A stretch of 64,000 bases of DNA from Marinobacter nanhaiticus D15-8W. Its GTDB lineage: Bacteria; Pseudomonadota; Gammaproteobacteria; Pseudomonadales; Oleiphilaceae. The notes beneath the pieces were generated by a model. The model did not search any database, was not told where the DNA came from, and worked only from the letters and a program-made list of their open reading frames with translations. The translations under genes and the position numbers were made by a program. This document shows positions 1 to 64,000 of the stretch, one piece after another. Each line of letters opens with the position of its first letter. Positions within the stretch are counted from its first letter, which is position 1. The DNA is taken from positions 4,278,001 through 4,342,000 of the forward strand of contig NZ_AP028878.1 in assembly GCF_036511935.1 (NCBI RefSeq). The letters are read 5' to 3'.

Positions 1-1
1 C

Positions 2-580
2 CCGTCATTCTCCCGTCAATCCGCGGCCGAAGCCGGCACCGCAGGTGTCCACTTCATGGACGGCCCTGTGGCCGGTACCCGCCAGCCCGCCGAGGATGGC
101 ACCCTGAGTTTCCTGATAGGCGGCAATCAAAAGGATCTGGACCGGGTCAAACCCCTGCTCGAGCATATGGGCAGCAAGATCCTGCATGTGGGCGGTCATG
201 GCCAGGGCACCGCATTCAAGATGCTGGTGAACGCCATGCTGGCGCAGTCCATGGTGGTCTTCTCCGAAACCGCGCTATTGGGGGAAAAACTCGGCTTCGA
301 CCGGGAGATGTTGATGGACACCCTCCCTGGCCTTCCGGTCAGCGCACCTTTCCTGCGCGGCAAGGCCGAGCTGATCCGCAATGGGGAGTTCGAGGCCCAG
401 TTCCCGCTCGAATTGATGTATAAGGATCTGCAACTGCTGGATCAGACGGCCTACGAAAAGGGCCACCCACTCTACCTGGCCAACGCGGCCAAGGCCCTGT
501 TCGGCAGCGCGAGCGCCGCCGGGAAGGGGCGAGAGGATTTCGCGGCTATCCACAGTTACCTTGATCCGGGCCAGCGTTAA
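2..580 (+). CDS. NAD(P)-binding beta-hydroxyacid dehydrogenase family protein (C-terminal part)
   Basis: C-terminal part of a 3-hydroxyisobutyrate/6-phosphogluconate dehydrogenase-superfamily oxidoreductase. The open frame runs in from the window edge. It contains the substrate-loop region 'MDGPVAGTRQPAEDGTL' (family form DAPVSGG...G.L) and the helix 'GQGTAFKMLVNAM', whose Lys is the family's catalytic lysine. The rest is the all-alpha dimerisation domain. The N-terminal Rossmann fold lies outside the window, so cofactor preference cannot be read. Substrate is unknown; members oxidise 3-hydroxyisobutyrate, tartronate semialdehyde and similar compounds. The TAA stop lies inside a palindrome. 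The family is secure; the exact enzyme is not. Confidence 0.85.
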   Translation, partial: PSFSRQSAAEAGTAGVHFMDGPVAGTRQPAEDGTLSFLIGGNQKDLDRVKPLLEHMGSKILHVGGHGQGTAFKMLVNAMLAQSMVVFSETALLGEKLGFDREMLMDTLPGLPVSAPFLRGKAELIRNGEFEAQFPLELMYKDLQLLDQTAYEKGHPLYLANAAKALFGSASAAGKGREDFAAIHSYLDPGQR

Positions 581-590
581 CGCTGGCCCG
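567..590 (+). terminator. Perfect 24-bp palindrome enclosing the stop codon
   Basis: The arms CGGGCCAGCG and CGCTGGCCCG flank TTAA. The TAA stop of the dehydrogenase (578-580) falls in the loop. The stem is very GC-rich and is followed by TTCATCG, not a T run. It is probably a transcription end or mRNA-stabilising hairpin. Confidence 0.55.
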
Positions 591-739
591 TTCATCGAGA
601 CCACGATTAACCCAGAGCACAATCCCCTATTCCGCTTTCGCCCAATTAATTAGTAAACTACTCATAAATAACCTTACAAAGATACCAGAGCGCCTCTCGG
701 CAGCCATCTGGCTCGCTATCGTTTCCGGAGACACCTTCC

Positions 740-1852
740 ATGAACTCAGCCCCACAGGACCCGTCACCCTCACCGATCTCCGGTCGCCGTCGGCTGGTGC
801 GCAGGGCGCTCCTCATTGGAATCCCCCTGGTGGTCGTTATCGTTGCCGGCCTCTATACCGTCTTCAGCGGTCGCTACATCGCCACCGAGAATGCCTATAT
901 TCACGCGCCCCTGGTGAACATTGCGCCGGATGTGAGCGGCCGTATCGACCAGGTTCTGGTCGAAGAAAACCAACCCGTCAGTCGTGGCGAACTGCTGCTG
1001 CAGATCGACCCATCGCCCTACCGGATCGCTGTCGAACGCGCCGAAGCGCAACTCAACCAGGCCGCAAACAGTATCCGGACACTCAAGGCCAGCTACGCCA
1101 CGCGTCAGGAGGAGCTGGCTTTGGCGGAGGAGAACGTGAGTTACAGCCAGCGTGAATTCGCCCGTCAGCAGACCCTGGCCAAGCGCAACCTGACCTCCCA
1201 GTCCGAACTGGAAAAATACCGCCACGACCTGGCGACGGCCCGGCGCCAGCGGGACACCACCGACCGGGACCTCAAGCGCATCGCCGCCAGCTTGGGCGGC
1301 AAGGTCGACCTGCCACTGGAACAACACCCCGATTACCAGGCAGCCCAGGCCAGCATGGCCTCGGCCCGCCTGGACCTGGAACACACACGAATCCGTGCGC
1401 CGTTTGCCGGCATTGCCTCCAAAACACCCGATCCGGGAACCTACGCCAGTGCAGGTTCACCGGTCATGAACCTGGTAGGCAATCGCGACCTGTGGATCGA
1501 AGCCAATTTCAAGGAAACCGAACTGACGCGGATGCACCCGGGGCAAGCGGTGACGGTGGAAGTCGACACTTACCCCGACCGTGAATTCGCTGGCCATGTG
1601 GAAAGCATAGCCCAGGCCACCGGTTCCGAGTTTTCGGTGCTTCCAGCCCAGAACGCCTCCGGTAACTGGGTCAAGGTGGTCCAGCGCATCCCGGTGCGCA
1701 TCCGCCTCGATGAACCGTCTTCCGAGGCGGCGCTACGGGCGGGCATGAGTACCGAAGTGACCGTCGACACCGGCTACCCCCACAACGACTTTCCGCTTGT
1801 AGTCTGGCTGAGGGGGCTGGTGGCTGAAGCTCACGCCGCCGACCAACCCTGA
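740..1852 (+). CDS. emrA: HlyD/EmrA-type membrane fusion protein of an MFS efflux pump
   Basis: Periplasmic adaptor of 370 aa linking an inner-membrane MFS pump to an outer-membrane channel. One membrane anchor lies at about residues 24-44 after a basic stretch. A split lipoyl (barrel-sandwich) half at about 55-95 (APDVSGRIDQVLVEENQPV) and a second half near 215-245 (TRIRAPFAGIAS) flank a long alpha-hairpin coiled coil at about 97-205. The EmrA feature 'LWIEANFKETEL' follows. The TGA stop shares one base with the ATG of the next gene (TGATG), so the pair is translationally coupled. Substrate is unknown; EmrA-type pumps export hydrophobic drugs and uncouplers. No local MarR regulator is seen. 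Confidence 0.9.
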   Translation: MNSAPQDPSPSPISGRRRLVRRALLIGIPLVVVIVAGLYTVFSGRYIATENAYIHAPLVNIAPDVSGRIDQVLVEENQPVSRGELLLQIDPSPYRIAVERAEAQLNQAANSIRTLKASYATRQEELALAEENVSYSQREFARQQTLAKRNLTSQSELEKYRHDLATARRQRDTTDRDLKRIAASLGGKVDLPLEQHPDYQAAQASMASARLDLEHTRIRAPFAGIASKTPDPGTYASAGSPVMNLVGNRDLWIEANFKETELTRMHPGQAVTVEVDTYPDREFAGHVESIAQATGSEFSVLPAQNASGNWVKVVQRIPVRIRLDEPSSEAALRAGMSTEVTVDTGYPHNDFPLVVWLRGLVAEAHAADQP

Positions 1853-3384
1853 TGAGCAGTACTGTCGCAACGGCCCCGGAGTCAGGCTCAAGCAGCTCCA
1901 AGCGAGGCTGGATCACCGTATCCATCATGCTCGCCACCATCATGCAGGCGCTGGACACCACCATCGCCAACGTGGCCCTGCCCAACATGAAAGGCAGTAT
2001 GTCGGCGACCGAGGAACAGATCTCCTGGGTGCTGACCTCCTACATCGTGGCTGCCGCCATCGCCACGCCGCTGACGGGTTTTCTTTCCGCCAAGCTCGGC
2101 CGTAAACGGCTGTTCCTGCTTTCGGTCACCGGTTTCACCATCGCCTCCTTACTCTGTGGTATCGCCGCCAACCTTGAGGAAATGGTGCTGTTCCGCCTGC
2201 TGCAGGGCGTCTTTGGGGCTGGACTGGTGCCACTCTCCCAGGCGGTGTTGCTGGACACCTATCCCAAGGAGCAACACGGGTCGGCCATGGCCATGTGGGG
2301 TGTCGGCGTTATGGTCGGTCCCATCCTCGGGCCGACCCTGGGCGGTTACCTGACCGAGATGATCAACTGGCGCTGGGTGTTCTTCATCAACCTGCCGTTC
2401 GGCATCCTGTCGTTGCTGGGCATCCTCTTCTTCGTGCCCGAGACCGAGAAGGAAAAACGCCGCTTCGATCTGTTCGGCTTTGCCCTGCTGGGGTTAGCCA
2501 TCGGTGCCCTGCAACTCCTTCTGGATAGGGGGCAGAGCCTGGACTGGTTCTCGTCGCTGGAAATCCAGATCGAAGCCTTGATCGCCGGTACGGCGTTGCT
2601 GATGTTCCTCGTGCACATGCATACCCACCGGGAGCCATTCCTCGAGCCAGGCCTGTTCCGTGACCGCAACCTGGCGATCGGCCTGATGTTCATCTTCATG
2701 GTCGGTATTATCCTGCTGGCGACCCTTGCACTGCTGCCGCCTTTCCTGCAGAACCTGATGAGCTATCCGGTCATCACGACGGGGCTTGTCCTGGCACCGC
2801 GGGGGTTGGGCAGTATGGTGGCCATGATGCTGGTGGGTCGTCTGGTAAACCGGGTCGATGTTCGCCTGCTTATATTGACCGGCCTGATCCTGCTGACAAT
2901 CAGCCTGTTCGAGATGGCCAACTTCAATACCCAGGTATCGTCGTTCACCGTCGGTATGACCGGCATCGTTCAGGGGATGGGGCTGGGTTTCGTCTTCGTG
3001 CCGCTGAGCACGATCACCTTTGCGACGCTTGCGCCACACTACAGAACCGAGGCGACCGCCATGTTCAGTCTCATGCGAAATATCGGTAGCTCTATCGGTA
3101 TATCGATCATGGTGACTCTGGTTGCCCGCAATACCCAGATCAACCACGCCACCCTGGGCGAGTTCATCAATCCTTTTCGACCGGCCTTCGACGCATTCTC
3201 GCTACCGGGCGGCATCGAAAAGCAAAGCACCACCGGATTGGCCATGCTCAACCAGATGGTCACTGAGCAGGCAGCAACCATTGGCTACCTGAACGACTTC
3301 AGGCTGATGGCCTGGATCACCCTGGCATCGATTCCGTTGCTATTACTTTTCCGCTCGAACAAACGCACGGCAAGCCAGGGCTGA
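1852..3384 (+). CDS. emrB: EmrB-type MFS multidrug efflux permease (DHA2, 14 TM)
   Basis: A 510-aa permease of the DrugResistanceTransporter-2 (14-TM) family, working as a proton antiporter with the preceding EmrA-like adaptor. The N-terminal signature 'MQALDTTIANVALPNMKG' carries the conserved Asp of TM1. The loop 'GRKRLFLLSV' is the MFS motif A region, and 'GVGVMVGPILGPTLGGYL' is motif C of antiporters. Length matches EmrB (about 512 aa). It overlaps the upstream stop by one base. The specific substrate cannot be deduced. Confidence 0.92.
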   Translation: MSSTVATAPESGSSSSKRGWITVSIMLATIMQALDTTIANVALPNMKGSMSATEEQISWVLTSYIVAAAIATPLTGFLSAKLGRKRLFLLSVTGFTIASLLCGIAANLEEMVLFRLLQGVFGAGLVPLSQAVLLDTYPKEQHGSAMAMWGVGVMVGPILGPTLGGYLTEMINWRWVFFINLPFGILSLLGILFFVPETEKEKRRFDLFGFALLGLAIGALQLLLDRGQSLDWFSSLEIQIEALIAGTALLMFLVHMHTHREPFLEPGLFRDRNLAIGLMFIFMVGIILLATLALLPPFLQNLMSYPVITTGLVLAPRGLGSMVAMMLVGRLVNRVDVRLLILTGLILLTISLFEMANFNTQVSSFTVGMTGIVQGMGLGFVFVPLSTITFATLAPHYRTEATAMFSLMRNIGSSIGISIMVTLVARNTQINHATLGEFINPFRPAFDAFSLPGGIEKQSTTGLAMLNQMVTEQAATIGYLNDFRLMAWITLASIPLLLLFRSNKRTASQG

Positions 3385-3458
3385 CTGAAACCTTCCTCAT
3401 CCGGGCCGGAATGCGTGTAATCTGGTGAGCCTCGATCACAAACCTGACAAGAGCAACC

Positions 3459-5219
3459 ATGGCTTCAGACCGTAGGAAAGCCCTCAAACTTGCAGTCGAT
3501 TTCGTCGCGCCCTACCGCAAAGCGGTCGCCGGTGCGTTCGTTGCGCTGGTATTCACAGCCGGGATAACGCTATCGCTGGGCCAAGGTATCCGCTTGTTGG
3601 TGGACCAGGGGTTCGTTACCGGGTCGGCAGACCTGCTGAATCGATCGGTGCTGATCTTCTTCGGGCTGATCGTCTGTTTGGCCATGGGTACATTCGTCCG
3701 TTTCTATTTGGTCTCCTGGATCGGCGAACGGGTCGTCGCCGATATCCGCAAGCAGGTGTTCAACCATCTGGTGGAGCTGCATCCGGGCTTCTTCGAGACC
3801 AACCGTGGGCTGGAAATCCAGTCTCGCCTGACCGCCGATACCACGGTGTTACAGGCGGTGATCGGCTCCACCATTTCCGTCGCCCTGCGCAACCTGTTCA
3901 TGCTGGTAGGCGGCATCATCCTGTTGTTCATTACCAACCCGAAGCTCACCTCTATCGTCATGCTTGGTGTCCCCCTCGTGGTGGCACCGATCCTGATCTT
4001 CGGTCGGCGCGTACGCAGCCTGTCGCGCCAGAGCCAGGACCGTATTGCCGACGTAGGCAGCTACGTGGGCGAGATCCTGGGTCAGATCAAGATCGTGCAG
4101 GCCTATAATCACCAGGCACAGGACAAGGCACGCTTCGCGGATGTGGCGGAGCATGCCTTCGATGTAGCCAAACAGCGTGTGACCCAGCGGGCCTGGCTGA
4201 TTGCCATCGTGATCCTGCTGATACTGGGCGCGGTGGGCATCATGCTTTGGGTCGGCGGCCGGGATGTGCTGGCGGGCAACATCTCAGGCGGTGAGTTGGC
4301 CGCCTTCCTGTTCTACAGCCTGATCGTGGGGATGTCGGTGGGCGCGCTGAGTGAGGTCATCGGCGAATTGCAGCGTGCGGCCGGTGCCGCGGCGCGGATC
4401 GTAGAGCTACTGCAAACTGAAAACGAGATCACACCGCCGGCGTCCGGCGCTGCCCGGTTACCGGAGCAGGTCGAAGGCCGGATCGATATCGAGAACCTGC
4501 GCTTTGCCTATCCGGGCCGGCCCGAGGTCGATGTCATCGACGGTATCGACCTGAATATTCGCGCCGGCGAAACCCTCGCCCTGGTAGGGCCATCCGGGGC
4601 GGGCAAATCCACCCTATTCGACCTGCTGCTGCGCTTCTTCGATCCCAAAGGCGGGCGGATACTGATCGACGGCCAACCCATCGACCTGCTCGATCCCAAG
4701 GACCTGCGGCGCTGTTATGCCCTGGTCTCCCAAACGCCCTCGCTATTTTACGGCACCGTCTCCGACAACATTCGCTACGGCCGTCCCGAAGCCACTCAGA
4801 CAGAGGTGGAAACCGCCGCCAAAGTGGCCTATGCACACGATTTTATCTGCGACCTGCCGAACGGCTACCAAACCCGGCTCGGCGACAGCGGCCTGGGACT
4901 CTCCGGCGGCCAGCAACAGCGCATCGCCATCGCCCGCGCACTGATCATGGATGCGCCCATCCTGTTACTGGACGAAGCCACCAGCGCCCTCGATGCGCAA
5001 AGTGAACACCTGATCCAGCAGGCGCTACCGAAACTCATGGCCAACCGCACCACCCTGGTCATTGCCCATCGCCTCGCCACCATCAAGCACGCCGACCGGA
5101 TTGCCGTACTGGACAGGGGTCAGTTGCATGGTATCGGACCGCATCACGAATTGATCAGGAAAGATGCGCTTTATGCGCGTTTGGCGGAGTTGCAGTTCAG
5201 GGAGCCGGAGAGAGCCTAG
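3459..5219 (+). CDS. ABC exporter, fused transmembrane and ATPase domains
   Basis: A half-transporter of 586 aa in the MsbA/LmrA-like class. A six-helix membrane domain covers about residues 15-305. The ATPase domain has Walker A GPSGAGKST, Q-loop SQTPSLF, signature LSGGQQQR, Walker B ILLLDEATSALD and H-loop VIAHRL. It should homodimerise in the inner membrane and export a lipid or drug. There is a 74-nt gap after the Emr pair and no lipid A genes nearby, so the substrate is unassigned. The ATPase core is intact. Confidence 0.9.
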   Translation: MASDRRKALKLAVDFVAPYRKAVAGAFVALVFTAGITLSLGQGIRLLVDQGFVTGSADLLNRSVLIFFGLIVCLAMGTFVRFYLVSWIGERVVADIRKQVFNHLVELHPGFFETNRGLEIQSRLTADTTVLQAVIGSTISVALRNLFMLVGGIILLFITNPKLTSIVMLGVPLVVAPILIFGRRVRSLSRQSQDRIADVGSYVGEILGQIKIVQAYNHQAQDKARFADVAEHAFDVAKQRVTQRAWLIAIVILLILGAVGIMLWVGGRDVLAGNISGGELAAFLFYSLIVGMSVGALSEVIGELQRAAGAAARIVELLQTENEITPPASGAARLPEQVEGRIDIENLRFAYPGRPEVDVIDGIDLNIRAGETLALVGPSGAGKSTLFDLLLRFFDPKGGRILIDGQPIDLLDPKDLRRCYALVSQTPSLFYGTVSDNIRYGRPEATQTEVETAAKVAYAHDFICDLPNGYQTRLGDSGLGLSGGQQQRIAIARALIMDAPILLLDEATSALDAQSEHLIQQALPKLMANRTTLVIAHRLATIKHADRIAVLDRGQLHGIGPHHELIRKDALYARLAELQFREPERA

Positions 5220-5290
5220 CGCCTGAACGCAAGCAATGTGCTAGCCTTCACCTGACTCCACCTCACCCAAAAAAGGACGCTCCCCAAACC

Positions 5291-6223
5291 ATGGCAGGTT
5301 CCAGTAAGAAAGTGATCTACGCTGCCCTGGCGGGCAACTTCATGATTGCCTGTACCAAGTTCGTTGCGGCGGTGATCACCGGCAGCTCGGCGATGTTCTC
5401 CGAAGGTATTCACTCACTGGTGGATACCGGCAACCAGGTGCTCCTGCTCTACGGTATGAAGCGTGCTGCCCGGCCGGCGGACAAGCGTTTTCCGTTCGGG
5501 CATGGCAAGGAGGTCTATTTCTGGAGTTTCGTGGTCGCGATCCTGATTTTTGCCGTGGGTTCAGGTGTTTCAATTTACGAGGGTGTGCGGCACATCCTGC
5601 ACCCAACCCCGATAGAAGATCCGACAATCAACTATATCGTGTTGGGCCTGGGTATCCTGTTCGAAGGGGCAGCATGGTTCTTCGCGTTCACTGAATTTTC
5701 CCGGGCCAAGGGCAAGTGGGGCTATATCGAAGCGGTCCAGCGAGGCAAGGACCCAACGATGTTCGTTGTGCTGTTCGAAGACTCTGCGGCCATGCTGGGC
5801 CTCCTGGTCGCCATGGGCGGGATCTACCTGGCGCATACCACGGGCATGTTCTGGCTGGACGGACTGGCGTCGGTGATCATCGGCCTGATCCTGGGCGGTA
5901 CTGCAATCTGGCTGGCCTATGAGACAAAGGGCCTGCTTATCGGGGAAGCTGCCAACAAAACGGTTATTGCCGGTATCCGTAAAATCGCCACAGAAACACC
6001 TCAAGTCGACGAGGTTAACGAACTATTGACCATGCACATGGGCCCGGATTTCATACTGGTCAACCTCAGCGTAAAATTCACGCCCCAGAACTCCGTAGCC
6101 GAACTGGAACGAGTGATCGCCGACCTGGACCACCGGATCAAGGCGTCCTATCCTCAAGCCAAGCGGATTTTTGTCGAAGCCGAGTCCCTGAAGGTCCACG
6201 CCGCCCAGGGCGCTCATCACTAG
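5291..6223 (+). CDS. Cation diffusion facilitator (CDF) family metal transporter
   Basis: A 310-aa inner-membrane divalent metal/proton antiporter. 'SEGIHSLVDTGNQ' carries the TM2 HxxxD metal-site pair, and 'PFGHGKEVYFW' is the CDF loop. 'LFEDSAAMLGLL' in TM5 has the second acidic site (D rather than HxxxD on both sides, as in the iron/manganese-like branches). A cytoplasmic C-terminal domain (about 215-300) ends the protein. Metal specificity is not certain; Zn, Fe or Mn are possible. The following gene starts 13 bases after its stop, so the two may be cotranscribed. Confidence 0.9.
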   Translation: MAGSSKKVIYAALAGNFMIACTKFVAAVITGSSAMFSEGIHSLVDTGNQVLLLYGMKRAARPADKRFPFGHGKEVYFWSFVVAILIFAVGSGVSIYEGVRHILHPTPIEDPTINYIVLGLGILFEGAAWFFAFTEFSRAKGKWGYIEAVQRGKDPTMFVVLFEDSAAMLGLLVAMGGIYLAHTTGMFWLDGLASVIIGLILGGTAIWLAYETKGLLIGEAANKTVIAGIRKIATETPQVDEVNELLTMHMGPDFILVNLSVKFTPQNSVAELERVIADLDHRIKASYPQAKRIFVEAESLKVHAAQGAHH

Positions 6224-6236
6224 GGACATCCGTGTT

Positions 6237-6689
6237 TTGACCCGCGCGCGCATTCAGCCGCCCCGCCAACCAGCTCTGGGCGTCACGCGACAACGCATGC
6301 GTCACGCCGCCTGGCTGGCGCTGCTCTCCATGCTGCTGATTTTCGTGGGGCCGCTCTACTCCAATGGCCAGGCCCTGCTGGAAGCACAGACGGCCTCCAA
6401 ATCGCTGCCCGGTTTCAATCATCACGCTCCGGCCATGCTTCATGGCGAGGAGTCGTCGACCGCGCCCGATGCCGCCCACCAGCACGCTGGCGACATACCT
6501 GCACACCACGCGGAATGTGGATACTGCGTCCTCCTGACCCACGCTTCGGCGTTGGAGCCGGCCGCGCCGCAGCTCATCGAGCCACCGTTCTGGTCGCCGC
6601 AACGACCGCTTGCCCTCCAGCAAGCCAGCTACACCTTTCGTCCCTACAGCATCGCTCAGGTACGGGCGCCACCCTCGACCACCGTCTGA
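6237..6689 (+). CDS. DUF2946 family protein (small Cys/His-rich envelope protein)
   Basis: A 150-aa protein of the DUF2946 family. It has an N-terminal hydrophobic segment at about residues 22-40 and the family hallmark 'HHAECGYCVLLTHAS', with clustered His and Cys that could bind metal. A TTG start at 6237 fits the family's basic leader before the hydrophobic helix; ATG 6300 is the alternative. Members usually neighbour TonB-dependent copper/iron receptors and PepSY proteins, and a PepSY gene follows here. A role in periplasmic metal handling is an inference from neighbourhood, not a known activity. Confidence 0.75.
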   Translation: MTRARIQPPRQPALGVTRQRMRHAAWLALLSMLLIFVGPLYSNGQALLEAQTASKSLPGFNHHAPAMLHGEESSTAPDAAHQHAGDIPAHHAECGYCVLLTHASALEPAAPQLIEPPFWSPQRPLALQQASYTFRPYSIAQVRAPPSTTV

Positions 6690-6811
6690 ATCGAACATCA
6701 CGCAACCCCTCTCCAACCGCAGCATCGACGGCCTGCGCGTGCGTGCACGGTTAACACCGGCGGTACGCAGGCCTGACTGACTGCGGGTCATTCTGATCAG
6801 ACAGGTGTTCC

Positions 6812-8206
6812 ATGCCAAACGACTCCGTGTTCACCACACAGGTGAGCAATACCCGAGCTTTATCCGGCAAGCGCGAAAGCGCGAGCTGGTTCTATCCCTT
6901 GCTGCTGCGCCTGCATTTCTATATCGGTCTGTTGATAGGTCCGTTCATCTTCATTGCGGCGCTGTCCGGCGGACTCTATGCGATCTCTCCCCAGATCGAG
7001 GATCTCGTCTATGCCCCGTCCCTGAACGCCACAACCGAAGGCACACCCCAGCCCCTGGCAGCGCAAATTGCCGCTGCCAGAGAAGTGGTACCCGAACTCA
7101 AACTGGCGGCCGTTCGACCGTCGCCTGCGCTGGGCAAGACATCCCGCATCATGTTCGCCGACCCGGCGCTGGAACGGTACGAAAATCGGGCGATCTTCGT
7201 CGATCCCGTGACTCTCGACATCACAGGCAACCTGGCTGTCTACGGCACCAGCGGCGCCCTGCCCCTGAGAAGCTGGATCGACCATCTGCACCGCAGCCTG
7301 CACCTGGGTGAGTTTGGTCGTCTTTACAGCGAACTCGCCGCCTCATGGCTATGGATCGCAGCACTGGGCGGTTTCACCCTCTGGTTCATCGGCCACCGCA
7401 AACGTAAGCAGTCGCCGGCACTGAAATCCGCCGATTCCACACCGTTCGGTAAGCGTCGCCAACGGCACGCGATTCTCGGACTGACACTGCTGCTTGGTTT
7501 CCTGTTCCTCTCCGCGACCGGCCTGACCTGGTCGAAGTGGGCCGGCGGCAATATCGCCGATCTTCGCGCGGCTTTGGATTGGGGAACACCCGGCGTGAAT
7601 ACCCAGCTGGAAACGACACCGGACGCTCCGGCAGGCAGTCGATCGGATACCGTGTTCGATGGCGTACTGGCTGCGGCCCGCCAGGCCGGTATCGACGCGG
7701 GTATGCTCGAGATCCAGGCGAATCGCGACCCGCAACGGGCCTGGAAGGTGCGTGAGATCGATCGGGGCTGGCCGACGCAGGTGGATTCAGTGGCCGTGGA
7801 TCCGAATACCTTTGAGGTGGTGGACCAGGCCAATTTCGTCGATTTCCCCATCGCCGCCAAACTCACCCGCTGGGGTATCGATGCGCATATGGGGACGCTA
7901 TTCGGCTGGCCCAACCAACTGGTCATGCTGGCCCTGGCCCTCGGACTCTGCACGATGATCGTCTGGGGCTACCGGATGTGGTGGACACGCCGGCCGTTGC
8001 CGCGCGCCTCTTCAGCGGCGAAGGCGAAGCGCCTGACCACTCACTGGCTGCGCGCGCCGCTACCAGCCAGACTGACCATCGTGGCGATAACCGCTGCACT
8101 TGGCTGGGCGTTGCCGGTGATGGGGGTTAGCCTGGCAGCCTTCCTTGTGCTCGATGTGATCCTGATGGCTCGCTACTCGAGCAGGGTGAGTCGGGCATCC
8201 GCCTGA
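6812..8206 (+). CDS. PepSY-TM domain inner-membrane protein (iron/copper-linked reductase family)
   Basis: A 464-aa membrane protein with four or more hydrophobic segments: 'HFYIGLLIGPFIFIAALSG' near the N terminus, a pair around 180-195 and 220-240, and C-terminal helices near 370-390 and 430-460. Two periplasmic PepSY regions lie between them. The opening 'LRLHFYIGLLIGPF' is typical of PepSY_TM proteins next to siderophore or copper receptors, some of which reduce ferric siderophores. It follows the DUF2946 gene by 122 nt. No TonB receptor gene is next to it here. Confidence 0.82.
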   Translation: MPNDSVFTTQVSNTRALSGKRESASWFYPLLLRLHFYIGLLIGPFIFIAALSGGLYAISPQIEDLVYAPSLNATTEGTPQPLAAQIAAAREVVPELKLAAVRPSPALGKTSRIMFADPALERYENRAIFVDPVTLDITGNLAVYGTSGALPLRSWIDHLHRSLHLGEFGRLYSELAASWLWIAALGGFTLWFIGHRKRKQSPALKSADSTPFGKRRQRHAILGLTLLLGFLFLSATGLTWSKWAGGNIADLRAALDWGTPGVNTQLETTPDAPAGSRSDTVFDGVLAAARQAGIDAGMLEIQANRDPQRAWKVREIDRGWPTQVDSVAVDPNTFEVVDQANFVDFPIAAKLTRWGIDAHMGTLFGWPNQLVMLALALGLCTMIVWGYRMWWTRRPLPRASSAAKAKRLTTHWLRAPLPARLTIVAITAALGWALPVMGVSLAAFLVLDVILMARYSSRVSRASA

Positions 8207-8212
8207 TTCAAC

Positions 8213-8246
8213 GCTCCTCCGGCTTCTGTCTGGTAGCCGGAGGAGC
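8213..8246 (+). terminator. 12-bp stem-loop downstream of the PepSY gene
   Basis: The arms GCTCCTCCGGCT and AGCCGGAGGAGC are perfectly complementary around a 10-nt loop, 7 nt after the PepSY stop. No long T run follows. It separates the metal-handling genes from the gluconate operon and probably ends transcription or protects the 3' end. Confidence 0.6.
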
Positions 8247-8324
8247 CCCTGCTATTCAACCACTTGCCGATCGACGAACCGCTCGCCCTGCCCCAAAGAA
8301 CGACATTACGATCATCCGTGCCCC

Positions 8325-8353
8325 TTGCATGCACAAAAATCATGCAATAGACT
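8325..8353 (+). promoter_or_regulatory. Candidate sigma-70 promoter of the gluconate TRAP operon
   Basis: TTGCAT (8325-8330), a 17-nt spacer and TAGACT (8348-8353) lie just upstream of the palindromic operator and the binding-protein gene. The -35 match is weak. Position relative to the operator supports the call. Confidence 0.4.
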
Positions 8354-8357
8354 CCGC

Positions 8358-8377
8358 AAATGTTACCGGTAACATTT
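8358..8377. promoter_or_regulatory. GntR-type (LacI family) operator, perfect 20-bp palindrome
   Basis: AAATGTTACCGGTAACATTT is a perfect inverted repeat. Its core ATGTTACC-GGTAACAT matches the known shape of E. coli GntR/IdnR gluconate operators (ATGTTACC-like half sites). It sits just after the candidate -10 and 35 nt before the TRAP binding-protein start. A LacI-type regulator is encoded at the end of the same cluster. Binding would block transcription until gluconate appears (inference). Confidence 0.82.
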
Positions 8378-8412
8378 ACCGTAAAAAACAAAAACCCAGC
8401 AGGAGAAAGTCT

Positions 8413-9426
8413 ATGCCCTCGCTCAAGCACCTGGCTGCCGGTGTCCTTTCGGCAACCTTCGCCATCAACGCCGTCGCCACGGATTACACCTTCAAGTTCC
8501 AGTCTTCCGACCCATCCGGCGTAAAGAACTTTGCCATTCAGCAGGAATGGGCTGACCGCGTCGAGACCATGACCGGTGGCCGGGTCGATATTGAGATCCT
8601 TCCGGTGGGCAGCGTCGTGGCCCATACCGAAACCCTCGGCGCCATGAAGATGGGTGTTCTCGACGGTCACGTGTCCGTCACTGGTTACTTCTCCGGTCAG
8701 GATCCCGCCTTCGGACTGATCGGCAACACCGTCGGCGCCTGGTCCAGCCCGGACCAACTGATCGACTACATCTACTATGGCGGCGGCTATGAGCTGATGA
8801 ACGAGCTCTACAAGCCGTACGGCGTGAAATTCATCGGTGGCGCAGCAACCGGCCTGGAATCCTTTGTCTCCAAGAAGCCGCTGGACGGCGTTGAGGACCT
8901 GAAGGGCCTGAAACTGCGCGCTCCGGAAGGCCTGGTGCAGTCCGTCTTCGCCGCCGCCGGCGCCTCACCGGTCAACCTGCCGGGCTCAGAGGTCTACACC
9001 GCCCTGAGCAAGGGCGTGATCGATGCGGCCGACTACACCGTGTTCTCCACCAACCAGGAAGCGGGCTTGAATGAAATTGCTCCGAATCCGGTCTATCCCG
9101 GCTTCCACTCCCTGCCGTTGCTGGAAATCGCCATGAATCTGAAGGAGTGGAACGAGCTGCCTGAGGACATCCAGGCGATCATGACCGTATCCGCCCGCGA
9201 CTTCGCGCAGGACATCAGCACCCAGTTGGCCATGGCCGACCAAAAGGCGGTGAAGGAAGCGCGTAACGATCCGGACATCACCATCCACGACTGGTCTTCC
9301 GAGGAGCGTCGCAAGTTCCGTTCTATCGCCCGCGACCAATGGAAGCAGTACGCCGAGCAGTCGCCCAACGCCGAGAAAGTCTACAAATCGGTGACGAGCT
9401 ACCTGGAATCCCAGGGTCTTCTGTAA
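8413..9426 (+). CDS. TRAP transporter substrate-binding protein, DctP family (probable gluconate)
   Basis: A 337-aa periplasmic binding protein. ATG 8413 is chosen because AGGAG lies at 8401-8405 and a signal peptide ending near 'INAVA|TDYTF' follows at once; a longer frame upstream would disrupt it. The DctP fold includes 'GLKLRAPEG', whose Arg usually pairs with a substrate carboxylate. It delivers ligand to the DctQM permease encoded next. Gluconate, or a related sugar acid, is inferred from the operator, gluconokinase and GntR-like regulator in the cluster. Confidence 0.9.
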   Translation: MPSLKHLAAGVLSATFAINAVATDYTFKFQSSDPSGVKNFAIQQEWADRVETMTGGRVDIEILPVGSVVAHTETLGAMKMGVLDGHVSVTGYFSGQDPAFGLIGNTVGAWSSPDQLIDYIYYGGGYELMNELYKPYGVKFIGGAATGLESFVSKKPLDGVEDLKGLKLRAPEGLVQSVFAAAGASPVNLPGSEVYTALSKGVIDAADYTVFSTNQEAGLNEIAPNPVYPGFHSLPLLEIAMNLKEWNELPEDIQAIMTVSARDFAQDISTQLAMADQKAVKEARNDPDITIHDWSSEERRKFRSIARDQWKQYAEQSPNAEKVYKSVTSYLESQGLL

Positions 9427-9444
9427 ACGGTCCCTCGGGCCGTT
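9426..9444 (+). terminator. Stem-loop between binding-protein and permease genes
   Basis: AACGGTCC-CTC-GGGCCGTT starts at the last base of the stop codon. Such intercistronic hairpins often protect the binding-protein mRNA or partly end transcription, giving more binding protein than permease. Confidence 0.5.
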
Positions 9445-9517
9445 CAATCCTTTACTGACATTTGCCAGCGACCTGTGCGTCATGACGCCCTCATGACCAC
9501 GGGTCTGGAGTCTCCCT

Positions 9518-10093
9518 ATGTCTGATCACGCTGCCAAACAGGACCAGACGGACCTGTTGCCCGAGGACAACGAGGATATCGGGTCCACCTGGCTCGACCG
9601 CGCCATCGTCTGGCTCGGCAAGAAGCTGAGCCTGGTGTTTGCCCTGATCGTCCTCGTCTCCGCCTACGAGATCGTCCGTCGCTATGTCTTCGACTCGCCC
9701 ACCCTGTGGGTGCATGAAACGGTCACCTTCGCCGGGGCCACGCTGTTCGTGCTGGGCGGAATCTATGCTTTCGCCACCAACCGCCATGTACGAGTGGTGC
9801 TGCTCTACGATGCAGCGCCGCCGAAAGTGCGCCGCTGGCTGGATGTCCTGCACCAGCTGCTGGGCCTGGCCTTCTGCAGCATGCTGCTCTACGGCAGCTG
9901 GTTCATGGCCAAGGATGCGGTTCGTGCGCCCTGGGGGGCGTGGCGCCTGGAGACCTCCGGTTCGGCCTGGAACCCGCCATTCCCGGCGCTACTCAAGGTC
10001 ATCATCCTGGTGGCGGTCATCACCCTGACCCTCCAGTTCATCCTGCACCTGATCCGTGACTTGCGCCGTGTCGCCCGTGGAGGAGATGCCTGA
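9518..10093 (+). CDS. TRAP transporter small permease, DctQ family
   Basis: A 191-aa four-helix membrane subunit that stabilises the large TRAP permease. Helices lie near residues 37-57, 70-90, 115-135 and 160-180. 'YEIVRRYVFDSPTLWVHE' is the characteristic DctQ motif. The TGA stop overlaps the next ATG by one base (TGATG), which couples DctQ and DctM translation. It belongs to the gluconate-type TRAP operon. Confidence 0.9.
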   Translation: MSDHAAKQDQTDLLPEDNEDIGSTWLDRAIVWLGKKLSLVFALIVLVSAYEIVRRYVFDSPTLWVHETVTFAGATLFVLGGIYAFATNRHVRVVLLYDAAPPKVRRWLDVLHQLLGLAFCSMLLYGSWFMAKDAVRAPWGAWRLETSGSAWNPPFPALLKVIILVAVITLTLQFILHLIRDLRRVARGGDA

Positions 10094-11409
10094 TGTTTGA
10101 ACTCGCCTCCCTCGGTATCGGTTACGGCAGCCTGCTTATGCTGGTGCTGCTGATCCTGCTGTTGTTGACCGGCATGCAGCTGGCTTTCGCCACTGGCCTG
10201 GTCGCCCTGTTCTTTGCACTCGGCTGGTTTGGGCCGGACGCCCTCGCCATCGTCAGTAGCCGGCTCTATAGCTTCATCGGCAGTTACGTCTTCCTCGCTG
10301 TGCCCATGTTCGTATTGATGGCCTCGTTACTCGATCACTCGGGTATCGCCAAGGATCTCTTCGACGCCATGGCCCGTATCGGCCGCAAGCTACGTGGCGG
10401 CGTTGCGATCCAGACCCTGATCGTCGCCATTATCCTGGCATCCATGTCAGGCGTTATCGGCGGCGAGACGGTGCTGCTCGGTATTCTCGCCCTGCCGCAA
10501 ATGTTGCGCCTGGGCTATGACCGGAAACTGGCAATCGGCACCACCTGTGCCGGCGGTGCGCTGGGCACCATGCTGCCTCCGAGTATCGTACTGATCATCT
10601 ACGGCCTGACCGCCAACGTCTCTATCGGCGAGCTGTTCAAAGGCGCTTTCCTGCCGGCCCTGATCCTCGCATTGCTCTATATGGGCTATGTGCTGGTCCG
10701 GGTCTGGCTCAAGCCGGAGATGGCACCGGTACCCTCCGACAGCGACGAGCCGGAACACCCGGCGCCGAACTTCTTCAAGGCGCTGTTCTTCCCCATCCTC
10801 TCTGTCGTGGTGGTTCTCGGCAGCATCTACGGCGGTATTGCCTCGGTCACCGAAGCCTCCGCCTTGGGCGTACTGGGGATCGCGATCTCCACCGCGATCC
10901 GCGGCGAGCTGAACCTGCCGATGGTGCGCAAAGCCACCATCAGCACCCTGCGCGTGTGCGGCATGATCATCTGGATCGGTATCGGCGCCACCGCACTGGT
11001 CGGCGTCTACAACCTGATGGGCGGCATCGATTTCGTACGGGAGATGGTGTTCACCGTCAGCGGCGGCGATGGCCTGATGACCATCCTGTTCATGATGCTG
11101 ATCCTGCTGGTGCTGGGCATGTTCCTCGACTGGGTGGGCGTGGCGCTACTGACCATGCCGATTTTCGTGCCGATCGTGACGGAACTCGGCTACAGCCCGA
11201 TCTGGTTCGGCGTGGTGTTCTGCATGAATATGCAGGTGTCCTTCCTGTCACCGCCCTTCGGCCCCGCGGCCTTCTACCTCAAGACGGTCACGCCGCCCGA
11301 TATTTCCCTGGGAGAGATCTTCCGGTCACTGCTGCCGTTCATCTGTCTGCAGATCGTGGCACTGGCCCTGCTGATCGCCTTCCCGCAACTGGCGCTATGG
11401 TGGCAGTGA
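10093..11409 (+). CDS. TRAP transporter large permease, DctM family
   Basis: A 438-aa multi-helix permease that carries out sodium-coupled substrate uptake. Family features include 'GALGTMLPPSIVLIIYG' and the C-terminal 'SFLSPPFGPAAFYLK'. Length is typical (about 425-440 aa). One base separates its stop (11409) from the gluconokinase ATG (11411), so transporter and kinase form one transcriptional unit. Confidence 0.93.
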   Translation: MFELASLGIGYGSLLMLVLLILLLLTGMQLAFATGLVALFFALGWFGPDALAIVSSRLYSFIGSYVFLAVPMFVLMASLLDHSGIAKDLFDAMARIGRKLRGGVAIQTLIVAIILASMSGVIGGETVLLGILALPQMLRLGYDRKLAIGTTCAGGALGTMLPPSIVLIIYGLTANVSIGELFKGAFLPALILALLYMGYVLVRVWLKPEMAPVPSDSDEPEHPAPNFFKALFFPILSVVVVLGSIYGGIASVTEASALGVLGIAISTAIRGELNLPMVRKATISTLRVCGMIIWIGIGATALVGVYNLMGGIDFVREMVFTVSGGDGLMTILFMMLILLVLGMFLDWVGVALLTMPIFVPIVTELGYSPIWFGVVFCMNMQVSFLSPPFGPAAFYLKTVTPPDISLGEIFRSLLPFICLQIVALALLIAFPQLALWWQ

Positions 11410-11410
11410 T

Positions 11411-11926
11411 ATGACAGTACGCAAGATTGTGGTGATGGGCGTCTCCGGCAGCGGCAAGAGTCTGGTTGGCGAGCGTCTGGGCGACCTGCTCGACGTGCAG
11501 TTCTTCGACGCCGACGACTATCACAGCGAATCCAACGTGCAGAAAATGGCCAACGGCATACCGCTGACCGACGAGGATCGGCGCGACTGGCTGACGGACC
11601 TGGCGGACCTGATCCGCCGGGAAGCCGGCCTGGTACTCGCCTGCTCCGCGTTGAAGAAAACCTACCGGGACCAACTGCGGACCGGCGATCCGTCGCTGAA
11701 GTTCCTCTACCTCAAGGGGGACTTCGAGACCATCTGGTCACGACACGCCCAGCGGCAGGACCACTACTTCACCGGGCAGGATATGTTGGAGAGCCAGTTC
11801 CTTTCCCTAGAAGAACCGGACGCAAACGAGGCTTACATCATCGATATCTCGGCAACGCCCGAAGCGGTTTTGAAGCAATGTATTGCGGCGCTGAGCATTA
11901 AGCCGCAAGACGATCTGGATCAGTAG
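11411..11926 (+). CDS. gntK: Gluconokinase
   Basis: A 171-aa cytoplasmic kinase converting gluconate and ATP to 6-phosphogluconate, feeding the Entner-Doudoroff and pentose phosphate routes. Walker A is GVSGSGKS (residues 9-16). The family signature 'FFDADDYHSESNVQKMANG' follows, then 'PLTDEDRRDWL' and 'CSALKKTYRDQLR'. Length and motifs match the GntK/IdnK family. It is the last gene of the TRAP operon and identifies the transported substrate as gluconate. Confidence 0.95.
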   Translation: MTVRKIVVMGVSGSGKSLVGERLGDLLDVQFFDADDYHSESNVQKMANGIPLTDEDRRDWLTDLADLIRREAGLVLACSALKKTYRDQLRTGDPSLKFLYLKGDFETIWSRHAQRQDHYFTGQDMLESQFLSLEEPDANEAYIIDISATPEAVLKQCIAALSIKPQDDLDQ

Positions 11927-11955
11927 TCTTAACGAGGCCAGCACTCAGTCAGACG

Positions 11956-12064
11956 GAAGCGTATGGATACCATCGCTGGAGGAGGGGCATGGACGCCCCG
12001 GTCGTCATGGCTCGCCAGGGAAGGCGATCCATGAGCAGCGGAAGCGATGGTATCCATCCGCTTC
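11956..12064 (+). repeat. Three-stem palindromic element, copy 1 (3' of gntK)
   Basis: Two 22-nt arms (11956-11977 and 12043-12064) pair with one mismatch around a 65-nt interior. The interior forms two smaller hairpins: GGGGC/GCCCC and CGCC/GGCG, the latter extended by TCATGG/CCATGA. A second copy lies at 54234-54341 in the other orientation. The two interiors are about 80% identical, and differences in the stems are mostly compensatory. The element starts 29 nt after the gntK stop, in the sense direction. Confidence 0.75.
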
Positions 12065-12179
12065 AGACTCGAGAAAAACAGACTAGCGACGAAGCAGGAG
12101 TCACAAGAGGTCACTTTCACCCCATAAGCCATGGCTTACCATAGGCAGCGCTGTAAACGTAAGGAATCTAATTACAACA

Positions 12180-13178
12180 ATGCCAAAAAAACGCAGACCC
12201 ACACTACAGGACATCGCCGACCAGGTCGGTGCCACCAAGATGACTGTTAGCCGCTGCCTGCGCGGTGGCGACAACGTATCGGAGAAGATGCGCAAACGCA
12301 TTTTCGCGGTGGCAGAAGAACTGGGCTACATCCCCAACCGGGCACCGGATATCCTGTCCAAGGCCACCAGCCGCGCCATCGGCATCCTGCTGCCCTCACT
12401 GACCAACCAGGTCTTTGCGGATGTCATCAAGGGCGTCGAAACGGTAACCGAACCCGCCGGCTATCACCTGATGCTCACCCACTATGGCTACAGCCCCGAA
12501 GTGGAGGAACGCAGCCTCGCTTCCCTGCTCTCCTACAACGTGGATGGCGTAATCCTTTCGGATAGCCAGCACACGCCGCGCACCCTGCGCATGCTTGAAA
12601 CGGCGGGCATTCCGACCGTAGAACTGATGGACACCCATCTACCGCCCTTCCAGCAGGCGGTCGGCTTCAACAACGTCAAGGCCGCCTACGACATGGTGAG
12701 CGAGATGATTCGCCGCGGTCGCAAGCACGTGGTCTATCTCGCCGTGCGACTGGATGCCCGGACCCTGCAGCGCCAGGAAGGCTATACCCGGGCCATGGAA
12801 GAAAACGGACTTAAACCGGTCACCCTTCGCAGCGAGCAGCGTTCGTCATTTTCGGTCGGCGCCACGTTAATGACCCAGATCCTCGAACAGAATCCGCACA
12901 CCGATGGCATCTTCTGTACCAACGACGATGTCGCGATCGGGGCCTACTTCGAGTGCCAGCGGCGGGGCCTGGCGGTACCGCAGGATATGGCCATCGTCGG
13001 TTTCCACGGCCACGATGTGGGCCAGGCCATGACACCCCGGCTGGCCAGCGTGATTACTCCCCGCGAAGCCCTCGGCAAGCGAGCCGCAGAGGAGCTCTTG
13101 GCCCGTCTAGACGGCAGGCCTGTCACAGACAAAGTGATCGACCTGGGGTACCAGATCGAGGCTGGAGGTACGCTCTGA
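12180..13178 (+). CDS. gntR: LacI-family transcriptional regulator, GntR-like (gluconate)
   Basis: A 332-aa repressor. The LacI HTH is at residues 7-30 ('LQDIADQVGATKMTVSRCLRG') and the hinge near 45-60. The periplasmic-binding-like sensor domain includes 'AIGILLPSLTNQVFADVIKGVE' and ends with 'DLGYQIEAGGTL', as in E. coli GntR. It lies at the end of the TRAP-gluconokinase cluster. It most likely binds the 20-bp palindrome at 8358-8377 and releases it in the presence of gluconate or 6-phosphogluconate (inference). No similar operator is seen before its own gene. Confidence 0.88.
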   Translation: MPKKRRPTLQDIADQVGATKMTVSRCLRGGDNVSEKMRKRIFAVAEELGYIPNRAPDILSKATSRAIGILLPSLTNQVFADVIKGVETVTEPAGYHLMLTHYGYSPEVEERSLASLLSYNVDGVILSDSQHTPRTLRMLETAGIPTVELMDTHLPPFQQAVGFNNVKAAYDMVSEMIRRGRKHVVYLAVRLDARTLQRQEGYTRAMEENGLKPVTLRSEQRSSFSVGATLMTQILEQNPHTDGIFCTNDDVAIGAYFECQRRGLAVPQDMAIVGFHGHDVGQAMTPRLASVITPREALGKRAAEELLARLDGRPVTDKVIDLGYQIEAGGTL

Positions 13179-13179
13179 C

Positions 13180-14832
13180 CTAACCCCGGGCAATCACCCG
13201 GTGATGGCTCGGCCCGGTCTCGCGCAAGGCCTTGAACGTATCCGGCGAGGCGGCGGCCCACCATTCCGCATAGGGTGTGGACTCGGGTTCGTCGATCAGG
13301 GCATTGGGTTCGAGAAAGTGGTGAATGCGATCCATGGTAGTCAGCGCATTGGGGCCCTGCCGATGATAGAGATGGTGGGGCCGCAATTCATTGGGATGAT
13401 CAAGCCCTGCAGCCCCCACCAGTTCCCCCAAACGCTTGAGGGTATTGTGCTGGAAGTGGTAGACCCGCTCGGCCTTGTCATCGATCACCAGGCCGCGCTG
13501 GCGACTGGGATTCTGTGTGGCAACGCCAGTCGGACAGGTATCCGTATGACAACGCTTCGTCATCACACAGCCCAGGGAAAACATGAAGGCACGCGCGGCA
13601 TTGCACCAGTCCGCGCCCAGCGCCAGGTTGTTGGCCATGGAGAAGGCACTGAACACCTTGCCACTGGCACCGATCGAGATATCTTCCCGCAAGCCGGTGC
13701 CCACCAGGGCATTGCGCACCATGATCAGACCGTCCCGTAATGGCAGACCCACATTATCCGAGAATTCTTCCGGCGCGGCGCCGGTGCCACCTTCCGCACC
13801 GTCGACCACGATGAAATCCGGGCGGATCCCGGTCTCCAGACTGGCTTTGCACACGGCTAACAATTCCCACGGGTGTCCAACACAGAGCTTGAGGCCGACC
13901 GGCTTGCCATCCGACAGGTCCCGCAAGCGAGCGACGAACTCCATCAACCCGACCGGCGTATCGAATTCCGGGTGTGAGCCCGGCGAGACGCACTCCTTGC
14001 CCACCTCTATCTGCCGTGCCCTGGCGATTTCGGGTGTGACCTTCGCGCCGGGCAAAACGCCGCCATGGCCGGGCTTGGCCCCCTGGCTGAGCTTGATTTC
14101 AACCATCTTGACCTGGTCGCTCTGGGCAGTTTCCCGGAAAAGACCGGGGTCGAAGCGCCCGTTCCTGTCGCGGCAGCCGAAGTAGCCGGTGCCCAATTCC
14201 CAGACCAGGTCGCCGTTATAGGCACGATGATGCTCGCTGAGCCCACCCTCGCCGGTGTCGTGATAAAACCCGCCCATCTCCGCACCCTTATTCAAAGCAC
14301 GAATGGCTTTCCCGCTGAGTGACCCGAAGCTCATGGCCGATACGTTCAGCAGCGACGCGTCGTAGGGCTGCTTGCACTGGCCATTGCCAATTCTGGTCCG
14401 GAATTTCGTGCCGTCCAGAGTCTTGGCAGCCATGGAATGGGTGGTCAGCTCGTATTCATCACCATAGAAATCGAGGTCAGACCCAAATGGCTGGGAATCC
14501 ACCGTATTCTTGGCTCGCTCATAGACGATTGAGCGCTGGTGACGATTGAATGGACGCCCGGTGAGGTTGCCCTCGACGATGTACTGGCGCAAGAAGGGGC
14601 GCAACTCCTCGGAGATCCAGCGCCCGTGGGCCAGGATGGGGTAGTTGCGCATCAAGGTATGTTTGGCCTGGAACAGGTTCCAGGTGCCGAGCAGGGCCAA
14701 CGGCGCCAGGATAACCAGGGACCATGCCCAGGCAGAGCCTGCGAACGCAGCTGCCACGCCCGTTGCGGTCAAGGCGACGACCACAGCGAACAGGCCGAAA
14801 CGGGCAAGGTATTCCTTGGCTCTACCTAACAC
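13180..14832 (-). CDS. FMN-binding glutamate synthase family protein (membrane-anchored GltB-like domain)
   Basis: A 550-aa protein holding only the FMN/synthase domain of glutamate synthase. It lacks the glutaminase domain, and two hydrophobic segments near residues 12-32 and 34-52 suggest membrane attachment. 'LSQGAKPGHGGVLPG' and 'VDGAEGGTGAAPEEF' are FMN-barrel motifs. 'KRCHTDTCPTGVATQ' carries cysteines of the [3Fe-4S] site. The start is GTG. Such stand-alone proteins are widespread, but their reaction is poorly known; they may not make glutamate. It converges with gntR, ending 1 base after it. Confidence 0.88.
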   Translation of the reverse strand: MLGRAKEYLARFGLFAVVVALTATGVAAAFAGSAWAWSLVILAPLALLGTWNLFQAKHTLMRNYPILAHGRWISEELRPFLRQYIVEGNLTGRPFNRHQRSIVYERAKNTVDSQPFGSDLDFYGDEYELTTHSMAAKTLDGTKFRTRIGNGQCKQPYDASLLNVSAMSFGSLSGKAIRALNKGAEMGGFYHDTGEGGLSEHHRAYNGDLVWELGTGYFGCRDRNGRFDPGLFRETAQSDQVKMVEIKLSQGAKPGHGGVLPGAKVTPEIARARQIEVGKECVSPGSHPEFDTPVGLMEFVARLRDLSDGKPVGLKLCVGHPWELLAVCKASLETGIRPDFIVVDGAEGGTGAAPEEFSDNVGLPLRDGLIMVRNALVGTGLREDISIGASGKVFSAFSMANNLALGADWCNAARAFMFSLGCVMTKRCHTDTCPTGVATQNPSRQRGLVIDDKAERVYHFQHNTLKRLGELVGAAGLDHPNELRPHHLYHRQGPNALTTMDRIHHFLEPNALIDEPESTPYAEWWAAASPDTFKALRETGPSHHRVIARG

Positions 14833-14884
14833 AGTCTTTTCATCAATCCCCTGTCTAAGTGTCTATCCGACCTGCCGATAGGTC

Positions 14885-15481
14885 TTAACTGCCGGTCGTG
14901 CTCAAAATGACACCACAGGCTACCCGCGGGCCACTGCCGCCATTGGGCTCCGGCTCGTCACTATAGTTGTCCGGGTTGGCGTGGATCACCAGTGACCGGT
15001 TTTCCAGATCGCGCATGCGCAAACGCGGCGCGAATACCGGGTGTTCGGCAACCCCCTTTTCGTTGACGAAGAGATTGGGCAAATCTCCCAAATGCCCGTC
15101 GCCGTAGGGTCCACCATGGTTTTCCTTAAACCCGGGGTCCAGATGCGAACCGGCGTCGCCAGCGGCCACGGGCTCAGGCTGGGCATCATAGTCCTCGACG
15201 CTGCGATCCTCGTCGCAACTCGCATTCTCATGCACATGAAAGCCATGCATGCCGGGCTCCAAACCCTTGATACTGGGTTTGAACAATATACCGTCAGCCA
15301 TTCCGATGACCCGGATGGTGCCCATTGTTTCTTCGTCTTCGCTCAGGGTCGCTTCCCGAATTTCTATGCGTTTTTCGTTGCCGGTAATCTCGGCCGTCTC
15401 GTTCGAGGGCGTCTGTTCCGCTGAAGCCGCCGACGAGACGGCCAGCATTAGCGTTAACGCGGTGTGTTTGGCATCGGCCAT
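14885..15481 (-). CDS. sodC: Cu/Zn superoxide dismutase family protein (downstream copy)
   Basis: A 198-aa exported protein with a signal peptide ending near 'SSAASA'. It dismutates superoxide in the periplasm. 'HGFHVHENASC' supplies copper-ligand histidines, 'GSHLDPG...HLGDLPNLFV' the bridging and zinc ligands, and 'LVIHANPDNY' another His. 'GPRVACGVI' has the active-site Arg and the disulfide Cys. A GGGAGGACATC Shine-Dalgarno region precedes ATG 15481. It is arranged in tandem with a second SodC just upstream; the two share the GHLGDLP and RVACGVI motifs but diverge elsewhere. Confidence 0.9.
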   Translation of the reverse strand: MADAKHTALTLMLAVSSAASAEQTPSNETAEITGNEKRIEIREATLSEDEETMGTIRVIGMADGILFKPSIKGLEPGMHGFHVHENASCDEDRSVEDYDAQPEPVAAGDAGSHLDPGFKENHGGPYGDGHLGDLPNLFVNEKGVAEHPVFAPRLRMRDLENRSLVIHANPDNYSDEPEPNGGSGPRVACGVILSTTGS

Positions 15482-15527
15482 GATGTCCTCCCTGTTAAAA
15501 AATTAGGTCAGTCCTGACGCTAGGCCG

Positions 15528-16112
15528 TTAATCGTCCCCGTTGTCGATCACACCACAAGCGACCCGGGCGCCACCGCCACCCAGCGGCTCAGGTTCGCTG
15601 GCGTAGTTGTCCCCACCGGCGTGGATCACCAGTGCTCGACCGTCGAGGTCCGAGTATTCCAGGCGCGGCGCCAGTACCGGCAGGGTGGCTTTGCCGGAGT
15701 CATCGAAGTAAAGCGTTGGCAAATCCCCCAGATGACCCTCTTCGAATGGGCCATGATGCTCGCCATTTGAGGGATTCAGGTGACCACCGGCACTGGCGGC
15801 AGCGGTCATTTCGCCATCCTTTTCGGCAGGTTTGCAGTCGGGGTTCTGGTGCAGGTGAAAACCATGCAGCCCCGTATCCAGACCTTCCAGATCGGGTTCG
15901 AAAAGAACGCCCTCTTCATGATCGCGGACGGTAATCGTTCCGATCGACTCGCCAACGCCATCGGCGCTGACCTTGTGCATTTCGATGTCCATACTCTGGG
16001 CTTCGAGGTTCAGCGCCTGTGCGGGCCCCCAAGCCAGGAAACCGACGAACGGTAATGCAGACATCAACGAAGTTCGAACCGCAGATCTTTGCGAGAAACG
16101 TGGCAGCGGCAT
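15528..16112 (-). CDS. sodC: Cu/Zn superoxide dismutase family protein (upstream copy)
   Basis: A 194-aa exported Cu/Zn SOD. Start ATG 16112 is preferred over the longer frame because GGGAGGA lies just before it and a normal signal peptide follows (basic MPLPRFSQR, hydrophobic core, AQA cleavage). 'HGFHLHQNPDC', 'GGHLNPSNGEHHGP', 'GHLGDLPTLYF', 'LVIHAGGDNY' and 'ARVACGVI' supply all metal ligands, the active-site Arg and the disulfide Cys. Its stop is 46 nt before the second sodC, so the two are probably cotranscribed. Tandem copies suggest duplication with divergence. Confidence 0.9.
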   Translation of the reverse strand: MPLPRFSQRSAVRTSLMSALPFVGFLAWGPAQALNLEAQSMDIEMHKVSADGVGESIGTITVRDHEEGVLFEPDLEGLDTGLHGFHLHQNPDCKPAEKDGEMTAAASAGGHLNPSNGEHHGPFEEGHLGDLPTLYFDDSGKATLPVLAPRLEYSDLDGRALVIHAGGDNYASEPEPLGGGGARVACGVIDNGDD

Positions 16113-16445
16113 GAGAGTCCTCCCCACTCCGTCACCCGGAAGTGAACTGATGAATGTAGTCCCTTGATTCTGATTTAGCACAGCGGCTTCCGCTCTTTCA
16201 AATCTATCAGAGCCGCCGATCATCGGGTTTGGTACCAGATGGGACAGCCACACGGCTTTCGCATTGCGTTACGATTTGGTCATCTGACCGCGTTGTTACC
16301 GTTCTGGCGCTCAGCCTGGAACCGCACCGGGGCCGGCGGTCTGTCGACCCTGCCAGGCAGCAGAACCGATGTGCAACTGAAACAATATGATGTAACGTCT
16401 CATCAACAACAAAAAAACAGCCGCAGCACGGCAAGGAGACAGACC
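16113..16445. other. Divergent intergenic region between sodC and the acyl-CoA ligase
   Basis: No gene is supported in these 333 nt. They should hold the sodC promoter (leftward) and that of the acyl-CoA ligase (rightward). TATGAT at 16386-16391 is a good -10 without a clear -35. A short dyad GGTCA-TC-TGACC at 16278-16289 could be an operator of unknown owner. Confidence 0.4.
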
Positions 16446-18005
16446 ATGATCCTGACCGATCTACTGGAGAATAACGTCGAGCAATTCGGCGAGTACCCTT
16501 TCCTGTTTTATCGCGACAAGGCGTTGAGCAACCGCGACCTGCTGGACGCCGCCAACCGGCTGGCCGCAGCCCTCAAGCAACGCGGCATCGGAGCGGGCGA
16601 CCGGGTGATGGTGTGCATGCCCAACTGTCCCGAGGTATTTATCGCCTACCAGGCGATCATGCGCGCCGGGGCCATCGTGCTGCCAGTGATGTTCGTACTG
16701 CACCCGCGGGAAATAGGCTTTATCGCCCGGGCATCCGAGGCAAGCGCGGTGATCACCAGCCAGTTGCTGCTGGGCAATGTTGTCGAGGCGGCTCAGGAGA
16801 TGGACCAGCCGCCGCTGCTCCTGGTTTCGGGTTTGGAGGATCACCCCGCCGCGTTCGACAAGGTTCCCGTCGAAGACCTGCAAAGCGCCATGGTGGCCGC
16901 AACGCCGGACAAACCAGGCATAACGCCCAAGCCCGACGACCTCGCGGTCATTCTCTACACTTCGGGCACCACCGGCCAGCCCAAGGGCGTGATGCTCACC
17001 CATCGTAATCTCTACAGCAATGCGGCAGCAGCCGTAACTCTGGCGGAGGAGGAAGAGGGCGAAGACGAGGAGCCCGGCACGACGCTTGGCGTGCTGCCCC
17101 TGGCACATATCTACGGCTTTACCATGGCCAACACGTTGTTCATGCGCGGCAGTTCGGTGGTTGTGCTACCCAAGTTCGAAGTGCGAGCGGTCTGCCTGGC
17201 GATCCAGGAGCATCGGATCAAACGGTTCAGCGCGGTACCCGCCATGCTCTACGCCCTGATCACGGATCCGGCGACGGCGGACTACGACCTATCGTCATTG
17301 GAGTCGGTCGGTTCCGGTTCCGCACCCTGTCCGGTCACCCTGATCGAGGCCTTCCGCAAGCGCTTCAACGCGGATATCTACGAGGGCTATGGTCTGTCGG
17401 AGGCGGCCCCGGCGGTGTCCGCCCATCGCCGCGGCGAAACCATCAAGCCCGGTTCGGTGGGCCGCCCCCTGCCCGGTGTCGAGATCCGGATCGCCGGCCC
17501 CGATGGCGACCCGCTAGCCACGGGCGATATCGGCGAACTGCTGGTGCGGGGCGAGAACATTACACCCGGCTACTACCGCAACGAAGAGGCTACCCTTGCC
17601 GCGCTGAAAGATGGCTGGCTACACACCGGCGACATGGCCAAACTCGACGAGGAAGGCTACCTGTATATCGTCGACCGCAAGAAGGACCTGATTCTGCGAG
17701 GCGGTTTCAATATCTACCCGCGGGACCTCGAAGATCTGATTCTCCAACACCCTGACGTCGCAGAAGTTGCGGTTATCGGCGTGCCATCCGATCGCATGGG
17801 GGAAGAAGTGGTTGCGGTCATTGTCCGCAAACCAGACGCTGTGGTCGATGAGGCGGGCATCCTGGATTTCTGCCAGGAGCGGCTCGCAAATTACAAGACA
17901 CCGCGCTCGGTGGTTTTCCTGGAGGCATTGCCTCGCAACGGCGTGGGCAAGATCCTGAAGAAGTCACTGCGTGAGGAAGTGGCGGAGCAGGTCTCGCTGG
18001 AATGA
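16446..18005 (+). CDS. Class I adenylate-forming acyl-CoA synthetase (long-chain type)
   Basis: A 519-aa enzyme joining a carboxylic acid to CoA through an acyl-AMP intermediate. ATG 16446 follows AAGGAGACAGACC. Motifs in order: the P-loop 'LYTSGTTGQPKGVMLTH', A5 'YEGYGLSEAAPAVS', the hinge 'GDMAKLDEEGYLYIVDRKKD', 'RGGFNIYPRDLEDLI', and the catalytic lysine near the C terminus, 'NGVGKILKKSLR'. The acid substrate is uncertain; a fatty acid would fit the family and the wax-ester and desaturase genes elsewhere in the window. No operon partner is adjacent. Confidence 0.88.
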   Translation: MILTDLLENNVEQFGEYPFLFYRDKALSNRDLLDAANRLAAALKQRGIGAGDRVMVCMPNCPEVFIAYQAIMRAGAIVLPVMFVLHPREIGFIARASEASAVITSQLLLGNVVEAAQEMDQPPLLLVSGLEDHPAAFDKVPVEDLQSAMVAATPDKPGITPKPDDLAVILYTSGTTGQPKGVMLTHRNLYSNAAAAVTLAEEEEGEDEEPGTTLGVLPLAHIYGFTMANTLFMRGSSVVVLPKFEVRAVCLAIQEHRIKRFSAVPAMLYALITDPATADYDLSSLESVGSGSAPCPVTLIEAFRKRFNADIYEGYGLSEAAPAVSAHRRGETIKPGSVGRPLPGVEIRIAGPDGDPLATGDIGELLVRGENITPGYYRNEEATLAALKDGWLHTGDMAKLDEEGYLYIVDRKKDLILRGGFNIYPRDLEDLILQHPDVAEVAVIGVPSDRMGEEVVAVIVRKPDAVVDEAGILDFCQERLANYKTPRSVVFLEALPRNGVGKILKKSLREEVAEQVSLE

Positions 18006-18048
18006 GGATGCCCGTGCGGCCCCATGGCAGGACCGCATGGCAAAAGGA

Positions 18049-19635
18049 TCAGTAAATACCCTGGCTGCGCAGGTAATCGTCGTAGGTACCGCTGAAGTCG
18101 GTCACGCCGTCGGCACTCAACTCGACGATCCGCGTAGCCAGCGACGAGACGAACTCCCGGTCATGGCTGACGAAGATCAGCGTGCCGGGATAGTTTTCAA
18201 GCGCCAGGTTCAGGGCTTCGATGGATTCCATGTCGAGGTGGTTTGTCGGTTCGTCCATCAGCAGCACGTTGGGCCGCTGCAGGATCAGCTTGCCGAACAG
18301 CATACGCCCCTGTTCACCCCCGGAAATCACCTTTACCGACTTGCCGATATCGTCGCCCGAAAACAGCATGCGTCCAAGCGTACCGCGCACCAACTGGTCG
18401 CCGCCGGTGGTCCACTGGGCCATCCACTCGGTGAGATTGATATCTTCGGCGAAGTCGGCCGTGTGGTCCTGGGCGAAATAGCCGACCTGGGCACTGTCGG
18501 TCCATTTCACCTCGCCCTTCTCCGGCGTCAGGTTGCCCGCCAGGCACTGGAGCAGCGTGGTCTTACCGATACCGTTGGGACCGATAATGGCCACGCGCTC
18601 GCCGGCTTCAATCTGCAGATCCAGACCTGAAAACAGCGGTGTGCCATCAAAGCCTTTCGACAGGTCCTTCAGCGTGACCGCCTGGCGGTGTAGCTTCTTC
18701 TCCTGTTCGAAACGGATAAACGGGCTCACCCGGCTGGACGGCTTCACCTCCTCCAACTGGATCTTGTCGATCTGACGTGCCCGCGAGGTGGCCTGCTTGG
18801 CCTTGGAGGCGTTGGCGGAGAAGCGGCTGACGAACTGCTGCAACTCGGCAATCTGCGCCTTCTTCTTGGCGTTGTCCGCCAGCATCCGCTCGCGCGCCTG
18901 GGTGGCGGCGGTCATGTACTCGTCGTAGTTACCGGGGAACAGACGCAGCTCGCCGTAGTCCAGGTCCGCCATATGCGTGCAGACGCTGTTCAGGAAGTGG
19001 CGGTCATGCGAGATAATGATCATGGTGCTGTTACGTGCGACCAGTACGCTTTCCAGCCAGCGGATGGTGTTGATATCCAGGTGATTGGTGGGCTCGTCCA
19101 GCAACAGTACATCCGGATCGGAGAACAAGGCCTGGGCGAGCAGTACGCGCAGTTTCCAGCCCGGTGCCAGCGCGCTCATCGGTCCGTTATGCTGCTCGAT
19201 GGGAATATCCAGGCCCAGCAACAGCTCGCCAGCACGGGACTCAGCAGTGTAGCCGTCCATTTCAGCAAACTGGACTTCCAGGTCCGCCACGGCCATGCCG
19301 TCTTCCTCGCTCATTTCAGCCAGGGAATAGATGCGATCCCGCTCCGCCTTCACGTGCCACAGTTCTTCGTGCCCCATGATCACGGTATCCATTACCGAGC
19401 AGTTCTCGTAGGCGAACTGGTCCTGGCGCAGCTTGCCCAGGCGGGTATTGGGCTCTAGCATGACCTGCCCGACCGAGGGCTCGAGGTCGCCACCCAGGAT
19501 CTTCATAAAGGTGGATTTGCCGCAGCCATTGGCGCCGATCAAACCGTAGCGGTTGCCATTGCCGAACTTGACGGAAACATTCTCGAACAGGGGCTTGGCC
19601 CCGAACTGCATGGTGATATTGGCGGTGGAGATCAA
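18049..19635 (-). CDS. ybiT: ABC-F family ATPase, YbiT type
   Basis: A 528-aa cytoplasmic protein with two ABC ATPase domains and no membrane domain. ABC1 has Walker [10 protein letters not shown], '[19 protein letters not shown]' in place of the usual signature (the YbiT form), and '[18 protein letters not shown]'. A charged linker (about 245-300) follows. ABC2 has [17 protein letters not shown] and '[15 protein letters not shown]'. Length equals E. coli YbiT (530 aa). ABC-F proteins bind the ribosomal E site and modulate translation; YbiT's precise role is less settled than EttA's. Confidence 0.92.
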
Positions 19636-19910
19636 GACACGAACCTATCGCAAAAAGGCGCGGCGGGACGCCGGCGCAAAAGGCGAGCATTGTACAGGTT
19701 TGCACCGAAAAAGGGGGATTTGACGGACCGCCAGCCGTTGTGGATTTCCACCAGGCAGCGCCATTATGGTAATTGGCGCCCGCCATCGACGGCGCAGGGC
19801 GTTATTGTGAAATGACGATCCCCTTGCGATGATCAGTGGCTCCCTGGCTATCAAGCGCTAGCTCGCAAGCGTCATTGTCGCCATGTGTTTTTATTTTCAC
19901 GAGAGCCTCC

Positions 19911-20870
19911 ATGGATAAATTCGAACTCAAACTCGACCAGGCTGCCCGCGCCGCATGGCTATCCTACGTGGGCGGCCGGACCCAGGACGAGATCGCCGCC
20001 CAGCTCGGTGTCTCCCGGCCCGGCGTGCAACGCCTGCTCGCCCTCGCCCGCCAGGAAGGGTTGGTGAAGGTGCACATCGACCATCCTATTTCCAACTGCA
20101 TGATCCTGTCCCAGGCCATCCGGGACCATTTCGGGCTGGAATTCTGCGATGTCGTGCCTGCCGAGCCGGAGGCCGAGAACAGCGGTGCCCACTACATCGC
20201 CGTGGCCGGCAGCGACCGTATCACGCGCTACCTGGAACGGCCCGAACCGCTAACCCTTTCCCTGGGTTCCGGCCGGACGGTACGTGCGACGGTGGAAGCC
20301 GTCAGCCGTATGGACCGCCCCCAACACCGGTTCGTATCCCTGGTGGGCAACGTGGCCCGGGACGGTTCTTCAAACCGCTACGACGGCGTCACCGCCCTGG
20401 CCGACAAGACCGCCAGCGAACGTTTCCTGCTGCCGGCACCGGTGGTCGCCGGTTCCGTCGAGGAACGCAATGCCCTGCTGAGCCAACGGCTGTTCCGCGC
20501 CATTGCCGAAGTCGCCAAGGACTCAGAGGCGGCGTTTATCGGCGTTGGTCGCATAGACCGCCAGGCGACCCTGTTCCAGGACCATTTCATCAACGAAGCG
20601 GAGCTGGACGAACTGCTGACCAACAGCGCGGTCGGCGAACTGCTGGGTTGGCCGATGAACCAGGCAGGCGAGGTGATCGACTGCTCCATCACCCGGCGCA
20701 TCACCAGCCTGCCACTGGAGAGTTTCGACAACCAGTTACTGGTGGCCATGGCCGGCGGACGGGAAAAAGGCCCGGCGATCCTCGCAGCGCTACGGGGGGG
20801 CTGGCTCAAGGGACTGATTACCGACGAAACGGCGGCACGCTACGTGGTGGAAACCGGTGGCCTGATATGA
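19911..20870 (+). CDS. SorC/DeoR-like sugar-binding transcriptional regulator of the polyol operon
   Basis: A 319-aa regulator. The N-terminal HTH is at about residues 12-45 ('AAWLSYVGGRTQDEIAAQLG', 'SRPGVQRLLALARQEGLV'), followed by a SorC-type sugar-binding domain (about 60-310) with 'LSLGSGRTVRATVEAVSRM' and 'FIGVGRIDRQATLF'. ATG 19911 is used because the HTH begins directly after it. A UUCG-loop terminator follows, then the promoter of the polyol transporter operon, so it very likely controls that operon, sensing a sugar alcohol or phosphorylated sugar (inference). Confidence 0.88.
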   Translation: MDKFELKLDQAARAAWLSYVGGRTQDEIAAQLGVSRPGVQRLLALARQEGLVKVHIDHPISNCMILSQAIRDHFGLEFCDVVPAEPEAENSGAHYIAVAGSDRITRYLERPEPLTLSLGSGRTVRATVEAVSRMDRPQHRFVSLVGNVARDGSSNRYDGVTALADKTASERFLLPAPVVAGSVEERNALLSQRLFRAIAEVAKDSEAAFIGVGRIDRQATLFQDHFINEAELDELLTNSAVGELLGWPMNQAGEVIDCSITRRITSLPLESFDNQLLVAMAGGREKGPAILAALRGGWLKGLITDETAARYVVETGGLI

Positions 20871-20894
20871 TGCGGCCACGGCGGACATTACAGG

Positions 20895-20920
20895 GTGGCT
20901 TCGGCCACTTGTATTTTTTT
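20895..20920 (+). terminator. Rho-independent terminator with UUCG tetraloop after the SorC-type regulator
   Basis: GTGGC-TTCG-GCCAC (20895-20908) is followed by TTGTATTTTTTT. A UUCG loop plus a T run is a textbook intrinsic terminator. It isolates the regulator gene from the transporter operon. Confidence 0.88.
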
Positions 20921-20925
20921 CGCCC

Positions 20926-20976
20926 TTGACTGATCATTTGTTCGATCGTAGATTCAATTGTTCAAAACAACGAACA
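20926..20976 (+). promoter_or_regulatory. Candidate polyol-operon promoter with TTGTTC-type operator repeats
   Basis: TTGACT (20926-20931), 17 nt, TAGATT (20949-20954) forms a good sigma-70 promoter. Around it, TTTGTTCGA (from 20938) and ATTGTTCAA (from 20957) are near-direct repeats. TGTTC-N8-GAACA (20959-20976) is a dyad just past the -10. These are likely sites for the SorC-type regulator; assignment is by position. Confidence 0.5.
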
Positions 20977-21022
20977 CGGCTTCGGACAACAACACCAATA
21001 CCTCCCACAAAAGGAGCAAGCC

Positions 21023-22345
21023 ATGAAGCTCGCTTACGCATTGCCCCTCGCCGGCGTCGCGGCCTTCGGTACCGTTCTCGGTGCCTCTGCCGTACAAGCC
21101 GAAACCCTGACCGTGGCGACCGTGAACAACAACGACATGGTCATCATGCAACGCCTCTCGAGCGCCTTCGAGGAAGCGCATCCGGATATCGACCTGGAAT
21201 GGGTCGTGCTGGAGGAAAACGTCCTGCGCCAGCGCCTGACAACGGATATCGCCACCAACGGCGGCCAGTTCGACGTCATGACCATCGGCACCTACGAAGC
21301 CCCTATCTGGGCAGAACGGGAATGGCTGGCACCACTGGAAAACCTGCCCGAGAGTTACAACCAGAAAGATCTGCTCAAGCCGGTGATGGATGGGCTGAGT
21401 CATGACGGCAAACCCTATGCCCTGCCGTTCTATGGCGAAAGCTCGATGATGTACTACCGCACCGACCTGTTCGAGCAGGCCGGCATCGAGATGACCGACC
21501 AGCCAACCTGGAAAGAGGTGCGCGAATGGGCCGGGAAGATCAACGACCCGGACAAGGGCATCGCTGGCATCTGCCTGCGCGGCAAGCCTGGCTGGGGCGA
21601 GAACATGGCCTTCGTCACAACCCTCGTGAATACCTATGGCGGGCGCTGGTTCAACATGGACTGGGAGCCGGAGATCGACTCCGAATCGTGGAACGAGGCC
21701 ATCAATTTCTATGTTGACCTGCTCAACAACTACGGCCCTCCCGGAGCCAGTTCGAACGGTTTCAACGAGAACCTGGCCCTGTTCTCCCAGGGCAAATGCG
21801 GCATGTGGGTAGATGCCACGTCTGCTGCCGGCAAGCTCTATAACCCGAGCGAGTCCAATGTGGCCGACAAACTGGGCTTCGCACCGGCTCCGGTCGCCGA
21901 AACCCCGAAAGGGTCCCATTGGCTTTGGTCCTGGGCCCTGGCCATCCCGGCTTCATCCAACTCGAAAGACGCTGCCAAGGAATTCATTACCTGGGCCACA
22001 TCACAGGACTACGTCGAGATGGTCGGCGAGAAAGTAGGCTGGACCAGCGTACCGCCAGGCACCCGCGAGTCCACCTACACCAACGAGAAGTACCAGGAAG
22101 CCGCACCTTTCGCCGACTTCGTGCTTGACGCCATCCGGGATGCGGATCCGACCGACTCCACCCTCAAGCCGTCGCCCTACACCGGGGTCCAGATCGTAGG
22201 TATTCCGGAGTTCCAGTCCATCGGCACCCAGGTTGGCCAGATGATCGCCGCCGCGCTTACCGGCGAGATGTCTGTGGACCAGGCCCTGAGCAACTCCCAA
22301 CGCGCTACCCAGCGCACCATGGAAAGGGCAGGCTACATCAAGTAG
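21023..22345 (+). CDS. Polyol (mannitol/sorbitol) ABC transporter substrate-binding protein
   Basis: A 440-aa exported extracellular solute-binding protein, family 1. The signal peptide runs to about 'GASAVQA|ETLTV'. 'FDVMTIGTYEAPIWAE' and 'LPFYGESSMMYYRTDLFEQAG' match SmoE/MtlE-type polyol-binding proteins, and an AAAGGAG ribosome site precedes the ATG. It delivers sugar alcohols to the two permeases and ATPase encoded downstream. Polyol specificity is inferred from mannitol dehydrogenase and xylulokinase in the same operon; the exact polyol is not readable. Confidence 0.9.
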   Translation: MKLAYALPLAGVAAFGTVLGASAVQAETLTVATVNNNDMVIMQRLSSAFEEAHPDIDLEWVVLEENVLRQRLTTDIATNGGQFDVMTIGTYEAPIWAEREWLAPLENLPESYNQKDLLKPVMDGLSHDGKPYALPFYGESSMMYYRTDLFEQAGIEMTDQPTWKEVREWAGKINDPDKGIAGICLRGKPGWGENMAFVTTLVNTYGGRWFNMDWEPEIDSESWNEAINFYVDLLNNYGPPGASSNGFNENLALFSQGKCGMWVDATSAAGKLYNPSESNVADKLGFAPAPVAETPKGSHWLWSWALAIPASSNSKDAAKEFITWATSQDYVEMVGEKVGWTSVPPGTRESTYTNEKYQEAAPFADFVLDAIRDADPTDSTLKPSPYTGVQIVGIPEFQSIGTQVGQMIAAALTGEMSVDQALSNSQRATQRTMERAGYIK

Positions 22346-22352
22346 CCGGTCC

Positions 22353-22382
22353 CGGCGGGAGGCGCTGAGCTTCCTCCCGCCG
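22353..22382 (+). terminator. Strong stem-loop between binding-protein and permease genes
   Basis: CGGCGGGAGG and CCTCCCGCCG pair perfectly around a 10-nt loop, 8 nt after the binding-protein stop. No T run follows. It probably stabilises the upstream mRNA and limits read-through to the permeases, as in maltose-type operons. Confidence 0.6.
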
Positions 22383-22442
22383 CTCGCTCCTGAGACAAGG
22401 CCGGCGTGACGTCGGCCCCAACCCTCGATGCCGGAAACGACC

Positions 22443-23333
22443 ATGACTAAACCTCGAGCCGCCGGTCGCACCGTCGGCGGATTGCGGCCGCTGATGCTGC
22501 AGGCCCCCGCCGTCACGCTGCTGCTGTTATGGATGGTAGTGCCACTGGGCATGACTGTCTGGTTCTCGCTCCAGCGCTATAACCTGCTCATGCCGGGCAT
22601 GACCGGATTCGCCGGTCTGGAAAACTACGAATACCTGTTTACCGACCCCGCGCTCTGGTCCGCGATGGGTACGACGCTGCTGATGGTCGGCTGGATACTG
22701 GTGATCACGGTGGTCGGCGGTACGCTGCTGGCGGTCCTCTTCCAGCAGGAATTCTTTGGACGCGGTATCGCCCGGGTACTGGTCATCTCGCCGTTCTTCG
22801 TTATGCCCACAGTGAGCGCGCTGGTCTGGAAGAACATGATGATGCACCCGGCCAACGGCGTTCTGGCCTGGCTGGCGCAGCTTTTCGGCATGCAGCCGGT
22901 GGACTGGTTCTCGTCCCTGCCGCTAACGTCGATCATCATGATCGTCTCCTGGGAGTGGCTCCCGTTCGCCCTCCTGATCCTGCTGACCGCCATGCAGTCG
23001 CTGGACGAAGACCAGGTGGAAGCTGCACGGATGGACGGCGCTGGCCCGCTCTCGATCTTCTTCTTTATCACCCTGCCACACCTGAAACGTGCCATCAGTG
23101 TGGTGGTCATGATCGAGATGATTTTCCTCCTCACCATCTTCGCCGAGATTTTCGTCACCACCTCGGGTGGTCCGGGACTGGCAACCACCAATCTCGCCTA
23201 CCTGATCTATATCCAGGCGCTGCTGGACTTCGACGTGGGCATGGCCTCCGCCGGGGGCGTTGTCGCCATTATTCTCGCCAACATCGTGGCCATCTTCCTG
23301 GTGCGGATGGTGGCGAAGAACCTGGAAGAGTGA
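22443..23333 (+). CDS. Polyol ABC transporter permease (MalF/SmoF-like)
   Basis: A 296-aa inner-membrane permease with six predicted helices. The ABC coupling loop 'EAARMDGAGPLSIFFFITLP' (EAA motif) contacts the ATPase. ATG 22443 is preferred because GGAA lies just before it; ATG 22428 in the same frame has no ribosome site. It pairs with the permease starting 13 nt after its stop to form the transmembrane channel of the polyol importer. Confidence 0.9.
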   Translation: MTKPRAAGRTVGGLRPLMLQAPAVTLLLLWMVVPLGMTVWFSLQRYNLLMPGMTGFAGLENYEYLFTDPALWSAMGTTLLMVGWILVITVVGGTLLAVLFQQEFFGRGIARVLVISPFFVMPTVSALVWKNMMMHPANGVLAWLAQLFGMQPVDWFSSLPLTSIIMIVSWEWLPFALLILLTAMQSLDEDQVEAARMDGAGPLSIFFFITLPHLKRAISVVVMIEMIFLLTIFAEIFVTTSGGPGLATTNLAYLIYIQALLDFDVGMASAGGVVAIILANIVAIFLVRMVAKNLEE

Positions 23334-23345
23334 GGTGCAGACCGC

Positions 23346-24164
23346 ATGAATAACGCCACCATCAAACGCTTCTGTATCGGCCTGCTCGCCTGGTTCGTCG
23401 CCTTCGTGATTTTCTTTCCCATCTTCTGGATGGTGATCACCGGCTTCAAGACGGAGGTCGAAGCCGTATCGGACCCGACGCTGATTTTCTCGCCCACTGT
23501 GGAGAATTACGTCGAGGTGCAGCAGCGCGCGGATTACTTCAAGTTCGCCTGGAACAGCGTCATCGTGTCCTTCGGCTCGACGCTCCTGGCGCTGCTGATC
23601 GCCATTCCGTCGGCCTATTCCATGTCGTTCCTGCCTACCAAGCGCACCAAGGGCACGCTGTTATGGATGCTGTCCACGAAGATGCTGCCGCCGGTAGGCG
23701 TACTGGTGCCCATCTACCTGCTGTTCCGGGATACCGGGCTGCTGGATACCACCCTGGGGCTGGTGATCGTCTATACGCTGATGAACCTGCCGATCGTGGT
23801 GTGGATGCTCTACACCTTCTTCAAGGATCTGCCCAAGGACATCCTCGAAGCCGGGCGCATGGACGGTGCCAGCACTTTCCAGGAGGTATTCCACCTCTTG
23901 CTGCCACTGACGCTGCCGGGTATCGCGTCCACCGGCCTGCTGTCGGTGATCCTGAGCTGGAACGAGGCTTTCTGGAGCCTCAACCTGACCACATCCTCGG
24001 CGGCACCGTTGACGACCTATATCGCGTCCTTCTCCAGCCCGGAGGGACTGTTCTGGGCCAAGCTTTCAGCCGCTTCCACCATGGCCATAGCGCCCATCCT
24101 GGTGTTCGGCTGGCTGACACAGAAACAGATGGTACGCGGCCTCACCTTCGGTGCCGTCAAGTAG
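23346..24164 (+). CDS. Polyol ABC transporter permease (MalG/SmoG-like)
   Basis: A 272-aa permease with six helices and the EAA loop 'EAGRMDGASTFQEVFHLLLP'. The N-terminal helix 'FVAFVIFFPIFWMVITGFK' and C-terminal 'KQMVRGLTFGAVK' are typical of the MalG/UgpE class. It is the second half of the polyol channel and should heterodimerise with the product of the preceding gene. Confidence 0.9.
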   Translation: MNNATIKRFCIGLLAWFVAFVIFFPIFWMVITGFKTEVEAVSDPTLIFSPTVENYVEVQQRADYFKFAWNSVIVSFGSTLLALLIAIPSAYSMSFLPTKRTKGTLLWMLSTKMLPPVGVLVPIYLLFRDTGLLDTTLGLVIVYTLMNLPIVVWMLYTFFKDLPKDILEAGRMDGASTFQEVFHLLLPLTLPGIASTGLLSVILSWNEAFWSLNLTTSSAAPLTTYIASFSSPEGLFWAKLSAASTMAIAPILVFGWLTQKQMVRGLTFGAVK

Positions 24165-24204
24165 CCGCCGCCAACCCAAGGCTTAAAACAAGACAGGTTT
24201 GAAC

Positions 24205-25350
24205 ATGGCAACGCTTCAACTGAAAAACATCATCAAGGAATTCGGCGATACCCATGTGATCAAGGGTGTGGACCTGGATGTCCAGGACAAGGAATTCGTG
24301 GTCTTCGTCGGCCCCTCAGGCTGCGGCAAGTCGACCCTGCTGCGGATGATCGCCGGGCTTGAGAACGCGACCGACGGGGATATCCTGATCGACGGCAAGC
24401 GCATGAACGAGATCGGTCCCGCCGAACGCGGCCTGGCCATGGTGTTCCAGAGCTACGCGCTGTACCCGCACATGACGGTCGAGGACAACATGGGCTTCAG
24501 CCTTCGACTGGCGGGCGTGTCCAAGTCCGAACGCAAGGAGAAGGTGCTCGCGGCTGCCCGCATCCTGCAATTGGAGGAGCTGCTGGACCGCAAGCCCAAG
24601 GCCCTTTCCGGCGGGCAGCGCCAGCGGGTGGCCATCGGCCGCGCCATCGTGCGCAACCCCAGCATCTTCCTGTTCGACGAGCCGCTCTCCAACCTCGACG
24701 CTGCCCTGAGGGTGCAGATGCGCATCGAGCTGGCGCGCCTGCATGAAGAGCTGGACGCCACGATGATCTACGTCACCCACGACCAGATCGAAGCCATGAC
24801 CATGGCGGACAAGATCGTCGTGCTGCAGAAAGGCGTGGTGGAACAGGTGGGCTCGCCCATGGAGCTGTATCACCATCCGCGCAACCGGTTCGTCGCGGGC
24901 TTTATCGGGTCGCCCACCATGAATTTCCTCGACGTTGGCTACCAGGACACCAGCGACGAAGGTGTCAGCGTCATCCTGCCCGGTGGTGAAAGCTGCCGCG
25001 TACCCGTGGACGGCAACGGCCTGAACACCGGCGCTTCGCTGGAACTGGGTATTCGCCCGGAACACCTGAACCTGGACGACCAGGGCCCCATGGCGGGCAA
25101 GATCCAGGTGATCGAACGCCTCGGCGGCGCCACCTCGCTCTATGTGCAGATGGATCAGTACCTGGTCACGATCGTGACTGACGGCGATATCGGCCATAAG
25201 GTCGGCGAGACCGTCCGTTTCGGTTTCGAACCCTTCCGAGCCCACCTGTTCGACGGCGGCGGCCTGGCGCTACCCAGCCTCCAGCGGCACCCGCTGTCCG
25301 ATGTGGACCGCCGGTCCAACCGGGCGCCGGCTGACTCCACCGACAAGTGA
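24205..25350 (+). CDS. Polyol ABC transporter ATP-binding protein (MalK/SmoK-like)
   Basis: A 381-aa ATPase energising the polyol importer. Walker A GPSGCGKST, Q-loop 'VFQSYALYPHM', signature LSGGQRQR, Walker B 'LFDEPLSNLDAAL' and H-loop 'YVTHDQIEAMTMADK' are all intact. A C-terminal OB-fold regulatory domain (about 240-360, with 'LGIRPEHLNL') is as in MalK/UgpC. ATG 24205 has AGG seven bases upstream; an in-frame TTG two codons earlier is not needed. The HAD gene follows after 7 nt. Confidence 0.93.
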   Translation: MATLQLKNIIKEFGDTHVIKGVDLDVQDKEFVVFVGPSGCGKSTLLRMIAGLENATDGDILIDGKRMNEIGPAERGLAMVFQSYALYPHMTVEDNMGFSLRLAGVSKSERKEKVLAAARILQLEELLDRKPKALSGGQRQRVAIGRAIVRNPSIFLFDEPLSNLDAALRVQMRIELARLHEELDATMIYVTHDQIEAMTMADKIVVLQKGVVEQVGSPMELYHHPRNRFVAGFIGSPTMNFLDVGYQDTSDEGVSVILPGGESCRVPVDGNGLNTGASLELGIRPEHLNLDDQGPMAGKIQVIERLGGATSLYVQMDQYLVTIVTDGDIGHKVGETVRFGFEPFRAHLFDGGGLALPSLQRHPLSDVDRRSNRAPADSTDK

Positions 25351-25357
25351 GGTTCAG

Positions 25358-26053
25358 ATGGAAACCCTGATCTTCGACTGTGACGGCGTGCTGGTGGACA
25401 GCGAAGTGATCGCCGAGGCAACACTGATCGCGCAGCTACGGGACTGGCTTCCGGACCTGCAGTCCGACACCGTGCTGCGCCACGCCCTGGGCATGACCAC
25501 CGAGAACATCCTGATCCACCTGGAGCAGCTCAGCGCCCATTCGCTACCGGAAGACGCCCTGCCGTTGGTCGACGATGCCATCGACGCCAGGCTGGCCAAG
25601 GAGCTAAAGCCCATTGAAGGCGTGGCCGAAGCGGTGGCGAAGCTGAACATGCCGCTGGCCATCGTATCCAATTCCCGACGCAGCCGGGTACTCAACTCCC
25701 TGAGAACCACTGGGCTGGATGCCTGGCTCGGCAAATACCCATTATTCACCGCCGAGCAAGCCAGCCTGCCCAAGCCCGACCCGGCGGTCTACCTGCTGGC
25801 GGCGAAGGAAATGGGGCGCCGGCCGGAGGATTGCCTGGTGGTGGAGGACAGCGTTTCCGGCGTCACCGCCGCCAAGGGTGCCGGAATGACGGTGATCGGC
25901 TTTATCGGCGCCAGTCACATCGAGGGCGGCCACGACCAGCAACTGCGGGAAGCCGGCGCCTGGGAAATCCTGTCCGGCATGCATGGCCTGCAATCGCTGG
26001 TGGAGCGTTGGCGCCGGGAGCGGACACGCAGGACGAGGCACGCGGGGTCATGA
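25358..26053 (+). CDS. HAD-superfamily sugar-phosphate phosphatase/phosphoglucomutase-like
   Basis: A 231-aa HAD hydrolase. Motif I 'FDCDGVLVDSE' carries both catalytic aspartates. Motif II is in 'IVSNSRRSR', motif III is 'KPDP' and motif IV is 'VVEDSVSGVTAAKGAGM'. The cap is inserted after motif I (class I), as in beta-phosphoglucomutase and sugar-phosphate phosphatases. HAD proteins of this kind occur in polyol operons, where they may clear toxic polyol or sugar phosphates (inference). Its TGA overlaps the next gene's ATG (ATGA, 26050-26053). Confidence 0.88.
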   Translation: METLIFDCDGVLVDSEVIAEATLIAQLRDWLPDLQSDTVLRHALGMTTENILIHLEQLSAHSLPEDALPLVDDAIDARLAKELKPIEGVAEAVAKLNMPLAIVSNSRRSRVLNSLRTTGLDAWLGKYPLFTAEQASLPKPDPAVYLLAAKEMGRRPEDCLVVEDSVSGVTAAKGAGMTVIGFIGASHIEGGHDQQLREAGAWEILSGMHGLQSLVERWRRERTRRTRHAGS

Positions 26054-26688
26054 CACCGGAACTCTACGAGCTGACACGGCACATCCTTGAAGCAGCCAAC
26101 AACCGGGCTCGCTTCATGGTAGCGCTAGCCGGTCCGCCGGCAGCCGGCAAGTCGACGCTGTCCGAACGGCTATGCCAGTCGCTCAACCTCGATAAGCCCG
26201 GCATTGCCGCCGTAGTGCCCATGGACGGCTACCACTACGACAATGCCGTACTCGAACCTCGCGGTCACCTGTTTATCAAGGGCGCACCGGAAACCTTCGA
26301 TGCCGACGGCTTGATCCAGGACCTGGAACGTATCCGTCAGGGTGATCGTCCCGTCGCAGTACCGGTTTTCGATCGTCCCCTGGATCTCGCCCGGGCCGGC
26401 GGCCGACTCATCCTGCCCGAACACCGGATCGTGATCGTCGAAGGGAACTACCTGCTGCTCGATCAGGCACCCTGGACCGCCTTGCACGCCCTGTTCGACT
26501 TCAAGGTGTTCCTCGATGTGCCGGACAGGACATTGGAGCGACGCCTGTTCCAGCGCTGGCTGGATATGGGCCAGGACCCGGATGGAGCCATGGAACGCAC
26601 CCATCGAAAGGACATGCTGAACGCCCAGCTGATCAAGGCGAATTCGATAACCCCGGATCGCTACTGGACCGCCACTGCCGATCACTAG
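26050..26688 (+). CDS. P-loop kinase of the uridine kinase/pantothenate kinase-like family (putative sugar kinase)
   Basis: A 212-aa cytoplasmic kinase. Walker A 'GPPAAGKST' lies near residues 30-38. 'PMDGYHYDNAVL', 'KGAPETFDADGL' and 'VIVEGNYLLLDQAPW' are typical of the uridine kinase/phosphoribulokinase-like group, similar in type to kinases found in fructose and polyol ABC operons. Mannitol dehydrogenase makes fructose and no other fructokinase is in the operon, so fructose phosphorylation is a reasonable but untested role. It is translationally coupled to the HAD gene. Confidence 0.82.
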   Translation: MTPELYELTRHILEAANNRARFMVALAGPPAAGKSTLSERLCQSLNLDKPGIAAVVPMDGYHYDNAVLEPRGHLFIKGAPETFDADGLIQDLERIRQGDRPVAVPVFDRPLDLARAGGRLILPEHRIVIVEGNYLLLDQAPWTALHALFDFKVFLDVPDRTLERRLFQRWLDMGQDPDGAMERTHRKDMLNAQLIKANSITPDRYWTATADH

Positions 26689-26741
26689 GGCCTGTTACCC
26701 GGAATACACGTTCACTCGACCTTTGCCCGAGGAGCATCCTC

Positions 26742-28217
26742 ATGATTAACCTGAGCACCACCAACCTGGACCGCCTGGACAGCCGCGTCGCCACCCCGGG
26801 TTACGATCGCAGTAAGGTAACCGCCGGCATCGTCCATTTTGGCGTGGGCGGCTTCCACCGTGCCCACCAGGCCATGTACCTGGACGACCTGATGAGCCAG
26901 GGCAAGGCGTTGGACTGGGGTATCGTCGGCGTCGGCGTGATGCCCAACGACCGCCGCATGCACGCGGCCCTCGCCGCCCAGGACTATCTCTACACGCTGG
27001 TGGTCAAGCACCCTGACGGCCAGTACGACGCACGCGTCATCGGCAGCCTGGTCGGCTACCTGTTCGCACCGGACGCCCCCAATACGGTCATCGAGCGCAT
27101 GGCCGACCCGGCGATCCGGATCGTATCGCTGACGGTGACCGAGGGCGGCTACAACTTCCATCCGGTAACCGGCGAATTCAACTTCGCCAATACGGACGTA
27201 CGCTACGACCTAGAACACCCGGAGAAGTCCCGCACCGCCTTCGGCCTCATCACCGAAGCATTGAACCGGCGTCGTCAGCGCGGGATACCGCCCTTTACCA
27301 TCATGTCCTGCGACAACATCCAGGGTAACGGCGAAGTGGCCCACAAGATGTTCGTCGCCTTTGCGCGGCAGAGGGACGCCGAACTTGGCGAATGGGTGGA
27401 CCAGAACGTCGCTTTCCCCAACTCCATGGTGGACAGGATTACCCCGGTCACCACCTCCTCGGATATCAAGGATCTCAACGAACGCTTCGGTATCGACGAC
27501 CGCTGGCCGGTGGTCTGCGAGCCGTTCACACAGTGGGTGTTGGAAGACCGCTTCGTCGATGGCCGGCCACCGTTTGAAGCCGCCGGCGTACAGGTTGTCG
27601 AGGATGTGGAACCCTACGAGTTGATGAAACTGCGCCTGCTCAACGCCAGTCATCAGGCCCTGTGTTATTTCGGTTACCTGAGCGGCTACCGCTACGCCCA
27701 TGAAGTTTGCCAGGATGCGCTATTCGTCGATTTCCTGCTGGCCTATATGGAAAACGAAGGTACGCCGACCCTGGCGGAGGTGCCCGGAGTCGACCTGGCG
27801 GATTATCGCCGTACGCTGATCGAGCGTTTCGCCAACCCGGAAATCAAGGACACCCTGGCCCGGCTCTGCGCCGAGAGTTCCGACCGGATACCCAAGTGGC
27901 TGCTACCCGTGATCCGGCATCAACTGCAATCCGGCGGCGAGATGCACCGTGCAGCGGCCGTGGTCGCCAGTTGGGCACGCTACGTGGAAGGCAAGGACGA
28001 AGCCGGCGAGGCCATCGCCGTGGTCGACCCCCTCAAGGACAGCCTGATGGCCATCGCAGCCGAGAACCAGAATAACCCGACGGCCTTTATCGAGAACCGC
28101 GAGCTGTTCGGCGACCTGGTGGACAACGAGCGCTTCCGCAATGCCTACCTGGACGCCCTGAACCGCCTGCATACCGACGGCGCCCGGGCGACGGTGGACG
28201 CTCTGGTCAACGACTGA
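26742..28217 (+). CDS. mtlD: Mannitol 2-dehydrogenase (long-chain polyol dehydrogenase)
   Basis: A 491-aa NAD-dependent enzyme oxidising D-mannitol to D-fructose and D-arabitol to D-xylulose. 'GIVHFGVGGFHRAHQAMY' is the N-terminal dinucleotide-binding region, and 'TVTEGGYNFHP' follows. The catalytic pattern 'KLRLLNASH' places Lys296, Asn301 and His304, one residue from the positions in Pseudomonas fluorescens mannitol dehydrogenase (Lys295, Asn300, His303). Length matches that enzyme (about 493 aa). Xylulokinase follows, as in the pseudomonad mtl operon. Confidence 0.94.
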   Translation: MINLSTTNLDRLDSRVATPGYDRSKVTAGIVHFGVGGFHRAHQAMYLDDLMSQGKALDWGIVGVGVMPNDRRMHAALAAQDYLYTLVVKHPDGQYDARVIGSLVGYLFAPDAPNTVIERMADPAIRIVSLTVTEGGYNFHPVTGEFNFANTDVRYDLEHPEKSRTAFGLITEALNRRRQRGIPPFTIMSCDNIQGNGEVAHKMFVAFARQRDAELGEWVDQNVAFPNSMVDRITPVTTSSDIKDLNERFGIDDRWPVVCEPFTQWVLEDRFVDGRPPFEAAGVQVVEDVEPYELMKLRLLNASHQALCYFGYLSGYRYAHEVCQDALFVDFLLAYMENEGTPTLAEVPGVDLADYRRTLIERFANPEIKDTLARLCAESSDRIPKWLLPVIRHQLQSGGEMHRAAAVVASWARYVEGKDEAGEAIAVVDPLKDSLMAIAAENQNNPTAFIENRELFGDLVDNERFRNAYLDALNRLHTDGARATVDALVND

Positions 28218-28285
28218 GGACGACGCGGGGTGGAGAGATGTCTATCCTTGGAGCTCCCATATCAGAAAGGGTCAAGGAGCAACCC

Positions 28286-29782
28286 ATGTACATCGGTGTA
28301 GACTGCGGAACCCAGAGTACCAAGGTGGTGGTGGTCGACCTGGACAATGCCCGCATCCTGGGCGAGGCCAGTCGGCCCCATCAATTGGTGGAGGGCGGAA
28401 ACGGTCGCCGCGAGCAGGACCCGGAAGATTGGATGGACGCCTTCTTCGGCGCCTTTGCCGAAGCGCTGGCGAACGCTGGCATCGAAAGCCGGACCATCCG
28501 GGCCATCGGCATTTCCGGCCAGCAGCATGGCCTGGTCGCCCTGGATGCAGACGGTAAGCCAGTGCATCCCGCCAAGCTCTGGTGCGACACCGAGACCGCG
28601 GTAGAAAACGCCGCCCTGGTGGATCGTCTCGGCGGGGAGGCCGGGTGCCTGGACAAGCTCGGCCTGGTGCTGCAGACCGGCTATACCGCGTCCAAACTGG
28701 CTTGGCTAAGAGCGACACATCCCGAGGCCTACCGACGTATCGACAGCATACTGTTGCCCCATGACTACCTGAACTTTCGTCTGACCGGTGAAAAAGTCGC
28801 CGAGGCTGGCGACGCGTCGGGCACAGGCTACTTCGACACGCGTACCCGGCAATGGCGACAGGATGTCTTCGCCACGATCGCGCCGGAACTGGATCCCGGG
28901 AAGGTTCTGCCGCGACTGATCGAATCCCACGAGCCCGCCGGAAAAATCACATCCGCCATGGCGCAGCAGCTAGGGCTTTCAGAGGACGTCCTGGTTTCCA
29001 GTGGCGGCGGCGACAATATGATGGGCGCTATCGGGACGGGCAATATCCAGCCTGGCCTGGTGACTGTCAGCCTGGGCACGTCCGGCACCGTTTACGCGTT
29101 CTCCAGTGAACCGGTGCTGAGCGACAATGCCACCGTAGCCAACTTCTGCGCCAGTAGCGATGGCTGGCTGCCCCTGGCCTGCACCATGAACGTGACGTCC
29201 GCGACCACCCTGGTTCGCAACCTGTTCGGCCTGGAACTGGATGCTTTCAGCGGGAAAGTTGCCGACGCCCCAGCCGGTGCGGAGGGCATCACCATCCTCC
29301 CCTTCTTCAACGGCGAGCGCGTGCCCAACCTGCCCCACGCCACGGCCAGCTTTTTGGGCCTCACCAGCCTTAACGCGACCCAGGCCAACCTGTGCCGGGC
29401 TGTGGTCGAGAGCGCTACGTTTGGCTTACGTTACGGGCTGGAGCTTCTGGGCGATCTGGCCAGGGATGCCAGCCAGATCCGCCTGATCGGCGGCGGGGCG
29501 CGAAGCCCGGTTTGGCGACAGATCGTCGCGGACGTACTGGGCGTGGAGGTGATCTGCCCGCACATTAACGAAGCCGCTGCCCTGGGAGCAGCCATCCAGG
29601 CGGCCTGGTGCGACGAGCATGCCCGGGGCGGCCGCACGACGCTGGCCAGCATCTGCGAGCGACTGGTCAGCCTGGACCAGGACACACGCACCCAGCCCGA
29701 CCCGGAAATCCACGATACCTATCAGGAAGTCTATCGCCGCTACCGCACGGCACTTGAGAAACGTCACGGCGTCACCCATTGA
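28286..29782 (+). CDS. xylB: Xylulokinase
   Basis: A 498-aa FGGY-family kinase making D-xylulose 5-phosphate. The N terminus 'MYIGVDCGTQSTKVVVVDL' is the phosphate-1 loop; 'GISGQQHGLVALD' and 'GGGARSPVWRQIVADVLG' are FGGY signature regions. ATG 28286 follows AAGGAG (28274-28279), so a 16-codon upstream extension is left out. It takes xylulose produced by the preceding dehydrogenase from arabitol. It corresponds to mtlY in pseudomonad operons. Confidence 0.94.
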   Translation: MYIGVDCGTQSTKVVVVDLDNARILGEASRPHQLVEGGNGRREQDPEDWMDAFFGAFAEALANAGIESRTIRAIGISGQQHGLVALDADGKPVHPAKLWCDTETAVENAALVDRLGGEAGCLDKLGLVLQTGYTASKLAWLRATHPEAYRRIDSILLPHDYLNFRLTGEKVAEAGDASGTGYFDTRTRQWRQDVFATIAPELDPGKVLPRLIESHEPAGKITSAMAQQLGLSEDVLVSSGGGDNMMGAIGTGNIQPGLVTVSLGTSGTVYAFSSEPVLSDNATVANFCASSDGWLPLACTMNVTSATTLVRNLFGLELDAFSGKVADAPAGAEGITILPFFNGERVPNLPHATASFLGLTSLNATQANLCRAVVESATFGLRYGLELLGDLARDASQIRLIGGGARSPVWRQIVADVLGVEVICPHINEAAALGAAIQAAWCDEHARGGRTTLASICERLVSLDQDTRTQPDPEIHDTYQEVYRRYRTALEKRHGVTH

Positions 29783-29833
29783 GCCTCGTGGCCCGGAGCG
29801 ACGCCGCCATCCATCGACGACAGGACAGTAACA

Positions 29834-30784
29834 ATGACACAGCTCGATGCCCTCAAAAGCCATTCACTGGTGGTGGCGGATACCGGCGACGTCAACGCCA
29901 TCCGCCGCTACCAACCCCACGACGCCACGACCAATCCTTCACTGATTCTCAAGGCCTTCGATCTCCCGAGTCACCAAAGCCTGATCGACGAGACCCTGGC
30001 GGAAGTGAAACGCGAGGTCGACGACTCCGACGCCCGCGTCGAGCAGGCCGTGGATCGCCTCTCCGTGGCCATCGGTAGCGAGATTGCCGGACTGATCCCG
30101 GGGCGGGTCTCCACCGAAGTGGCTGCCAGGCTGTCCTTCGATACCGAGGCCAGCATCCGCAAGGCCCATGACCTGATTTCCCTCTACGAACAGCGCGGCA
30201 TCGGCGCCGAGCGTGTGCTGATCAAGCTGGCGTCGACCTGGGAAGGCATCCGCGCAGCCGAACAACTGGAGAAAGAAGGCATCCAGTGCAACCTCACCCT
30301 GCTCTTCAGCGAAGCCCAGGCCCGCGCCTGCTTCGACGCGGGCGTGCACCTGATGTCGCCGTTCGTGGGCCGGGTGACCGACTGGTACAAAGCCAATACC
30401 GGCAAGGACTACGGGCCCGAGGATGACCCCGGTGTGCAGTTCGTTCGCACCGTTTGCAGTATCGCCAGCACCTATGCCTACGACACCGTCGTGATGGGCG
30501 CGAGCTTCCGCAATACCGGCCAGATCCTCGCACTCGCTGGCTGCAACAGACTGACGATTTCTCCCGCCCTGCTGGAGGAACTGGACGCCAGCGACGGCGG
30601 TGTGGAGAAGCGGATCAGCGATATCGGTGAGGCAAGCGAACAACTGGCGCCCGTCACGGAGGCCGACTTCCGCTGGGGTCACAATCAGGACGCGATGGCT
30701 AACGACAAGCTGGCAGAAGGCATCCGACGCTTTGCCGCGGATCAGGAGGAACTGGAAAAGCGGATTGCCGAACGCATGGGGTGA
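29834..30784 (+). CDS. tal: Transaldolase
   Basis: A 316-aa cytoplasmic enzyme that moves a dihydroxyacetone unit between sedoheptulose 7-phosphate and glyceraldehyde 3-phosphate. '[12 protein letters not shown]' and '[15 protein letters not shown]' are signatures; Lys131 in the latter is the Schiff-base lysine (Lys132 in E. coli TalB). It is the last gene of the polyol operon, 51 nt after xylulokinase, and would handle the extra flux into the pentose phosphate pathway. Linkage to polyol catabolism is less usual than the rest of the cluster. Confidence 0.95.
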
Positions 30785-30803
30785 GAAAGCCCGGTCTTAA
30801 TGG

Positions 30804-30873
30804 AGTGGGTCCCAGGCCCCTGCTCGTGGGGCCCCGGTATCCACTTTGTTGCTCCATGCGGAGCTAGAGCTCC
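30804..30873. terminator. Bidirectional terminator region between transaldolase and racemase
   Basis: A long hairpin (30804-30845) has an inner stem GGCCCC-TGCTCGT-GGGGCC and outer AGTGG/CCACT arms. A second dyad, GGAGCT-AG-AGCTCC (30860-30873), overlaps the racemase stop. The genes converge, so the region likely stops transcription from both sides. T runs are short. Confidence 0.55.
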
Positions 30874-31562
30874 ATCAGAGCAAGCCTGACGGCCTCCTCC
30901 GCATGGATCCGGGTTGTATCGTAGAGAGGAATCGAAGTGTGCTCCGGCTCGACGAGAAGCGCGATTTCCGTGCATCCCAGGATGATCGCCTCGGCCCCAC
31001 GCTCGTGCAGTCGGTCCATAATCGCCAGGTAACGCTGGCGTGACTCGTCACGGATGATGCCCAGGCAAAGCTCCTCGAAGATAATCTGATGGATGACGGC
31101 CTGTTCGTCCTCCGACGGCACCAGCACATCCATCTCGTAGAGGTCGCGCATGCGCCCCTTGTAGAAATCCTGTTCCATGGTGTAGCGGGTACCCAGCAGG
31201 CCCACGTGACGCACGCCGTCAGCCTTGAGCTTCTCTGCCGTGGCGTCGGCGATATGCAGCAGGGGGATAGAGATGGCCGCCTGGATCTCCGGCGCCACCT
31301 TGTGCATGGTGTTGGTGCCGATGAGGAGGAAATCGGCACCGGCCGATTCGACGGACTGCGCCGCTCTGGACAGGATATTCGCCGTCGCCGGCCAATCACC
31401 GGATTTTTGCAGCGTCTCTATCTCGGCGAAGTCCACGCTGTTCAACACGATACGTGCTGAATGCAGCCCTCCCAGCGCCCGCTTGACGCCCTCGTTCAGC
31501 GCCCGGTAGTAGCTCACGGTGGATTCCCAGCTCATTCCGCCCAGCAGGCCGATGGTTTTCAT
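30864..31562 (-). CDS. Aspartate/glutamate racemase family protein (YgeA/EcL-DER-like)
   Basis: A 232-aa amino-acid racemase. ATG 31562 is preceded by AAGGAG and gives the normal N terminus '[15 protein letters not shown]'. 'IGTNTMHK' places Thr83 and 'LGCTEI' places Cys197, the unusual Thr/Cys pair reported for E. coli EcL-DER rather than the usual Cys/Cys. Such enzymes racemise acidic or other amino acids, sometimes mainly in one direction. Its ATG overlaps the TGA of the upstream histidine kinase (ATGA, 31559-31562), so it is coupled to a signalling gene. The substrate is not certain. Confidence 0.88.
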
Positions 31563-34024
31563 GACACTCCTTGTAGTTCCGTTATCACAGAGGCTACCCA
31601 ATCGTAGTCCAATCGTTGCATGGCATCATCCACTTCGGCCATGGTCTCCGCCGAGAGGACGGTGGCAAGCGATGCCCTGTAGCTCAAGAACAGGGTCTGC
31701 GCCCGCAGGTTGTGCTGGGCGAGCAGTTCATGCAATTCGCCGAGTTCTTCAGCTGTGATGGCTACGGGTGGTTTTTCCGGCGGCATCTCACCGGCGTGCT
31801 CTAGCTGATCCAGCCATTTCCGTACCGCGTGCAGAACCCCTTCGTGTTCAGAGCGGGCGTGCGCCCATAAGGGCTCCAGCGTATTGTCGCCGTCAGTATG
31901 GAGGCTCTTCTCAAGGTGCAGGGCGATATCGGCAAACCGACGGCCTCCCAGGGTACCGACAGCGCCACGCAATGTATGCAGCGCGGCTGCGGCCGTTTCG
32001 TTGTCGCCTTCTTTCCAGGCTCTGTAAGCCTCGTCGAGAGGCGCACTGCCTTTATCCACCATAGAGCCAAACACACTGAGGAGGGCTGCCCGGCTTTCAG
32101 GACTCGCATCCAGAAGCGATTCGAGGTGATCGCGGCTCAAATCAGATGGTGTCGAAAACCGGGCTTGGTTCGGGTTTCTCTCTGGCTCGGCTGCCGACGC
32201 GTATACTCGATCCCGCTGACGGTCATGGCGGAGGTGGGCGCGGACCAGATGTATAAGCTCACTCTCATCGACAGGCTTACCGATGAACCCATTCATGCCG
32301 GCACGCAGACAGGTTTGGCGTTCTGTATCCAGGACACCGGCGGACATAGCCAGGATCGGAACGTCAATCTGAAGTTGCCCACGAATTATTCGCGTGGCGG
32401 AAATGCCATCCAGTACGGGCATCTGCACGTCCATCAAGACGAGATCGTAACCGTCAGGAGACGACCGCAACTTATCCACCGCAAGCTGCCCATCGGCGAC
32501 GACGTACACCTCGGCCCCCGCAGACTCGAGGAATCCTGTTGCAACCATCTGGTTGAGCTTGTTGTCTTCGACCAGCAGCAGGCGCGCGCCCTTAAGACTC
32601 TCTTGGCCCCGGGTCGTTGATACCCCGGAGGATAGTCGCTGCCCATTGCGACTGACCACCAACTCGAGAACGCGATCGTAAAGGTCTGAACTGGTCACCG
32701 GTTTTAACAGGACGGCATCCGCCAGCTCGGTTGCCTCTGGATCGGCTACCTTTTCGCGGGCATAGGCATCCAGCATCAAGATGATGACGGCCTCGCTGAA
32801 CTTGGCGTGGCTGCGCAGATAGCGCGCTATATCCAGCCCGTCTACCTCAGGCATTATCCAATCAATCAGGAAAATGTCGTAGTTCGCGTCCTGACTACGG
32901 CGTTCAAGATTATCGAGGAGCTCCTTCGAAGAAAGCTGTGCATCCACCTTCCAGTTCCAGGTGCGCAATGTTTTCGCGAGGTAGTCCATCGATATAGGGT
33001 TGTCGTCGACCAGCAAGACACTGAGTTGATTGATCGTCGGCGACACTGCCAAATCTGTCCTGAAGGGTGCTATGCCCAACGGCAAACTCACAGTGAACTC
33101 GCTGCCCTCACCAATACGACTGGACACGTCGATCATGCCGCCCATCAGATAAACCAGTTTTCGGGTAATGGCCAGTCCCAGTCCGGTTCCGCCAAAGCGG
33201 CGTGTCATGGAGCTATCGGCCTGGGTAAACTCTTCGAACAGGTTGCCCAGTTGAGCTTCCGTCATACCGATGCCCGTGTCGCGGACGATGAACTCGACGG
33301 TCACGTCCGCCGCATTCCCTTCCACGAGACGAATCAGTAACGATACGCCCCCGCGTTCGGTAAACTTGATTGCGTTGTTTATCAGATTGATAAGTACCTG
33401 GCGGATACGCAATTCGTCGCCGATCAAGCCTCTTGGCACGTCGGGCTCTACACCTATCGCCAATTCCAGTTTCTTGTCGGACGCATCAAGGCTCATTATC
33501 GAAGCAAGACTGGCGACAAGGTCGTCGAGACTGAAAGACTCACGATTGATCGTCATCTTTCCCGCTTCAATCTTGGAAAAATCGAGAATGTCGTTGAGGA
33601 TAGCCAATAACGAGCGCCCGGCGGTCTGGACCATGCCGACATAACGCTGCTGGTCGTTGGTCAATGGTGTCTTCGCAAGAATCTGGGTCATTCCGAGCAT
33701 CGCGTTCATCGGCGTCCTGATCTCATGACTCATATTCGCGACGAACTCGGTCTTGGCTTTACTGGCGGCCTCCGCTTCCCGGCGAGCATCATCCAGCCGT
33801 TGTTCGGCAAGCCTGTTTTCCGTGACGTCCCTCAAGATGACGCCGAAATAGGTGTCGTCGCCAGACGTCCACTTGGACAGCGAGAACTCGGCCGGAAAAC
33901 GGTCGCCGTCACGACGCACACACTCGATGTGAAGAGTCCGTTCAGACAAATCCTCGTTCGAACGCCTCGCCAGTCCACGGAGCTCATTCATCTTGTCGTG
34001 GGCCTGTTCGGTGGGCACCAGCAC
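31559..34024 (-). CDS. Hybrid histidine kinase, C-terminal part (PAS end-HisKA-HATPase-REC-REC-HPt)
   Basis: Downstream piece of a hybrid kinase, 821 aa from GTG 34024. It starts inside a PAS domain. HisKA has His100 in '[16 protein letters not shown]'. The ATPase has N box '[11 protein letters not shown]' (211-221), 'VRDTGIGM' and '[15 protein letters not shown]'. Two receiver domains have Asp388 ('FLIDWIMP') and Asp532 ('[11 protein letters not shown]'). A C-terminal HPt has His683 ('[13 protein letters not shown]'). All phosphorelay residues are present. It is in the same frame as the upstream piece, separated only by TGA and one codon. GTG 34024 has no clear ribosome site, so expression may need read-through or reinitiation. 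Confidence 0.85.
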
Positions 34025-34027
34025 AGT

Positions 34028-36151
34028 TCAGAGCCGACCGATCATATCCTGCCGCGAATAACCGAATATGATCGATGCCGAACGGTTCCAGGAGTGGACA
34101 ACGCCATCGCTGGAAACAATGAAGATGGCTTCCTTGGCGCTTTCGGCCAGCGTGGCGAACTTACCCTCGGACGCGCGTAGCGCTACTGTCATTTCATTGG
34201 CGAGTAAAAGGGCCTTCGAACGGGTGACGGTGAGGGCCCGCACGAACGCGAAAAGCAGAAGGCTAATCAGGATGCCACTGATCAGGACAATCTGCGCCTT
34301 TTGATAGTCAATCGACCGGACGAAGGCGGGCAGTCCATAGACACCGATAGTCCAGGTATGATCTGCAATCCGAACCGCCGAAGTCGACGCATAAATCTCA
34401 CCGGATCTGTCCGTCACTTCAAACTCAGAATGGCTTCGATAAAGTAAATGTTGTTCGTCAGCCTGGGTATTGTCGAAAATTTCCACGCCCACTAATGGAA
34501 ATTGTTCGCCAAGGATCCCCTGGACAAGGTCATTCATGCGAAAGGGGCTATACGTGTAGCCCTTGATCCGCTCCCTGCGCTGTTCCAGGCTTTCTGGCAA
34601 CTCGTCGCCATGGTATACGGGCAAGTACATGAGAAAGCCCGCCTGTACGCCCACGTCGGTCTCCTGCACCAGAACGATCTTCCTGGTAATCGATGCCCTG
34701 CCGCTATCCCGAGCGCGAACAAGCGCCCAGCGACGGTTAGGCTCTGAAAACATGTCGTAGCCGTGGGCCCGCTGGTTGCGCCAATCGAACGGTTCAAGGT
34801 AGGTCACCGGCGTATAGATCAACCTCGGACCCTCGGGATGAACGGTAAAATCGGGAAACCCCTGCCACCGCACAAAGTCCTCAAATGACCTGACCTGACG
34901 CGTTCCAACCAAGTACTCCGCGTAGCCGACGCCCTGTATCCCGGGGTATCCCTCCTCCAGCTGCAACCCACCGACATAGCGCTGCCAATCCCGCGCCGTC
35001 ACCGTACTCGATCCATAGAAGAGGCCAGCGGCGCCGCGCAATACCTGTTGGTAGTCCCGCATACGATCGGAAATCCGGGTTTCTATCGACGATGCAGTAG
35101 AGCGGAATCGCTCGTCCGCCTCGCGCTCAGTATTCGCCATGGTCAGGCGCCATGCCGCCGCTGTTACGATTAACCCGAACATCAGCACGGCCCAGGGTAT
35201 CGAGAAACCCTTGAGATTTTGCTCATAGGTCCTGGCACGCTCGCGAAGATCGGTGGCCAACACGATGCCCGTCAGGATCCAGAGCAGGAGAAAGCAATCC
35301 AATGCAATGAGCGATGCGTGAGACGTCCCAAAAACAAAGGGGCCTTTACCATCGAGCGTAGCCATGATCGAAAGCGCCGCAATCGCGGTCGTCAGCAAGG
35401 AAACGCCCCGGACGCCAAATCGGTATGCGGAAACTGCGAGGCAAGGTACATACAGGAAAAGAAACCATTGCTTAACGTCGCGAGACCCGATCTCCGGCAA
35501 GAAGACCAGGACGCTGATGAGGGCGGTGAAGATGACCAGAAGGCTGGCCATGGCCCAGTCAGGCGCGGTGTCCTCTTCGTCCAGCCTGAGGAGAGAAACG
35601 AAAAGCGGAACCAGGATCAGCAGCCCAACGAGATCACCGAGCCACCAGGTCAGCCACGCTCCAGCTACCGAGCCGGTCGACACGAAGCCGGCCACGAGCA
35701 ACGTCAGTGCACCTATCGTGGCACTGATCACGCAGGCAAGGCCAGCGCTGAGAACGAATCGGAAGACGTTGACAAGTTGATCGAACAACGCTGAGCCACG
35801 GGCAAAACGGTTGGTAAGATAGGCAGCCACCACCGCTTCCAGCGTATTGCCAACGGCGATCGCCATAGAGGCCAGCACGGTGACGTACCCTTCGCCGTTG
35901 CCCGGGAAACTGAGCAGATTGACCGTAAAGGCGCCCAGGGCAACCGCCGGCCACAGTCGCAAACCACCAAGCAGAAGGGCAGCGACGGCTATCCCGGTCG
36001 GCGGCCACACGGGAGAAACGTTAGTGGTAGCAAATGCGAGCCTCAGGCTCAGGTAGCCAGCGGCGACGTAGACAACAAAAAGAACAAGACCGTAAAGCAG
36101 GCCGGACGCTGTCGATCCGTCGTTGTTAAGCCCGGCATCGTGTTCGACCAT
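34028..36151 (-). CDS. Sensor kinase N-terminal part (MASE1-CHASE-PAS start), ends at an in-frame TGA
   Basis: Upstream piece of 707 aa. A MASE1 membrane domain with about eight helices covers residues 15-300 ('NVSPVWPPTGIAVAALLLGG' is its signature). A CHASE extracellular sensor (about 345-600: 'YPGIQGVGYAEYL', 'LVYLEPFDWRN'-like core) sits between two further helices. The first half of a PAS domain ends at 'GYSRQDMIGRL'. TGA (34028-34030) then interrupts the PAS, and the next codons continue its expected sequence (TVLVPTE). The intact protein would be about 1530 residues. This is a nonsense mutation, recoding, or a sequence error. Confidence 0.85.
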   Translation of the reverse strand: MVEHDAGLNNDGSTASGLLYGLVLFVVYVAAGYLSLRLAFATTNVSPVWPPTGIAVAALLLGGLRLWPAVALGAFTVNLLSFPGNGEGYVTVLASMAIAVGNTLEAVVAAYLTNRFARGSALFDQLVNVFRFVLSAGLACVISATIGALTLLVAGFVSTGSVAGAWLTWWLGDLVGLLILVPLFVSLLRLDEEDTAPDWAMASLLVIFTALISVLVFLPEIGSRDVKQWFLFLYVPCLAVSAYRFGVRGVSLLTTAIAALSIMATLDGKGPFVFGTSHASLIALDCFLLLWILTGIVLATDLRERARTYEQNLKGFSIPWAVLMFGLIVTAAAWRLTMANTEREADERFRSTASSIETRISDRMRDYQQVLRGAAGLFYGSSTVTARDWQRYVGGLQLEEGYPGIQGVGYAEYLVGTRQVRSFEDFVRWQGFPDFTVHPEGPRLIYTPVTYLEPFDWRNQRAHGYDMFSEPNRRWALVRARDSGRASITRKIVLVQETDVGVQAGFLMYLPVYHGDELPESLEQRRERIKGYTYSPFRMNDLVQGILGEQFPLVGVEIFDNTQADEQHLLYRSHSEFEVTDRSGEIYASTSAVRIADHTWTIGVYGLPAFVRSIDYQKAQIVLISGILISLLLFAFVRALTVTRSKALLLANEMTVALRASEGKFATLAESAKEAIFIVSSDGVVHSWNRSASIIFGYSRQDMIGRL

Positions 36152-36189
36152 CGCTTAGTCCACCCAGCGTTGCGCTCGACGACGAGCAA

Positions 36190-37107
36190 TCAAACACTCA
36201 CGCACTCGAACCCATTCCTGCCGCCCTGCTTGACGTTGTACAGGGCGGTGTCCGCTTGCTGGACGTAATGCGTAAGCGTCGTGTCACGACCTGGCGTACC
36301 CGCCGCCAGTCCTACGCTAACCGTCACAACGTCTGAGACAGGCGATCCACCGTGCTGGATGGCCCGTGATCGCATGTTGGAACACAGCCATTCCCCCACC
36401 CGGCTAACCTGCTCATATGTGGTGTATGGCAGCACAATCGCGAACTCTTCTCCCCCATACCGTGCGACAAACTCTCCCGGACGACGAACGGCACCGTTGA
36501 GAACTTGGGCGATATCCCTAAGGGTATCGTCACCTGCAACATGGCCATGCAGATCGTTGAAGGCCTTGAAGTGGTCGACATCCACCAATGCAATGGCGAG
36601 GGAGAACCCCTGGCGATAGTGACGACGCACTTCCACTTCGCCCAATCGATTGAAGTACCGGCGATTGAATACACCGGTCAAACCATCAAGATCAGCCAGC
36701 TGCTTCAGGACATCCGACTGCCTCTTGATGGTCAGTTGATTGCGAATCCTCGCGTTTACCACCACCGGGCTGAATGGCTTGCTTATGAAATCCTGCGCCC
36801 CCGCCTCGAATGCCCTTAACTCGTCGCCAACTTCGCTCTGGGCGGTCACGAATACGATAGACGCCTCTTGCGTCGCCGGGTTCTGCTTGAGTTGCAGACA
36901 GGTTTCATATCCGTTCTGCCCGGGCATATTCTGGTCCAGCAGAATGACATCCGGACAATAGTTTTCAGCCATACGCAGGCCCTGCTCGCCGCTCGTTGCA
37001 AACAGGATCCGGCCCTGGTCAGCGAGAATCGAACTCAGGATCTGAATGGTATCCGGGTCGTCATCAATGATCAGGAGCGTCGGCTCCGTATCCAATAGTT
37101 CTGACAA
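36190..37107 (-). CDS. Response regulator with GGDEF domain (diguanylate cyclase)
   Basis: A 305-aa cytoplasmic protein. An N-terminal receiver domain (about 10-125, 'DVILLDQNMPGQNGYE' with the phosphorylated Asp) precedes a GGDEF domain (about 140-300). The active site 'RYGGEEFAIVLP' is canonical, so it should make cyclic di-GMP. The inhibitory RxxD site is altered to RPGE, so feedback inhibition may be weak. It is first in a minus-strand set, 38 nt before the sensor kinase gene, and the kinase is a candidate phosphodonor. Confidence 0.9.
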   Translation of the reverse strand: MSELLDTEPTLLIIDDDPDTIQILSSILADQGRILFATSGEQGLRMAENYCPDVILLDQNMPGQNGYETCLQLKQNPATQEASIVFVTAQSEVGDELRAFEAGAQDFISKPFSPVVVNARIRNQLTIKRQSDVLKQLADLDGLTGVFNRRYFNRLGEVEVRRHYRQGFSLAIALVDVDHFKAFNDLHGHVAGDDTLRDIAQVLNGAVRRPGEFVARYGGEEFAIVLPYTTYEQVSRVGEWLCSNMRSRAIQHGGSPVSDVVTVSVGLAAGTPGRDTTLTHYVQQADTALYNVKQGGRNGFECVSV

Positions 37108-37255
37108 TCAACAGCTCCTCACATCATAAGACTCGACAATCGGCCACAGGCAAAAAGGCCGTTTCCCACTTGCTTACGGTACGCTGACCATGATGGATCG
37201 CGTCATGCCGCACCCTGATCTCTTCGGTAGCCACCGTTGGATGTTTTGTGTATGA

Positions 37256-38002
37256 ATGGCGAGGCAAGAACTCTTCTTTGAGGTTAGCACATTGAAAATC
37301 ACTGCCAGCGTTATCCTCTCGATTTCTCTCATACTGGCTGCCTTCATTTCCGCTCAGGGCCTCCGCGACATCAAGACCGGCGACCGCTTCGTCACCGTGA
37401 AAGGCGTAGCCGAGCGTGAGGTGCAGGCCAACCTGGCCCTCTGGCCCATTAGATTCATCGCCACCGGCGACACCCTGCCGGAAGCCCAGGAGCAGGCGCG
37501 CAAGAGTCGTGAGACCATCATCGGCTTCCTGGAGTTACAGGCCATCAATACCGACGCGGTGGAATTGCAGCGGCTGGACGTCACCGACACCCAGGCCAAT
37601 CCCTACCAAAGCAACAGCGGCGGTAAACGCTTCATTATCAACCAGACGCTGATGGTACGCTCCACCGCCATCGACAAGGTGCAACAGGCCGCCCAGGCGG
37701 TGAGCGACCTGGTGGATTCCGGTGTGGTGCTGTCCAGCGACTACGGGCCCAGCGGTCCCACCTACCTGTTCGATAATCTCAACGAGATCAAGCCCGAGAT
37801 GATTGCCGAGGCCACCGCAGCAGCACGTGAGGCGGCGCAGCAGTTCGCCCGGGATGCGAAAACCGACCTGGGTGGCCTGCGTCGTGCCAACCAGGGTGTG
37901 TTCCAGATCCTGCCCAGGGACCAGGCGCCTGGGATTACCGAAGAGCAGCAGCCGGTGAAAACCGTGCGGGTGGTGTCGACGGTCGAGTATTACCTTGAAT
38001 AG
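37256..38002 (+). CDS. SIMPL domain-containing protein
   Basis: A 248-aa protein with an N-terminal hydrophobic segment (about residues 16-34) and a SIMPL/DUF541 domain ('FVTVKGVAEREVQANLALW' to 'VVSTVEYYL'). Bacterial members are envelope proteins linked to oxidative-stress resistance in some species; biochemical function is unknown. ATG 37256 is used. TTG 37292, with GAGG upstream, would give the more usual start directly before the hydrophobic stretch and may be the true start. It stands alone and converges with the EamA gene. Confidence 0.85.
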   Translation: MARQELFFEVSTLKITASVILSISLILAAFISAQGLRDIKTGDRFVTVKGVAEREVQANLALWPIRFIATGDTLPEAQEQARKSRETIIGFLELQAINTDAVELQRLDVTDTQANPYQSNSGGKRFIINQTLMVRSTAIDKVQQAAQAVSDLVDSGVVLSSDYGPSGPTYLFDNLNEIKPEMIAEATAAAREAAQQFARDAKTDLGGLRRANQGVFQILPRDQAPGITEEQQPVKTVRVVSTVEYYLE

Positions 38003-38042
38003 CCAAGCTTCTGGATAGACAGATTTCTTGAACGGCCAAACT

Positions 38043-38975
38043 TCAGCTGGATGGCACCTTCGTTCGCGTTAGCAGACGCAGCGGCCGCCCATCCACCAAC
38101 ATTAATCCCAGTCCAATCAGCGCCATGCCCGCAAAGTGCTTCGGCTCAAGCATTTCGTGGAGGAATGCCACGCCGAGCAGAATCGCACTTACGGGAATCA
38201 GGAAGGTAACCAGCAGCAGGTTAGTCGCCCCGGCAACAGCCAGGATACGGAAGTAGATAATGTAGGCCAGAGCAGTCGACAGGATCGCCAGCGCAAACAC
38301 GGACGCCCAGGTTCCGGCGCCGGGCGCCGATAGCTGCCAGGGTTGCTCCACCATTAGGGCAACCGGAACGATCAGCACGGTGGACGCCGTGACTTGCCCT
38401 GTGGCCGTTACCATCGGCGGGATGTTCATGCGCCGGAAACGCCGCCCGAAGACACCACTGAAGGCGTAAGCCAGCCCAGCACCTAGAATTGCACATTGCG
38501 CCGCCACATCCTGGCCGATACCGGATAGCGCGTCCGGCCCGATAATAAAGATTACACCGGCAAAGCCCACCGCCAGACCGGCCACGCGGGCCGGAGTCAT
38601 CCTCTCGTCCGCCGTAAAGAGATGCGCGACGACCAGGGTGAACAGGGGCGTTGCCGCGTTGAGAATCGAGGCCAAACCGCTAGCTATGTGCGTCTGTCCC
38701 CAGACAATCAGGCTGAACGGCACCATGTTGTTGATGAACCCCATGCCGAAGAACGCCAGCCAGATTCGCGGCGCATACGGCATGCGCAGTCCTATCAGCC
38801 GTATGACCACGAACAGTGTCAGTGCCGCCAGCCCCACCCGAAGCGCCACGATCGTGAACGGCGGCAATTCATGGACGGCCACGCCGACAAAGAAGAAGGA
38901 ACCGCCCCAAAGGACGGACAGCAGGATCAGCAGCGTCCACTCCAGACGCCCCATGCGCAGGGCAGATTCACTCAT
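38043..38975 (-). CDS. EamA family (DMT superfamily) metabolite exporter
   Basis: A 310-aa inner-membrane transporter with ten helices in two EamA repeats. 'SVLWGGSFFFVGVAVHELPPF' opens repeat one, and 'ALAYIIYFRILAVAGATN' with 'PVSAILLGVAFLHEMLE' close repeat two, as in RhaT/YdcZ-like exporters. ATG 38975 has GGAGG just upstream; an in-frame start six codons earlier has none. Substrates of this family (amino acids, nucleotide sugars, drugs) cannot be told from sequence. Confidence 0.9.
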   Translation of the reverse strand: MSESALRMGRLEWTLLILLSVLWGGSFFFVGVAVHELPPFTIVALRVGLAALTLFVVIRLIGLRMPYAPRIWLAFFGMGFINNMVPFSLIVWGQTHIASGLASILNAATPLFTLVVAHLFTADERMTPARVAGLAVGFAGVIFIIGPDALSGIGQDVAAQCAILGAGLAYAFSGVFGRRFRRMNIPPMVTATGQVTASTVLIVPVALMVEQPWQLSAPGAGTWASVFALAILSTALAYIIYFRILAVAGATNLLLVTFLIPVSAILLGVAFLHEMLEPKHFAGMALIGLGLMLVDGRPLRLLTRTKVPSS

Positions 38976-39097
38976 CGTCGGACCTCCAGCCAATCAGTTG
39001 ATGGCGCCAAGACTAGACGAAGCTCAACCGTTCAGCACTCCGGAAGTTGCGCATGGATATGGTGGGCGTCGACGACAAAGGGCGGGGGCACGTTCGA

Positions 39098-39790
39098 TCA
39101 GTCGAGCGTGAGTAAATACTGCTCCAAAGCCACCGGATCATTCACCGTCACCCGGCCGTAACTGAAGGCGATATGGCCCTCGGCTTCGAAATTCTTGAGG
39201 ACCTTGTGCACGCCCTGGCGAGTCATGCCCATCATGTTGGCGATGTGCTCCCGGGTCAGGCGAAAGGTCACCGATTCGGAACGGATGTGGCCGCCGCTGT
39301 GCATCTGGGCCAAGAAAAGCAGGCGCCGTCCCACCCGGGTCTGGGTGCCGCGCAGGGCGTCGTCCTCGATCATCGACATCGCCGCCCACAAACGCTGGCT
39401 CACCAGGTCCAACACCACCGGGTAACTCTCCGGATAGCGCTGCATCAGGGTGCGGAAGTATTCCCCTGGCAGGTCGACAATCGTTGCGGCTTCGTGTGCC
39501 CGGGCTCCATAGACGCGCGGCGTCCGAGGGGAGAATACGGTGTCGCCGAACCAGGTGCCGTGGTCGAAGATGATCAGGACCGCCTCCCTACCCTCGGCGT
39601 TGACCGAGCTGATCCGCACCGTTCCTTCTGCGATGACGCAGATGCTGGATTGCAACGTGCCCTTGTCGTAGATGACCTCGTCCGGGTCGAAGTGGCGGAT
39701 GCGGGCATGGCTGGCCGCTTCGTCGATGGCGGCATCGGGAAAGCCGGCGAAGATGGGGCATTGTCGGATAACGGCGCGGGTGTCGATCAT
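39098..39790 (-). CDS. Crp/Fnr-family transcriptional regulator
   Basis: A 230-aa regulator. A cyclic-nucleotide-binding-like beta barrel covers about residues 15-130 ('VIYDKGTLQSSICVIAEGTVR'), a dimer helix follows, and the C-terminal winged HTH is 'LTREHIANMMGMTRQGVHKV'. The N-terminal cysteine cluster of FNR is absent, so it is not an oxygen-sensing FNR. cAMP-contact residues are not clearly conserved, so its ligand is unknown. It is divergent from the aldolase-HD pair, 99 nt apart, and probably regulates it. ATG 39790 is used; GTG 39808 is possible. Confidence 0.87.
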   Translation of the reverse strand: MIDTRAVIRQCPIFAGFPDAAIDEAASHARIRHFDPDEVIYDKGTLQSSICVIAEGTVRISSVNAEGREAVLIIFDHGTWFGDTVFSPRTPRVYGARAHEAATIVDLPGEYFRTLMQRYPESYPVVLDLVSQRLWAAMSMIEDDALRGTQTRVGRRLLFLAQMHSGGHIRSESVTFRLTREHIANMMGMTRQGVHKVLKNFEAEGHIAFSYGRVTVNDPVALEQYLLTLD

Positions 39791-39814
39791 CGGGCAAGTG
39801 TAAACCAATTGACA

Positions 39815-39871
39815 GTATTCGCACCTGTCCCGGTTCTAGACTGGATGTATTCGCAAAACAACGACAATACA
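39815..39871. promoter_or_regulatory. Repeated GTATTCGCA motif and TGTATT/AATACA dyad in a divergent promoter
   Basis: GTATTCGCA occurs at 39815-39823 and 39847-39855, 32 bp apart (about three helix turns). TGTATT (39846-39851) and AATACA (39866-39871) form an inverted repeat. TTGACA (39809-39814) overlaps the first copy. These are candidate sites for the adjacent Crp-type regulator. Confidence 0.4.
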
Positions 39872-39889
39872 CCCGATGAGAGGTGAACC

Positions 39890-40675
39890 ATGAATACAGC
39901 CGTGAATCCCTATCCGCCGACCCTGCCGTCGAAGAAGGAAAAAGTCAGCGCCGAGGAATGGCAACTGCGGGTGGACCTCGCAGCCGCCTATCGCCTGATC
40001 GCCCTGCATGGCTGGGACGACCTGATCTTCACCCATATCTCCGCCCGCATTCCCGGCGATGAGCACCACTTCCTGATCAACCCCTACGGCATGATGTTCG
40101 AGGAAATCACTGCTTCGAGCCTGGTGCGTGTGGACCAGGAAGCCAACAAGCTGGATCCGGACGACTACGACATCAATCCCGCCGGTTTCACCATCCACAG
40201 TGCCATCCATGCGGTGCGCGAGGACGCGGCGTGCGTGATGCACACGCATACGACTGCAGGGGTTGCGGTATCGGCGCAGAAGGACGGCCTGCTACCGCTG
40301 TCACAACAGAGCCTGTTTCCGCTGTCCAACCTGGCTTATCACGATTACGAGGGCGTCGCCCTGCGCGAAGACGAGAAAGCCCGGTTGCAGGCGGACCTCG
40401 GCGAGTCGAACTTCATGATCCTACGCAATCATGGCCTGCTGACCGTCGGAAGCTCCATCGCGGACGCGTTCCTGGGCATGTTTATCCTGCAACGGGCCTG
40501 CGAAATCCAGATCGGTGCCCTGGCCGGTAACCGCGAGCTGACGCCGATTCCGGGCGGCATCGTCGACACCATCAAGCAGCAGGCCGCCCAGGTCACCAAG
40601 GGTATGGGCGGCAACCTGGCGTGGCCGGGCCTGTTGCGCAAGCTCGACCGTATCGATCCAAGTTTCCGCGAATAA
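39890..40675 (+). CDS. Class II aldolase/adducin family protein
   Basis: A 261-aa metal-dependent enzyme of the fuculose-1-phosphate aldolase/adducin fold. 'WDDLIFTHISARIPG', 'CVMHTHTTAGVAVS' (zinc ligands HTH) and 'ILRNHGLLTVG' (third His) are the family landmarks. Members cleave phosphorylated hydroxyketones, decarboxylate or dehydrate; the phosphate-free long form here is often unassigned. It is followed after 14 nt by an HD-domain gene and divergent from a Crp-type regulator, so the three look like a small catabolic unit of unknown substrate. Confidence 0.9.
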   Translation: MNTAVNPYPPTLPSKKEKVSAEEWQLRVDLAAAYRLIALHGWDDLIFTHISARIPGDEHHFLINPYGMMFEEITASSLVRVDQEANKLDPDDYDINPAGFTIHSAIHAVREDAACVMHTHTTAGVAVSAQKDGLLPLSQQSLFPLSNLAYHDYEGVALREDEKARLQADLGESNFMILRNHGLLTVGSSIADAFLGMFILQRACEIQIGALAGNRELTPIPGGIVDTIKQQAAQVTKGMGGNLAWPGLLRKLDRIDPSFRE

Positions 40676-40689
40676 TTGGGGGATAGAAC

Positions 40690-41286
40690 ATGAGTAGCGA
40701 AAACCAGACCCGCGCCCAGTTCACCCATATGAAGGACGGCACCGCCGAAGACTGGCATACCATCGCCGCCTCATTCGGGGATTTCGCCAAGTCCCTGCCC
40801 GATCGGATCATGGATCACCTGAAACTGCTGGAGGGCGACTTCGGCGGGTTCAAGGTGGACCGTATGACCCATTGCCTTCAGACCGCGACACTGGCCCATC
40901 GGGACGGAAAGGACGAAGAGTACGTAGTGTGCGCCCTATTGCACGATATTGGTGACACCCTGGGGACCTACAATCACGCGGATGTCGCCGCGGTCCTGCT
41001 GGAACCCTTCGTCAGCGAGGAGAACCACTGGATGGTCAAGCACCATGCCATCTTCCAGGGGTACTACTTCTTCCATTACCTGGGCCTGGACCCGAACATG
41101 CGGGAGAACTTCAAGGACCATCCCTACTACAAACGCACCCTGGAGTTCGTCAGCAAGTATGACTCTCCGGCCTTCGATCCGGAGGCGGAAACCCTGCCTT
41201 TGTCTTATTTCGAACCGATGCTGCGAAGGGTGCTGGCCAAGCCGCGCAAGTCGCTCTACAAGAAGGCGATGAGCGAAGAGGCCTGA
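40690..41286 (+). CDS. HD-domain protein, PhnZ/MIOX-like (putative mixed-valence diiron oxygenase)
   Basis: A 198-aa HD-fold protein. Potential metal ligands are His61, His85-Asp86 ('LLHDIGDTL'), His96 ('YNHADVAAVLL'), His118/119 ('VKHHAIFQGYYF') and Asp158 ('SKYDSP'). The His61-to-His85 spacing of 24 equals that in PhnZ (34 to 58), and the extra histidines suggest a two-iron site rather than a plain phosphohydrolase. PhnZ and myo-inositol oxygenase cleave C-P or C-C bonds oxidatively. A similar oxygenase role with the adjacent aldolase is an inference. Confidence 0.8.
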   Translation: MSSENQTRAQFTHMKDGTAEDWHTIAASFGDFAKSLPDRIMDHLKLLEGDFGGFKVDRMTHCLQTATLAHRDGKDEEYVVCALLHDIGDTLGTYNHADVAAVLLEPFVSEENHWMVKHHAIFQGYYFFHYLGLDPNMRENFKDHPYYKRTLEFVSKYDSPAFDPEAETLPLSYFEPMLRRVLAKPRKSLYKKAMSEEA

Positions 41287-41299
41287 CCGTCCCATGCAG

Positions 41300-41326
41300 A
41301 TGGGGACCGATACACACGGTTCCCAT
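41300..41326 (+). terminator. Stem-loop after the HD-domain gene
   Basis: ATGGGGACCG and CGGTTCCCAT pair over 10 bp (one G-T) around a 7-nt loop, 13 nt after the stop. No long T tract follows. It likely ends or protects the aldolase-HD transcript. Confidence 0.55.
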
Positions 41327-41488
41327 TCTACCTCTCAATCCGTGCTTACACCTGCCTTCCTTAATGTTCAGCCGGGCAAGACCCCCTAACTGGTGCCCTA
41401 GCAATTACCGCCGCCTTACACCTCCGTCATTTACCGGATTTTAACGTGCCACACCGGCTCGCGCGTACTACGGTTAATCATGAGAGAC

Positions 41489-41701
41489 GGAGTTCAGTGG
41501 TGGGGAATCGATGGTGGAGCGACCATGGATTCCAGGGTCCTCAACGCAGGGGACGGACCGCTGCTCCAGAGACACACCCTCCGCACAGGGCATGTCTCGA
41601 CTCACCGTCTTTTAGTCTGTTGCGTCTCCAACCTGGTGCCCGGTGACTACTGGCCATTCCCACCCTAGATGGTCGGATACATTGTCACCGGGCTTTTTTT
41701 T
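41489..41701 (+). ncRNA. Candidate structured small RNA with GGA-rich hairpins
   Basis: The 532-nt gap 41287-41818 has no credible gene but holds a run of hairpins ending in a strong terminator. Hairpin 1 (41504-41533) has stems GGAATC/GATTCC and ATGGT/ACCAT with loop GGAGCG. Hairpin 2 is GTCCTC-AACGCA-GGGGAC. Hairpin 3 (41569-41598) has GAGACA/TGTCTC and CCCT/AGGG. About seven GGA triplets occur, one in a loop, recalling CsrA/RsmA-sequestering RNAs. No convincing promoter is seen near 41440-41490, so the 5' end is uncertain. A leader of the downstream gene is the alternative. Confidence 0.5.
41638..41701 (+). terminator. Rho-independent terminator with 10-bp stem and eight T
   Basis: GCCCGGTGAC (41638-41647) pairs perfectly with GTCACCGGGC (41684-41693), followed by TTTTTTTT. 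The 36-nt loop has its own hairpin GGCCAT/ATGGTC. It must end an RNA starting upstream, since the next gene begins 117 nt later. Confidence 0.88.
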
Positions 41702-41818
41702 GCCCTTCGATACCCCATTCCGTCAATCAAGCAACTGTGCTTCTCGTCCCGCTTGGTTATACTCGCGCGAAACACATAATAACGACGCAAGTGCACATAA
41801 CTTGCCCAGTAGGACGCT

Positions 41819-43282
41819 ATGAAACGCCTGAGCACACTGGACGCCTCCTGGCTTGCCGTGGAGTCGGAAGATACGCCCATGCACGTGGGTACCCTGCAGA
41901 TATTCTCCCTCCCACCGAATGCACCGGATACCTTCCTGCGGGATATGGTTGCGCGCATGAAAGTCGACTGCGACGTGGCGCCCCCCTGGAACTACAAGCT
42001 GGCGAATGCCGGCTTCCTGGGGCGGCTGCTGGCGCCCGCCTGGAAGGTGGATAAAGACATCGACCTGGACTACCACGTGCGCCACTCCGCCCTGCCGCGC
42101 CCAGGCAGCGAGCGGGAGCTCGGCGTGCTGGTTTCCCGTCTGCACTCCCATCCGCTGGATTTTTCGCGGCCGCTGTGGGAGTGCCACATCATCGAGGGGC
42201 TGGAGAACAACCGGTTCGGCCTCTACACCAAGATGCACCACTCCATGATCGACGGCATCAGCGGTGTACGCTTGATGCAGCGCATCCTGTCGACCAATCC
42301 CGACGAAACCAACATGATGGCGCCCTGGTCAGTGAAACCGGTGCGCGGACGCAAGGCCAGCGGCGAAAATGCGGCCACCCTGAACTGGGCATTCAACGAG
42401 GCGCTGCATGCCTTGAAGATCCAGGTAGACAGCACCCCGAAGCTGGTTAGCGCCCTGACCCGCCTGGTTCATTCCGCCCGGCATGAAGAGGATCACCTCA
42501 CGGCGCCGTTCGTTGGACCACGGTCGATGCTGAATGGCCGCGTCACCGGTCAGCGTCGCTTCGCCACCCAGCACTATCCACTGGAGCGGCTCAAACAACT
42601 GGCCAAATACGCAGATGCCTCGCTCAACGACATCGTGCTCTACCTGTGCGGCACAGCGCTGCGGCGCTTCCTGCTGGAACAGGGCCAACTGCCGGACACA
42701 TCGCTGACCGCCGGAATCCCGGTCAACATCCGCCCGGCGGACGATCACGGCACCGGCACGGCGATCAGCTTCATGATCGCCAGCCTGGCCACCAACGAGG
42801 CCGGACCGCTGGAACGGCTCGACGCCATCAGGGCCTCCACCTGCAGCGCCAAGGAACACCTGCAAAGTCTGCCGCGCAGTGCCCTGAACCAGTACACCAT
42901 GCTGATGATGTCCCCCTACATCCTGCAGTTGATGACGGGATTGGGCGGGCGCATGCGGCCGGCCTTCAACGTCACCATCTCCAATGTGCCGGGGCCGGAG
43001 AAGCCGTTGTATTACGAAGGAGCGAAGCTTGAGGCGATGTACCCCGTCTCCCTGATCGCCCACGGCGGCGCGCTGAACATCACGTGTCTCAGCTATGCCG
43101 GATCACTGAATTTCGGCTACACCGGCTGCCGGGATACGCTGCCCAGCATGCAGCGGTTGGCGGTGTATACCGGTGAAGCGCTGGATGAGCTGGAGCTGAT
43201 TCTGTTGTCGAAGAAGCCGGGAGCAAGAAAGGCATCGAAGTCTGGGACTGCCCGATCAAAACGAGGGGCTTCTGCCAAGTAA
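41819..43282 (+). CDS. Wax ester synthase/diacylglycerol acyltransferase (WS/DGAT family)
   Basis: A 487-aa acyltransferase making wax esters or triacylglycerol from acyl-CoA and long-chain alcohols or diacylglycerol, at the inner membrane or lipid bodies. The catalytic motif 'HHSMIDG' spans residues 140-146. 'LSTLDASWLAVESEDTPMHVG' opens the protein, and 'NVTISNVPGPEKPLYYEGAKL' is the C-terminal signature. Length fits (about 450-490 aa). TATACT at 41758-41763 is a good -10. A basic Lys/Arg-rich tail ends the protein. The acyl-CoA ligase and desaturase in this window could feed it. Confidence 0.93.
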   Translation: MKRLSTLDASWLAVESEDTPMHVGTLQIFSLPPNAPDTFLRDMVARMKVDCDVAPPWNYKLANAGFLGRLLAPAWKVDKDIDLDYHVRHSALPRPGSERELGVLVSRLHSHPLDFSRPLWECHIIEGLENNRFGLYTKMHHSMIDGISGVRLMQRILSTNPDETNMMAPWSVKPVRGRKASGENAATLNWAFNEALHALKIQVDSTPKLVSALTRLVHSARHEEDHLTAPFVGPRSMLNGRVTGQRRFATQHYPLERLKQLAKYADASLNDIVLYLCGTALRRFLLEQGQLPDTSLTAGIPVNIRPADDHGTGTAISFMIASLATNEAGPLERLDAIRASTCSAKEHLQSLPRSALNQYTMLMMSPYILQLMTGLGGRMRPAFNVTISNVPGPEKPLYYEGAKLEAMYPVSLIAHGGALNITCLSYAGSLNFGYTGCRDTLPSMQRLAVYTGEALDELELILLSKKPGARKASKSGTARSKRGASAK

Positions 43283-43370
43283 GGCGAGACTTCGCAGAGA
43301 GCGAACAACAGATACAGTGGCGTGAAAGATTAGATGTGGCCTATCAGGAAAGAGGGCACCTTTGGCGCCT

Positions 43371-43435
43371 CAGAAGCTGAAGCTTCTGCTACATACTCGA
43401 GTTGACTGGGAATGTAGCCGACGCTTCAGCTTCGG
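43371..43435. repeat. Inverted pair of REP-like palindromes (GTAG-headed)
   Basis: Two copies face each other. On the minus strand, 43395-43371 reads GTAG-CAGAAGC-TTCA-GCTTCTG. On the plus strand, 43411-43435 reads GTAG-CCGACGC-TTCA-GCTTCGG. A GTAG head before an imperfect palindrome is the hallmark of REP sequences mobilised by RAYT transposases. The stem changes keep pairing. Related copies lie at 47315-47400. Confidence 0.75.
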
Positions 43436-43436
43436 A

Positions 43437-43453
43437 GCAGCCCGCAGGGCTGC
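43437..43453. terminator. GC-rich hairpin beside the REP pair
   Basis: GCAGCCC-GCA-GGGCTGC, 7-bp perfect stem, lies between the ends of the WS/DGAT gene and the leftward 43497-43964 gene. It may end transcription in both directions. Confidence 0.45.
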
Positions 43454-43496
43454 CGACCTTTCCACCAGACAACTGTCTAGCCACCAGCCAAAAACT

Positions 43497-43964
43497 TCAC
43501 GTACCGCCGTCGAATAAGCGGATATCCTCAACCACCAGCAAAACCAGCTTCGGCTGATCTTGCTCCCGCACATACCCCAGCAGTACATACGCCTCACCGT
43601 GCTCGAAAGCACAACGCCCATTGCCCTGATAGACCGTGTCCGTCTCCAGTCGATCCAACGGCGGCTGGTCCAGGCTGTCTTCGGCGAACTGACCTAACTG
43701 GAGTCGTTCACAACCGATAAAGCGCCCCAGCTCGCTCGCTTCGACGAGCAGCGGCCGGTAACGGTCGGCATCCTGCATGGGCGGCAGCATCAGGTTGTTC
43801 AGGGCCTCCAGGTGCCAATCCCGGGATACGCCGTCGATCAGCTTGGAGAAGCTGGCCATCTGCTGTTCCTGATCGTCGCCTGCCTCCGGTTGGTAGAACA
43901 GCATCCAGGCCGCAGCCGTCACCAGCGCGATGAGGGTTCCCAGGAATCGATGCCAATGCTTCAT
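43497..43964 (-). CDS. Hypothetical membrane-anchored protein coupled to the FabR/DesT-type regulator
   Basis: A 155-aa protein I do not recognise. One hydrophobic segment near residues 8-24 ('FLGTLIALVTAAAWMLFY') suggests an inner-membrane anchor with the rest periplasmic. The body has two Cys ('FIGCERLQLG', 'GNGRCAFEHGE'), possibly a disulfide. Its ATG overlaps the regulator's stop (ATGA), so it is translated from the same mRNA. Function unknown; a link to lipid homeostasis is only by neighbourhood. Confidence 0.75.
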   Translation of the reverse strand: MKHWHRFLGTLIALVTAAAWMLFYQPEAGDDQEQQMASFSKLIDGVSRDWHLEALNNLMLPPMQDADRYRPLLVEASELGRFIGCERLQLGQFAEDSLDQPPLDRLETDTVYQGNGRCAFEHGEAYVLLGYVREQDQPKLVLLVVEDIRLFDGGT

Positions 43965-44620
43965 GCCTGTCTTTTCCCCGGCCCGGGTCCTTGCTGTGTA
44001 CGGCTGTTCCAGTGGGCGGCACCCACAAATATGAGTTGGAGAAAACGGGCAGTGCGCTCACGGATCTGGGCGATCTGGTAGTCATCGTCCGGCGAGACGC
44101 CAAGCAAGTCGGTCAGGGTGAAAGCGACGGTGCGTACGACCAGGTCACAGGTCAGCTCCAGGTCGCTGTCGCTGAGGTGATCGACCAGGCGCATTCGGCG
44201 CAGGTCGTTGGCCAGTTCGCTGGCGAAGAAACGCATCTCGCTGCGGATGCCGTCCTGCACCGCCCGGCTCTCGCCCGCCAGCCCCTGGGCCATGAAAAAG
44301 AAGAAACTGCGATTCGCTTCCACGTGGCTGATAAAAATGGCCACCGATTCGTCGATCAGCTTGTCCGCATGCAGCACATTCCCCCGGGCCTCGCGCATCA
44401 TGCGGCGCAGTACCAGTCCCAACTGGTCCACCAACTGGAGCCCCAGGTCGTCCATGTTGCGGAAGTGGCGATAGAAGGAGGTCGGTACCACCTCGGCCTG
44501 CCGCGCAACCTCACGGATCCCCAGGCTGGCAAAATGCCGCCCCTTACCGACCAGGGTCAGGGTCGCTTCCAGCAGTTTGTCCCGGGTTTCGCCGGGTTTA
44601 CGCCGTTGTCGTTGCGTCAT
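43961..44620 (-). CDS. TetR-family regulator, FabR/DesT-like (unsaturated fatty acid control)
   Basis: A 219-aa repressor. The HTH is at about residues 30-55 ('FASLGIREVARQAEVVPTSFYRHFRNMDDLGL'-type core; 'VPTSFYRHFRN' is near identical to FabR). The ligand-binding part contains 'SFFFFMAQGLAGESRAV', as in FabR/DesT, which sense the unsaturated-to-saturated acyl-CoA or acyl-ACP balance. It is divergent from the ferredoxin reductase-desaturase operon, and two dyads sit on that promoter. A further GTGTACAC lies 43 nt upstream of its own start, suggesting autoregulation. Confidence 0.9.
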   Translation of the reverse strand: MTQRQRRKPGETRDKLLEATLTLVGKGRHFASLGIREVARQAEVVPTSFYRHFRNMDDLGLQLVDQLGLVLRRMMREARGNVLHADKLIDESVAIFISHVEANRSFFFFMAQGLAGESRAVQDGIRSEMRFFASELANDLRRMRLVDHLSDSDLELTCDLVVRTVAFTLTDLLGVSPDDDYQIAQIRERTARFLQLIFVGAAHWNSRTQQGPGPGKRQA

Positions 44621-44662
44621 GGTGATCGGGTTTACCTACCTGGCCGCCGCAAAGGACAACAA

Positions 44663-44670
44663 GTGTACAC
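44663..44670. promoter_or_regulatory. GTGTACAC motif upstream of the DesT/FabR-like regulator
   Basis: This perfect 8-bp palindrome shares the GTGTAC/GTACAC core with the two operators at 44841-44879. It lies 43 nt before the regulator's start. It is a likely third, weaker site for autoregulation. Confidence 0.45.
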
Positions 44671-44821
44671 AAAACGCAGAGCTGGCGGAAATCTGGGCAG
44701 TCAAATCAGGCCAACCACGGCCCTGGAAAAGATTAAGGACGCAAGCAAGCATAGCCTTATCAACTAAAAAACTATTTATTTCAAAAGCTTGAAACTTAGC
44801 TTTTGTTGAAAACGCCATTGT

Positions 44822-44850
44822 TTGACAGATCTCCCCCCCCTGTGTACATT
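44822..44850 (+). promoter_or_regulatory. Sigma-70 promoter of the desCB-like operon
   Basis: Consensus TTGACA (44822-44827), 17-nt spacer, TACATT (44845-44850). The first dyad operator overlaps the -10, so a bound repressor would block polymerase. The spacer carries a run of eight C. Confidence 0.72.
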
Positions 44851-44879
44851 CGTACACAGAATGTGAACACTCGTACACA
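44841..44879. promoter_or_regulatory. Two phased 18-bp operators for the DesT/FabR-like repressor
   Basis: Site 1 (44841-44858) is TGTGTAC-ATTC-GTACACA, a perfect dyad. Site 2 (44862-44879) is TGTGAAC-ACTC-GTACACA, with one arm mismatch. They are 21 bp apart (two helix turns), so two dimers could sit on the same face. The GTAC-rich dyad resembles known FabR/DesT sites. The sites cover the -10 and start region of the desCB-like promoter. Confidence 0.8.
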
Positions 44880-44912
44880 CCAGAGTGAAAACGACAGATG
44901 AGGAGGCGAACC

Positions 44913-46016
44913 ATGCTGTCGACCATGAACACCCGTGCACCATTGCGCTGGCTGGGCAAACAACTTTTCAACCGGGAAGACCCGGGCGCTTTCTTCGATC
45001 CGCTGCTGGCGGCCCTCAACCCCATGTGGGTCCGTGGCTATGTCCCAGCGCGCCTGCAGGACGTCGTGGATGAGGCGCGTGATACCCGCAGCTTCCACCT
45101 CCGCCCGTCACCCCGCTGGCAAGGCTTCGAAGCAGGCCAGCACGTCAACATCATCGTGGAAGCCAATGGCGTCCGCCACCACCGGACGTTCACCATTGCC
45201 AGCTCGCCGCGCCAGTGGGAGCGCGACGGCAGTATCACGCTGACTATCAAGCGCCTGCCGGGCGGACGCATCACCAACTGGATGCACGACAACCTGCGCG
45301 GCGGCGAAATCGTGGGTGTCAGCGAGGCATTTGGCGAATTCGACCTTCCGGAGGCGGAGATACCGCTGCTGTACATCGCCGGCGGCAGTGGCATCACACC
45401 GGTGCTGAGTCACCTGGCAACCCTGGCGAACCGTGATTTTCGCGCTCCAGTGACGCTGCTCTACTACGTGCGTTCCCAGGCGGACGTGATTGGTGCCGAG
45501 ACGCTCTATGCCCTGGCAGCGCGCTGGCCAGCCCTGACCCTGAAGATCTTCAAGACGGAGGAAGACGGCGACGGCGCCTTGCTGAACGATCGTCACCTGG
45601 ATGCAGTGCCAGGGATTCGTGCTCGCCAGGTCTACCTGTGCGGGCCCAAGGGACTGATGGACCTGGCTGGCAACCTGCTGAGCCAATTCGGTATCCGGGA
45701 AAGCCAGATCCAGAGCACCTTCTTCAGCGCGCCGTCTGCAGTCGCTGCGGATACCCCGCTGGGCGGCGAAGTCACCTTCGGCAAAAGCAGCAAGAGTGTT
45801 GAGTCCGGGGGTGATGCGCCACTGCTGGAAATCGCCGAGGCCGCCGAGCTTAAGCCGGCTTACGGCTGCCGCATGGGCATCTGTCACCAGTGCAGCTGCC
45901 GCAAGACGTCGGGCACCGTCGTCAATCGCCTCACCGGCAAGCCCTCCGGCCCGGGCGAGGAAACCATCCAGCTCTGCATTTCCGTGCCCCAGGGGCCGGT
46001 CACCGTGGACCTCTGA
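44913..46016 (+). CDS. desC: Ferredoxin reductase-like electron-transfer protein (DesC-like)
   Basis: A 367-aa protein with an FAD domain ('RTFTIASSP'), an NAD(P) domain ('LLYIAGGSGITPVLSHL') and a C-terminal [2Fe-2S] ferredoxin ('YGCRMGICHQCSCR', last Cys in 'IQLCISVP'). It should pass electrons from NADPH to the desaturase encoded next, as DesC does for DesB in Pseudomonas aeruginosa. ATG 44913 is preferred, with AGGAGG upstream; an earlier in-frame ATG at 44898 lies upstream of that site. It is regulated by the divergent TetR-type repressor. Confidence 0.9.
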   Translation: MLSTMNTRAPLRWLGKQLFNREDPGAFFDPLLAALNPMWVRGYVPARLQDVVDEARDTRSFHLRPSPRWQGFEAGQHVNIIVEANGVRHHRTFTIASSPRQWERDGSITLTIKRLPGGRITNWMHDNLRGGEIVGVSEAFGEFDLPEAEIPLLYIAGGSGITPVLSHLATLANRDFRAPVTLLYYVRSQADVIGAETLYALAARWPALTLKIFKTEEDGDGALLNDRHLDAVPGIRARQVYLCGPKGLMDLAGNLLSQFGIRESQIQSTFFSAPSAVAADTPLGGEVTFGKSSKSVESGGDAPLLEIAEAAELKPAYGCRMGICHQCSCRKTSGTVVNRLTGKPSGPGEETIQLCISVPQGPVTVDL

Positions 46017-46087
46017 TCTCTAATCGATATGCAGCGCTGAATCCTATTCGAACGATCGGCCGGAACGCCGACCGAAGGAGTCGAATC

Positions 46088-47170
46088 ATGAAACCGCAAC
46101 TGAACGAACAGCAACTGAATGAACTTGCGAAAGACCTCGATGCCATCCGCGACGAGGTGATGGCGGACGTGGGCGAGCGGGATGCGAAGTACATCCGCCG
46201 TATCATTCGCCTGCACCGCACCCTCGAAATCGGCGGCCGGGTAATGATGCCCTTCGGCTTCATTCCGCCGGTTTTCGCCGCCGCGGTCGCCTCGCTGGGT
46301 ATCGCCAAGATCATCGAGAACATGGAAATCGGCCACAACGTGATGCACGGGCAATACGACTGGATGAACGATCCGTCGCTCCATTCCCAGACCTACGAAT
46401 GGGATACCGTGTGCACCGGGGACTCCTGGCGCCGCACCCACAATTACGAGCATCACACCTACACTAACGTCATCGGCAAGGATCGGGACTACGGCTATGC
46501 GGTCCTGCGACTGAGCGATGATGTGAAGTGGAACCCGCTGCACCTGTTCCAGTTCGCCAACTACCTGATGCTGTCGGTGTTCTTCCAATGGGGTGTAGGC
46601 TTGCACGAACTGGAAAGCGAACGCATTCGCCGTCGAGAGATCAAGCTTTCCGACAAGAAGGCATTCCTGAAGGATTTCTTCCGTAAGGGTGGGCGTCAGG
46701 CCTTCAAGGATTATGTGTTCTTCCCACTGCTGACCTTTCCGGTCTTCCCGGTCGTGTTGGCGGGTAACGTGAGCGCCAACCTGATCCGCAACCTGTGGTC
46801 ATCCACGGTGATCTTCTGCGGCCATTTCACCGAAGATGCGGAGACCTTCAGCGAGGCGTCCATCGAGAACGAATCCCGTGGCCAGTGGTACCTGCGCCAG
46901 TTGACCGGCTCCAGCAATTTCACCGGCAGCAAGTGGGTCCATATCCTGAGCGGCCACCTGAGCCACCAGATCGAACACCACGTGTTCCCGGACATGCCGG
47001 CCCACCGCTATCGCGAGATTGCGCCGCGGGTGGAGGCGATCTGTCACAAGTACGGGTTGAAATACAACACCGGGAGTTTCGGGCGCCAATATTGGACGGT
47101 GTTGAAGCGGATTGGGCAATTCTCTTTGCCAGACCGGGTGCGGGCGCGGCTCCCGGCTCAGGTGGCGTAA
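46088..47170 (+). CDS. desB: Membrane fatty acid (acyl-CoA) desaturase, DesB-like
   Basis: A 360-aa di-iron membrane desaturase. His boxes: 'HNVMH' (83-87), 'HNYEHH' (118-123) and 'HQIEHH' near residue 300. Two hydrophobic segments near 55-75 and 215-240. ATG 46088 follows AAGGAG; an open extension into the previous gene is not used. It inserts a double bond into acyl chains, probably delta-9 of acyl-CoA, with electrons from the preceding reductase. The desCB order matches the pseudomonad operon. Confidence 0.92.
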   Translation: MKPQLNEQQLNELAKDLDAIRDEVMADVGERDAKYIRRIIRLHRTLEIGGRVMMPFGFIPPVFAAAVASLGIAKIIENMEIGHNVMHGQYDWMNDPSLHSQTYEWDTVCTGDSWRRTHNYEHHTYTNVIGKDRDYGYAVLRLSDDVKWNPLHLFQFANYLMLSVFFQWGVGLHELESERIRRREIKLSDKKAFLKDFFRKGGRQAFKDYVFFPLLTFPVFPVVLAGNVSANLIRNLWSSTVIFCGHFTEDAETFSEASIENESRGQWYLRQLTGSSNFTGSKWVHILSGHLSHQIEHHVFPDMPAHRYREIAPRVEAICHKYGLKYNTGSFGRQYWTVLKRIGQFSLPDRVRARLPAQVA

Positions 47171-47314
47171 CGGCCCGAGGGAACTAACGATTCAGGGGGC
47201 TTCGGCCCCCTTCTTGCGATCCAAGCCCCAGCGTACTTTTTTAACGCAGCATACTGATGAGGCGAAATCCGAACCGCACGGATTGGCACAGCCCGTCAGG
47301 AGGACACGTCAATG

Positions 47315-47400
47315 TGTAGCCGACGCTTCAGAGGGCCCGCCAGGGCCCCATCGATCAGCAGCCCTACGGCCTGCCCCGGAAGCTGAAGCATCCGCTACAT
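47315..47400. repeat. Inverted pair of REP-like palindromes, second locus
   Basis: TGTAGCCGACGCTTCAG (47315-47331, plus) and its partner (47400-47377, minus; GTAG-CGGATGC-TTCA-GCTTCCG) face outward and can pair into one long hairpin. They are the same family as 43371-43435. They lie between the desaturase stop and the end of hemN, in an otherwise gene-free stretch of 279 nt. Confidence 0.72.
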
Positions 47401-47449
47401 AAATCCTCAACGTCCGCCTTGGGCGACGGTGTCTTGCACTGGATCGGCT

Positions 47450-48877
47450 TCAAATAATCCGTGAAAACCTGCTTCCCGCCCCACCCGTGCGATAGGCATC
47501 GAACACCTGGCAGATCGCCCGGATCAGCAACCGCCCTGCGGGCTCGACAGCCAGCCCATCCTCATCCTCACGAATCAGTCCGTCCACAACCATCCGCCGC
47601 AGGCGATGCAACTCCTCCGCGAAGTAAAGGCCGAACGGCCGATTCCAGTGGGCCTCGAAAGCATCGTAATCGAGTTGGAACTGGCAAATCAGCTGACCGA
47701 TAACCCAGCGCCGGATCTGGTCATCTTCGGACAACTCAACACCACGGATCGTCGCCAGCTCGCCCGCATCAATATGCTTTTCCCAGGTGGCCAGGTCATG
47801 CGAATTCTGGAAATAGGCATCACGGGTCTGCCCGATCGCCGAAACGCCCAGGGCCACCAGATCGCAGTCGCCATGGGTGGTGTAACCCTGGAAATTGCGG
47901 TGCAGCCGCCCCTCCTGCTGAGCAATCGCCAAAGGGTCGTCCGGCAGGGCGAAATGGTCCATGCCGATGTACTGGTAGCCGGCGTCCAACAGCCGGTCGA
48001 TGGTCTGGTGGAGGATGGTCAGCTTGTCCGCAGGCGACGGCAGGGTCTCGTCCTTGATACGGGTTTGCGGGTAGAAGCGTTCGGGCAGGTGCGCATAGCT
48101 GAATACGGACAGGCGGTCGGGCCGTAGCGCAATCACCTCGTCGAGCGTTTCGGCAAAGGTCGCCGGCGTCTGGTACGGCAGGCCGTATATCAGGTCCATG
48201 TTGATGGAGCGGAAGCCCAGCGCCCTCGCCTCATCCAGCACGTCCTGCACCATGCGTTTGGGCTGGATGCGATTGACCGCTTTCTGTACCTGCGGATTGA
48301 AGTCCTGCACACCCAGACTGATCCGGTTGAACCCCAGCAAATGCAGGTGCAAAAGGGTATCGCCGGTGAGCTCGCGGGGATCGATCTCGATACTGAAATC
48401 CCGGTCGCCACTCCCATCGAGATTGAAGATTTGCCGATAACCTTCCATCAGCCGACTCATGTCTTCCTTCGGCAGGAAGGTCGGCGTGCCACCGCCCCAA
48501 TGCAGCTGCTTTACCAACCGATCCGAACCGTAGAGGTCTGCGTGCATTTGCGCCTCCTTCAGCAGGCGCTCTACGTAAGGCGATGCAAACTCGCGCTTGC
48601 GGGTAACCACCTTGTTGCAGGCACAGTAGTAGCAGAGCCGGGCGCAGAAAGGCACGTGGGTATACAGCGACAACGGGCCACCCAGTTTGCCACTGGCAGC
48701 GGCGGCGCGGGCCGTATCACGAGCGGTGAATCGATCGGTAAATTCCACGGCGGTCGGATAAGAGGTGTATCGGGGGCCGCTGAGATCGTAGCGACGAATC
48801 AAATCGTCATCCCAGAGGGCAGCCGGCTGGGCCGTACGATGGGACAACGTGAGCTGCTGGGCAAGCTGGATGGACAT
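47450..48877 (-). CDS. hemN: Oxygen-independent coproporphyrinogen III oxidase (HemN)
   Basis: A 475-aa radical-SAM enzyme converting coproporphyrinogen III to protoporphyrinogen IX in heme synthesis under low oxygen. The cluster motif Cys78-x3-Cys82-x2-Cys85 ('FCARLCYYCACNK') with extra Cys87 is as in E. coli HemN. 'WGGGTPTFL' and 'YGLPYQTPATF' are further signatures. Length (475) and the 'RYTSYPTA' N terminus match true HemN rather than the HemW heme chaperone. A degenerate FNR/ANR-like box lies upstream. Confidence 0.94.
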   Translation of the reverse strand: MSIQLAQQLTLSHRTAQPAALWDDDLIRRYDLSGPRYTSYPTAVEFTDRFTARDTARAAAASGKLGGPLSLYTHVPFCARLCYYCACNKVVTRKREFASPYVERLLKEAQMHADLYGSDRLVKQLHWGGGTPTFLPKEDMSRLMEGYRQIFNLDGSGDRDFSIEIDPRELTGDTLLHLHLLGFNRISLGVQDFNPQVQKAVNRIQPKRMVQDVLDEARALGFRSINMDLIYGLPYQTPATFAETLDEVIALRPDRLSVFSYAHLPERFYPQTRIKDETLPSPADKLTILHQTIDRLLDAGYQYIGMDHFALPDDPLAIAQQEGRLHRNFQGYTTHGDCDLVALGVSAIGQTRDAYFQNSHDLATWEKHIDAGELATIRGVELSEDDQIRRWVIGQLICQFQLDYDAFEAHWNRPFGLYFAEELHRLRRMVVDGLIREDEDGLAVEPAGRLLIRAICQVFDAYRTGGAGSRFSRII

Positions 48878-48933
48878 ATCAGGTACCGGAAAGAACGTTC
48901 AAGGGCAGTCTATCGGTCGATGCGAAGTACGCA

Positions 48934-48947
48934 TTGATCTGGGTCAG
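48934..48947 (-). promoter_or_regulatory. Degenerate ANR/FNR-like box upstream of hemN
   Basis: TTGAT-CTGG-GTCAG (plus strand) matches TTGAT-N4-ATCAA at 8 of 10 positions. It is 57-70 nt upstream of the hemN start. hemN is commonly under ANR/FNR control, which supports but does not prove the call. Confidence 0.3.
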
Positions 48948-49005
48948 TCATGAACCGGAAAACGGCTTGGCGCGTAATTCCGGCAGACATCCCAGGGAGA
49001 ACATC

Positions 49006-50538
49006 ATGCGCAACCTCATCCTGATCCTCGGCGATCAGCTCACCACCGACATCAGCGCGCTCAAGGACGCGGATCCGAAGCGGGACAGAATCGTCATGGC
49101 AGAGGTTCGGGATGAGGCCAGCTACACCAACCACCACAAGAAGAAGATCGTGCTGCTGTTCAGCGCCATGCGGCATTTCGCCCAGCGCCTGGAAAACGAA
49201 GGTTGGCAGGTCCAGTACTACCGTTACTCACCAAAAAGCCGCCACAACTCGCTATTCGATGTGGTTCAGGCGCAGGTGAAAAAGTTCAGTCCCGACAGGC
49301 TCGTCACTACCGAATGTGGGGAATGGCGACTCGATGCGGATATCCGCAAGTGGGAAAAGTCGCTGGAACTCCCGGTGGAGATCCGCCTCGACGATCGCTT
49401 TATCGCGACCAAGGACGAGTTTGCGCGCTGGGCCGAGGGTCGCAAGCAACTAAGAATGGAGTTCTTCTACCGCGAGATGCGAAAGAAGACCGGCCTGCTG
49501 ATGACGCCGGACGGCGGCCCCGAGGGCGACCACTGGAATTTCGATGCCGACAACCGGCGCAAGTGGACCGGCAAACCGCCTGCGCCCGCGCCTTTCCGGG
49601 TGGAGCCGGACAGGATTACCCAAGAAGTCATCGAACTGGTGGACAAGGAATTCAAGGATCACTTTGGCACCACGGATGATTTCCACTTCGCAGTGACACC
49701 CGAAGACGCCGAGGAAGCCCTGGCCCATTTCCTGGATTTCGCCTTGCCCTGTTTCGGTGACTTCCAGGATGCCATGTCCGACGACGAAGACTGGCTATTT
49801 CACTCCATCCTCTCGCCTTATATCAATTGCGGTCTGCTAAACCCGCTCGGCGTATGCGAGGCGGCCGCGCAGCACTATTATTCCGGCCAGGCGCCGCTCA
49901 ATGCGGTGGAAGGCTTTGTCCGCCAGATTATCGGCTGGCGCGAATTCGTGCGCGGCATCTACTGGTTGCTGATGCCCGACTATGCCAGGGAAAACCGGCT
50001 CGGCAACACGCGTAAACTCCCCTGGTTCTACTGGACCGGTGAGACCGACATGCGCTGCATGCACCAGGCTATCGATGCCACCCGCCGCAACGGCTACGCC
50101 CACCATATCCAGCGGCTGATGGTCACGGGCAACTTTGCCCTGTTGGCCGGCGTAAAACCGGAGGACATCTGCGACTGGTACCTGGCGGTCTATGCCGACG
50201 CCTACGACTGGGTCGAACTGCCCAACACCCTGGGCATGGTAATGCACGCGGATGGCGGTTACCTGGGGTCCAAACCCTACGCCGCCAGCGGCAAGTATAT
50301 CCAGCGCATGTCCGACTACTGCAGCCAGTGCAAGTACAACGTGGCCAAGGCCACTGAGGAGGATGCCTGCCCGTTCAACGCGCTTTACTGGCACTTCATC
50401 GACCGTCATCGCAAGGCCTTTGAGGGTAATCCCCGCATGGGTATGATGTACCGCAATTGGGATCGCCAGAAGCCGGATCGGCGCGAAGCCCTTCTGACCA
50501 GGGCCGAGTGGCTGCTGGAGCATGTGGAGGAGCTGTAA
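49006..50538 (+). CDS. Iron-sulfur cryptochrome/photolyase (FeS-BCP, PhrB-like)
   Basis: A 510-aa flavoprotein of the bacterial iron-sulfur cryptochrome/(6-4) photolyase group. The N terminus 'MRNLILILGDQLTTDISAL' is diagnostic. 'WREFVRGIYW' and 'GNFALLAGVKPEDICDWY' are FAD-pocket parts, and the cluster cysteines include 'SDYCSQCKYNVAKATEEDAC'. It likely repairs (6-4) photoproducts with light, or signals. ATG 49006 follows GGGAGAACATC; a TTG start at 48934 is dismissed. It is divergent from hemN. Confidence 0.9.
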   Translation: MRNLILILGDQLTTDISALKDADPKRDRIVMAEVRDEASYTNHHKKKIVLLFSAMRHFAQRLENEGWQVQYYRYSPKSRHNSLFDVVQAQVKKFSPDRLVTTECGEWRLDADIRKWEKSLELPVEIRLDDRFIATKDEFARWAEGRKQLRMEFFYREMRKKTGLLMTPDGGPEGDHWNFDADNRRKWTGKPPAPAPFRVEPDRITQEVIELVDKEFKDHFGTTDDFHFAVTPEDAEEALAHFLDFALPCFGDFQDAMSDDEDWLFHSILSPYINCGLLNPLGVCEAAAQHYYSGQAPLNAVEGFVRQIIGWREFVRGIYWLLMPDYARENRLGNTRKLPWFYWTGETDMRCMHQAIDATRRNGYAHHIQRLMVTGNFALLAGVKPEDICDWYLAVYADAYDWVELPNTLGMVMHADGGYLGSKPYAASGKYIQRMSDYCSQCKYNVAKATEEDACPFNALYWHFIDRHRKAFEGNPRMGMMYRNWDRQKPDRREALLTRAEWLLEHVEEL

Positions 50539-50686
50539 ATCTAGGAACTGTAGTTCACGGAACCTTGGGAAACAGTGGCCCATCCAGACAACCTCTTCAA
50601 CGCGGGATCTACCAATAGCTGCTACACTTTTCATAACAAGAATGATGGTCTTGGCCGTGCACTACGGACAGGCACTAGGGAGAGTT

Positions 50687-51901
50687 ATGCGTGTAGTAAC
50701 ACGCACCTTCTTCACACTGTACCTGCTTGCCTTTGGCTCTTCGGTCGCTGCCGAACAGCCACTCCAGCTTTTTGCTTCACCGGCCCCGCCCTACCAGTAC
50801 GGAGCGGATGGTGAGATTCGGGGATCGACAGTCGATGCGCTGCGATGCGCCTTGAGCGAAACCCCATGGCGCCCGCATATCCAGATGGTCCCGCAACGCC
50901 GGGCTAGCCATTCCCTGCAAAAAGGCGTGATCGACGGTTACCTGGGCATTGCACCTTCGGCAGAGCTCAACAAGCATGCAGTGATCAGCGCGCCGCTGGC
51001 ATTGGAAAAATGGTACCTGTATTCGGAACAACCGGTTGAATCCCTGGACGGCCTCCGACTGGGCGCCATAGCCGGCAGCAACGAAGCCATGTGGCTTGAG
51101 CGGCGAGGCTACGACGTCACCATGCAGGTGGCGACCCTGGAACAGCTGGTGGCGCTGATCGACCGCCAGCGTATCGACGGGCTTGTAGTGGATAGCCGGG
51201 TGATGGAGGCCTACCTCGAGCAGCAGGAAGCCTTCCAGCCCGCACCGGGGCTGGATGCGCAGTTTATCCGGTTTGCGCCACTGGGCCTCTATCTCGGCAA
51301 CAATTTCGTCAACGTCCATCCAGACTTTCTGGCCCGGCTCAATGCCCGGCTCGATGATTGCGTCACCTCTGGTTTCCAACTGGATGAGAAGGAAGCCGGC
51401 GAGGTCCTGAAACAGGCGCGGGCACTGTTCGCCAACTTACAGCAACAGGTCAACCTGGAGGCTGCCCTGCGCAGTGCCAGGAATGACTATACCCTGGCAG
51501 AAATCCTGATGATCGATCAGCTCTGGCAACAAGCCTCGGTGAAGAACCCTACCGACGAAGCGTTGGCCATCACCGCCAACCCCACATCACTTGCGCTGGA
51601 GCACTGGCAGGCCAGCCATAATGGGCGTATCACCGAGCTGATGCTGATAGACCATCAGGGGGCCCTGGTCGCGATGAGCCGACTGACCAGCGATTTCTGG
51701 CAGGGCGACGAATCCAAGTTCCGGGAAGTGGTGGCCAATGTGGACAAAGGGCTGTTCCTCAGTCCTGTGCGTTTCGATGCGTCATCAAGGCACTTTCAGG
51801 TCATTGCCTCGAAGAGCATTTTCGATGACCGCAGCGGTGAACTTATCGGCGTCGTCGCTATCGGACTCGATATCGAAAAAGCGCTGTCAGGGCTCCACTA
51901 A
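50687..51901 (+). CDS. Periplasmic solute-binding (SBP_bac_3) protein with C-terminal PDC/Cache-like domain
   Basis: A 404-aa exported protein. The signal peptide ends near 'SSVAA'. A type-3 solute-binding domain covers about 24-230 ('LQLFASPAPPYQYGADGEIRG' to 'YLGNNFVNVHPDFL'). A helical linker (about 245-285) leads to a PDC/Cache-like fold (about 290-400: 'ITELMLIDHQGALVAMSR', 'GDESKFREVVANVDKGLFLS', 'GVVAIGLDIEKALS'). No kinase, cyclase or membrane output follows, so it looks like an orphan sensor head. ATG 50687 has GGGAG upstream. Its ligand is unknown. Confidence 0.78.
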   Translation: MRVVTRTFFTLYLLAFGSSVAAEQPLQLFASPAPPYQYGADGEIRGSTVDALRCALSETPWRPHIQMVPQRRASHSLQKGVIDGYLGIAPSAELNKHAVISAPLALEKWYLYSEQPVESLDGLRLGAIAGSNEAMWLERRGYDVTMQVATLEQLVALIDRQRIDGLVVDSRVMEAYLEQQEAFQPAPGLDAQFIRFAPLGLYLGNNFVNVHPDFLARLNARLDDCVTSGFQLDEKEAGEVLKQARALFANLQQQVNLEAALRSARNDYTLAEILMIDQLWQQASVKNPTDEALAITANPTSLALEHWQASHNGRITELMLIDHQGALVAMSRLTSDFWQGDESKFREVVANVDKGLFLSPVRFDASSRHFQVIASKSIFDDRSGELIGVVAIGLDIEKALSGLH

Positions 51902-51923
51902 TGCGCCGTCTGGGTGATCCATC

Positions 51924-52601
51924 ATGAAAATGCGGCCAATCCACGTCACGATACTGCTCTGTGCGCTTGCGGGCGTTGGCCTGGGCCTTATCCTCTTCCA
52001 GCAGGCGCCGCCGGACATTCCGGAAGACGCCCCGGACCAAGGGCAATCCGCCGTCTCCGGCACGGTCCAGGGCGACAAGCCCGAAGGCAATGGCGCGCTT
52101 CCGGACCAGATAACTGAAGCACAACAGGCCATGCTCGACGATCCCCGCACCCTCGCCTTCGGACGGCGGCTGGATTTCCAGGCGGATGTGCGCAGTTTCT
52201 TCGACCAGGCCGATCAGCTTAGCGAAGAACAGCTTGAGCAGCAGGCCCAGGCACTGAAGGCAGAGCTTGAAAAATACGAGGAGGCGGACGAGGTCAGTGC
52301 CATGGAGAGCCTGATGTTGCAACTGGCCTTGATCAAGACCACCGTCGGCGACGAGTCCGTACAAAAGCAGGCCATGACGGACTTGATCGACGACTATAAG
52401 ACACAGTCTGAAGCCCGCAAGGCCGAATGGGAGGCACAGCCCAGGCCGGAGTTCGATGCCTACAAGGCGCAGGAGAAAGCCATCGTCGATGAGGTCATGG
52501 CGATGGAGCGCATCCCGGGCGATGTGGATCGCAACGAATACCTGCGCCAGAAGCTGATGGAAGCCCGCATCGAAGCCGCCGGGAACGACGGCATGGACTG
52601 A
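51924..52601 (+). CDS. Hypothetical membrane-anchored helical/coiled-coil protein
   Basis: A 225-aa protein I cannot assign. A single N-terminal hydrophobic segment (residues 6-25, 'ITILLCALAGVGLGLILF'-like) is followed by a Pro/Asp-rich stretch and a long acidic helical region (about 85-220) rich in Glu, Gln and Ala. It looks like a periplasmic chaperone or scaffold. It starts 22 nt after the binding-protein gene, so the two may be cotranscribed. It converges with the esterase gene 39 nt away; a helper role for that secreted enzyme is conceivable but unproven. Confidence 0.7.
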   Translation: MKMRPIHVTILLCALAGVGLGLILFQQAPPDIPEDAPDQGQSAVSGTVQGDKPEGNGALPDQITEAQQAMLDDPRTLAFGRRLDFQADVRSFFDQADQLSEEQLEQQAQALKAELEKYEEADEVSAMESLMLQLALIKTTVGDESVQKQAMTDLIDDYKTQSEARKAEWEAQPRPEFDAYKAQEKAIVDEVMAMERIPGDVDRNEYLRQKLMEARIEAAGNDGMD

Positions 52602-52640
52602 CGCCGCCCGGCTTCTCCCTGACGTTTTTCCTAGCCGCTG

Positions 52641-54038
52641 TTACAGCAACTGATCCAACGTCCAGTAGAGCAGATTGAAAGGCTTGTTGTAGTCCGCCAA
52701 CTGGTCGGTTTCGGAGGCCTGCATTACCGCCCCGCTCCCATCGAGGACGTTGGCCACGAAGTCATCCAGTTCCAGTCCCGCTTCCTGGATATCGGAATTG
52801 GCGAACTCAATGATCGAAGTGCAGTGACTCTCGTTCACATCCCGGAACCAGGGCATGTAGTAGCCGAAGTTGTCCAACTGCGCCAGGCTCTGCTGCAGGC
52901 GCTGGGTATCTATGTACCAGCGCTCGTGCAGCTCCGCTTCCTTGATAGTCTCTGAAGGCGCATTGGCGATTTCGTCGTAGAAACGTTCGTAGGAATAGGC
53001 GGAGAAGTTCAGGTCCTGCCAGAAATGGGTCTGACCCATGCGATCGTTCGGCAGCGCCATCGACAGCGCGGCGTAGAGCGTGCCCAGATCGTTGAGCGAC
53101 AGGCCTGGCAGGCCGGAGGCGATATAATCGAGCGGGCCGGACGGGCGATCCAGCCCCCAGGCTTCCCGGATGAAGGTTTGCAGCAATACAGAAGGGTACT
53201 GCTCCGGCGAGGCCCCGATCGGGGCATTGAATACCGGCCCGGAGTCGTCGATCAGGAACCCGCGGGTCGGCTCCATATCGCGCCGGGTCGGGTGATAGTT
53301 GGTCAATCCGCCAACACCGCCAGCGCTGCAGCCTGTCGTCAGCATCTGCGCCGGGCGCTGGAGGTTGTCCTTGAGCCAGGCGACGACGGCGCGCATGTTG
53401 CGCATGCCATTGTGGTGCCAGATCAGCGATTCCTCTTCACCGTCCGGATCCTCGTATATCGCGACCTTGTCGCCGGAGTAGATATCGCCGGTGCAGTATG
53501 GGATATAGACCATATTCCAGTCCTGGGTCTTTACCCGGGTCCAGGGATGCAAGCGCACGACGAAGGGGCTGACCAGACTGGCGCCGGGGTTCAACAGGCT
53601 CATGTAGTCGTCGGGAATGCCATCGGGATTCCGGGCTCCACGAATGCCGGTCTGGCCGGTACAGCTCTCGTAATCCCAGCAGGCGCCGCCACCTTCCAGG
53701 TAGATGATGGTGTTGCTGGTATTGGGTACCCGGTTGATGAAGAACTTGTACTCCGATCCGTTGCCGCATACCGCGCCGGTTTCCGGGGCCAGCGGTATGG
53801 TCTGCCAGGCATAGTAGTTGCCCGGTGAGAAGCCGTCGTTGAAGCCGGACGGGTTCGACAGCAGCGGATAGTTACCCTGACGTTGATCCGATGTGACCGG
53901 ATTGTCCGCTCCCGGCGGCGACACCAAATTGCCCAAGGTGCGCCAGAAGCCGTAATCACCCAGCTCCGCCAGGGCGGAACCGGAGAGCAGCAGGCCTGCG
54001 AGGAAGGCCGTTATCTTCGTTGTGGCACTGTGTTTCAC
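52641..54038 (-). CDS. Secreted pectinacetylesterase/Notum-family esterase
   Basis: A 465-aa exported serine hydrolase. GTG 54038 is chosen because AAAGGAGG lies seven bases upstream and a signal peptide (to 'SGSALA') follows. 'IIYLEGGGACWDYESC' holds the oxyanion region, 'TTGCSAGGVGGL' the catalytic Ser, 'FLIDDSGP' an Asp and 'RDVNESHCTSII' the probable His. The family removes acyl groups from pectin or, in Notum, lipid from proteins. Its natural substrate in a marine bacterium is open. Several cysteines may form disulfides. Confidence 0.85.
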   Translation of the reverse strand: MKHSATTKITAFLAGLLLSGSALAELGDYGFWRTLGNLVSPPGADNPVTSDQRQGNYPLLSNPSGFNDGFSPGNYYAWQTIPLAPETGAVCGNGSEYKFFINRVPNTSNTIIYLEGGGACWDYESCTGQTGIRGARNPDGIPDDYMSLLNPGASLVSPFVVRLHPWTRVKTQDWNMVYIPYCTGDIYSGDKVAIYEDPDGEEESLIWHHNGMRNMRAVVAWLKDNLQRPAQMLTTGCSAGGVGGLTNYHPTRRDMEPTRGFLIDDSGPVFNAPIGASPEQYPSVLLQTFIREAWGLDRPSGPLDYIASGLPGLSLNDLGTLYAALSMALPNDRMGQTHFWQDLNFSAYSYERFYDEIANAPSETIKEAELHERWYIDTQRLQQSLAQLDNFGYYMPWFRDVNESHCTSIIEFANSDIQEAGLELDDFVANVLDGSGAVMQASETDQLADYNKPFNLLYWTLDQLL

Positions 54039-54044
54039 AGTCAC

Positions 54045-54377
54045 CCCTCCTTTGGTTGTTCTTGTTCAAGGGCGATCCCTGAATACCACTGGGAGACACA
54101 GGATGCAGGAGTGCACGTCGTCAGAAACGGCAGGCTCCTGATCAAAAATTAGACGTGACAATCTGTCAGATCAACGCAGATAGGTAGACCGTTTTGACCT
54201 AACGGAAGGTGGGCATATCCTCTTGGCGGGACTGAAGGGGAGGGATGACTGCGCCTACGCTGTCCTGGATGGCCGTCCCTGGCCAGCCATGACGCCCGGG
54301 ACATCCCTGTCCCTCCTTCGGCGCAGTCATCCCTCCCCTTCGTTCATAGCTTTGAACAGCCTTCCCTCAACCTACAG
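54045..54377. other. Intergenic region holding repeat element copy 2
   Basis: No gene is supported in these 333 nt. They include the esterase leader (54045-54180), with no clear promoter consensus that I trust, and the three-stem repeat at 54234-54341. The HAD gene ends at 54378. Confidence 0.5.
54234..54341 (-). repeat. Three-stem palindromic element, copy 2 (3' of the tandem-HAD gene)
   Basis: Arms 54234-54255 and 54320-54341 are 22 nt and perfectly complementary; the interior is 64 nt. Read on the minus strand, the interior aligns with copy 1 (11978-12042) at about 52 of 65 positions. Inner stems are GGGAC/GTCCC and GGCC/GGCC, where copy 1 has GGGGC/GCCCC and CGCC/GGCG, so both copies pair despite base changes. 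It starts 37 nt after the HAD stop, in its sense direction. Confidence 0.75.
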
Positions 54378-56057
54378 TTACGGCGGACCGACTTCACAAG
54401 CCAGGACGAGCGCCCAGAACTCCGAGAAATCATTCACCACGACATCCGGTTTGTGTGGATGACGATGGGTGCCGGGAAAGATGTTCTGCAGCCAGGGCAG
54501 ATCCCACAAGGCGCCGTTGAAGAAGACACCGGTCATGCCGGCGCGTTTGGCGGCGATGATGTCGGTGGTGCTGTCGCCTACATACCAGACGCTGGGTCCG
54601 ACCGGGTAGTTGAGGTTCTCAGCGGCGAAAATGAGCTGATCGGGATGGGGTTTGCGCAGGGGCGTGTCGTCGCCGCAGACCTCGGTATCGAACAGGTGCT
54701 GCCAACCGGTGCCTTCCACCGCCGCCAGTTCGTGCTCGAAGAACTCGCGGTCTCGGTTGGTGATGACGCCGACCTGGATGCCAAGCCGGCGCAAACCATC
54801 CAGCATCTGGCTCACCCGCGGCTCGAACGCCGAGACGTTGCCATAGTGGTTGCGGTAGTGACGATTGAACGCCTGGTGGGCGATAGCCTTGGCGTCCTGG
54901 TCGTCACCAAACAGCACCTCGAAGATATCGGTGCGAGAAATCTTGCGATCCGCCCTCACCTTCGGGTGTAGTTGGGAGAATTGCCTGACGTAGTCCACCA
55001 ACTTGGCATCTTCCGGCGTCTTGCTGTCTTCAGGCTCGAGCATACGCTCCATCAGGCCCAGCTCGCGGAATTCCGGCAGCATGTCGTCCACGGCGTGGTA
55101 CATGGCATCGAGGGTGTCCACCAGCGTTGCATGCCAGTCGAACAGGATGACTTCCGGGCGGATGAGTTTGGCCAATGCGGGGTGCCAGTCGGCTTCCTGC
55201 CGCGGCTCGGGCGGTGCCGGTGCGGGAAAGGCCTGCGGGCGAACTTCATCGACGGGGCGTTGGAAGGTCCCTTCCGGGAAGGCCGCCAGCTCGTCCATGA
55301 GTTGCTCGAAGCTCTCGATAATCAGCGCCGGCCGGTCCTGCTTGCGGAACCAGCCCTGGATACGCTGCGGTTCCCAGTGGGCGCCGTTGTAGAAGATCGG
55401 GGTCACGCCCGCGTTGTTGGCCGTGACCATATCGGTGTAGCCGTCCCCCACGTACCAGATGTCCGCTCCCGGCTTTAGGCCCACCTTTTCCGCACCACTG
55501 ACCAACACTTCCGGGTCAGGCTTGTAGTGGGTAACGTCGTCAGCGCAGACGGTGGCATCGAACAGCTCGCGCCAGCGTCCGTCTTCCAGGGTTTTCAGCT
55601 CGGTGTCGAGGAACTCGCGGTTGCGGTTGGTGGCGACCACCAGCTTGATCCCGAGATCGCGGCAGGCACGCAGGTAGTCATAGACACCTTCCTGGAAGGG
55701 TTTCACGCGGCCGAAATACTTGCGGTAGCACTGATTGTAGGCGTGGTGGGCGATGGACTTCGCTTCTCGGTTATCGCCGAATATAGCGTTGAAGATATCG
55801 GTGCGCGACACCCGACGCTCTGCCAGGATGCGCGGATGCAGTCGCCGGAAGATGCGGATGTAACGCACCAGGCGGGCGTCATCGGCATTGTTGCAGGCCT
55901 CCTCGGGCAGCAAGTGTTCGACCAGCCCGAGTTCTTCCAGTTGTGGCAGCATCTCCTCCATGGCACTGAACATCGCGTCATGGGTATCTACCAGGGTTCC
56001 ATGCCAGTCGAAGAGCATGGCGGCGGGTACAGCCAGTCGGTCATCACGGGTCCGCAA
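54378..56057 (-). CDS. Tandem HAD-like hydrolase with two DWHxT-type domains
   Basis: A 559-aa protein formed by two homologous HAD domains joined by a Pro-rich linker near residues 275-290. TTG 56057 is chosen because AAAGGAGG lies seven bases upstream; the first domain begins directly after it. Motif I reads 'FDWHGTLVDT' (Asp17, His19) and 'FDWHATLVDT' (Asp307, His309). The usual second catalytic Asp is His in both. Motifs 'TNRNRE/TNRDRE', 'KPDP/KPHP' and 'VGDGYTD/VGDSTTD' are otherwise intact. Substrate is unknown; resemblance is to phosphoglycolate phosphatase-like HADs. Confidence 0.85.
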   Translation of the reverse strand: MRTRDDRLAVPAAMLFDWHGTLVDTHDAMFSAMEEMLPQLEELGLVEHLLPEEACNNADDARLVRYIRIFRRLHPRILAERRVSRTDIFNAIFGDNREAKSIAHHAYNQCYRKYFGRVKPFQEGVYDYLRACRDLGIKLVVATNRNREFLDTELKTLEDGRWRELFDATVCADDVTHYKPDPEVLVSGAEKVGLKPGADIWYVGDGYTDMVTANNAGVTPIFYNGAHWEPQRIQGWFRKQDRPALIIESFEQLMDELAAFPEGTFQRPVDEVRPQAFPAPAPPEPRQEADWHPALAKLIRPEVILFDWHATLVDTLDAMYHAVDDMLPEFRELGLMERMLEPEDSKTPEDAKLVDYVRQFSQLHPKVRADRKISRTDIFEVLFGDDQDAKAIAHQAFNRHYRNHYGNVSAFEPRVSQMLDGLRRLGIQVGVITNRDREFFEHELAAVEGTGWQHLFDTEVCGDDTPLRKPHPDQLIFAAENLNYPVGPSVWYVGDSTTDIIAAKRAGMTGVFFNGALWDLPWLQNIFPGTHRHPHKPDVVVNDFSEFWALVLACEVGPP

Positions 56058-56127
56058 TGGCGAGCCTCCTTTACCGTTTAAGCTGAAAGGTTTGTGTTGA
56101 ATCAGGTTACCGAAAACGTCGTCCGTT

Positions 56128-56694
56128 TCACTGCGGCTTACCTGCCGATTCCACCTCGGTGATACGGCCGTCACGGAAAGTGACGATACGGCGGAACTGG
56201 TTGCTGCCGAACTCGTACATCCATTCCTCTACCGGGTAGATACCCTGCAGCACACCCCGACGTTCGGCGTATCGGGAATATTCATCGGGCACTACCCAGG
56301 TAATACGCTTCGACAGTGGTTCTCCACAGCGTTTAATCACCTCGAACTCACTCATGCCGTCGTTGAGCACTCGTGGATTGCAGTTACCCGCGGCTCCGGG
56401 GAGGAAGCCATAGCCGAGGCTGTCCTGGCTTTGGAGACGCCCATTGCGGAACACCAGGCGGCGAATGAAACTGCTGGGGCCAGGGTTGTAATACCAGTGC
56501 TCGACTGTTTGCACGATACCGATACCCGGCAAGGCCGCTTCCGGATAGATGGCGACATAGTCGGGCTCGCCACAGCGCTCCTTCACCTCTACCGGCCAGT
56601 CGCCAACATCCACCAGCCCGGTACCACAGCGAAAGGCGGCCTGAGCGGCGGACGGCAATAACAGTAATACCGCCAGCAACGCGAGTACACGCAT
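56128..56694 (-). CDS. DUF2845 family periplasmic protein
   Basis: A 188-aa exported protein. ATG 56694 starts a signal peptide ending at 'SAAQA|AFRCG'. Two similar units follow: 'RCGTGLVDVGDWPVEVKERC' and 'CNPRVLNDGMSEFEVIKRC', each ending in CGEP, typical of DUF2845. The paired cysteines suggest disulfides. Function is unknown. It lies 70 nt upstream of the tandem-HAD gene in the same direction. Confidence 0.83.
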   Translation of the reverse strand: MRVLALLAVLLLLPSAAQAAFRCGTGLVDVGDWPVEVKERCGEPDYVAIYPEAALPGIGIVQTVEHWYYNPGPSSFIRRLVFRNGRLQSQDSLGYGFLPGAAGNCNPRVLNDGMSEFEVIKRCGEPLSKRITWVVPDEYSRYAERRGVLQGIYPVEEWMYEFGSNQFRRIVTFRDGRITEVESAGKPQ

Positions 56695-56842
56695 TGATCG
56701 ATCCCTATCATCCCAAGAATCCTGACAGCATAGTCCAATGTGGATAGGGTTAGTTCCTCGCCAGCAAAACTTTACCGGCACTCTCGATCCGCCCGGGACA
56801 GCCGGACGTAAACTACTCAGCGAATACCCGTTCTGGACTATC

Positions 56843-57004
56843 ATGCATCGCAAACCTCACCTACCGACCAAGATCTGCGCGACCTGTAATCGCCCTTTCA
56901 CCTGGCGGCGGAAATGGGCACGTGACTGGGCGCAGGTGCGCTACTGTAGCGAGCGCTGTCGGCGCCATCGCCCATGCCAGCGGGAGGACACCACTCGACC
57001 ATGA
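56843..57004 (+). CDS. DUF2256 small zinc-ribbon protein
   Basis: A 53-aa basic protein with two CxxC-type pairs, '[14 protein letters not shown]' and 'YCSERCRRH', a compact zinc ribbon. DUF2256 genes are very often next to photolyase/cryptochrome genes, and here its TGA overlaps the photolyase ATG (ATGA, 57001-57004), so the two are translated together. Role unknown; nucleic-acid binding or assisting the photolyase are guesses. Confidence 0.85.
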
Positions 57005-58524
57005 CCACCGTTGTCTGGTTCAAGCGCGACCTGCGCACGGTCGACCACGCGCCTCTATTCAATGCGGCAGGCTGTGGGAAGCCGGTCATTCCACTCTACG
57101 TGGTCGAAAGCGATTACTGGCGACAGCCTGACACCAGCGAACGGCAATGGGCATTTATTGCGGAGAGCCTGGACGAACTGGGTCAACGACTGGCCAGGCT
57201 CGGAGCGCCGTTGATCGTGCGCAGTGGTGATGTGGTAGCGGTACTGAAGCAGTTGCACGAGCAAACAGGGTTCGAACGCATCGTCGCCCACCAGGAAACC
57301 GGCAATGACTGGACCTTCCAGCGGGACCGGCGTGTCATCGACTGGTGCGCACAGGCGGGCGTGGCATTTCAGGAGTGGTCCACGTTCGGGGTCGTGCGGC
57401 GACTGCGCGACAGGGAGATCTGGGACAAGGCCTGGCGCGAGGTCATGCGCGATAACGTTATTCCGGAACCAGAAGCCATCAAAGCGCATCCCAAACTCGC
57501 AGGACCACCCAACGTCATCGAGGCGCCTACGCCTGCCCATCCGGGCCACTGCCCCGGCCGCCAACCCGGCGGTATGCGCGCTGGCGAGAAATTGTTGGAC
57601 TCGTTCCTGGCCCGCCGTTGCCTGGGCTACCAGTACAACATTTCCAGCCCGAATTCCGCGTTCGACGGTTGTTCGCGGCTAAGCCCGCACATCGCTTACG
57701 GCACCGTCAGCCTGCGACGGATCTACCAGGCCGCCAAGGCCAATAGCGAGCATCGCTCCAGCCTGCCGCGGCGCCAGCGCAGTCTGACTGCGTTCCGCTC
57801 ACGACTGCACTGGCACTGTCACTTCATCCAGAAGCTGGAAGATGAGCCCGAGCTGGAATTCCGCGCCATCCACCGGGAACTGGAAGGACTCAAGTCCGGG
57901 CCCAATGACCGGGAACGACTGGACCGCTGGACCGAAGGCCAAACCGGCTGGCCGCTGGTCGACGCCAGCATGCGGGCGCTGTACCACACTGGGTGGATCA
58001 ACTTCCGCATGCGCGCGATGCTCATGGCTATCGCCAGCTACCAGCTCTGGCTGCACTGGCGAGAACCTGCCCTGCATCTCGCGCGCCTGTTCACCGACTT
58101 CGAGCCTGGCATCCACTACCCCCAGGTGCAGATGCAGGGTGGCCTGACGGGCATTAACGCACTACGGATCTACAATCCGGAATTGCAGTCACGGAAGTTG
58201 GACCCGGAGGGAAGGTTCATTCGCCAGTGGATTCCCGAATTGGCCGGCGTACCTGACGAGTTCATCCATACCCCCTGGCTGATGAATGCTCGCCAGCACC
58301 AACTCTACGGCGGCGAGGACTATATCGCGCCCATCTGCGACCACGAAACCGCCGCCCGCAGCGCGCGGAAGGCGATCAGCGAGTTCCGTAATGCCCGTGT
58401 TTCGAAGGAAGAGACCGAGCGGGTGCTGGAACGCCACGGCAGCCGCAACGGACCGCAGCAGAATCGGCCCAAAGTCAGGGAGGAAAAGCCGGCCGACTCG
58501 TCCCAACTGTCGCTGTTCGACTAA
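57001..58524 (+). CDS. Cryptochrome/deoxyribodipyrimidine photolyase family protein
   Basis: A 507-aa flavoprotein. The N-terminal photolyase domain starts '[19 protein letters not shown]'. The FAD domain includes '[17 protein letters not shown]', '[16 protein letters not shown]', '[20 protein letters not shown]' and '[20 protein letters not shown]'. The common TGxxHNRxRM segment is changed to '[11 protein letters not shown]', placing it outside classical class I CPD photolyases. It may repair DNA or act as a light sensor. ATG 57001 is used because it overlaps the DUF2256 stop. Confidence 0.87.
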
Positions 58525-59441
58525 CGGAGAAAGATCGCCACCATCACCGGGATATAGGCCAGCGCAAACAGCGTGGAAAGCAACGTGGTGCCAGCGGCCT
58601 GTCGCGGCGACGCATCCAACAAGGTGGCAATCACTACGGTGTTGGCGGCAATCGGTGTGATGGACACGAGGAAGATCGCACGATAGACCGCATCGCTGTA
58701 GAAATGCAGGAACTGGCTGTCGATCCACCAGAACAGGAGCGCCATTACCGGCCAGACCACGAACTTGCCGAAGAAAGCGATGGCCGTGAAACGTACGTTG
58801 CCGACCAGGCCGCGGAAGTTGAGGATGCTCATCCCCACGATCATCATCCCCAGGATGCTGTAGGCACCGCGCAGGTTGTCGAACAGCGGCATGAAGACGT
58901 CGGGAATGGAGAAGTCACTCAGGTTGAGGATGACGCCAAGAAAAAACGCGTAGACGGAAGGCAGGCGGGCGACGCGCTTGAGGCAATCCCGCGCACTGTA
59001 GCGGCCGCGACCGGCCAGGTAGTAGCCCACCGAATTCTCGAACAGCGTCGTGCCCAGCATGCAGACGATATAAAGCGCCAACCCTTTCTCGCCGAACAGC
59101 AGGAGCGCGACCGGAATCCCGAAGTACCCCGTATTCCCGGTGCCTACCGCCAGCGGAATAATGCTGGCGGTGCCATCACTCAGCACCCGCTTGCCAAACC
59201 ACAGGTGCAGCAGGCTGATGCCGGTACAGAAACCGAAGACGATCGCCGGCATCAGCAGCACTTCCGTCGATAGCGGCGCGGCCATCACGCCGGAGAAGAT
59301 CACTGAGGGCGTCACGATGTAGAGCATGATCCCCGCGATATGCCGCCCGCTGGCCTCCAGGTAACGCCCGGCAACCCACCCGAGGGCTACCGTTACATAC
59401 AACGGCAGCAGCTTGACGAACAGCGAAAGAACGATGGCCAT
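58521..59441 (-). CDS. AEC (auxin efflux carrier) family transporter
   Basis: A 306-aa inner-membrane carrier with about ten helices. '[17 protein letters not shown]' opens it, '[20 protein letters not shown]' is the conserved central AEC motif, and '[22 protein letters not shown]' the end. Bacterial members move malate, malonate or other organic anions. Its last codons overlap the photolyase stop on the other strand by four bases. ATG 59441 is used; an in-frame TTG four codons upstream is possible. Confidence 0.88.
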
Positions 59442-59551
59442 GGGACAATACAACCTTGGAGAAGCAGCAATGGATCACAGCGCGTTGCGTGAAGGTTGCA
59501 TAGCATAGAGCATCCAGACGCTACAGCCATCCTCCATGCCGGGAATTCCAA

Positions 59552-60001
59552 ATGCCGCCGATGCGTTACCTACTCACCAGTCTGTGCCTGATCGCCCTTT
59601 GCCTCGCCTCGCACCCGTCTCACGCCGACACCCTCCCCGCCCCGGATAGTGTTGAGCCCAAGACCCGTGGCTTCATGCAGCAGGTCGCGAACGGCAAGGT
59701 GACCGAGGCTTATGGCAGCCTGGCGCCCTATCTTGGCGTATCCCAGGAGCCTTTCGATGCATCTGCGAAGGAAGCCGACACCTACTTCAAGAAGGTATTC
59801 GACCGTGCCGGGAAAACCCTGGACATCGCCCGGGTCAAACGTGAGGCCATCGACGATCACTTCTACCGGGAAACCTGGCTGCAAAAATTTGCTGAAGCCG
59901 CTATGGCGTGGCAATTCACCTTCTACCAGGCCACTGACGGCTGGAAACTGGTCGGCATCAGCTACACCACCGACATTGAATCACTCTATTCGCTTTATTA
60001 G
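59552..60001 (+). CDS. Small exported protein of unknown function
   Basis: A 149-aa protein with a signal peptide ('LLTSLCLIALCLASHPSHA|DT'). The mature part, about 120 aa, has an NTF2/DUF4864-like look ('QVANGKVTEAYGSLAPYL', 'WQFTFYQATDGWKLVGISYT'), but I cannot name the family with confidence. No cysteine or catalytic motif stands out in the mature part. It lies between the AEC transporter and the suf operon. Confidence 0.65.
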   Translation: MPPMRYLLTSLCLIALCLASHPSHADTLPAPDSVEPKTRGFMQQVANGKVTEAYGSLAPYLGVSQEPFDASAKEADTYFKKVFDRAGKTLDIARVKREAIDDHFYRETWLQKFAEAAMAWQFTFYQATDGWKLVGISYTTDIESLYSLY

Positions 60002-60394
60002 TAATCCCGCAGCCATAGGTCATCACTATAAGTTGTCGAGTAACCAATCCCGGCAAACTACGTTATACTACGCGGCTTTCAGGGGTGGTCCCTTGACCCC
60101 GGGCGAGCGGTACCGGCCACCCACCTGCCCGTCCGAACCATCGCTTTTTGCGACCATTTAATACCTGACTATTTTACTCTGATATTGTACAATCCTCCCC
60201 CAGAAGACCCACCCATAAGAAGCAAAGGGCGCTTGATGGAGCCGGAACCAGAATACGGAACCACTCGTAACGCCTGACACAACACTGGGCTGAATGTTTT
60301 GGACGGGCCGTTTCCGCCCTGACCAGAGAGATGAACAGAGCCTCCATGGCTCGCACATGAACGACCTGCACTTGAGAGAGACGGAGCGACGATC
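60002..60394. other. Long leader/intergenic region before sufB
   Basis: No gene is supported in these 393 nt. It holds a long-range stem GGGTGGTC/GGCCACCC (about 60086-60122), the suf promoter with IscR-like site (60161-60193), and a leader of about 195 nt with a small GGGC/GCCC hairpin before sufB. Confidence 0.55.
60161..60193 (+). promoter_or_regulatory. IscR type 1-like site overlapping the suf promoter
   Basis: Positions 60161-60185 match the E. coli type 1 IscR consensus (ATASYYGACT-RWWWYAG-TCRRSTAT) at 22 of 25 positions; ATACCTGACT and TGATAT are its ends. It overlaps a promoter: CTGACT (60165-60170), 17 nt, TACAAT (60188-60193). Cluster-loaded IscR would repress suf when iron-sulfur clusters are plentiful. 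No iscR is in the window, so it would act from elsewhere. Confidence 0.75.
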
Positions 60395-61843
60395 ATGGCG
60401 AACACCGACAAGCAGGTGAACGAGCTGATCAAACGGGAATACGAACACGGGTTCGTAACCGAAATCGAAGCGGATACGTTTGAGCCAGGCCTGGATGAAG
60501 ACGTCATTCGGCGCCTGTCTGGAATCAAGCAGGAACCACAGTTCATGCTTGATTGGCGCCTGAAGGCCTACCGTCGCTGGCTGGAAATGGAGGAGCCGGA
60601 CTGGGCTCACGTCAACTACCCGCGGGTGGATTTCCAGAGCATTTCCTATTATTCGGCGCCGAAGAAGAAAGAAGACATGCCGCAGAGCCTGGACGAAGTC
60701 GATCCGGAACTGCTGCGCACCTACGAAAAACTGGGCATCCCGTTGCACGAGCGCGAAAAGCTTGCCGGCGTTGCGGTCGATGCGGTCTTCGACTCGGTTT
60801 CCGTGGCGACGACGTTCAAGGAACAACTGGCTGAGGCCGGCGTCATCTTCTGCCCGATTTCCGAGGCGGTGCAGAAGTATCCTGAACTGGTCGAGAAATA
60901 CCTGGGCAGCGTGGTGCCCCACGGCGACAACTTCTTCGCCGCGCTCAACTCCGCGGTCTTCTCAGACGGGTCCTTTGTCTACATCCCGCCGGGCGTACGC
61001 TGTCCGCTGGAGCTGTCCACCTACTTCCGCATTAATGCGGCCAACACCGGTCAGTTCGAGCGCACCCTGATCATTGCCGACGAAGGCAGCTACGTTAGCT
61101 ACCTGGAAGGCTGCACCGCCCCCATGCGCGACGAGAACCAGCTGCATGCAGCAGTCGTCGAGCTGGTTGCGCTGGGCGACGCCCAGATCAAGTACTCCAC
61201 CGTGCAGAACTGGTATCCCGGTGACGAGCACGGCAAGGGCGGTATCTTCAACTTCGTTACCAAGCGCGGCGCCTGCATCGGCAAGAACTCCAAGATCTCC
61301 TGGACCCAGGTCGAAACCGGCTCCGCCGTAACCTGGAAGTACCCGAGCTGCGTCCTGCGCGGTGAAAACAGCGTCGGTGAGTTCTATTCCGTCGCACTCA
61401 CCAACAACTACCAGCAGGCCGATACCGGCACCAAGATGATCCACCTGGGCAAGAACACCTCCAGCACGATCATCTCCAAGGGTATCTCCGCCGGCCGTTC
61501 CAGCAACGCCTATCGCGGGCTGGTGCGTTTCGGACCCGGCGCCGAGGGCGCGCGCAACTTTACCCAGTGCGACTCCCTGCTGATCGGCGACCAGTGTGCC
61601 GCCCATACGTTCCCGTACATCGAGAGCAAGAACAAGGGCGCCATCGTCGAGCACGAGGCCACCACCTCCAAGGTCAGCGACGAGCAGATGTTCCTCTGCC
61701 GCCAGCGTGGCATCGACCCGGAACAGGCGGTCTCCATGATCGTAAACGGCTTCTGCAAGGAAGTGTTCAAGGAGCTGCCGATGGAGTTCGCGGTGGAAGC
61801 CGGCAAATTGCTGGAAGTCAGCCTCGAAGGCTCGGTCGGCTAG
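60395..61843 (+). CDS. sufB: Fe-S cluster assembly protein SufB
   Basis: A 482-aa scaffold subunit of the SufBC2D complex, on which Fe-S clusters form in the cytoplasm. '[21 protein letters not shown]' and '[19 protein letters not shown]' are hallmark regions; the Cys in 'FTQCDSL' matches the conserved cluster/sulfur-transfer cysteine. Length agrees with E. coli SufB (495 aa). It is first in a sufBCD-(S) operon driven by the IscR-type promoter; the order lacks sufA, iscR or sufR in view. Confidence 0.96.
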
Positions 61844-61903
61844 ACCCCAGTGGCGCACACGGTTTAAACGCATACAGAATCAAGACGAGAGAGAACGCAA
61901 TCC

Positions 61904-62671
61904 ATGCTGAGCATCCGTAACCTGCACGCCTCCGTCGAAGGCAAGGAAATCCTCAAGGGGATCGACCTGGAGATCAAGCCCGGCGAAGTTCACGCCATCA
62001 TGGGGCCCAACGGGTCGGGCAAGAGCACCCTGTCTGCCGTACTGGCCGGGAATGAAGCCTTCGAAGTCACCGAAGGCGAAATCCAGCTGGACGGCAAGGA
62101 CCTGCTCGAACTGGAAACCGAGGAGCGGGCCCGCGAAGGCATCTTCCTGGCGTTCCAGTATCCGGTGGAAATTCCGGGTGTCAGCAACCTGCAGTTCCTG
62201 CGTACCGCCGTCAACGCACTGCGCACCCATCGCGGTCAGGACGAACTCAGTGCGGTCGATTTCATGAAGCTGGCCAAGACCACTTCGAAGAAGGTCGACC
62301 TGGACCCCGATTTCCTCAAGCGCGGTGTCAACGAAGGTTTCTCCGGCGGCGAGAAGAAGCGCAACGAGATCCTTCAGGCCTTGCTGCTGGAACCGCGTCT
62401 GGCGATCCTCGACGAGACCGATTCCGGCCTCGATATCGATGCCCTGAAGGTCGTGGCGGACGGTGTTAACGCCCTGCGCTCGCCAGAACGCGCCGTACTG
62501 ATGGTCACCCACTACCAGCGTCTGCTGGACCACATCGTGCCGGATTACGTGCACGTACTGGCTGGCGGCCGCATCGTGAAGTCCGGCGGCCGTGAACTGG
62601 CGCTGGAACTGGAAGCGCATGGCTACGGCTGGCTCGGCATCAAAGACACCGACGAAGCCGAGGCGAGCTAA
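61904..62671 (+). CDS. sufC: Fe-S cluster assembly ATPase SufC
   Basis: A 255-aa cytoplasmic ABC-type ATPase without a membrane domain. Walker A GPNGSGKST, signature 'FSGGEKKRNEI' (the SufC form) and Walker B 'LAILDETDSGLDIDAL' are intact. It binds SufB and SufD and drives the conformational change for cluster assembly. It is 60 nt after sufB and 10 nt before sufD. Confidence 0.96.
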   Translation: MLSIRNLHASVEGKEILKGIDLEIKPGEVHAIMGPNGSGKSTLSAVLAGNEAFEVTEGEIQLDGKDLLELETEERAREGIFLAFQYPVEIPGVSNLQFLRTAVNALRTHRGQDELSAVDFMKLAKTTSKKVDLDPDFLKRGVNEGFSGGEKKRNEILQALLLEPRLAILDETDSGLDIDALKVVADGVNALRSPERAVLMVTHYQRLLDHIVPDYVHVLAGGRIVKSGGRELALELEAHGYGWLGIKDTDEAEAS

Positions 62672-62681
62672 GGGGGTGGTT

Positions 62682-63971
62682 ATGATGAAAGCAGCACCGA
62701 CCCTCTCCGACGCCTTCCTGGAGTCGGCGGGCAGCAAGCTGCCCGAACCGTTACGTACGCTTCGGGCGCAGCGCGGTAGCGCACTGGCGGAGATGCCACT
62801 GCCGACGCGCAAAACCGAAAACTGGAAGTACTCCAGCCGCTACCTGAAGCTGACGGACGAACTGGCGGCATCCCTACCGGCGGGCCGCAAGTCCGGTCCC
62901 GCCCTGGCCGTTGATGGTTACCACGTAGTGCTCAACAACGGCGTCGTCGTACCGGAGGCCAGCGACTTCCCGGCGGTGGATGGCGTCAGCATCACCAGCT
63001 TCGCCGATCTGGATGACACCACAGCGCAGCAACTGGCAGAGCGCCTGGACAATACGCTGGACAATAACGCCGTGCAGATGGCACGCCTGAACACCGCGCG
63101 CTTCGAGGATGGCCTGTACATTCGCCTGGAAAAGAACGCGGTTCTGGATCGGCCACTGTTCGTGATCTGCCAAACCGACGCTGAATCGAGCGGCTCCGTG
63201 TACCCACGTATCTATGTTGATGCGGCCACCAACAGCAAGATGACCCTGGTGGAAGAATATATTTCTACCGGCGAGCAACAGGCCCTGGTGGATGCCGTTA
63301 CCGAATTCAGCCTCGCCGACGGTGCCAACATTACCAGCGTGCGTCTGTCGCTCGAAGGCGAGAACACTTACCACATTGGCGCTACCGGTGCGCGCCTGCT
63401 CGGTAACGCCCGGCTGGACAGCCACTGCGTCGGCTTCGGTGGTCCGTTGCGCCGTCACGATTTGCAGGTGCGCCTGGAGGAATCCGGCGCCAACTGTCGC
63501 CTGAATGGCGTGGTCGTCACCCAGGGCAAGCAGCATTACGACAACCACACCACCATTGAACACGTGGCACCGCACTGCGACAGCGAGGAAACCTATCGCA
63601 ACATCGCCGCCGACGAGTCCCACGCCGTCTTCAATGGCCGCATCCATATCCATAAGGATGCGCAGAAATCGAACGCCAACATGAGCAACAAGAACCTGTT
63701 GCTCTCCACCGGCGCTGAAATCGACACCAAGCCGGAGCTGGAAATCTACGCGGACGACGTCAAGTGTGCCCACGGTGCAACCGTCGGCCAACTGGACGAA
63801 ACCGCCCTGTTCTACCTGGTATCCCGCGGTATCGCCCGGCGCGAGGCCAACACCCTGTTGAGCATGGCCTTTATCAACGAACTGATCGAGCAGATCCCGG
63901 TCGAAGCGGTACGGGAGACCGTTCAGGCACGACTCAACCGGTTTATCGAACAGACGTTCGAAGGAGCCTGA
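62682..63971 (+). CDS. sufD: Fe-S cluster assembly protein SufD
   Basis: A 429-aa partner of SufB in the SufBC2D complex, needed for iron entry. The C-terminal 'LYLVSRGIARREANTLLSMAF'-type region (here 'FYLVSRGIARREANTLL') and 'VKCAHGATVGQLDE' are SufD/SufB family signatures; the conserved His is in the latter. ATG 62682 (or 62685) follows AAGGGGGTGG; the longer frame into sufC is ignored. Its TGA overlaps the next ATG by one base. Confidence 0.95.
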   Translation: MMKAAPTLSDAFLESAGSKLPEPLRTLRAQRGSALAEMPLPTRKTENWKYSSRYLKLTDELAASLPAGRKSGPALAVDGYHVVLNNGVVVPEASDFPAVDGVSITSFADLDDTTAQQLAERLDNTLDNNAVQMARLNTARFEDGLYIRLEKNAVLDRPLFVICQTDAESSGSVYPRIYVDAATNSKMTLVEEYISTGEQQALVDAVTEFSLADGANITSVRLSLEGENTYHIGATGARLLGNARLDSHCVGFGGPLRRHDLQVRLEESGANCRLNGVVVTQGKQHYDNHTTIEHVAPHCDSEETYRNIAADESHAVFNGRIHIHKDAQKSNANMSNKNLLLSTGAEIDTKPELEIYADDVKCAHGATVGQLDETALFYLVSRGIARREANTLLSMAFINELIEQIPVEAVRETVQARLNRFIEQTFEGA

Positions 63972-64000
63972 TGACGATGACGGATCTTGCGGCAGCCAAG
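63971..64000 (+). CDS. sufS: Start of the next suf gene (probably cysteine desulfurase SufS), cut by the window
   Basis: Only the first ten codons are present. ATG 63971 overlaps the sufD stop (TGATG) with AAGGAG upstream; ATG 63977 is a second choice. The name rests only on the usual sufBCDS order. Confidence 0.5.
   Translation, partial: MTMTDLAAAK

Follow-up and report, generated by a model that had tools for sequence, protein, structure and literature searches.

The site consensus of CsrA/RsmA is CANGGANG, and CsrB, CsrC, RsmX, RsmY and RsmZ each come from a single gene under its own promoter, often driven by GacA, and have many GGA sites. REP elements are short palindromes dispersed at gene 3′ ends. 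CsrA sites are described as hairpins with GGA in the loop, generally in pairs, in a 2014 study that also proposed, as a hypothesis to be validated, that the TwoAYGGAY motif binds CsrA (PMC4333381). TwoAYGGAY had appeared in 2010 as a motif of no assigned function in human gut, gamma-Proteobacteria and Clostridiales; Weinberg 2010 rated it as probably an RNA and probably not cis-regulatory (PMC2864571). RsmW of Pseudomonas aeruginosa binds RsmA in vitro, carries GGA in stem loops and appears to be processed from the 3′-UTR of an upstream gene (PMC4950607). In the open-licence literature, we found no experimental test of TwoAYGGAY binding to CsrA and no paper on dispersed CsrA-binding repeats.

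The window, the whole 64,000-nt stretch of the Marinobacter nanhaiticus D15-8W genome analysed here, contains two copies of a three-way-junction element (Table 1) whose nearest Rfam families are TwoAYGGAY (RF01731) and RsmW (RF02809), members of the shared clan CL00106. In each copy, a 22-bp outer stem closes a junction with two hairpins. With 10 nt of flanking sequence at either end included in the folding, none of 200 shuffles folded as well on any of the four strands (z: copy 1, −6.4 and −7.2; copy 2, −8.3 and −6.7). Both elements were thus confirmed at the positions and with the folds given in an earlier note on this DNA, except that the conserved unit proved longer than the arm-to-arm span described there, with weak conservation extending past the arms from about −22 to +9. 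The cores were 80% identical (52/65), as that note had estimated, and the compensatory stem changes it had read, GGGGC/GCCCC versus GGGAC/GTCCC and CGCC/GGCG versus GGCC/GGCC, were correct; its “about eight” co-changing arm positions amounted to 7 of the 22 pairs changed on both sides, one further pair having changed on one side only, at a mismatch.

Copy 1 starts 29 nt past a stop codon, in the sense direction and at the distance previously claimed; the gene ending there, which we take to be gntK after the earlier note, had matches at E ≤ 1e-20 in five of six related genomes, and the downstream gene presumably encodes a LacI-type regulator, a name judged from its own sequence. Copy 2 starts 36 nt past the stop of its upstream gene, on the same strand. 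The sequence after copy 1 lacks a T-run, which excludes an ordinary intrinsic terminator at this copy. Apart from these two copies, the window contained no pair of neighbouring C-A(N)GGAN-G hairpins (closing stem ≥4 bp, hairpins ≤60 nt apart), and the average chance expectation was 0.07 such pairs in 30 simulations with a first-order Markov model of the window. In an Rfam scan of the window, no family reached its gathering score.

Table 1 Window copies of the element, their parts and adjacent genes. Positions refer to the window unless a genome position is given.
Feature	Position	Strand	Basis or remark
Copy 1, whole three-way-junction element (outer stem and two hairpins)	11956..12064	+	fold; CM R1
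Copy 1, genome position	G000:C1:4289956-4290064		CM R1 score 116.4 bits
Copy 1, outer stem 5′ arm, 22 nt	11956..11977	+	
Copy 1, outer stem 3′ arm, 22 nt	12043..12064	+	
Copy 1, hairpin 1	11984..11999	+	GGGGC-ATGGAC-GCCCC; loop ANGGAY 11989-11994
Copy 1, hairpin 2	12006..12033	+	CATGGCTCGCC-AGGGAA-GGCGATCCATG; loop ANGGAN 12017-12022
Copy 1 with weakly conserved flanks (about −22 to +9)	11934..12073	+	column conservation, 99 copies
Copy 2, whole element	54234..54341	−	fold; CM 128.3 bits
Copy 2, hairpin 1	54298..54313	−	GGGAC-AGGGAT-GTCCC
Copy 2, hairpin 2	54262..54293	−	apex GGCC-AGGGAC-GGCC
gntK-like gluconokinase gene	11411..11926	+	ORF; upstream of copy 1 in sense
LacI-type regulator gene (presumed)	12180..13178	+	ORF; downstream of copy 1 in sense
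Gene upstream of copy 2 in sense	54378..56174	−	ORF

A covariance model built from four copies detected at least 26 matches at E ≤ 1 in the 5.4-Mb genome itself, corresponding to 19 places (both strands were matched at seven), a copy number that is a lower bound because 150 of 3841 candidates were scored. The further genomic copies on which the earlier note had staked its reading therefore exist. At E ≤ 0.01, the model matched 8 of 58 genomes, this one included, with at least 23 matches here, at least 30, 13, 13 and 32 in four of five other genomes of the genus, at least 11 in a genome of a sister genus (G006) and single matches in two further genera. The fifth genome of the genus (G001) gave no match at E ≤ 0.01 with 67 candidates scored per genome, indicating that the element is dispensable. 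G001 constitutes a natural copy-free comparison within the genus. Removal of six imprecise or distant rows (L041, L042, L125, L126, L127 and L124 at 3837) and 13 near-duplicates from 118 copy rows left 99 copies, of which the 90-copy alignment used below leaves out the nine outside 105–111 nt.

The element belongs to the TwoAYGGAY/RsmW class, of which it forms a divergent branch, and the suspicion in the earlier note that the family could already be known was right in the sense that it is a divergent relative of Rfam TwoAYGGAY. A relaxed Rfam scan returned TwoAYGGAY for five of eight loci, one of them above the cut-off, and RF01731 searched against the whole genome gave eight matches at E ≤ 1, all eight on model copies and again one above the cut-off. 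The gathering score of 43 was passed by 1 of the 19 own-genome copies, a sister copy of the window copies (L023/L131, 44.6); the window copies do not pass it, copy 2 scoring 31.5 bits and copy 1 not being listed up to E 5. The element has the two AYGGAY-type loops and the multi-stem structure of TwoAYGGAY, with the second loop position not restricted to Y. A second Rfam scan, of five loci, yielded sub-threshold RsmW matches in three, representing two copies (L043, the same as L257, and L048), at 34.6 (E 0.012) and 27.1 bits against a gathering score of 52, and no match to the CL00106 clan at the two gntK loci L258 and L259.

To the 90 full-length copies, aligned without structure, we applied the predicted fold and found two-sided changes in 37 of the 39 base pairs, compared to an average of 24 in shuffles and 19–24 when the partners were slid, and a covariation score of 0.51 versus 0.18 in shuffles and ≤0.13 when slid, these counts leaning towards the structure and its strand because a + strand structure model had served to find the copies and one of these copies to draw the structure. 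Pairing was possible in 92.5% of cells overall and in 96.6% in the outer stem, where all 22 pairs varied; hairpin 2 kept an internal mismatch, most often C-U (41/90). The orthologous copies past gntK in this genome (L019) and in G003 (L043) differed in three arm pairs, all changed on both sides. Stronger at 90 copies than in the two copies available to the earlier note, the covariation supports its contention that the fold is under selection.

The outer stem also revealed which strand folds. On the GGA-bearing strand, G-U pairs outnumbered A-C mismatches 100 to 29 in 94 of the 99 copies (five under 98 nt were left out), with 46 copies leaning to G-U, 8 to A-C and 40 tied, and the ratio was 55:21 by distinct context; p-values for these counts are guides only, as the copies are related and were found with the + strand model. 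This excess of G-U over A-C indicated that the GGA-bearing strand is the folded one. A palindrome kept as double-stranded DNA should give no G-U bias, which disfavours the protein-binding cruciform entertained in the earlier note, and a bias of the same sign is also expected if a single strand of DNA folds.

Both loops read A-N-GGA-Y, with the A and each letter of GGA present in at least 87 of the 90 copies and N free (hairpin 1: A 87, N, G 89, G 89, A 88, Y 88; hairpin 2: A 89, N, G 88, G 87, A 89, Y 77); loop 2 of copy 1 is AGGGAA. The junction letters were likewise conserved in these copies. The motif CA(N)GGAYG occurred at least twice on the + strand in 71 of the 99 copies and never twice on the − strand, and the 70 copies with two strict motifs and no more had a median GGA-GGA distance of 28 nt. 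Both loops match the CsrA/RsmA site; the GGA sits in the loops of stable hairpins, as in CsrA-sequestering RNAs, and the genome that carries the element also carries one canonical csrA (L130). The CsrA-type loops were absent from the earlier note.

None of the 99 copies was contained in a predicted gene. The 93 copies with both neighbours comprised 38 convergent, 33 sense tandem, 22 antisense tandem and 0 divergent locations, and among gaps of ≥150 nt, 0 of 96 with a copy were divergent, all 96 being convergent or tandem, versus 35 of 69 empty ones (p 7e-17), with genes called by a simple codon-usage caller and empty gaps sampled in the window and around the copies rather than genome-wide. Sense tandem copies started at a median of 47 nt past the stop codon. 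A sense-strand bias of the tandem copies was rejected (33 versus 22, p 0.18), as was a greater integrity of sense copies, since pairing (94.7% in antisense versus 94.6% in sense tandem copies) and the presence of two motifs (14/22 and 24/33, respectively) were alike or nearly so. The Marinobacter element thus belongs to gene 3′ ends without one fixed orientation, a distribution that a trans-acting or mobile element fits better than a strictly cis-acting one. As to the 3′-UTR element suggested in the earlier note, the location in Marinobacter fits, but 22 of the 55 tandem copies are antisense and equally intact. No conserved promoter was detected upstream of the 99 copies, positions −60 to −23 being almost without information, a difficulty for any transcription of the antisense copies.

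Across the genome collection, the double-hairpin pattern was present in 118 stretches, 80 of which were turned into loci; the taxa among the matches listed were Marinobacter, Lachnospiraceae, Desulfobulbaceae, Desulfosporosinus, Treponema, Solimonas, Lysobacter and others. Outside Marinobacter, 14 of 71 pattern matches fell inside genes predicted by the same caller, nine of these in Desulfobulbaceae, and the 33 non-genic matches with both neighbours were divergent (10), antisense tandem (12), convergent (8) or sense tandem (3). A general rule of 3′ location was therefore rejected, as it holds in Marinobacter and fails in other taxa. In Lachnospiraceae, 18 of 26 pattern matches were antisense to every neighbour seen, which suggests that these elements have genes of their own. 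In Desulfocapsa and delta-proteobacterial MAGs (L139, L164, L166, L215), the double-loop pattern appeared as tandem neighbours about a dozen bases apart, and some of the matches lay inside predicted reading frames.

CsrA was found in 33 of the 35 non-Marinobacter genomes with the double-loop pattern, a proportion without matched background, taken from one locus per organism with Marinobacter left out on purpose; the two genomes without CsrA were MAGs. In 346 genomes from the family of a Lachnospiraceae genome, CsrA was present in 51 of 54 with TwoAYGGAY versus 124 of 292 without (Fisher p 7e-14, uncorrected for relatedness). Flagellin (53/54 versus 125/292) predicted TwoAYGGAY as well as CsrA did. 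Since csrA and flagella go together in those genomes, CsrA is inseparable from motility there, and this equally good fit of the flagellin control weakened the co-occurrence as proof. Y1 transposase leaned slightly in the opposite direction (25/54 versus 175/292, p 0.07). Several CsrA copies were more frequent among CsrA carriers with TwoAYGGAY than without (13/51 versus 12/124, p 0.009). Some Lachnospiraceae carriers had many diverged CsrA homologues, with seven csrA-like matches in G060, six in G382 and five in G076.

The position past gntK was occupied by an element of some type in five of six genomes of the genus, own included: the element in sense in this genome and G003, and a different, second type of double-GGA element in sense in G002 and in antisense in G004 and G005; in G001 no element was seen in the stretch inspected. 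The second type (L259:1999-2110 in G002, and around 1380-1460 of L258 in G005 and L260 in G004) is a three-way structure with hairpins GGCCAGGGATGGCC or GGCAGCAGGGATGCTGCC plus TACAGGGATGTA and an outer stem of ~27–30 bp. In the sister genus genome G006, near-identical copies occurred at different places, sharing ~45–60 nt of flank, and two copies (L125 and L126) were, by eye, interrupted inside hairpin 2 by another palindrome. The interrupting palindrome was ~270 nt long, with its own outer stem and inner hairpins. Copies L052, L057, L121, L122, L124 and L125 of G006 lay within larger repeats whose left ends resemble GAACATNNAGAGGGTGTTG; in some copies this end recurs inverted on the right, and some copies adjoined REP-like palindromes. 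At G005:C11:23659/23792, G002:C13:259736/259906, G002:C14:148383/148579 and G005:C80:2837/3017, two copies stood close together in inverted orientation, separated by a few tens of bases.

We found no mobilising enzyme. The six Y1_Tnp genes of this genome are all more than 57 kb away from any model copy, and a link to Y1/RAYT transposases was rejected, as none was near copies and no positive association appeared in the 346 genomes; the arrangement that defines REP/RAYT systems, a Y1 transposase gene flanked by repeats, was not found. With regard to the MITE type, inverted arms were present and were not constant among copies. No fixed terminal sequence was seen, nor, by eye, any target duplication in the copy flanks, where direct-repeat-like motifs on both sides were rejected as duplications because they were not copy-specific. 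A resemblance of some 5′ flanks to integron attC (GCGTTAAC) was dropped, the motif not lying at fixed columns. Thus, dispersed near-identical copies and turnover speak for the small mobile palindrome that the earlier note had offered as another possibility, though a transposase, fixed ends and target duplication were not found.

We place about half of our belief in dispersed, once-mobile CsrA decoys, that is, structured RNAs of the TwoAYGGAY/RsmW class. The + strand RNA would form the 22-bp basal stem and three-way junction and thereby present two A-N-GGA-Y hairpins ~28 nt apart, whose loops a single CsrA dimer could clamp; the basal stem may hold almost any sequence while paired, and this freedom suggests that the stem serves as a scaffold and protects the ends. 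Sense copies would arise as the 3′ tails of host mRNAs and possibly be excised as short stable RNAs, as proposed for RsmW. The family, fold, strand, loop conservation, location and dispersal are the parts of this reading that our data establish. We infer that the copies, having spread in the past as small mobile units, are transcribed and bind CsrA, and that they would jointly titrate it and make the free CsrA level depend on how strongly numerous host genes are expressed. The main problems for the decoy reading are the antisense copies, the lack of a conserved promoter, the different location in other taxa and the fact that CsrA is confounded with flagella. In a bolder version, which we hold only tentatively and think may well be wrong, the element is a mobile RNA whose spread multiplies CsrA decoys. 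Every insertion downstream of a stop codon would tie the transcription of that gene to the free CsrA pool, so that tens of unrelated genes would jointly tune CsrA without a dedicated decoy gene, independently in Marinobacter, Lachnospiraceae, Desulfobulbaceae and others.

It seems unlikely to us that the element is instead a non-autonomous mobile palindrome of the REP or MITE kind, which a host transposase copies in the form of a folded single strand of DNA and which has no RNA function, with hairpin loops as recognition marks of the enzyme and gene ends as the places where insertion is tolerated. Such a palindrome does not predict a CsrA motif in both loops or a restriction to flagellated, CsrA-bearing genomes; Y1 transposases do not track the family (25/54 versus 175/292), the six Y1 genes of this genome are all >57 kb from copies, and neither fixed terminal sequence nor target duplication was seen. 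It would, on the other hand, account for orientation having no visible effect on integrity (24/33 sense, 14/22 antisense), for the avoidance of divergent promoter regions in Marinobacter, for the near-identical dispersed copies and nested insertion in G006, and for the different element types and orientations among species at the gntK locus, and its folded single DNA strand could also yield the strand bias. The location of all 96 occupied gaps, the median of 47 nt past the stop, the 96.6% pairing of the stem despite varying sequence and the recurrence of some element past gntK in five of six genomes of the genus are all consistent with a 3′-end structure, a GC-rich stem that stops 3′ exonucleases or RNA polymerase in either orientation and whose CsrA-like loops are secondary. 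We regard this as distinctly improbable, since a plain stem needs neither two near-invariant GGA loops nor conserved junction letters, and copy 1, having no T-run, is no ordinary intrinsic terminator. The covariation itself might arise with no selection on the fold if template switching between the arms during replication mended one arm from the other; arms that differ wholesale between copies and match within them, and the two-sided change of all three differing L019/L043 arm pairs, would follow. However, template switching acts on both strands alike and predicts no G-U bias, whereas 100:29 and 55:21 were observed, and it leaves the conserved GGA in both unpaired loops unexplained, which makes it very improbable.

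If the decoy reading is true, CsrA activity would be set by a scattered decoy population and not only by a few dedicated RNAs. The Marinobacter branch adds evidence of strand, location, covariation and turnover to the CsrA proposal as formulated in 2014 (PMC4333381), and a genus with carrier and copy-free species makes that proposal directly testable.

By analogy with CsrB, CsrC and RsmX/Y/Z, the GGA hairpins of the element would sequester CsrA; unlike those RNAs, it has two strict sites per copy, many copies and no conserved promoter. With REP/BIME sequences it shares the form of short dispersed palindromes located at gene 3′ ends, some Marinobacter copies standing in close inverted pairs, and it differs from REP/BIME systems with RAYT in its 108-nt three-way junction, its CsrA-like loops and the lack of a Y1 transposase gene close to copies. 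The MITE-derived small RNAs of Coxiella are similar in that, as the title of their report suggests, mobile palindromes bear on small-RNA evolution (PMC5896051), and dissimilar in that terminal repeats and target duplication are not demonstrated in the Marinobacter element. Both window copies sit past a stop codon in sense, which fits the 3′-UTR position of RsmW, although RsmW, as far as its report indicates, is a single locus of P. aeruginosa and not described as dispersed (PMC4950607). The closest likeness is to TwoAYGGAY in the three-stem layout, the two A-N-GGA-Y hairpins, the poorly conserved outer stem and the multi-copy occurrence also in Lachnospiraceae (≤7 candidates scored per genome). 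The Marinobacter element departs from it in being G+C-rich, in its 108 versus 168 model positions and in its continuous 22-bp basal stem. Rfam assigns TwoAYGGAY the type Cis-reg, and the entry for cis-regulation in Weinberg 2010 is “probably not” (PMC2864571). New in comparison to these systems are the high-copy dispersal in Marinobacter, the 3′ location, the hypervariable yet paired basal stem and the turnover at one locus.
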